Positions 1-21,866 of a stretch of DNA of 21,866 bases are shown here, piece after piece. Where the stretch lies: the IMG/VR virus record IMGVR_UViG_3300014886_000074, positions 1 to 21,866 of that record. The stretch is one strand, 5' to 3'. The notes under the pieces are model-generated. The model saw nothing but the letters and a program-made list of their open reading frames with translations. It was not told the DNA's origin and ran no database searches. A program made the translations under genes and the position numbers. Each line of letters begins with the position of its first letter. Within the stretch, counting starts at the first letter, position 1. This stretch comes from a virus.

Positions 1-218
1 AGAAAAATATCAAAAACAGACACAATAAACCAATATCCATACCTTTGGAACAGATAAACACAATCTTAAAGACAAATTGGGCCACAACGAACAATGCGGC
101 CTACCAACTCAAGAAACGTTTGAAAATCTGTTCCAGGTTTGGATTGTACTGCGGCACAGATGGTGAAAGAAGGATATATTTCAGAATCGCAACAGAAACA
201 GAAAAACAGAAATTCTAA
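1..218 (+). CDS. C-terminal 71 residues of an unknown protein, 5' end outside window
   Basis: The frame with codons beginning at position 3 is open from the window edge to a TAA at 216-218, giving 71 residues. The sequence is basic and polar and ends in EKQKF; a stretch around residues 46-60 reads RFGLYCGTDGERRIYFRI. The alternating basic and hydrophobic pattern resembles the last helix and wing of a winged-helix DNA-binding protein, but that is only an impression. No family is recognised. It is transcribed towards the leftward genes and is followed 15 bases later by a poly-A/poly-T tract that would terminate it. Reality as a gene is supported by the sensible amino-acid composition and by the terminator placed directly after the stop. 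Confidence 0.6.
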   Translation, partial: KNIKNRHNKPISIPLEQINTILKTNWATTNNAAYQLKKRLKICSRFGLYCGTDGERRIYFRIATETEKQKF

Positions 219-232
219 AAAGTGATAAAACC

Positions 233-267
233 AAAAAAACATGAAAAAAAACTTTTTTTTTTTTTTT
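233..267. terminator. Bidirectional poly-A/poly-T transcription terminator
   Basis: A run of 7 A (233-239), a run of 8 A (244-251) and then 15 consecutive T (253-267) lie between converging genes. Archaeal termination needs mainly a T-rich tract on the non-template strand. The T15 serves the rightward gene ending at 218, and the A runs, read as T on the other strand, serve the leftward operon. The role is inferred from position and composition. Confidence 0.6.
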
Positions 268-360
268 CAAATTCACGAGGGAAAAAGAGGAAAAGCAACA
301 ATTGACGTCTTTCAGTATTTATAACATTTCATGATTTCAAGGCGTTCTTTCAAATCAAAA

Positions 361-438
361 CTTCACTAAACTACATCATATCGAACTATGTTCGATAACT
401 GTTGAACGAAGTTCAACACCAAACTGCACTAAACCACA
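361..438. repeat. Imperfect 15-base direct repeat flanking the hairpin pair
   Basis: CTTCACTAAACTACA at 361-375 and CTGCACTAAACCACA at 424-438 match at 13 of 15 positions. They sit on either side of two perfect inverted repeats at 379-417, just beyond the stop codon of the leftward 95-residue gene. The rest of 268-440 shows no coding potential that I can defend. Confidence 0.5.
379..417. repeat. Two tandem perfect inverted repeats (hairpin pair A)
   Basis: The first is TATCGAAC, loop TAT, GTTCGATA (379-397, 8-base arms). The second is GTTGAAC, loop GAA, GTTCAAC (401-417, 7-base arms). Both contain the core GAAC-N3-GTTC and their centres are 21 bp apart, two turns of the helix, as expected for a pair of protein-binding dyads. 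They also lie in the 3' untranslated region of the leftward operon, so they could act as RNA hairpins that fix or protect the mRNA end. A similar pair (757-809) lies on the other side of the same gene. Confidence 0.65.
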
Positions 439-440
439 CT

Positions 441-728
441 CTAATCCCTTTCATTCACGTCCCTTACTTCTCTCCACGCCTTCTTGTCATCGATCGGAGC
501 CCTATCTTCAACTATTCTCCTTGCAAGTTCTCTTTCTGCTTTTCTCATGCGGAATTCTGACAGAGTCTGTTCAATGATTTGTTCTCTTTTTTCTCTTGGA
601 AGGTAGTAAAATACGTTGAAGTTAGGTTTTCTTGTTTCGCCTGTTTCTACCATTCGGTCGTAGTTTCTGCTTGGAGTTGCTTCTTTGTATAAGCGCCTTA
701 ATGTTTCGACTATGGCTTCCATTTGCAT
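441..728 (-). CDS. Unknown 95-residue protein between two hairpin pairs
   Basis: The start is placed at the ATG at 728 because a strong ribosome binding site (GGAGGTGA, complement of 734-741) lies five bases before it; an upstream in-frame GTG at 737 overlaps that site and is unlikely to be used. The product begins MQMEAIVETLRRLYKEATPS and is highly charged, mostly helical in appearance, and ends RDVNERD. There is no signal peptide, membrane segment or recognised motif. It is the last gene of the leftward operon after the metallophosphoesterase. Two perfect hairpins precede it and two follow it, an arrangement that suggests the gene or its mRNA is specially controlled, perhaps by its own product; that is inference only. 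Confidence 0.75.
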   Translation of the reverse strand: MQMEAIVETLRRLYKEATPSRNYDRMVETGETRKPNFNVFYYLPREKREQIIEQTLSEFRMRKAERELARRIVEDRAPIDDKKAWREVRDVNERD

Positions 729-756
729 ACGGTTCACCTCCTTTCAGACAGGTTAT

Positions 757-809
757 GTTGAATGAATTCGATTCATTCAACAGCTCTCAAATGATTCCAT
801 CATTTGAGA
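757..809 (-). repeat. Two tandem 11-base-arm perfect hairpins (pair B)
   Basis: GTTGAATGAAT, loop TCG, ATTCATTCAAC spans 757-781. TCTCAAATGAT, loop TCC, ATCATTTGAGA spans 785-809. All 22 arm pairs are perfect. On the leftward mRNA the two stems fall between the metallophosphoesterase and the 95-residue gene. The first stem encountered contains the phosphoesterase stop codon (800-802), and the second ends about 16 bases before the ribosome binding site of the next gene. They could be intercistronic processing or translation-control hairpins, or DNA operators. Centres are 28 bp apart. Confidence 0.75.
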
Positions 810-1744
810 TCAACCCAGTATGGTCTTATCTTTTCGCCTTTTATTTCTAAGATCCATCCGCCGACTTGTGGATACAGGCCTTTTCTCTTTAAATACGGAG
901 TTTGCTCTTGGAAGCATCCCGCTTCTATGACAAAACTTTCAAGGTATGGCATAAAGAGTGAAATGTGGAGGTGTCCTCTGATTAAAAGGAAGGGTCTTTC
1001 CGCCATTTGCTCGAGTTGCTTCTGCGACTGGTAACTTCTGGCATAAGGGACGCCTCCGCTTCCGTGAACTATTTCGATTTCTTTGTTTCCCATCTTGAGT
1101 CTTGCGGAGACTGAGCCGACGTATTCCATGTCTTCCATTTCTTGGCAGATGGCCTTGATTATGTCGGCGCCGACTGTTTTTAAGAATGAGTCGTCGTGAT
1201 TGCCCGAGATGATGTAGGTTTTTCTACTTGATCTCGGGTATTCCTTGAGAACGTAATCGATTGTTTCGTCGAAGCCGTAGACGAGGAGTTCGTTCAGCTG
1301 GCCTCGGTAAACTTTTCCGTCTCCGTCGGTCAAGTCTCCGGCGTGAAGGAATAGCTCGGCTCCTTCTTTCTCGGCTATGTCGTAGAACTTGCGGAGTTTA
1401 TCTGGTCTTGCGTATTTGTTGCCGAGGTGGGTGTCTGAAAGAATGCCGATGATGCTTGCTTCGGGAATGTCAATGGGAATTGCGGGTTCAGGTTCTGTTT
1501 GGAGATAGTGAACGAGGTTTCCCTGCGGAGTATATTCCGACCTGATGTTGAGGCCTCTTTCCCTGAGCTTGGCGATTCTCCTGCGAACCTTGGATTTTTT
1601 CATTCCGAGGCGCTGGGATATCTCTCCGTAAGTGTGCTTTCCGCTCTTCAGAATTTTGAGGAGTCTTTCGTCGGTCATGAGCTTAGCCCGCAGTAAGTGA
1701 AGCGTGCGGATGAATCTCCTGCGTTTCTTGCTTAGTTCCCGCAC
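800..1744 (-). CDS. Calcineurin-like metallophosphoesterase with N-terminal helix-turn-helix
   Basis: This 314-residue protein should hydrolyse phosphoester bonds using two metal ions. The metallophosphoesterase motifs appear in order: SDTH (103-106), GD in HAGDLTD (136-137), GNHD (181-184), H227 in VHGSGG and GHLH (257-260). Residues about 26-70 form a basic helix-turn-helix (TYGEISQRLGMKKSKVRRRI), so the enzyme is probably brought to DNA or RNA. The substrate (nucleotide, nucleic acid or protein) cannot be told. The start is a GTG at 1744 that overlaps the end of the upstream secreted-protein gene by 13 bases; no strong binding site precedes it, and a downstream ATG at 1678 would remove only the first 22 residues. 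Its stop codon lies inside a perfect hairpin. Confidence 0.85.
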   Translation of the reverse strand: MRELSKKRRRFIRTLHLLRAKLMTDERLLKILKSGKHTYGEISQRLGMKKSKVRRRIAKLRERGLNIRSEYTPQGNLVHYLQTEPEPAIPIDIPEASIIGILSDTHLGNKYARPDKLRKFYDIAEKEGAELFLHAGDLTDGDGKVYRGQLNELLVYGFDETIDYVLKEYPRSSRKTYIISGNHDDSFLKTVGADIIKAICQEMEDMEYVGSVSARLKMGNKEIEIVHGSGGVPYARSYQSQKQLEQMAERPFLLIRGHLHISLFMPYLESFVIEAGCFQEQTPYLKRKGLYPQVGGWILEIKGEKIRPYWVDLK

Positions 1745-2166
1745 TTTTCTTCGAGGATTTTGACTTTTCGCTCTAATTCTGTTACTCTAACAGCTAACTT
1801 AAATTTTTCACTTTCTAATTTTTCGATTCTTTCTTCGTAGGGTCTGATGTGGTAGCTGAAGAATTGATACATAGCTGCTCCGAATGCCTTGCTCTCGTCC
1901 GTTATCAAGAATCCGCGCCAGTCTCTTTCAGCGCCCATAGTCCAGTAAATGCCGGATATTAACACGTTCCCGATGTATTGCATATTGAGGCCGTTGCTCG
2001 TTCCGATTCTCAGGCCGTTGATGAATATTTCGACTGCGTTGGCGTCAATGTGACTGTTGAAGTAGATGTCGTCCGGAGTTGAAATGCTCATGTTGATCGA
2101 AGTGTCGGCTTTTGCTGCGGGAATGCAAGCCAATCCAATCAGCAAAACCAAGGCAATTCTTTTCAT
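1732..2166 (-). CDS. Small secreted or virion-surface protein with C-terminal coiled coil
   Basis: This 144-residue protein begins with a classical signal peptide: MKR, a hydrophobic core (IALVLLIGLACIPAA) and an A-K-A cleavage region near residue 20. The middle is polar and mixed beta-like; residues about 108-142 have heptad-like spacing (ERIEKLESEKFKLAVRVTEL) and should form a coiled coil. It is the first gene of the distal leftward operon and starts on a leaderless promoter. Secreted proteins in a viral genome may be envelope or fibre parts, superinfection-exclusion factors or host-surface modifiers; nothing here decides between these. Confidence 0.75.
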   Translation of the reverse strand: MKRIALVLLIGLACIPAAKADTSINMSISTPDDIYFNSHIDANAVEIFINGLRIGTSNGLNMQYIGNVLISGIYWTMGAERDWRGFLITDESKAFGAAMYQFFSYHIRPYEERIEKLESEKFKLAVRVTELERKVKILEEKCGN

Positions 2167-2184
2167 ATTGATTATTTGCTTTCA

Positions 2185-2197
2185 AAATTTAAATACT
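2185..2197 (-). promoter_or_regulatory. Leaderless archaeal promoter for the distal leftward operon
   Basis: Read leftward, an AT-rich box (AGTATTTAAATTTT, 2184-2197) is centred about 25 bases before the ATG at 2166. There is no ribosome binding site in the short gap, so transcription should start at or next to the start codon. Confidence 0.6.
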
Positions 2198-2238
2198 TAG
2201 CGGAAAGAAAAGAAAGAAAGAAAGGAAGGAAATCTCGT
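2197..2238 (-). terminator. Pyrimidine-tract terminator after the proximal leftward operon
   Basis: Directly after the stop codon of the secreted acidic protein gene, the leftward strand is almost pure T and C with repeated TTTC/TTCC units over about 35 bases. Archaeal terminators are T-rich tracts, and the promoter of the next leftward operon follows at once. The repetitive GAAA/GGAA unit on the plus strand is also a simple-sequence repeat likely to vary in length. Confidence 0.45.
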
Positions 2239-3018
2239 TTAATTTCCTTCCAGGGCGAAGTTCTCGAATTCGAACTCGTCGTCGAAGTCTGCGTAGACTA
2301 TGTAATGCGGATTGCCCGTTATGTGAATTCCGGTGTCTGTTACTATTTCGTTCTCTGCCCACGCGTTCAGCTCGAATGTTCCCGATCCGTCTATGTATAC
2401 GTTCGCGTTTGTGTAGCAGCCGCATCCTTTACCGAACTTGTAACTTGAACCCCAGTGATCCTCGCACATATCGGTTATGCTCGTCGATCCCTCGGCCATC
2501 ACTTCCAAGGTCGCGCCTTCATCGTAGCTGTCGTCTATGTAGAAGTGGTGGTAAATATAGTGTTCTCCTGTTGCTTCTATCTGGTTGTCGTTCTGCCAGC
2601 CGTAGTTCGAGTTTCTAAGTTGCGCGTAATTGCTCCACGAGCGCCAAGCGAAATCTCCCGTGTCGCTCGTCGAGATATAAGTGTATGATTCTTGGCCGGC
2701 CTCGCCATACATCGGTTCGTAGTTGTCCGTCTTCCTGAAAACGTATTCTATGTATCCGCCGTTCTCGACGTGGCTTCTGACTTTAATCTCGTTCGTGTCG
2801 ACTCCGTAAGTGTAGGGATTGTCGTTGGAGTCGGTCGCGTATAATTCGCCGGAAATGTCGTTTCCGCCCGTCCAGAAGTGAGTTTCCGAATCGTCGTCGA
2901 AGTTGAAGTGAGTTTCGAAATCTCCGCTTCCCATCCAGTGCATCTCTATTTCAGTTGGAACTGCCGATGCAATCGGAATTACCAACAAGGCCATTAACAA
3001 GCTTATGAATCTTTTCAT
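2239..3018 (-). CDS. Secreted acidic, aromatic-rich protein of unknown function
   Basis: This 259-residue protein starts with a signal peptide (MKRFISLLMALLVIPIASA, cleavage near residue 19). The mature part is strongly acidic and rich in Tyr, Trp, Asn and Gly, with many short beta-like stretches and a pair of close cysteines (GKGCGCY, about residues 198-202) plus C182. No membrane anchor follows. The composition resembles extracellular beta-sandwich proteins such as adhesins or virion spikes, but no family is recognised. The start is set by a strong ribosome site (AGGAGGG) 6 bases upstream. It is the last gene of the proximal leftward operon and is followed by a pyrimidine-tract terminator. 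Confidence 0.75.
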   Translation of the reverse strand: MKRFISLLMALLVIPIASAVPTEIEMHWMGSGDFETHFNFDDDSETHFWTGGNDISGELYATDSNDNPYTYGVDTNEIKVRSHVENGGYIEYVFRKTDNYEPMYGEAGQESYTYISTSDTGDFAWRSWSNYAQLRNSNYGWQNDNQIEATGEHYIYHHFYIDDSYDEGATLEVMAEGSTSITDMCEDHWGSSYKFGKGCGCYTNANVYIDGSGTFELNAWAENEIVTDTGIHITGNPHYIVYADFDDEFEFENFALEGN

Positions 3019-3054
3019 AACAACCCTCCTTTTGTTTAAAGAGCATAAATTTCT

Positions 3055-3216
3055 TCAATCACGTTCCCAGGAAATTACCACGTCGTCGCGCAGGATTTCG
3101 GTCGTGATCAAAAGTTCAATCACGCTGAGCACCAAGTTCATGTGCTCGATTAACTTGTTCCTCCTGCATTTAATTTTAATCTCCAAATCTCCACATTTAA
3201 TCTTGAACATCCTCAT
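3055..3216 (-). CDS. Unknown 53-residue protein
   Basis: A short frame running from ATG 3216 to TGA 3055-3057 encodes 53 residues beginning MRMFKIKCGDLEIKIKCRRN and ending VISWERD. An AAGGAG site sits four bases before the ATG, inside the end of the preceding gene, so the two genes overlap by 20 bases and are probably translationally coupled. The N-terminal half alternates charged and hydrophobic residues like a beta hairpin with two cysteines (C8, C17); the second half is helical. No homologous family is recognised. The ribosome site, operon position and tight packing support it despite its length. Confidence 0.65.
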   Translation of the reverse strand: MRMFKIKCGDLEIKIKCRRNKLIEHMNLVLSVIELLITTEILRDDVVISWERD

Positions 3217-3427
3217 CACGCTCCTTAAACACGTCAGGAAACCATTTTTTAATAATTTCTTCGGCGGTCAAAAGTCCTTGTATCATCCCTTTATGAAAAC
3301 TTGTTTCACCAACTTCTTTGGCTGCTTCGAACACTTCTGCTTTCTTCTTCTTAATTTCCTCTAACAAGCCTTTAACCGCACTTCTATTATCCCTTTGTAA
3401 TTTACCTTTCAATTGTTCTGGTTTCAT
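3197..3427 (-). CDS. Unknown 76-residue charged helical protein
   Basis: The product begins MKPEQLKGKLQRDNRSAVKG and is rich in Lys and Glu, with long amphipathic helices and no hydrophobic segment. Its ATG overlaps the TGA of the preceding 46-residue gene as ATGA, and AAGGAGCGTGAT before it provides the ribosome site while encoding the end of that gene. The function is unknown. Its end overlaps the next gene by 20 bases. Confidence 0.7.
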   Translation of the reverse strand: MKPEQLKGKLQRDNRSAVKGLLEEIKKKKAEVFEAAKEVGETSFHKGMIQGLLTAEEIIKKWFPDVFKERDEDVQD

Positions 3428-3564
3428 TCTTTATCACGCTCCTTCTTAATGAAGCTTTTCAAGTAGGCAAGATGCATTTCAGCAAGTTTCTCGCCCAATG
3501 GCGTTTCTTCTTCCACGTTTTTAATCAGCTCGTCTCGGGTAAAAGAATGCTTGCGTCTTTTCAT
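3424..3564 (-). CDS. Unknown 46-residue protein
   Basis: A frame of 46 residues (begins MKRRKHSFTRDELIKNVEEE, ends FIKKERDKE) starts with an ATG that overlaps the stop of the upstream 129-residue-class gene as ATGA and ends with another ATGA overlap onto the next gene. Such double coupling is strong support for a gene this short. The N-terminus is very basic, the rest amphipathic helix. No function can be assigned. Confidence 0.65.
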   Translation of the reverse strand: MKRRKHSFTRDELIKNVEEETPLGEKLAEMHLAYLKSFIKKERDKE

Positions 3565-3947
3565 TTTATCACTCTTTTAAAAGCGGTTCTGAACAACCAC
3601 TCGTTATAATCGCGCTTCCACTTCAGAACTGCCAACGAAACCCTGCAGTTATCAAACTTGCTCATCCAGTTTATCACTCCGATTATCAGCCTGCCGAATT
3701 TTTTCCTGAACTCTCCCTTCAGCTGGGGATGTTCTTCGATTAGCAGTTTCGGATTGTCTTTGTATCTCAGATAAAAATTGGAAGCGGATTCGATGTGTTG
3801 CTCCAATACCAGTCTCATTCGCTCTTTCTTCCTGATTATAGCATTTCGCAAAGGAATGACCGATATTTGATCGTAGGTGGGATATATCACCCTGATAATC
3901 TCATCTGCCATCTCTTCCAAATTCAAGGGCTTCGCTTTCATTCTCAT
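3561..3947 (-). CDS. Unknown 128-residue helical protein
   Basis: Three start codons lie within ten bases (GTG 3950, ATG 3947, ATG 3941). ATG 3947 is chosen as the longest ATG; the only ribosome-like sequence, AGGGTGTG, would suit ATG 3941 better, so the true N-terminus may be two residues shorter. The protein is basic, mostly helical and aromatic-rich near its C-terminus (VLKWKRDYNEWLFRTAFKRV). It has no recognised motif or membrane segment. It is the first gene after the tRNA-like and structured-RNA segment and is coupled to the next gene by ATGA. Confidence 0.7.
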   Translation of the reverse strand: MRMKAKPLNLEEMADEIIRVIYPTYDQISVIPLRNAIIRKKERMRLVLEQHIESASNFYLRYKDNPKLLIEEHPQLKGEFRKKFGRLIIGVINWMSKFDNCRVSLAVLKWKRDYNEWLFRTAFKRVIK

Positions 3948-3958
3948 CACACCCTAAC

Positions 3959-4078
3959 ATCGCCACTTTCGCCGCTTATAGGCAGCCCATCCTTACGGCC
4001 CTGCTGCCGAAGGGAGGCAAAGCCTTTTTCCCACAGTCAGGCTACTTGGTGCTGTGGGTCACCGTTGGCTGTGGCGAT
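3959..4078 (-). ncRNA. Candidate structured RNA, ~120 bases
   Basis: A perfect 8-base closing stem pairs 3959-3966 (ATCGCCAC) with 4071-4078 (GTGGCGAT). Inside are a 6-base stem (3981-3986 with 4003-4008, GGCAGC/GCTGCC), a hairpin of GGGAGGC with GCC and TCCC (4012-4032), and a 7-base stem (4030-4036 with 4052-4058, CCCACAG/CTGTGGG). The last two share bases 4030-4032, so they could be alternatives. The segment is much richer in G and C than its neighbours, and no frame on either strand looks coding. It starts five bases after the tRNA-like element and ends just before the next leftward gene, so it may be a leader or switch for that gene or an independent RNA. No known family is recognised. 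Strand follows the neighbouring genes. Confidence 0.45.
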
Positions 4079-4083
4079 ATAAA

Positions 4084-4190
4084 GGCGGAAACGGGACTTG
4101 CACCCGCATCACCCCACTTACACCGCTCTCGCACTCCCCTCCAGCCCTCACGGAGCGGCTTCGGGGTATCCTGCCTTGGACGACTCCGCC
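4084..4190 (-). tRNA. tRNA-like sequence, anticodon GTA (Tyr) if a 38-base insert is removed
   Basis: Read leftward, the pieces of a tRNA follow in order: acceptor arm GGCGGAG/TTCCGCC (7 pairs, one G-T), T8, D stem GTCC/GGAT around loop AAGGCA (A14, A15, G18, G19, A21), anticodon stem CCCCG/TGGGG, variable loop TGAT, and T arm GCGGG-TGCAAGT-CCCGT with T54, C56 and A58. A15 and T48 can form the Levitt pair. The anticodon stem encloses 45 bases instead of 7. Only the reading with a 38-base insert (4123-4160, itself closed by CCGCTC/GAGCGG) leaves T33 and anticodon GTA. An insert between 32 and 33 would be a noncanonical archaeal intron; I could not draw a textbook bulge-helix-bulge. Oddities are G55, a G1-C72 pair (archaeal tRNA-Tyr normally has C1-G72) and no A73. 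It could be a decayed tRNA, a tRNA mimic or an attachment site remnant. Its 5' part overlaps the end of the zinc-ribbon gene. Confidence 0.45.
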
Positions 4191-4594
4191 ATTTTTTCTT
4201 CATCCGGATAGTAATTCTTTCTCACTGCGAGCCACTCTTCCCTCGTCATCTTGACTATTTCCGCATTTCTTCCGGGGATGAACCTGTTGCAATATGGGCA
4301 GTTGTAAAATCTCGGACGCTTCATCGACGATTTGAAGAGGCGCCCGCACGGACACTTGATCAATGTTATCGTTCTTTTCAGGGGGTCTTTCTCTTGGCGT
4401 CCTTTCTTCGCGAGGTATTCCCGGTAATACTTGTTCAGCCTTTCCCTGTTCTTTCGCCGATATTCCCTCATATACTCGGCGCGCCGCTTCATCCACTCGG
4501 GGTCCTTCTTTTTCTTTTGATACCACTCTCTCATGTAGCGCCTCATCCTGCGCCTGTGCTTCTCCCTCTTCCGAATATCCTCAATAAAGGACAT
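4148..4594 (-). CDS. Basic protein with a zinc-ribbon-like CxC...CxxC motif
   Basis: The predicted 148-residue product begins MSFIEDIRKREKHRRRMRRY. Residues 1-75 are extremely rich in Arg and Lys and likely a long helix; residues 81-102 carry CPC-x15-CPYC (C81, C83, C99, C102), a probable four-cysteine zinc site. It probably binds nucleic acid. The start is uncertain: ATG 4594 has GGAG only three bases upstream, while an in-frame TTG at 4648, preceded by AAGGAGATGAC, would add 18 residues and couple it to the preceding gene. The last 14 codons lie inside the tRNA-like element, so its C-terminus (MAESSKAGYPEAAP) is dictated by, or dictates, that sequence. Confidence 0.7.
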   Translation of the reverse strand: MSFIEDIRKREKHRRRMRRYMREWYQKKKKDPEWMKRRAEYMREYRRKNRERLNKYYREYLAKKGRQEKDPLKRTITLIKCPCGRLFKSSMKRPRFYNCPYCNRFIPGRNAEIVKMTREEWLAVRKNYYPDEEKMAESSKAGYPEAAP

Positions 4595-4649
4595 TTTCTC
4601 CGCCTTGTTAATTTTTGCGGCCTGCCCGTCCAATCCACCCACTTCCAAG

Positions 4650-4832
4650 TCATCTCCTTCCCTTTGATTTTTTCAATCGCATCTCGATTCGCTCTACTTT
4701 CGTCTCGAGGTCGAGAATCCTTTCCTCAAAAGAATCGACCTTCTTGCTCAGTTCTTCTTTGAATTTCTTCACGTCCTCTTCGTATCTCTCCAAGAATTGC
4801 TTCATCTCTGTCGAGTGTGGCTTTAGGCTCAT
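4650..4832 (-). CDS. Small coiled-coil protein, first gene of leftward operon
   Basis: The 60-residue product begins MSLKPHSTEM and from residue 10 onward shows clear heptads (FLERYEEDVKKFKEELSKKV, then ILDLETKVERIEMRL), ending in a basic tail. It should form a parallel or antiparallel coiled coil. It starts at a leaderless promoter that is divergent from the terminase promoter, so it may be the first leftward product made. Its TGA overlaps an ATG in another frame and lies just before the zinc-ribbon gene. A regulatory or adaptor role is possible, but nothing proves it. Confidence 0.7.
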   Translation of the reverse strand: MSLKPHSTEMKQFLERYEEDVKKFKEELSKKVDSFEERILDLETKVERIEMRLKKSKGRR

Positions 4833-4852
4833 GTTAAAATTTTTGAATCTCA

Positions 4853-4863
4853 GGTTTAAAAAC
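4853..4863 (-). promoter_or_regulatory. Leaderless promoter of the leftward operon
   Basis: Read leftward, GTTTTTAAACC is centred about 26 bases before the ATG at 4832, with no ribosome site between. It is back to back with the terminase promoter, and only about 20 bases separate the two boxes, so the two may compete or share a regulator. Confidence 0.6.
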
Positions 4864-4884
4864 TTAGCATTTCACGAACACAAA

Positions 4885-4897
4885 TTTAAAATATTTA
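4885..4897 (+). promoter_or_regulatory. Leaderless promoter of the structural cassette
   Basis: TTTAAAATATTTA is centred about 30 bases before the ATG at 4923, and the gap lacks a ribosome binding site. This should be the main promoter for the terminase and genes behind it. Confidence 0.6.
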
Positions 4898-4922
4898 AGG
4901 GCATTTTGCGTTAAAAATAATC

Positions 4923-6326
4923 ATGAGAACCTTCAACGATATTCTCGGTGATGATGACCTGTTAGAGTTTACCTTGCAGGCTCGGGTCGATTTTGGGTTT
5001 TTCGCCCGGAGAGTTCTCGGCCTCAATATTAAGTGGTTTCACGAGGAGTGGGTGAAGCTCTTCCTCGAAAATGAGAGAACCCTGATCTATGCTCCTCGCG
5101 GGTTCGGCAAGTCCACGATTCTCGGCGTTGCATTTCCTTTGTGGATGTCGTGCTTTAATAAGAATCTCGACTTTCTCATCGTCTCGAACGTTTATTCCCA
5201 AGCGACGGACATAATCACGAAAATCAGGAACTACATCGAATCCAACGAATATCTCTACCATCTCAAGCCGGAGTTCGCGTCAAAAGTTTGGAGAAGAACA
5301 GAGCTTCAAACCACCACCGGATGCAACATCGTCAGCAGACCGTATTCTCCCAACGTCAGGGGAAGACACTTCAACTACTGCATCCTCGACGAGGCCTCTC
5401 TCGATCGCTACGCCAGAGACAAGTCGATTTACTACTCCGCGATAGCTCCAACCGTGATTAGGAGGAGAGGACACATCGTGCTCATCGGAACTCCGAGATC
5501 CAAGCTCGACCTGATGGAAGAACTGAAGAAGCATCCGGATTACGTTGTCAAGACCTATCCCGCGATTCGCAACGGAAAGGCGCTCTGGCCCGAAGTTTTC
5601 GGAAGGAAATACCTGATGGAAAAGAAAAGAGAGCTCGGCGAAATCCCGTTCAACAAGGAATATCTTTTGAACTTGATTGCCGATCAGATTTACCTTTTCC
5701 CGCCTTCCTTGATCGAACCCGCTTTCCGCGACGACAAGATTATGACCATCTTCAAGGATGATGAGAAGCGCTATCAATACTTTATGGGCCTTGACTTCGC
5801 CCTTTCCGCTTCGCCAAGAGGAGATTACTCGGTTTTCGTGGTTCTCAAGAAAGACAGGGAAACCGGAATGATGGAACTCCAGTATCTCGCGAGATACAAG
5901 GGAATGGACTACAAGATTCAGGAGCAGAAAGTGAAAGAGCTTGCCAAGAATTTCAAGCCGGTCAAGATTCTTGCAGACGAATCCACTTTCGGCAGAATCG
6001 TTACCCAAGATTTGAAAGAAATGGGTTTGCCGGTTGAGGGATACTCGTTTCACGACGCTCAGGCGGAATACCTAATGACCCTGCGCTCCGCCTTCGAAAG
6101 AAACCAATTGATCATTCCGGCGAGCTACAAGGAGCCATACACGAAAAGAAAGGCCGACATTCTATTCAGAGAACTGACTTCAATGTCGCCGGTTGAGTCT
6201 CCGAGGACCGGGAGAGTCACCTACAAGAACGTGAGCGGACACGACGACACGGTCATAGCACTCGCATTAGCGGTCAAAGCCGCTACGGAGCAGAAGACTT
6301 TCCTTCCAATCGTGGGGATGGCCTGA
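4923..6326 (+). CDS. terL: Terminase large subunit (DNA packaging ATPase and nuclease)
   Basis: This 467-residue motor protein pumps viral DNA into the prohead through the portal and cuts the concatemer. The ATPase domain shows a Walker A loop APRGFGKST (57-65), Walker B YCILDEA with D156 and E157, and the coupling motif GTPRS (189-193). The RNase H-like nuclease domain shows its acidic residues at D291 (MGLDFALS), D352 (ILADES) and D441-D442 (SGHDDT). Length and order are those of a complete enzyme. The start is set by the leaderless promoter. No separate small terminase subunit is seen next to it; the small coiled-coil gene directly across the divergent promoter (4650-4832) or another small gene might fill that role, which is speculation. 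Confidence 0.95.
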   Translation: MRTFNDILGDDDLLEFTLQARVDFGFFARRVLGLNIKWFHEEWVKLFLENERTLIYAPRGFGKSTILGVAFPLWMSCFNKNLDFLIVSNVYSQATDIITKIRNYIESNEYLYHLKPEFASKVWRRTELQTTTGCNIVSRPYSPNVRGRHFNYCILDEASLDRYARDKSIYYSAIAPTVIRRRGHIVLIGTPRSKLDLMEELKKHPDYVVKTYPAIRNGKALWPEVFGRKYLMEKKRELGEIPFNKEYLLNLIADQIYLFPPSLIEPAFRDDKIMTIFKDDEKRYQYFMGLDFALSASPRGDYSVFVVLKKDRETGMMELQYLARYKGMDYKIQEQKVKELAKNFKPVKILADESTFGRIVTQDLKEMGLPVEGYSFHDAQAEYLMTLRSAFERNQLIIPASYKEPYTKRKADILFRELTSMSPVESPRTGRVTYKNVSGHDDTVIALALAVKAATEQKTFLPIVGMA

Positions 6327-6333
6327 AACCAAT

Positions 6334-6344
6334 AAGTTTTATTA
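6334..6344 (+). promoter_or_regulatory. Internal leaderless promoter before the small membrane protein gene
   Basis: AAGTTTTATTA is centred about 25 bases before the ATG at 6365, in the only real gap after the terminase gene. It could drive the membrane protein, portal and fusion-enzyme genes separately from terL. Confidence 0.5.
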
Positions 6345-6364
6345 ACTTGCGAAAATAATTAAAT

Positions 6365-6646
6365 ATGAGAAAATTCTCATTTCTCCTTTCGCTCAGGAGG
6401 CTTTTCCGACGCTTCAGATTCTACTTGGTTTTGCTCAGGAAGAAACTGAAGAATCCTTGCAAAATTCTGCTTCAGGTTTTGGGAATCGCGCTCTTTTACG
6501 GCCTGATCATAAATTACGTGCTCTGGGCGTTGTTCGATTATCCTTTCTCCATCCGGCAGGTCTTCGGCTGGGGATTTCTCTTTTATTTCCTGAAATACGA
6601 GGTAATCGACAGGCTTGTCGGATTCCTCTTCCAATTTTTCAAGTGA
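6365..6646 (+). CDS. Small basic membrane protein
   Basis: The 93-residue product begins with a very basic segment (MRKFSFLLSLRRLFRRFRFY) and has two likely membrane spans, about residues 35-57 (LLQVLGIALFYGLIINYVLW) and 64-92 (VFGWGFLFYFLKYEVIDRLV). A short internal gene between terminase and portal could act in membrane-linked assembly, in lysis (holin-like) or in exclusion of other viruses. No family is recognised. The start matches a leaderless promoter, and the stop is four bases from the portal start. Confidence 0.65.
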   Translation: MRKFSFLLSLRRLFRRFRFYLVLLRKKLKNPCKILLQVLGIALFYGLIINYVLWALFDYPFSIRQVFGWGFLFYFLKYEVIDRLVGFLFQFFK

Positions 6647-6650
6647 TTGA

Positions 6651-7841
6651 ATGATAGACGAAATATTCGGGATGAAAAGAACGGAAGCGAAGCTGAGCAA
6701 GGAAGAGTTGCCTCTCGGTCAGGTGGGAACCGAGTCGTTCCCGGAAACTTTGGAGCGGGTGGACAAGAAAGAGCTCGAGGCATGCTACATCCGCGATCCC
6801 ATCGTGTTCAACGGCATCAATCTTATTCTTAAAACTTTTCTCGGAACTGGATTCGAAATTCACGCGGTTAGCGGCAGAGTGAAGCAGTACATTGAGCAGC
6901 TCAGGCAGAATACCGACCTCGAGCAACTCATGCTCGAGATTATCCGCGACATTTGCATTTACGGCGATGCGTGGGTCGAGCTGCTTTACAGTGGGAACAG
7001 AATCACCGGCTTGAGAATCATCAACGCCAAGTCGATGGATTTCGAGAAAGATATCAACGGAAAGGTGAAGCTTGACAAATACGGGAGACCGATCGGATAC
7101 TTCCAGAAGGTCAGTTCCGCCTCGATGAACAGGAAGCTCGACATTGACGATCAGGGCAACCTCGGAATCCGAATTCCGCTGGAGAAGGTCGCGCACTTCA
7201 AGTTGTATTCGGTTAGCGGCTCTCTTTACGGAATCGGCTTGATCGAGCCTATTTACAACATAGTCAAGACGAAGCTCAACGTTGAGGAAGGTCACGGTCA
7301 AGCTTCTTACAGGCTCGGATATCCTTTGCCCGTCCTAACTTGCGGTGACGAGAACCATCAGCCCACCGCTCAGGATTTGAACCAGCTCGCCGAAGCTATG
7401 AAAGACCTGACCGCGAAGTCGATAATCACCCTGCCGTATTGGAACAAGCTCGAAATTTCCTATCCGAAGGGAATGGAAAAGATTTCTCAACCTCTTAATT
7501 ATTACGTCTCTCAAATCGTTTCCGGCCTTGGAGTCCCGGGTCCTTTGGTTCTGGGCTCCGGAGAGAGGACGAATCGTTCGACTCTCCAGATGCAAATCCG
7601 CGTTTTCAAGGATACGATCAGAATGATACAGGAAGTGATAGCGGATGCGTTCAGGACGGAAATCTTCAAGAGAATCGCGAAGATTGAGGGATGGAACGAG
7701 CTTCCCACGATCAAGTGGAAAGAGCTTAGTTTAGAAGACCTCCAGGCGAAAGCAGAAAGATTCAACATCTACGTCAAGTCAGGAATTCTCAAGCCGAGCG
7801 AGTTGGCGGAGAGCGTGAAAGAGCTGGAGGGCTTGAAATGA
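6651..7841 (+). CDS. Portal protein
   Basis: The 396-residue product sits directly after the terminase block. Portals form the dodecameric ring at one capsid vertex through which DNA enters and leaves. Support comes from the gene order and from portal-like features: an N-terminal segment with PIVFNGINLILKTFLG, a conserved-looking core IIRDICIYGDAWVELLYSGN (about 96-115), then INAKSMDFEKD, and the region VPGPLVLGSGERTNRSTLQM (about 298-317), which resembles the portal segment before the long stem helix (MQIRVFKDTIRMIQEVIADA). It is somewhat shorter than many portals but intact. The ATG is the first one after the preceding stop. Its TGA overlaps the next ATG as ATGA. Confidence 0.88.
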   Translation: MIDEIFGMKRTEAKLSKEELPLGQVGTESFPETLERVDKKELEACYIRDPIVFNGINLILKTFLGTGFEIHAVSGRVKQYIEQLRQNTDLEQLMLEIIRDICIYGDAWVELLYSGNRITGLRIINAKSMDFEKDINGKVKLDKYGRPIGYFQKVSSASMNRKLDIDDQGNLGIRIPLEKVAHFKLYSVSGSLYGIGLIEPIYNIVKTKLNVEEGHGQASYRLGYPLPVLTCGDENHQPTAQDLNQLAEAMKDLTAKSIITLPYWNKLEISYPKGMEKISQPLNYYVSQIVSGLGVPGPLVLGSGERTNRSTLQMQIRVFKDTIRMIQEVIADAFRTEIFKRIAKIEGWNELPTIKWKELSLEDLQAKAERFNIYVKSGILKPSELAESVKELEGLK

Positions 7842-10800
7842 ATACGGTTGATCTCGAGCTGTTCAATTATCTCGGTTCGAAAAAGCGCCAAGTGGATTCG
7901 ATAATGAGCGAAATCCCGAAGACAGCCAAAACTATTTTCGACCCGATGTGCGGTTCCAGCGCCGTGCTGTATGAGTGCAAGAAACGCGGTATGCACATAA
8001 TTGCGAACGACATTTCTCCGATGGCGTATTACTATTCCAAGGCGATTCTCGGCCAGACCAAATTCTCCAAAGAAGATGCGGAGAAATTGCTCTCCGCGAG
8101 ACCTGTCAAGGGGTATCTTTACCACGCGAAAACAATCGCGGGCAGGCCAAAGAGCAGGATCCTAAGGCAGGTAATAGACGGAATTTGCACTTACGCGCAT
8201 CAACTTCCTCCCGGCAAGAAGGAATTCGCTCTGGGAGCTATGGCAGATTGCCTTTCATCGCTTTTCGGGAGCTTCGGATTCTTCAGGAAAGCTCCAGAAG
8301 AGCAAGGACTTTACACGGTCTCGAAGTTCAAGAAGAAGCTCTTGAGAAGCATCATATCCTTGAATTCCAAAGTCATTCCCCAAGGAAGCGCGGCCGTGAC
8401 GAGAAAGGACGCGTTCACGATACCGATTCCGAAGGTGGACATCATTTACTTCGACCCGCCCTACGACATTTCAGGCACTTCAGAAGTTCCTTACGCCAAG
8501 CATTATGCCCTCCTCAATTCCATCCTGATGCAAAGGGAAGTGAACCTTCCGCCGTTCCCGAGGGAGAGAATCCCGGAATTGATTAAGCGGTTCGCGAATA
8601 AGTGCAAGATTCTGCTCGTTTCCTCTTCCAGCCAGCCGAACCTGAAATACAGGCAGATTCTGAAAGAGCATTTCGGAAACACCCGCCTCAAGAGAATCAC
8701 CTTCAAGTCTTCCGGTGGAATCCCGCAGGGAGCAGCGGTTCCAATGCGAATCCAAACCGACTATCTCTGGATCGCCGAGAACAAGTCCGAGAAGTTAGCC
8801 GAGAGGCAGGGATTGAGGCTTCCCGGTTCTCACGCCAAGTGGATCTGGACTGATCGGCAAACGGCAATTGTCCTCCCGGAAAGTTATAGACATCTCGCGG
8901 ATAAAAGCATGTATCTTGTCGACAGCAGCCATTGCTACGGCGTCATTCACTTGAAAGAGCCGTTCTCGATTACCAAAGACGAATTAATCGATCGCTTCAA
9001 CGAGCACTTGCTATCTCCTCTTGAATGCGAAGAATTGTTCGGGAATGCCAAGAAATTTTTATATTTCCCGTTTGTTTGGGTTGAGAAATTTCCGGAAAGA
9101 CGGCCGATTTCCCAAGAAGGGAAGGATTTAATAGCCGACAGAATCGAGTTCCTGGCAGAGGAATACGGGAAGCCGCAACACTCCGGAGAAGAGCAAGGTT
9201 CTCCGATTCACCTGAAGGAAGTCGTCGATAGTCTCAAGACCTTCAAAATCAAGAGGCCATACATCTGCTTGGTGGGAGGTCTCGCCACTTGGGGCAGAAC
9301 GAAGAACGACATCGACATCCTGATTAGAAAGAAGAAACCCAAGGATGAAAACGAGGACATTCCACTCAAGTTCAGGATTATCAGGCAGCTTCCCAAGCAC
9401 CTGTGGAAGAGAGTTCACTTCATTTACGACGATCACTTTCACGGCCCTTTCACCGACTTCGTCCCGCTTTACGATTTAGTCTTGGAGAAGCAGCCGTTCA
9501 AAATTGAGCGGATGTCTGAGAAAGGCGACGAGATTTCGTCCCTGATAAGCAACCTGCCCGAAATTTCAAAGGAAGAGCTCATAAAGCGTCATGAGAGAAT
9601 TCATGAAATTTGGAAGGAAGGAAAGGCGGATAAAGACGATGTAATAGATGCCCATGCCTTCATTTGGAGGGAAATGCGAAGAAGGGCAATCGAGCATCCG
9701 AAGAAGGATGACGGCCTCGACGAAGCATCCAGATTCCCGGTCATTGAATATCCCACGCCCGAATTGAAGGAACTCGAAGTCCCGAAGCATCTGAAACCCC
9801 GACAGGGATTCGAGGAGTTTGAATTCTCCGATCCCGCGACGCTGTGGAAAAACTGGTATCTAAAGCGGGCAAAAGGCGAGAAAGTTTACGTCGAGCCGAA
9901 ATGGGACGGCTTCACTTTCGGAGTCAAGAAGGACGGGAAAGAAGTTCAGCTAATCACGGAAGATAGAAGAAGGGATCGCTCGAGCATTCTCCCGCAGATA
10001 GTTGAGGACGTGAGAGCGCTTCCCGTCAAGCAGTGCGTCTTTTTCGGAGAAATGGTCTGGTTCAAGGACGGAAAGGCCAGAGAGCGCGAGGAAGCAATGG
10101 GCATCATAGCCGGCAAGGAACCTCTGGCGGATGAAGACATAAGATTTTTCGCATTCGACATCACGAACTTCGACGGCAAGGACATCTCGAATCTTCCCTA
10201 TTACGAGCGCGTGAAGTATCTTGACAGACTTCTCAGGGCGGATACAAGGCACATCATGAAGACTCCGAGAGTTCTCGTCTCCGACTACGATAATTTCGTG
10301 AAGGCCTTCAAGAAGTTCTCTGAGATTGAAGGATCCGAAGGTGTCATGGTTAAGAAGCAAGATTTCATCTACGAGAAAGATGGAAGAACTTCGAACATGG
10401 CGAAAATTAAGAAATCATACGACATTGAAGTTCAGGTCGCCAAGCGGGTGCCTAAAATTTCAAGCGCAACGGGCAAACCCATTCCCGGACAGTATCTTTA
10501 CGAAATCCAAACCAAAGACGATAAAGGAAGAATTGTCCCGATGGGCAGGACATTTTCCACAAGCATCAAGGCGAGTCCCGGAGATATTCTGACCGTCAGG
10601 ACAGCGAGAATAAGAGGATTCTGGGATCCCGAAGCGAAGAAAATGGTTAGAATTTCGCTGATGTGGCCGAAGGTTTTGGGCAAGGCGAAGCGCATGACTC
10701 CTTGGAAAGAGCTGAAGAAGATAATGTGGGTTCCGAAAGAAGAGGAACTTGCTGAAAAGCGTAGGTTTGTATATCAGGAGCATGCGAGAGGGAAATCCGT

Positions 10801-11527
10801 GCATGGGGACTTGCGATTCGAAATGAACGATCATCTCGAGGGATGGACGCTCGATGACATGGTCAAGGACGAGGTGAAAAAGCCGATTCTGACGCTGGAC
10901 GACTTGAGGAAAGAAGTGGCCGATCCGAACAACTGGAAAATTGATTGGGAAACAGGCGAAACCATCAAGCTTCCATCAGGAGAACCGATGAAGATTCTCG
11001 TTCAAAGCAAGGCAAGGCAGCCGAAAGTTTGGCTCACTCTGGAAGGCATCGTTCCTCCGGGAAAGCCCGGTGCCACCAAAAATTATCCGGGCGTCTTCAT
11101 CATCCGAGATAAAGGGACTTTTGAAGAAGGAACGAGGAAGCCGTATCTTTACGAGTATTTCCTTCACGGGAAGCACCTGAAAGGAAGATACATCATCAGG
11201 AAACTCGAAACAGGAGGACTGAAACCAAGAGGAGAAAGGGAGAAATTCAAAGTTCCGTTCGTTTGGTTTTTCTGGAAGCCGAAAGACCAAACACCTTACA
11301 TTTTGACGAAGAGAGCTCTCAAAACAGGCACGAAACCTCCACCGGGCAAGTCGTGGCTTCCCGAAGAGTGGGAGAAAAAATTGCCGAAGGAAATGAGATT
11401 CTGGGTCGGAGGATACAACAAGGAAGCCCATGAGAAAGCGGTTGAATTCGCAACCGAGTATAAGAAAGAAAAATCCCTCGAAGAGGATTTCCTTTATGAC
11501 AAGAAGTCTTTCCTGCTTAAAATTTGA
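7838..11527 (+). CDS. Multidomain DNA enzyme: D12 adenine methyltransferase, nucleotidyltransferase-like domain, ATP-dependent DNA ligase, 3'-phosphoesterase
   Basis: One unbroken 1229-residue frame. Residues 1-315: D12-class N6-adenine methyltransferase with YLGSK (11-15), DPMCGS (35-40), NDIS (57-60) and catalytic DPPY (206-209). Residues about 320-440: unassigned domain (YGVIHLKEPF, KKFLYFPFVWVEKF), perhaps ASCH/PUA-like. Residues 455-570: nucleotidyltransferase-like, with GG (480-481) and D491-x-D493 and possible third Asp D540 or D546. Residues about 655-960: ATP-dependent DNA ligase with lysine motif K688-W-D-G, FFGE (735-738), FAFD (771-774), EGVMVK (834-839), MAKIKK (854-859) and an OB-like tail. 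Residues about 965-1125: LigD-type 3'-phosphoesterase with H982 and H989-G-D991-L-R993. The family's later HP pair aligns with Q1061-P1062, so activity may be altered. Together it could methylate viral DNA and clean and seal its ends; its place in the head operon suggests action at packaging or inside the particle. Translational coupling to the portal is by ATGA. Confidence 0.88.
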   Translation: MNTVDLELFNYLGSKKRQVDSIMSEIPKTAKTIFDPMCGSSAVLYECKKRGMHIIANDISPMAYYYSKAILGQTKFSKEDAEKLLSARPVKGYLYHAKTIAGRPKSRILRQVIDGICTYAHQLPPGKKEFALGAMADCLSSLFGSFGFFRKAPEEQGLYTVSKFKKKLLRSIISLNSKVIPQGSAAVTRKDAFTIPIPKVDIIYFDPPYDISGTSEVPYAKHYALLNSILMQREVNLPPFPRERIPELIKRFANKCKILLVSSSSQPNLKYRQILKEHFGNTRLKRITFKSSGGIPQGAAVPMRIQTDYLWIAENKSEKLAERQGLRLPGSHAKWIWTDRQTAIVLPESYRHLADKSMYLVDSSHCYGVIHLKEPFSITKDELIDRFNEHLLSPLECEELFGNAKKFLYFPFVWVEKFPERRPISQEGKDLIADRIEFLAEEYGKPQHSGEEQGSPIHLKEVVDSLKTFKIKRPYICLVGGLATWGRTKNDIDILIRKKKPKDENEDIPLKFRIIRQLPKHLWKRVHFIYDDHFHGPFTDFVPLYDLVLEKQPFKIERMSEKGDEISSLISNLPEISKEELIKRHERIHEIWKEGKADKDDVIDAHAFIWREMRRRAIEHPKKDDGLDEASRFPVIEYPTPELKELEVPKHLKPRQGFEEFEFSDPATLWKNWYLKRAKGEKVYVEPKWDGFTFGVKKDGKEVQLITEDRRRDRSSILPQIVEDVRALPVKQCVFFGEMVWFKDGKAREREEAMGIIAGKEPLADEDIRFFAFDITNFDGKDISNLPYYERVKYLDRLLRADTRHIMKTPRVLVSDYDNFVKAFKKFSEIEGSEGVMVKKQDFIYEKDGRTSNMAKIKKSYDIEVQVAKRVPKISSATGKPIPGQYLYEIQTKDDKGRIVPMGRTFSTSIKASPGDILTVRTARIRGFWDPEAKKMVRISLMWPKVLGKAKRMTPWKELKKIMWVPKEEELAEKRRFVYQEHARGKSVHGDLRFEMNDHLEGWTLDDMVKDEVKKPILTLDDLRKEVADPNNWKIDWETGETIKLPSGEPMKILVQSKARQPKVWLTLEGIVPPGKPGATKNYPGVFIIRDKGTFEEGTRKPYLYEYFLHGKHLKGRYIIRKLETGGLKPRGEREKFKVPFVWFFWKPKDQTPYILTKRALKTGTKPPPGKSWLPEEWEKKLPKEMRFWVGGYNKEAHEKAVEFATEYKKEKSLEEDFLYDKKSFLLKI

Positions 11528-11536
11528 GGTGATGAT

Positions 11537-11731
11537 ATGGAAGATTTATACCCAAAAGTTAAGGAGAAGAAAGAAATTGAAGTGATTGAGGAAGAACTGC
11601 CTTGTCCCGGAAGCAAGATTCGTTCGAGAGGAGAAGGAAGAGGACAAGGATTCGGAAAAGGAAAAGGACCCCTGGGAGTTCCGATCAAGCGGAAGAAGAA
11701 GATGAAATGGAATACTTGGGAGGAAATCTGA
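11537..11731 (+). CDS. Unknown 64-residue basic protein
   Basis: The product begins MEDLYPKVKEKKEIEVIEEE and is acidic at first, then Gly/Arg/Lys-rich (RGEGRGQGFGKGKG), ending KMKWNTWEEI. The unstructured basic middle suggests nucleic-acid or protein binding. The ATG has GAGGTGATG directly upstream in the nine-base gap after the large enzyme. It is followed two bases later by the second phosphoesterase gene, for which its end supplies the ribosome site. No family is recognised. Confidence 0.65.
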   Translation: MEDLYPKVKEKKEIEVIEEELPCPGSKIRSRGEGRGQGFGKGKGPLGVPIKRKKKMKWNTWEEI

Positions 11732-11733
11732 AA

Positions 11734-12366
11734 ATGCCTGCACACAAATTTTACTTGAATCGGCACTGGTGGCGAGGGCAATTCGTTATTAGAGGCCAGC
11801 CTGTCGAGCATTTCGACCTCCGGATTGACGAGGGAAAATTGAAGAACCGCTATTGGGTGCTTGATAAAGACCCGACTTACGTTAAGAAAGGAATCGTGGC
11901 GGTTCAGAAAATCTGCGACGACAGGAGATGGCTCACATTTACCGGCAGGATTCCGCCCAATCCGAAGGCGCCGAAGTGGCTCAAGCCGGGCAATCCGAAC
12001 AAGCGAATCCCGGCGTTCGTTGAGAGAATCGATTCGGGAATCGTCAACTTCATAGAAGATTCTCCGAGGTTTATTTCCATGATTTTTAAGGGCGATCGAT
12101 TGCGGGGTTACTGGGTGATGAAAAAGCCGAATCCGGGAGAGTCCATCTGGATTTTCGAGAAGTCGGAGTTACCGAAAGCGAAGAAGCTTCTCGACATGCT
12201 AAACTCCGTTAGAAGAAGGGGCAGCCCGATTCAGATTACGCAACAGCAGTTGGACACGATTATCAAGATGTCGGAAGCGGGAGCAAGCAGGCCTCAAATT
12301 ATGAGAGCAACGAACTTGTCGAAGAGTTGCGTATATCACTACCAGCGTCTTCTCGGTTTCGTATAG
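11734..12366 (+). CDS. Phosphoesterase-like (LigD PE) domain fused to C-terminal helix-turn-helix
   Basis: The start ATG 11734 is chosen because GGGAGG lies about ten bases upstream; a longer frame from 11602 only overlaps the previous gene. Residues 1-145 look like a LigD 3'-phosphoesterase domain: H26-F-D28-L-R30 followed by DEGKLKNRYWVL matches the family's H-x-D-x-R-x-E...L-x-x-W pattern, and ISMIFKGDRLRGYWVMKK (114-131) matches the strand pair near the domain end, also seen in the large enzyme as EYFLHGKHLKGRYIIRKL. A first histidine may be H4 or H11. Residues about 170-208 form a helix-turn-helix (MSEAGASRPQIMRATNLSKS). This could be a DNA-guided end-cleaning enzyme or a sensor with a dead domain. 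It ends just before the protease promoter. Confidence 0.7.
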   Translation: MPAHKFYLNRHWWRGQFVIRGQPVEHFDLRIDEGKLKNRYWVLDKDPTYVKKGIVAVQKICDDRRWLTFTGRIPPNPKAPKWLKPGNPNKRIPAFVERIDSGIVNFIEDSPRFISMIFKGDRLRGYWVMKKPNPGESIWIFEKSELPKAKKLLDMLNSVRRRGSPIQITQQQLDTIIKMSEAGASRPQIMRATNLSKSCVYHYQRLLGFV

Positions 12367-12375
12367 TTTTATAAG
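12367..12375 (+). promoter_or_regulatory. Leaderless promoter of the capsid genes
   Basis: GTTTTATAA is centred about 29 bases before the ATG at 12400, and no ribosome site lies in between. This would give the protease, scaffold and capsid genes their own strong transcript, as needed for high capsid output. Confidence 0.6.
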
Positions 12376-12399
12376 TTTCCTAATTCTCTACGTTGAAAT

Positions 12400-13500
12400 A
12401 TGAGATTTGACGATCTAATTATTCAGGAATTAGACGCCAAAGAGCAATACGATTTAAATAATCTGAAACTTCCGGTCGTTCTCAAGAACAAAATTTTGAT
12501 GTCTCCGGGAATGTGGAACGGATACTATTACGATGCGGATGCAATCCGGGAGGCATTTGAAAATACGGACTGGACATCGAAAGCCGTCAGGTCTCTTTTC
12601 ATGGATCACAAGGACAACGAGACATCCGATTGGGTAGGCTTCATTTCAAATCCCAGATTCGACGGAAAGAATATCAGAGCCGACCTTGAAATAGTTGACG
12701 AGAACATGGCTCGCAAGTTGCTTTTCGGAGCAAGATTCGGGATTTCGCCGAGATTGGTTGGTCAGGAAGACAACAAGGTAATGAAGCATTTCACCTTCGA
12801 GAACTTTTCGATTGTCGTGAATCCTGCGGTGAAAACCGCTTTCATCAATAATGCTCAAAACGAGGAGGGTTTAGATATGGAGGAAGCCAAAGATTTAGAA
12901 GAGCAAATAAGTCTCGAGGAAAGAATGGAGAGACTGGAGACAGCTCTCGCAGAGATTTCAGAGCTTCTGAAGAAAAAGAAGAAAGAGCCAGAAGAGGAAG
13001 AGCTCAAGAAGAAAAAGAAAGAGCCAGAGGAAGAAGAACTCAAGAAAAAGAAAAAGAAATATCCATACCCGTATCCATACGACAAACTCTTCGACATCCT
13101 CGAACTCGACGACTTCACCTTCGAGGAAGAAGGGAGCGAGATTCTTGAAGAGTTCGTGGAGTTGAAGAAAAAGGGCGGTAAAGTTGCAAGGATAGCAAGG
13201 AAGGCGAAAGAAATCAGGAAGAAAGGAGAATCTTGGAAATCAGCAATTAAGAGAGCAGCAAAGATGCTCGCGGAGGAGGAAGGAGAAACAGCGGAAGAAG
13301 AGAAGAAAGAGGAGCCTCAAGAGAAAGTCGAGGAAGCTTCGGAGAAGAAAGAAGTAGTTCAGGAGATGCAGGAAACAAACCCTGGCCTCGCCTTACCTGT
13401 CGACGGCGCGCAAGTAGCCGACGAACAAGTTAGCGAAGAAGACAGGCTGCTAAAAATGGACGAGGCAGTCTTTAAAATCCTAAAGGAGGGTGGATTATGA
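12400..13500 (+). CDS. Prohead maturation protease fused to scaffold
   Basis: The 366-residue product joins a protease (about 1-150) to a scaffold. The protease part has MDHKDNETSDWVG (H70) and FGARFGISPRLVG (S116), the His and Ser pattern of XkdF-like/HK97-type prohead proteases, in the expected order and spacing. From about 155 the protein becomes charged and helical: an N-terminal coiled coil (LEERMERLETALAEISELL), a Lys/Glu repeat, a YPYPYPY hinge (221-227), and Glu/Lys-rich helices to the end, as in scaffolds that direct capsid assembly and are then digested. A strong internal ribosome site before M160 suggests the scaffold is also made alone. The TGA overlaps the capsid ATG as ATGA. Confidence 0.85.
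   Translation: MRFDDLIIQELDAKEQYDLNNLKLPVVLKNKILMSPGMWNGYYYDADAIREAFENTDWTSKAVRSLFMDHKDNETSDWVGFISNPRFDGKNIRADLEIVDENMARKLLFGARFGISPRLVGQEDNKVMKHFTFENFSIVVNPAVKTAFINNAQNEEGLDMEEAKDLEEQISLEERMERLETALAEISELLKKKKKEPEEEELKKKKKEPEEEELKKKKKKYPYPYPYDKLFDILELDDFTFEEEGSEILEEFVELKKKGGKVARIARKAKEIRKKGESWKSAIKRAAKMLAEEEGETAEEEKKEEPQEKVEEASEKKEVVQEMQETNPGLALPVDGAQVADEQVSEEDRLLKMDEAVFKILKEGGL
12877..13500 (+). CDS. Nested scaffold protein from an internal start
   Basis: Inside the protease-scaffold gene, GAGGAGGG (12862-12869) lies seven bases before an in-frame ATG at 12877, which begins MEEAKDLEEQISLEERMERL. Translation from here would yield a 207-residue scaffold without the protease. Known capsid systems such as lambda C/Nu3 make extra scaffold in this way, which solves the need for many scaffolds per protease. 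The site falls exactly at the boundary between the protease domain and the charged helical part. Protein evidence is lacking. Confidence 0.55.
   Translation: MEEAKDLEEQISLEERMERLETALAEISELLKKKKKEPEEEELKKKKKEPEEEELKKKKKKYPYPYPYDKLFDILELDDFTFEEEGSEILEEFVELKKKGGKVARIARKAKEIRKKGESWKSAIKRAAKMLAEEEGETAEEEKKEEPQEKVEEASEKKEVVQEMQETNPGLALPVDGAQVADEQVSEEDRLLKMDEAVFKILKEGGL
12967..13059 (+). repeat. In-frame 36-base tandem repeat encoding LKKKKKEPEEEE
   Basis: Two near-identical 36-base units (12967-13002, 13003-13038) and a partial third (13039-13059) encode alternating Lys and Glu blocks in the scaffold (residues 190-220). The units differ by silent A/G changes. Such repeats can gain or lose copies by slippage; here they form a flexible charged linker or salt-bridged helix before the YPYPYPY segment. 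Confidence 0.7.
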
Positions 13501-14516
13501 CAAAAACAATAACTCAGTTGCTCGCAGACACAACTTCCAGCCATAATACGGATCTCCAAGCCAAGCAATGGCTAAAAGCGATAATCGATACTGCTCAAAA
13601 GGAAATGCACTTCCTGCAGGTTGCTCAGCAATTCACACTGCAGCCCGGCTGGAAGGATCTTGCGGTTCCAATTAGAAGCGACTTCATCAGCTCATGGCAA
13701 TCCTCTGCCTCGGAAGGTGCCGCAGTCAACTACACGACAATGGACACCTTGTCCACAATTACCTTCACGCCTTCCGATGCGAACTACGGGATTGCAATAA
13801 GCAACAGAGCATTAAGAATCTCCAACATCAACCTGATAACGGCTGCCAGAGACGAGCTCACTTACAGATACAAAGACGTGATAGATCAGGCAATCCAAGC
13901 AGCTATTCTCGGCGCTACGGATGCCGACTCGGATACCAAGGGAGCTCAATCATTGGCAGGTGGTGACGCATCAGGGTATGGAGACACAACAACCGATGTT
14001 GAAGCCGGCGACATCATAACCACAGACATGGTGGCAAGGGCAAGAAGGATGCTAATGTCCACCAGCTGCTACTATTGGAGCGGCGGGTCTATGTCGAAAT
14101 CTTCGGCAAGCAAAGCTCCTTGGGTGCCAACTCCAGCCGAGCCGTTCGTGCTCATAATTGCACCCGAGCAGCAAGAAGCATTCCTCAAAGATCCGCAGTT
14201 CATAAACGCAGCTGAATACGGAGCAAGAGAACCCATCTTGAACGGTGAGATAGGCAGCTATCTCGGCGTGAAGATAGTCGTTTCCAACAACTTGCCAGCG
14301 AAATCTTCATCCGACAGCGGATGGAATACAAACGGTCACGTCTGCTTTATGGTCAAGGCGAAGAGATGTGCAGGAATTGCATGGGGACAGAAACCAAGAA
14401 TCCAAATAGTCGATTATCCATCAGAGCTTGAGAAAAGAATAATCCTCGAGATGGCCTACCAAGCAAAAGCACTTCATGCAGATGCAATCGTGAAGCTGAA
14501 AGTCGCAGATGCTTAA
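13497..14516 (+). CDS. Major capsid protein, HK97 fold (N4 gp56-like)
   Basis: The 339-residue product directly follows the protease-scaffold, the universal position for the shell protein. Its sequence has the features of the N4 gp56-type capsid family: an N-terminal helix region, the phrase FVLIIAPEQQEAFLKDPQFI (217-236), then AEYGAREPILNGEIGSYLGV (239-258), KIVVSNNLP (259-267) and a late CFMVKAKRCAGIAWGQKP (283-300). A Gly/Ser/Asp-rich stretch at about 140-172 may be a surface loop. The ATG overlaps the previous TGA, with AAGGAGGGTGG upstream, a strong site that suits high expression. It is followed by a structured gap. Confidence 0.9.
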   Translation: MTKTITQLLADTTSSHNTDLQAKQWLKAIIDTAQKEMHFLQVAQQFTLQPGWKDLAVPIRSDFISSWQSSASEGAAVNYTTMDTLSTITFTPSDANYGIAISNRALRISNINLITAARDELTYRYKDVIDQAIQAAILGATDADSDTKGAQSLAGGDASGYGDTTTDVEAGDIITTDMVARARRMLMSTSCYYWSGGSMSKSSASKAPWVPTPAEPFVLIIAPEQQEAFLKDPQFINAAEYGAREPILNGEIGSYLGVKIVVSNNLPAKSSSDSGWNTNGHVCFMVKAKRCAGIAWGQKPRIQIVDYPSELEKRIILEMAYQAKALHADAIVKLKVADA

Positions 14517-14525
14517 CTTTAATTT

Positions 14526-14639
14526 CCTTCTCATTTCTTTTTTCGAGAAGGTTCATCCTTAATTTAGATGCCACACGGATCAACTCCCTTTGGAAAGGAG
14601 AGATGAAGGGCATCGAATAAATTAAAGGAGGGAATAGAA
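14526..14639 (+). promoter_or_regulatory. Structured gap after the capsid gene (hairpin, nested stems, ribosome site)
   Basis: CCTTCTC (14526-14532) pairs with GAGAAGG (14545-14551) around a T-rich loop. Then GATGCC (14567-14572) pairs with GGCATC (14609-14614), enclosing a hairpin of CTCCCTTT with AAAGGAG (14584-14600). AAGGAGGG at 14625-14632 is the ribosome site of the next gene. The T-rich first hairpin may end part of the capsid transcripts, so that shell protein outnumbers downstream products; the second fold may protect or control the following mRNA. Confidence 0.4.
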
Positions 14640-15386
14640 ATGGGAATTCGAACTGGTTATATTAAAGCAACTCGTAGCGACAAAACCAGCACTTTTGCGG
14701 GTAATCTTACCGTTACCGGAACCACAACCCTTTCTGGAAACGTCACTTGCGCGGGTGATCTAACAATTCAAGGCAATCTCTCTTTTGGAGACGCCACGAC
14801 AGATACTTTGACAGCGACGGGTTATGCGAAATTCTATTCAGGCGCGGAGTTCTGGGACACAACCACAGTTTCCGGTGCTCTTCAAATTAACAACAATCAG
14901 AATCTCCAATTCGAAGGAGCGTCAGGCGATTCCGACGGATTAACTATTTCGTGCGATTCGTCAGGCGATGCAACCATTTCGGTAACAGCGGGGCAACTAA
15001 CATTGAGCACTTCCGATAACGTCATATCCGCAGCCGGAGAAGCAATTACAGCCGAAAGCGTGGAAGCCAAATTAATTCACCAAGACAATGTCTACACTTC
15101 AAGCGGTTCCATCGAGACAGGTGGAATTGCATTGCTTAGCGGTTCTGCCAAGCTTGAGATGACATTAGCGGATCCGGGAGCTCCAGGAAAAATGTTAGTC
15201 ATAGTCCAGAAAGATGCCGGAACGGACGGACACACCGTCACCGCAGCAACGGCGAATGCTTTCAAGTCAGCAAGCGGACAGGGAACTACATTAACATTCG
15301 ACGCTCAGAACGAAGTAGCGTGCATGGTTTCTATCAACGAAACAGACTGGGCGGTTTATTATATCAGCGGCGCAGCATTATCATAA
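14640..15386 (+). CDS. Beta-rich virion protein, probably capsid fibre or decoration
   Basis: The 248-residue product has an N-terminal half of repeating short strands rich in Thr, Gly, Ser and Asn (NLTVTGTTTLSGNVTCAGDL, then TIQGNLSFGDATTDTLTATG), typical of trimeric beta-helical fibres and stalks. The second half (about 145-248, KLIHQDNVYTSSGSIETGGI then LTFDAQNEVACMVSINETDW) resembles a compact C-terminal beta domain that caps such a fibre. No signal peptide is present, as expected of a virion part. Its position directly after the capsid gene favours a head fibre or decoration over a tail fibre, which would normally lie after the tape measure. The ribosome site is strong. Confidence 0.65.
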   Translation: MGIRTGYIKATRSDKTSTFAGNLTVTGTTTLSGNVTCAGDLTIQGNLSFGDATTDTLTATGYAKFYSGAEFWDTTTVSGALQINNNQNLQFEGASGDSDGLTISCDSSGDATISVTAGQLTLSTSDNVISAAGEAITAESVEAKLIHQDNVYTSSGSIETGGIALLSGSAKLEMTLADPGAPGKMLVIVQKDAGTDGHTVTAATANAFKSASGQGTTLTFDAQNEVACMVSINETDWAVYYISGAALS

Positions 15387-15390
15387 GGTT

Positions 15391-15636
15391 ATGGCATCTG
15401 GTAGCGTAGCGAAGAAAGTGGGAATCTTGAAAACCAAACCGGGAGCGACTTTGGTAGAAGAAACTCCGCGAATTAGAGGCTCGAATGCCGTCCAGCATGA
15501 AATCATCGAGGGCAAATACTTCAAGAAACTCCTGATTACAACGGACGGGAAGAACATTGACATTTCTTACTCCGATTGCTCGCTCTTGGAAATTTTGGGC
15601 ATTTGCCAGAAGTTGCTTAAAACTTTAGGAGGTTAG
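15391..15636 (+). CDS. Unknown 81-residue head-region protein
   Basis: The product begins MASGSVAKKVGILKTKPGAT and ends LEILGICQKLLKTLGG. It has a short beta-like centre (KKLLITTDGKNIDISYSD) and a C-terminal helix. The start lies four bases after the previous stop with only AAGG as a ribosome site, so reinitiation is likely. Its end contains the AGGAGG site of the next gene. No family is recognised; the position suggests a minor head protein. Confidence 0.65.
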   Translation: MASGSVAKKVGILKTKPGATLVEETPRIRGSNAVQHEIIEGKYFKKLLITTDGKNIDISYSDCSLLEILGICQKLLKTLGG

Positions 15637-15637
15637 A

Positions 15638-16015
15638 ATGCACTTGATCGTAGTTGCAGAAGGAGCGAAGATTTGGATAGAGAAATTTATCAATGATCTA
15701 TCCGCAATGTGGCTCTATCCGAAGGAGCGGGATGAAAAGGTTCAGCTTGCGGTTAGGGAAGTCAAGCTTTTAGATTTGGTATTTCCCGAATCTTGCAAGG
15801 ATCAGGTACTGGCCGCTCTTGGCCTTGAGAATCCTGAAGACAATAAAGAGATAAAACGATTCCACACTGTAATATCTTGGCTTAGGAGATTTCTGAAGCT
15901 CAAGCCTGTTAAATGTAATGTTCCACCGAGTCACGAAATTTACAAGCCCTTTGTAAGAGTAATTCCTGTCGGAATCAAGGAAGACTCGTATGTCAAGGGG
16001 CTTGAACAATTGTAA
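15638..16015 (+). CDS. Head-region protein, paralogue of the gene at 16444
   Basis: This 125-residue protein begins MHLIVVAEGAKIWIEKFIND. It matches the 135-residue protein encoded at 16444-16851 in overall layout and at local blocks: V/F-V-A-x-EG near the start, REVKLLDL versus RLADIRLH, LKPVK (88-92 versus 92-96) and FVRVIPVGIKEDSY versus FIKVFVIGIREDLY at the end. The shared ends and variable middle suggest an ancient duplication. The function is unknown; two related structural proteins might form a hetero-oligomer. A strong AGGAGG site precedes the ATG. Confidence 0.7.
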   Translation: MHLIVVAEGAKIWIEKFINDLSAMWLYPKERDEKVQLAVREVKLLDLVFPESCKDQVLAALGLENPEDNKEIKRFHTVISWLRRFLKLKPVKCNVPPSHEIYKPFVRVIPVGIKEDSYVKGLEQL

Positions 16016-16023
16016 GGAGGGAA

Positions 16024-16443
16024 ATGAAAATGCCAACCATAAAAGGCGGCGTGAAGTTGGAAAGAGGGAAGCCCATACCTTCGAAAATCCTGAAGGTCAC
16101 CCGAAAGGAAAGATTGCTTCCTTTCAGGGCTGACGGTTGGAAGTCCGATTCGCCGAAGCTCGACGAGTTAGTGATGGGAACAAGCGAGGAAAAATCGGCA
16201 ACCACCAAGAGAAGGAAGTCATCCAGACGCCTACCATCCTTCAGGAAATTCAGAAGGGAAAAAAAAACTAAATTCCAAAAAATAGAAGATTTAATTAAGA
16301 TAGACGGAATCGGAAAGGAAACTTTATCAGATATACGAGTAGTCTGGAGAAACTTAGAAGATCTGATAGATGATCTGAAGAACAACCGTCACATCCCTCT
16401 TAGAAACGATGTAGTAGAGAAGTTAAGGAAGGAGCTGTTGTAA
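16024..16443 (+). CDS. Basic protein with a C-terminal helix-hairpin-helix-like domain
   Basis: The 139-residue product is basic and probably unfolded over about 1-84 (GTSEEKSATTKRRKSSRRLP). Residues 86-139 read KIEDLIKIDGIGKETLSDIR and then WRNLEDLIDDLKNNRHIPL; I-D-G-I-G-K-E-T (93-100) is the hairpin of a helix-hairpin-helix unit, a fold that usually binds the DNA backbone. It lies between two paralogous genes. A small capsid-interior DNA-binding or fibre-anchoring role is possible. An AAGGAGGG site lies before ATG 16024; a second ATG two codons on is also possible. Confidence 0.7.
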   Translation: MKMPTIKGGVKLERGKPIPSKILKVTRKERLLPFRADGWKSDSPKLDELVMGTSEEKSATTKRRKSSRRLPSFRKFRREKKTKFQKIEDLIKIDGIGKETLSDIRVVWRNLEDLIDDLKNNRHIPLRNDVVEKLRKELL

Positions 16444-16851
16444 ATGGTGCATATATTCGTCGCATATGAAGGGCCGAAGAATTCACTCGATGCTTTCGAG
16501 AGTTGGATCAAGAGCAGGCAATACAAGAATCCCGATCCGAACAATCCTAATGATCTTCAAATAAACAACTTCAACCAGATTCGGTTGGCCGATATCAGGC
16601 TTCACAAGGAAATACTGGATCAAGTCTTAGAAGACCTGTTCCAATTCGAACGGCCTTGCGATGCAATACCCGGCGATAAATCAATCGCGGCAAAAATCAT
16701 TCGGAAGGTATTTCACCTGAAGCCGGTCAAGTTCAAGCCCACCGAACACCGGATTTCAAGAAACGGGCATAATTGGCCGGCATTCATAAAAGTATTCGTA
16801 ATCGGAATTCGTGAAGATCTATACAGCCCGGCGGGGCAGGAGTTGGTTTAA
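16444..16851 (+). CDS. Head-region protein, paralogue of the gene at 15638
   Basis: The 135-residue product begins MVHIFVAYEGPKNSLDAFES directly after the stop of the preceding gene. Its C-terminal block (HLKPVKFKP and FIKVFVIGIREDLY) and its start match the 125-residue protein encoded at 15638-16015; see there. It carries an extra Asn/Pro-rich loop (NPDPNNPNDL, about 29-38) missing from the other copy. The function is unknown. Confidence 0.7.
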   Translation: MVHIFVAYEGPKNSLDAFESWIKSRQYKNPDPNNPNDLQINNFNQIRLADIRLHKEILDQVLEDLFQFERPCDAIPGDKSIAAKIIRKVFHLKPVKFKPTEHRISRNGHNWPAFIKVFVIGIREDLYSPAGQELV

Positions 16852-17010
16852 ATGGCGGTAACAACTACGGAATACGGAAACTATCGGACTCATAAAGGCA
16901 CTTTGGCCGAGGTGATGGCGGCAATCAACGGAGTGAACCCAAAAAACATAGTCGCATTCATCCAATATCAGGATAACGCCGATAGTTTCCTTGTAGTCGT
17001 ATCAAGGTAG
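16852..17010 (+). CDS. Unknown 52-residue protein
   Basis: An ATG directly after the preceding stop (16849-16851) opens a 52-residue frame ending in TAG at 17010. The product begins MAVTTTEYGNYRTHKGTLAE and ends QDNADSFLVVVSR, a compact alpha-beta pattern without cysteines or a membrane segment. There is no gap before or after, and codon usage looks like that of its neighbours. It falls below common length cut-offs and so is easily missed. No family is recognised. Confidence 0.65.
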   Translation: MAVTTTEYGNYRTHKGTLAEVMAAINGVNPKNIVAFIQYQDNADSFLVVVSR

Positions 17011-17019
17011 GTGGTGAGC

Positions 17020-17280
17020 ATGAATAGGAATGAAAAGTCGCTAATCATCAGGTTAGACGAAAAAGTAAAGTCGATGCACGAAGACGTTTTAGAAATCAAA
17101 AGTATGCTTACTTCAATGAACGGTCGAGTTCGCAACAATTCCACACACATTGCCAAGATCGAGGCCGAATTTGATGCTCATAAATGGCAGCATAAGAGGG
17201 ATCTGTCCCTCGTCGGGATATTTGCCGGTTTGATCGCGGCAATTGTTAACTTGATATTAAAATTATTCGGGAGGGTTTGA
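17020..17280 (+). CDS. XhlA-like protein: coiled coil plus C-terminal membrane span
   Basis: The 86-residue product begins MNRNEKSLIIRLDEKVKSMH. The start ATG 17020 is preferred over in-frame GTGs because GGTGGTG before it serves as the ribosome site. Residues 8-52 form an amphipathic coiled coil (DEKVKSMHEDVLEIKSMLTS), followed by a polar turn and a single span at about 62-82 (LSLVGIFAGLIAAIVNLILK) with a short basic tail. This is the layout of XhlA/holin-type phage proteins, which help to open the host membrane at lysis. Its location within the head-tail genes is unusual for a lysis gene, so a structural membrane role is also open. Confidence 0.6.
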   Translation: MNRNEKSLIIRLDEKVKSMHEDVLEIKSMLTSMNGRVRNNSTHIAKIEAEFDAHKWQHKRDLSLVGIFAGLIAAIVNLILKLFGRV

Positions 17281-17282
17281 AG

Positions 17283-17948
17283 ATGGCATACGCTACTGCT
17301 TCGGATGTGAGGGCGATTTGCGATTTAACTACTGATGACATTAGCGATGATGACCTGAACACCATAATTGAGAAAGCGACTGCCATTGCGAATGCAGATA
17401 TTCTCGTGTATGTTCACGAAGAGACCGTCGAATATATTGATAGCGAACGTGAAAACGACATCGATGGTGAGAATACTACTTTCTATACCAAGCACAAACC
17501 GCTTGGAGATCGGAACGATGACGGAACCGTTGACACATCTGACATCGAAGTTTATTATTTCGATTCCGAAGGAAACAGGACGACTGCTACCGTCATTTCA
17601 GTTGATGCTGCTCTTGGGAAATTCGTGGTTCAGACTGCTCCGGAATCTAATTATACCGTGAAGGTTAGCTACTGTTACGCTCCGGTCGACGTTAATGTCG
17701 GGACTCCTCATGCCTTGTTCAAATTGGCCGTGACGTATTTGGCGGCTGCTCTTGCGTATTCAAAGATAAAACCGGATCAAATTACAAGATGGACGGTTGA
17801 CAGAATCACAATGGTTAAACAGGAAACTCCCTTCAGGCACTACTACAATCTTTATAAAGAGCAAATTCGCAGGCTCTTGGCAAGAGTTCCGTATAAGAAA
17901 GATGGAGTTGATGCTGCCAATCCTCTAACGGGCATAATCAAATCTTAG
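17283..17948 (+). CDS. Head-tail connector (gp6-like) with inserted EF-hand-type calcium loop
   Basis: The start ATG 17283 has GGGAGGG seven bases upstream. The 221-residue product has the helical ends of a phage connector/adaptor that docks under the portal: ATASDVRAICDLTTDDISDD (4-23) at the start, and HALFKLAVTYLAAALAYSKI with a late helical tail at the end. Between them (about 45-130) is an inserted beta-rich domain that contains a complete EF-hand/dockerin calcium loop: D76, N78, D80, G81, V83, D87. The insert is not typical of gp6-like connectors and may make assembly depend on calcium. The role follows from order (before the stopper and neck genes) and the helical frame. Confidence 0.7.
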   Translation: MAYATASDVRAICDLTTDDISDDDLNTIIEKATAIANADILVYVHEETVEYIDSERENDIDGENTTFYTKHKPLGDRNDDGTVDTSDIEVYYFDSEGNRTTATVISVDAALGKFVVQTAPESNYTVKVSYCYAPVDVNVGTPHALFKLAVTYLAAALAYSKIKPDQITRWTVDRITMVKQETPFRHYYNLYKEQIRRLLARVPYKKDGVDAANPLTGIIKS

Positions 17949-17949
17949 T

Positions 17950-18327
17950 ATGTCGGAATTGCTTAGGGTTGTAATTAGAGACTTTGACAGGCTTGTGAAA
18001 AAGATAGGGCGAACTGTAAGCATTTATCAGCCGACCATTTCGTATAACGAGGAAAGGGACAAGACATACGATCTCGGAGAAGCCACCACGACAAAGGCAA
18101 TCATAACCGATTTGACTCCAGATCAGCCGGAAGTTATCAGAGCGGGTTTGGATGTTTCCACCGCGTATAACTGTTATCTCAAGGCAACCGAGACGATCAC
18201 GAAAGATACCATCATAAAAATCGGAGATTTGTATTACACAATCTGGAAAATCCAGAAGAATGAAATTGCCGGTTCCACAGCGTTCTATTCATTGATTATC
18301 CAGCAGGAAGACATCAAAACGGCTTAG
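17950..18327 (+). CDS. Head closure / head-tail stopper protein
   Basis: The 125-residue product begins MSELLRVVIRDFDRLVKKIG. Short length, mostly beta composition after an N-terminal helix, and the segment GRTVSIYQPTISYNEERDKT are as in small stopper proteins that plug the portal after packaging. It follows the connector by one base and precedes the tail-terminator gene, the canonical place. Assignment is by position more than by motif. Confidence 0.6.
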   Translation: MSELLRVVIRDFDRLVKKIGRTVSIYQPTISYNEERDKTYDLGEATTTKAIITDLTPDQPEVIRAGLDVSTAYNCYLKATETITKDTIIKIGDLYYTIWKIQKNEIAGSTAFYSLIIQQEDIKTA

Positions 18328-18361
18328 TCGAAAATTTCATTCGGATTTATAAGTATGTTAA

Positions 18362-18413
18362 TTTTTAAATTTTCAAAATAGCCCGTCTATGGGTCTAATT
18401 GAGCCGTCTATGG
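18362..18413 (+). promoter_or_regulatory. Promoter with two 10-base direct repeats at the expected start site
   Basis: An AT-rich box (TTTTTAAATTTT, 18362-18373) lies about 45-56 bases before the ATG at 18418. The identical words CCGTCTATGG occur at 18383-18392 and 18404-18413, exactly 21 bp apart, spanning the place where transcription would begin. Such spacing, two helix turns, is typical of paired operator half-sites, so this tail-gene promoter may be repressed or activated by a dedicated protein. Confidence 0.5.
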
Positions 18414-18417
18414 CGAT

Positions 18418-18858
18418 ATGGCTGTAACAAGCGCAACCGTGCTTGACGCATCATGGGAAGCCGTAAGGTCGATACTCGCGAGTGATACCACGATCTCGAA
18501 CATGCTGAACGACCCGATTAGATCGGCCTATACCAAAGAGTTTATCGAGCAAGCGTCAGGAATGCCTCTTCTTGTGATCCATAAACCCAATGCAGTCGAA
18601 ACTTCAATCACGCTTAATAATTCGAAGGTTTGGAGAATCGAAATGCAAATCGATTCAGTAACCGCGAGAGCGGAAGATGCAAAACTTCTCGCCGATGCGG
18701 TTAGAAACGCGCTGGAAACCAGCCAAGATACTCTGGAAAGCAACAAACTTTTCAACTTTAGAGTCGTTTCAGAAACCGAAGATTTCGATATAATTGGAGG
18801 TAGAAAGATCGTCCATTATGACATTATGACGGTCGCATTTGATTATACGGGAGATTAA
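18418..18858 (+). CDS. Tail terminator / tail completion protein
   Basis: The 146-residue product begins MAVTSATVLDASWEAVRSIL. It has the alpha-beta pattern of tail-end proteins (KVWRIEMQIDSVTARAEDAK, then ADAVRNALETSQDTLES, then a strand pair near IIGGRKIVHYDIMTVAFDY). The gene lies between the stopper and the HK97 gp10-like gene, which fits. It has its own promoter region but no strong ribosome site, so its transcript may have a short leader. Confidence 0.6.
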   Translation: MAVTSATVLDASWEAVRSILASDTTISNMLNDPIRSAYTKEFIEQASGMPLLVIHKPNAVETSITLNNSKVWRIEMQIDSVTARAEDAKLLADAVRNALETSQDTLESNKLFNFRVVSETEDFDIIGGRKIVHYDIMTVAFDYTGD

Positions 18859-18859
18859 T

Positions 18860-19345
18860 ATGCCTGCGATATATCTTGACGTTAGGAACCTGTCCCAAGT
18901 AAGGATGCAACTTGCATCATTGGAAAAGGAAATTCCCTTCGGAGTGGAGAAAGGAGGCATGAATGTAGCCAGAAAACTCGAAAGAGGAATGAAAGAGCGG
19001 GTTAATATATGGAGAGGACGCTTGAAACGAAGCATCCGAGCGAGAAAAATCCGATCCAATCGAATCGGAATTGAAATGCTTTTCTACGGTCGATTCCTCG
19101 AGGAAGGCCACGTTTTACGACAAAGAAGGGGCGGCAAAATCAAGGGATTGCCTCCCACGCTAACCGCTTGGGCAAGAGAGAAGGGTCTCGAGGAGCTTTT
19201 AGCTTATAAACTCGCGGATCAAGGGTATCTTCGATTCCGACCTCATCCTTTCATACTCCCTACCATCAATTCAATTAGAAACGATATCGGCAGGGAAGTT
19301 CAGCAAACGATAATCGAATCAATCGTCAAGGCGGGAGTAAGGTGA
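18860..19345 (+). CDS. HK97 gp10-like neck / tail completion protein
   Basis: The start ATG 18860 is placed behind GGGAGAT (18849-18855), giving 161 residues. The product has the basic N-terminal part (ARKLERGMKERVNIWRGRLK), then a short strand and FYGRFLEEGH (about 75-84), the typical G-x-F-x-E-x-G-H-like segment of gp10 family proteins, and late RFRPHPFILPTINS (about 130-143), as in members ending their fold before a C-terminal helix. These proteins join head and tail. It overlaps the previous gene's promoter unit closely and ends with a TGATG overlap. Confidence 0.75.
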   Translation: MPAIYLDVRNLSQVRMQLASLEKEIPFGVEKGGMNVARKLERGMKERVNIWRGRLKRSIRARKIRSNRIGIEMLFYGRFLEEGHVLRQRRGGKIKGLPPTLTAWAREKGLEELLAYKLADQGYLRFRPHPFILPTINSIRNDIGREVQQTIIESIVKAGVR

Positions 19346-19572
19346 TGCAAATGCCTAAGTTCAAATATATCGGCCCTGATGGAGAATTTTTCAAGGGCAA
19401 GACGAGAAGGAAAGGAGAAATAGTGACTTTCGAAGGGCGGGAACTTGACAGGATTCAGCGAAGTCATTGGGTTCCTGTCGAGGTAGAGTCGAAGCGAAAG
19501 GTTTCGAAAAGCCGTGTCACATCGAAGAAAAGAATTGCGCCTGAACGGCGTCAAAACATAAGAGGTGATTAA
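19345..19572 (+). CDS. Unknown 75-residue basic protein
   Basis: The start ATG 19345 shares its first base with the preceding TGA and has GGGAG seven to eleven bases upstream; a second ATG two codons on (19351) is equally possible. The product has a small beta domain (MPKFKYIGPDGEFFKGKTRR, KGEIVTFEGRELDRIQRSHW) and a long basic tail rich in Lys, Arg and Ser. The beta part resembles short head-tail or tail-tube accessory proteins. Its function is not known. Confidence 0.65.
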   Translation: MQMPKFKYIGPDGEFFKGKTRRKGEIVTFEGRELDRIQRSHWVPVEVESKRKVSKSRVTSKKRIAPERRQNIRGD

Positions 19573-20140
19573 TATCGTCAAAGTTTGGAAGGCAAGAGAA
19601 AGCACAATCAAAATAGACAAAGCATCCGATATCACAATCGACGAGTCAGCGGCTTTAGATACGTTCTTCAACAACGCTACGGCAATCACCGCCAGAGTCA
19701 GGAACGTAACGATAACGGAACCAGAAGGTGCAGTCGATAAAATCGATTTGCTCGGAGTGGACGCGAACAACTTCCAGAACTGCGAGTGGGACGAGAAACC
19801 TTTCGGTCTCGCAAGAATATCCGGGACGATTTTAATGCAGGAGGACAAGCCAGCATCAGGTGATTTCCTCGAAATGCTGGCTTTCGGAACAGGCACTTCG
19901 ATTCCATCCGATACGCCAACTCACCAAAGATTCCAAGCCGGTGACGGAAACAGAACGCCAGCAGCATTCTTGGTGAATCTCGATGACGGAACATACGAAG
20001 TCAACATAGTGCTTATGAACGCCCTGATAACCAAGCTGGGCGACAGGAGAATTTCAAGCGCAGATGGATTTTGGGAGCAGGACTTCGAAGCAGTTTGCAA
20101 GCCGAAGGACTTTTACGTTGAACTAAAGATATCGAGTTAG
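19565..20140 (+). CDS. Major tail (tube) protein
   Basis: The 191-residue product (through KPKDFYVELKISS) has the length, acidic beta-rich composition and place of a tail tube subunit that stacks into the tail interior: strands IDKASDITIDESAALDTFFN and NVTITEPEGAVDKIDLLGVD, then YEVNIVLMNALITKLGDRRI and a final DGFWEQDFEAVCKPKD. The gene is directly before the chaperone pair and tape measure, as usual. The start is odd. The only standard codon is a GTG (19565) that lies inside what looks like its own ribosome site (GAGGTGATT), while the next codons that fit that site are ATT or ATC. The true start may be nonstandard or the sequence may carry a substitution. Confidence 0.75.
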   Translation: MINIVKVWKARESTIKIDKASDITIDESAALDTFFNNATAITARVRNVTITEPEGAVDKIDLLGVDANNFQNCEWDEKPFGLARISGTILMQEDKPASGDFLEMLAFGTGTSIPSDTPTHQRFQAGDGNRTPAAFLVNLDDGTYEVNIVLMNALITKLGDRRISSADGFWEQDFEAVCKPKDFYVELKISS

Positions 20141-20141
20141 G

Positions 20142-20438
20142 ATGAAAAACGAGCAGGACAAGAATAAGGAAGGAAGGAGCGCCATCACGGTTAGCGTTAC
20201 CTCTGGCTCCTTTCCCATTCAATTGTTTCAGGAATGGGAGGAGGATTGCAAGAGGAGATTCGGACATTGCCGATGGATGAAAATGTGGTCGGATCACTTG
20301 GCGGCGAAGCAATTAAGCATCATACAAGACTTGATGGAGCAGATTAAAGAATTGGATCGCCGCATTTCCATGCTTGAATCGAATCCCAATGAAAAGAAAG
20401 ACAAAGAAATTTTAACTTTAGGAGGTGTTGAGAAATGA
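20142..20438 (+). CDS. Small coiled-coil protein before the tail chaperones
   Basis: The 98-residue product begins MKNEQDKNKEGRSAITVSVT, with a central FPIQLFQEWEEDCKRRFGHC and then a coiled coil (QLSIIQDLMEQIKELDRRIS). The phrase PIQLFQEWEEDCKRRFG resembles ribbon-helix-helix or small DNA-binding regulators in which a helix follows the entry strand, but this is a weak impression. It lies between tail tube and chaperone genes and overlaps the latter by ATGA. No firm function. Confidence 0.6.
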   Translation: MKNEQDKNKEGRSAITVSVTSGSFPIQLFQEWEEDCKRRFGHCRWMKMWSDHLAAKQLSIIQDLMEQIKELDRRISMLESNPNEKKDKEILTLGGVEK

Positions 20439-20791
20439 ACGAAGCGAAGAAAAATCCCTTAATAGGATTGAGCAAGCGAGAGCGATATTTAGAGATCAAC
20501 GGCCAGAAAATCAAAATAAAACCGAAAGTGAAAGACGCAGAAATGTTTTCACTGATGAAAAGAAATATGACGGAAGAAGATATGCAGAGACTAACGACAA
20601 TAATGAAAAACATTATCAAGAGAGCCAATCCCGAGGTTCCGGACGAGGACATTGAAGCGTTCATCACGGAGAATTACGGAACACTGATCTTGGAACTTTC
20701 AATTTACTTCGGATACACTTCGAGAAGGGAAGTAGAGCGATTAAAAAAAGAGATGGGATTGGCGGGAGTGGGGATCGCAAAAGGAAGATAA
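20435..20791 (+). CDS. Tail assembly chaperone (gpG-like)
   Basis: The 118-residue product, begun behind AGGAGGTG and overlapping the previous stop by ATGA, occupies the lambda gpG place between tail tube and tape measure. It starts with a small strand region (YLEINGQKIKIKPKVKDAEM) followed by helices (MTEEDMQRLTTIMKNIIKRA), as do many such chaperones. Near its end, seven A bases (20743-20749) are in the slip frame A-AAA-AAA, and the following frame is open to 21006. The protein coats the tape measure during tail assembly. Confidence 0.75.
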   Translation: MNEAKKNPLIGLSKRERYLEINGQKIKIKPKVKDAEMFSLMKRNMTEEDMQRLTTIMKNIIKRANPEVPDEDIEAFITENYGTLILELSIYFGYTSRREVERLKKEMGLAGVGIAKGR

Positions 20792-21006
20792 CCCTTGAAG
20801 AAGCAAGGCGTCACTTCGAAAGGAAGGCATTGGAAGAGAGCTTCGAAGAGATACTGGTATCCAACATACTGTTCGTGGCTCACGAAATGGGGATGGAAAT
20901 TGACGAAGTGTTGGAAATGGATCCCATACGCTTCAATATTGTAATGGAGTGGATTAAGAAATACTACGAAGAATTGGGAAAATACTCGCGAGGTGCGCTT
21001 ATATGA
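20435..21006 (+). CDS. Tail assembly chaperone fusion (gpGT-like) by -1 frameshift
   Basis: A frame without its own ribosome site or good start continues from the slip site to a TGA at 21004-21006, carrying sensible protein (ITLEEARRHFERKALEESFE, EMGMEIDEVLEMDPIRFNIV, MEWIKKYYEELGKYSRGALI). A -1 slip on A-AAA-AAA at 20743-20749 joins it to the upstream chaperone to give about 190 residues, the classical gpG/gpGT arrangement of long-tailed viruses. The stop overlaps the tape measure ATG as ATGA. Frameshift efficiency and any stimulating structure downstream are not known. Confidence 0.65.
20743..20749 (+). promoter_or_regulatory. Slippery heptamer for -1 ribosomal frameshifting
   Basis: Seven A followed by G, in register A-AAA-AAA with the gpG-like frame (codons 104 and 105 are both AAA), is a standard -1 slip site. 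It lies about 40 bases before the end of the upstream frame, in the region where both frames are open. Confidence 0.6.
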
Positions 21007-21866
21007 GGTTTCGAACCGTAATAGATATCGTAGTTAACTTGATTGATAAAACGCAGGCAGCATTGGCAGGTGTCAATAAAAGGTTGGGAACTCTCAGACG
21101 AAGTCACCTTCTTTTCAGAAGAGAGACGGAAGCCGGAGTCCAAAAACTTGATTTAATGAGCAAAGCTCTGTATGATTCCACTATTCCTCTTGATTTGTTT
21201 AACGAGAAACAAGTTCGAACGATGGGTTCTGTCCGGGAGTTTTTTCACGTTTTCAGTTTGAATCTCCGGGAATTTAGAGAACAGACCGGGCAATTCACGA
21301 CTCTCGGAGGAAGGCTCGCCGACCGATTCCGAAGATTGACTCACGGAATGCGTGGCTTCAGAATGGAAATGCTCTCCGTGATGTTCTTCGGAATGGGAAT
21401 GTATGCGTTTTTCAGGGGCTTGTTAACTCCTGCAGCAAAGCTCGCGGGCGTCTTCGAGATTATGAACATGACAATGGAAATGCTTTTCCTACCGATAACA
21501 CTGGAATACCTTCCCGCTCTCTTGGAATTCAGCCAGAAAATCATAGAACTTCCGGAAGAAACTAAATTGTGGATTGGCAGGCTTGTTCTGTTGGGTGCGG
21601 TGATTTCCCTTGCGATAATGTTAATCGGAACGTTAACTCTTGGAGTTGGCGGTGTGGTGATAGCATTCGGAAAGTTCGCTCCCGTAATTCTGGGCGTTAT
21701 AGCAGCTCTGGGGCTATTCGTGGGTAGCATGGTCTTGTCTTCTACTGGAATGATATCATCTGCCGACGAGGCGGATCTTCTCGCTAAAGAATTAAATGAT
21801 TTAAAGCAAAGCGGAGATTTAAGCGCCGACACCATCAGAAGCGCGTTCGAATCCCTCGAATTGAAT
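21003..21866 (+). CDS. Tape measure protein, N-terminal 288 residues (continues beyond window)
   Basis: An ATG overlapping the chaperone stop opens a frame that stays open to the window end. The start, MRFRTVIDIVVNLIDKTQAA and then LAGVNKRLGTLRRS, is typical of tape measure N-termini, with a beta strand and then an amphipathic helix that docks the tail end. A long helical charged region follows, then hydrophobic segments at about 122-142, 153-172 and 194-245 (LVLLGAVISLAIMLIGTLTL, VIAFGKFAPVILGVIAALGL) that may insert into the host membrane on injection. The protein sets tail length and helps pass DNA through the envelope. Truncated only by the window. Confidence 0.85.
   Translation, partial: MRFRTVIDIVVNLIDKTQAALAGVNKRLGTLRRSHLLFRRETEAGVQKLDLMSKALYDSTIPLDLFNEKQVRTMGSVREFFHVFSLNLREFREQTGQFTTLGGRLADRFRRLTHGMRGFRMEMLSVMFFGMGMYAFFRGLLTPAAKLAGVFEIMNMTMEMLFLPITLEYLPALLEFSQKIIELPEETKLWIGRLVLLGAVISLAIMLIGTLTLGVGGVVIAFGKFAPVILGVIAALGLFVGSMVLSSTGMISSADEADLLAKELNDLKQSGDLSADTIRSAFESLELN

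Follow-up and report, generated by a model that had tools for sequence, protein, structure and literature searches.

In a viral contig of 21,866 nucleotides (the whole stretch analysed, called the window below), one frame of 1229 residues joins a DNA methyltransferase (MTase), an ASCH domain, a nucleotidyltransferase (NTase), an ATP-dependent DNA ligase and a phosphoesterase (PE) fold of the LigD type, and its gene is placed between the portal gene and the prohead protease and capsid genes. We give roughly even odds (a probability of about 0.5) to the reading that this protein, the poly-enzyme, is virion cargo: a kit that reaches the next cell with the viral genome and there protects and repairs it. 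This reading draws on the recurrence of the enzyme set among the head genes of many divergent viruses, on its fusion to the prohead maturation protease in many of them, and on the conservation of active-site residues.

The enzyme frame and its neighbours

4923..6326, + strand: terminase large subunit, 467 aa (PF17289 8.8e-8; phrog_38 2e-55)
6651..7841, + strand: portal protein, 396 aa (PF06074 1.4e-14; phrog_9232 2.1e-19)
7838..11527, + strand: poly-enzyme, 1229 aa, a single frame with ATGA coupling to the portal gene
7853..8725, + strand: D12 class N6-adenine DNA methyltransferase domain, residues 6-296 (PF02086 2.5e-15; alignment)
8804..9142, + strand: ASCH domain, residues ~323-435 (AlphaFold2 model, structure matches)
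9182..9598, + strand: Pol-beta-like NTase, residues ~449-587, with GG 480, D491 and D493 (family profile, motif)
9788..10426, + strand: ATP-dependent DNA ligase adenylation domain, residues ~651-863 (PF01068 2.8e-23, above the Pfam cut-off)
10427..10681, + strand: OB-like ligase part, residues ~864-948, motif VI degenerate (position and alignment)
10757..11212, + strand: PE1, LigD 3'-phosphoesterase fold, residues ~974-1125 (structure match, hhalign to LigD)
11243..11407, + strand: conserved module after PE1, residues ~1136-1190, PYxLS..A..PP..S.LP (from relatives)
11537..11731, + strand: small ORF, 64 aa, basic and Gly-rich, with a ribosome-binding-like GAGGTGAT upstream
11734..12366, + strand: PE2 gene, LigD-PE fold followed by a resolvase-type helix-turn-helix (HTH; PF02796 5.8e-5)
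12400..13500, + strand: prohead maturation protease, 366 aa, probably with a scaffold part (phrog_3270 0.0021)
13497..14516, + strand: major capsid protein, 339 aa (PF25209 3.6e-10; phrog_1357 1.7e-17)

The poly-enzyme frame opens with an ATG, has no internal stop across 7838-11527, and shares 4 nt with the portal stop (ATGA, 7838-7841), so the first-pass annotation was right to describe one uninterrupted frame coupled to the portal gene. That the frame might be an assembly joint of several genes is ruled out, because a relative (L010) has the same MTase-ASCH-NTase-ligase-PE1 order, with an additional metallo-beta-lactamase domain, in a frame of 1606 aa that likewise has a 4-nt overlap with its portal gene; the core is also present in many other loci. 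A small ORF lies between the terminase and portal genes. The PE2 frame as listed begins at a TTG (11602); the ATG at 11734, which stands behind GGAGG and agrees with L010, is the probable start. The prohead protease of the window has counterparts of the same family in the same position in L010, L011, L037 and L047.

The virus-host link, made by binning alone, assigns the contig to an archaeal MAG (a TATA-binding protein is present). This MAG belongs to an order with genomes of 0.5-0.9 Mb, and the small genomes of its relatives suggest a DPANN-like host; a search with archaeal 16S found nothing that matched. PE1 is present in just 2 of 156 genomes of the MAG's own phylum, and the contig may therefore come from a rare or mis-binned virus.

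Domain assignments and active-site residues

All the motif residues named at first pass are found in the frame: DPPY at 206-209, GG..DID at 480-493, K688-W-D-G, EGVMVK at 834-839 and H989-G-D-L-R993. The domains then listed, an MTase, an NTase, a ligase and a LigD phosphoesterase fold, also stand, with the ligase and PE regions placed in their families by PF01068 and by structure match, respectively; what had been overlooked are the ASCH domain and the OB-like ligase part. The N-terminal domain scores 57.3 bits to PF02086 against a cut-off of 22 and carries DPMCG at 35-39 (the Gly-rich motif I) in addition to DPPY, and by family score and motifs it is a D12 class N6-adenine DNA methyltransferase. 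As modelled, residues ~323-435 have the ASCH fold, with matches to 2dp9 (TTHA0113; Z 12.4), 5guq (ZmASCH; Z 11.3) and YqfB (Z 10.9). The next domain is assigned weakly as a Pol-beta-like NTase from its G and DxD motif together with weak profile matches: the best PDB matches of the family profile are TdT/Pol beta at an E of 0.009, and Foldseek of the NTase-containing model reached E 0.2 to MNT/NTase chains, the VIA match list being filled by ASCH. G480, D491 and D493 are kept in 80-81 of 81 relatives, giving the motif hG[GS]...[DE]h[DE]; the third Asp is not fixed by the alignment.

The ligase has the expected active-site residues in the window (K688, D690-G691, E738, E834-G835, K839 and K856), and motifs I (KxDG), III (E), IV (EG) and V (K) are near-invariant in 85 relatives. 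Its family profile matches archaeal DNA ligase (3e-30) and LigD (3e-16); each of its 43 PDB matches under 1e-5 is a DNA ligase, with no RNA ligase among them. The OB part reads GKAKRM where motif VI, RxDK, would stand, an RxDK-like motif is present in 7 of the 29 relatives aligned, and the distal Arg of motif I is not conserved among relatives. The degenerate motif VI weakens the earlier expectation that the window copy would adenylylate itself.

PE1 scores weakly as a single sequence (PF13298 0.02, below the cut-off). Its AlphaFold2 model (pLDDT 90) matches LigD phosphoesterases alone, with Z of 10.6-15.6 and the next unrelated chain at 3.9; the VIA Z scores are 15.6 to 3p43, 14.8 to 3p4h, 12.9 to 3n9b and 12.3 to 5dmp. 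As judged from this model, PE1 has the LigD phosphoesterase fold. Residues H982, H989, D991 and R993, which correspond to LigD His42, His48, Asp50 and Arg52, are kept in 97-100 of 100 rows. The phosphate site is altered. Mutation of His84 or Tyr88 inactivates the Pseudomonas LigD PE (PMC8656161), and by hhalign to LigD these essential residues are replaced in the window by Q1061 and W1065; among 100 rows the His84 position is E or Q in 84 and His in 6, and the Tyr88 position is Trp in every one. The 3'-phosphate removal proposed earlier is thereby weakened, at least by the LigD mechanism. PE1 thus forms a distinct PE subfamily in which a metal site is probable and the phosphate site is altered, and LigD is no guide to the reaction that it would catalyse. 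The conserved module follows PE1 in nearly all relatives. PE2 is recognisable by family profile, both against LigD PE 3p43 (3.3e-11) and against PE1 in a profile-profile comparison (1.9e-11); it keeps the fold and lacks the metal-binding triad.

Recurrence of the enzyme set and comparison with known systems

Loci were found by sequence searches in IMG/VR and GTDB contigs in which genomic place was not used; further loci came from ANMV-1, from another contig of the window's MAG and from one other MAG of its phylum. The total of 115 loci fell to 92 once they had been clustered by PE1 sequence (or by the ligase where PE1 is absent) at 90% identity. Family counts are approximate, as they come from our own iterated profiles; Pfam and PHROG gave consistent results for the subsets checked. 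The same domain order near portal genes does occur elsewhere, the toolkit recurring in these 92 non-redundant loci, usually as NTase-ligase-PE1-module-PE2. Accessory domains are ASCH (38 loci), MTase (about 33) and metallo-beta-lactamase (17), and the fusion of a methyltransferase to ligase and phosphoesterase that the first-pass annotation singled out is real in the window, where the PF02086 domain is in the same frame, and not confined to it. The MTase may stand first (the window, L010) or between ligase and PE1 (L006, L008), and L006 and L020 have two. The enzyme set is split over two or more genes in L005, L018, L029-L031 and L046; covalent linkage is not required, since the domains are separate genes in L005, L018 and L031. 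Hosts according to MAG titles include Archaeoglobales, another euryarchaeote, Dehalococcoidia and Planctomycetota. A search of about 50,700 phage records with four query proteins for the multi-domain core matched ANMV-1 and nothing else, a ligase subgroup search had L010 as its sole match, and a viral structure library search gave one match.

The head-operon location is supported. The neighbour counts are limited to non-redundant loci with at least 1.5 kb of flank: of 81 that could be judged on this side, 71 have the portal or terminase gene upstream of the enzymes and on their strand, and of 85 judged on the other side, 80 have a protease or major capsid protein downstream or fused to them. 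In 29 of the 92 loci the enzyme frame itself also encodes a prohead-protease domain, which lies at its C-terminus or close to it. Pfam confirms the fused protease as XkdF (PF14550) in L023 (7.4e-14), L027 (4.3e-20) and L038 (1.3e-24), and the expected protease His and Ser are conserved in the 18 fused proteases that were aligned. In L011 and L103, ASCH is fused to the portal protein.

These 29 fused relatives carry the same protease domain as the XkdF/S78-type prohead proteases, preceded by up to ~1700 residues of enzymes. In the isolated phages RHph_Y1_11 and RcTiptonus, by comparison, the protease is a gene of ~210-225 aa right behind the portal gene, in a plain portal-protease-major capsid protein order that has no enzymes. 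The window enzymes fill the portal-protease gap that is plain in these two phages.

The closest concept for the poly-enzyme is that of the polyvalent proteins, whose archetype is DarB of P1 (PMC5512222). As described there (Iyer et al. 2017), they join unrelated enzyme domains, DNA-adenine methyltransferase and Pol-beta NTase types among them, their genes lie beside portal and terminase genes, injection and cleavage have been proposed for them, and a paucity in archaea is reported. The poly-enzyme resembles them in its several unrelated enzyme domains and its portal and terminase neighbours. It differs in that its MTase is of the D12 class and theirs EcoKI/TaqI-like, and in that the prohead protease would be the enzyme to cleave it. 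Neither an ATP-dependent DNA ligase nor a LigD PE fold turned up in that paper, which does mention RNA ligases, and ArdC-N, MuF, zincin peptidase, SWI2/SNF2 and LPDs are all absent from the Pfam matches of the window protein.

LigD joins a PE to an ATP-dependent ligase core as the poly-enzyme does, and PE1 has in common with LigD and with the stand-alone archaeal PEs (3p43, 3p4h, 5dmp) the fold and the Mn-binding His-His-Asp plus Arg. Unlike LigD, the window set has His84 and Tyr88 replaced, includes a second PE that has no metal site, and is fused to NTase, MTase and ASCH and, in relatives, to a prohead protease. The nearest named counterpart is ANMV-1 AJP62006 (KP703175), which has NTase, ligase, PE1, the module after it and PE2 in one protein of 866 aa directly behind the portal gene, lacks MTase and ASCH, and is annotated just as 'ATP-dependent DNA ligase'. 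ANMV-1 comes from a viral metagenome; its authors describe its host as archaeal, possibly ANME, and in their paper ligase, portal and capsid all go unmentioned (PMC4372165). In a literature search of partial coverage we found no paper describing the ligase/PE module, which is apparently an undescribed, widespread variant of virion-cargo enzymes.

Candidate roles

The first-pass annotation had proposed a virion-linked role. This is the best reading, because the location and the protease and portal fusions recur in many divergent viruses, and its support, good though indirect, falls short of proof. In tailed phages the maturation protease is enclosed in the prohead; there it cleaves both its substrates and itself, giving products that either exit the head or remain inside. 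Fusion to this protease is the strongest pointer, since enzymes so fused would enter along with it and might then be released by cleavage. Tailed viruses inject proteins, and carried enzymes may act on DNA during packaging or, more usefully for an MTase and repair set, at entry. In the delivery scheme that we favour, the poly-enzyme would be made with the portal and the maturation protease and would enter the prohead interior, an entry that in many relatives would be forced by the in-frame protease fusion. The prohead protease would separate the domains or trim the cargo, and the enzymes would exit the capsid together with the DNA, the passage of large proteins through the tail being assumed. 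The D12 methyltransferase would then guard the entering genome from host restriction by methylating its adenines, and the NTase, ligase and PE would act on nicks, breaks or termini of this DNA, processing and sealing them ahead of new viral proteins, with ASCH and PE2/HTH assisting nucleic-acid binding.

Delivery as cargo is favoured because the active-site residues of ligase, NTase and PE1 are held across divergent relatives, and because mixed enzymes beside portal genes fit the injection rationale given for polyvalent proteins (PMC5512222). A further point in favour is that ANMV-1, with the core beside its portal gene, was recovered from a viral metagenome. Against it stand the altered PE1, the metal-less PE2, the degenerate ligase motif VI and the restriction of the MTase to about a third of loci, and neither a packaging signal nor a protease cleavage site was identified in the poly-enzyme. 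Healing or closing genome ends, the role first suggested, appears from the domain content to be one of several substrates that the enzymes would fit, and a new kind of viral DNA-end system is possible. We propose more tentatively, and as something we would not yet bet on, a capsid-borne, Ku-independent class of DNA protection and end joining in archaeal and bacterial viruses, whose NTase, ligase and modified LigD-type domain would be built into the prohead, freed by the protease and injected to mend and seal the genome. To our knowledge, no DNA ligase and end-processing set is known that is head-built and tied to the maturation protease. If the delivery reading is true, some viruses bring their own repair kit into the cell, possibly as a counter to restriction or to defences that break DNA; the range of injected multi-enzyme proteins widens to the viruses of archaea, in which such proteins are considered scarce; and the preservation of entering linear genomes before gene expression becomes testable. 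The modified PE active site (E/Q plus Trp) offers a new variant of a DNA-repair enzyme for study.

The best-surviving alternative, which we think unlikely, is that the poly-enzyme is never delivered and instead seals nicks and cleans ends at the portal or prohead during packaging, so that the terminase does not stall. T4 provides a precedent, as its ligase and endonuclease VII help packaging, and late head-gene expression, the adjoining terminase and portal genes and the ASCH-portal fusions would all fit. The protease fusions point instead to the prohead interior and not to the outer portal face, and adenine methylation would be most useful on entry or throughout replication. A late intracellular enzyme might also hitchhike in the head operon without a structural or injected role, which we consider quite improbable: genes of other functions do occur in head operons and split versions of the set exist, but hitchhiking is hard to uphold when the same head slot recurs so regularly in archaeal and bacterial viruses and so many of the loci have protease fusions.

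The enzymes could alternatively counter host RNase defences, with the NTase, ligase and end-processing domains mending cleaved tRNAs or other RNAs. ASCH is a nucleic-acid and modified-nucleoside fold that includes the ac4C amidohydrolase YqfB, the metallo-beta-lactamase fold of some relatives includes RNase Z, and L027, as the sole case among the loci scanned, has an N-terminal 2H phosphoesterase/2'-5' RNA ligase-like domain (PF13563 2.5e-8); NTases also act beside RNA ligases in jumbo phages (PMC7824862). We nonetheless regard RNA repair as similarly improbable, given that the window ligase is far nearer to DNA ligases (PF01068 2.8e-23, against 4e-5 and below the cut-off for RNA_ligase) and that D12 MTases act on DNA.

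Classical Ku-LigD non-homologous end joining (NHEJ) that circularises the genome, brought to mind by the LigD-type PE fold beside an ATP-dependent ligase and by mycobacteriophages that circularise through NHEJ (Pitcher 2006, as cited in PMC7719229), is disfavoured to the point of being hardly credible, because Ku was not found in 24 IMG/VR records, ANMV-1 or the window's MAG (records that may be fragments), and in addition the Pfam and NCBIfam matches of the window protein include no LigD primase-polymerase domain, its ligase scores 73.6 bits on NHEJ_ligase_lig against a cut-off of 227.75, and the PE catalytic residues are altered. A Ku gene was seen in one MAG alone, that holding L047.

Other genes of the window

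Two further genes of the window are listed here.

11537-11731: small ORF of 64 aa, basic and Gly-rich (CPGSKIRSRGEGRGQGFGKGKGPLGVP), between the poly-enzyme and PE2 genes
800-1744, minus strand: fusion of a winged helix-turn-helix with a calcineurin-like metallophosphoesterase (PF00149, 2.5e-11)

A ribosome-binding-like site belongs to the 64-aa ORF, and the metallophosphoesterase fusion gene is not part of the head operon. In the locus most closely related to the window (L010), the PE2 gene (9983-11290) carries a second ligase-like segment at residues 230-431 (9e-47).

A second copy in the same MAG

The MAG that contains the window also holds a divergent second poly-enzyme copy (L059, G000:C33, 3-3542), a protein of 1179 aa with the architecture MBL-ASCH-NTase-ligase; no PE domain was found anywhere on the L059 contig.

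Fusions in related loci, and a Ku protein

Among the loci of relatives, L027 encodes an NTase-ligase-PE protein (7265-11617) with an XkdF protease at its C-terminus and a 2H phosphoesterase/2'-5' RNA ligase-like domain in its N-terminal part. The L009 frame (704-4576) is 87% identical to that of L006 (2396-7651) across 873 aa; beyond this match it runs in frame from mid-MTase into a prohead protease, a junction that reflects either a deletion or an assembly error. Portal proteins with an in-frame ASCH domain are encoded by L011 (500-2152, a single frame) and L103. The ANMV-1 protein AJP62005 (L004, 1913-3193) is annotated as a MutT-like phage hydrolase despite its match to portal proteins (phrog_146, 2e-30).

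The sole Ku protein found among the genomes searched (L061, G180:C1 18859-19404; 7.6e-50) lies in the Dehalococcoides JdFR-54 MAG, which is also the source of locus L047.
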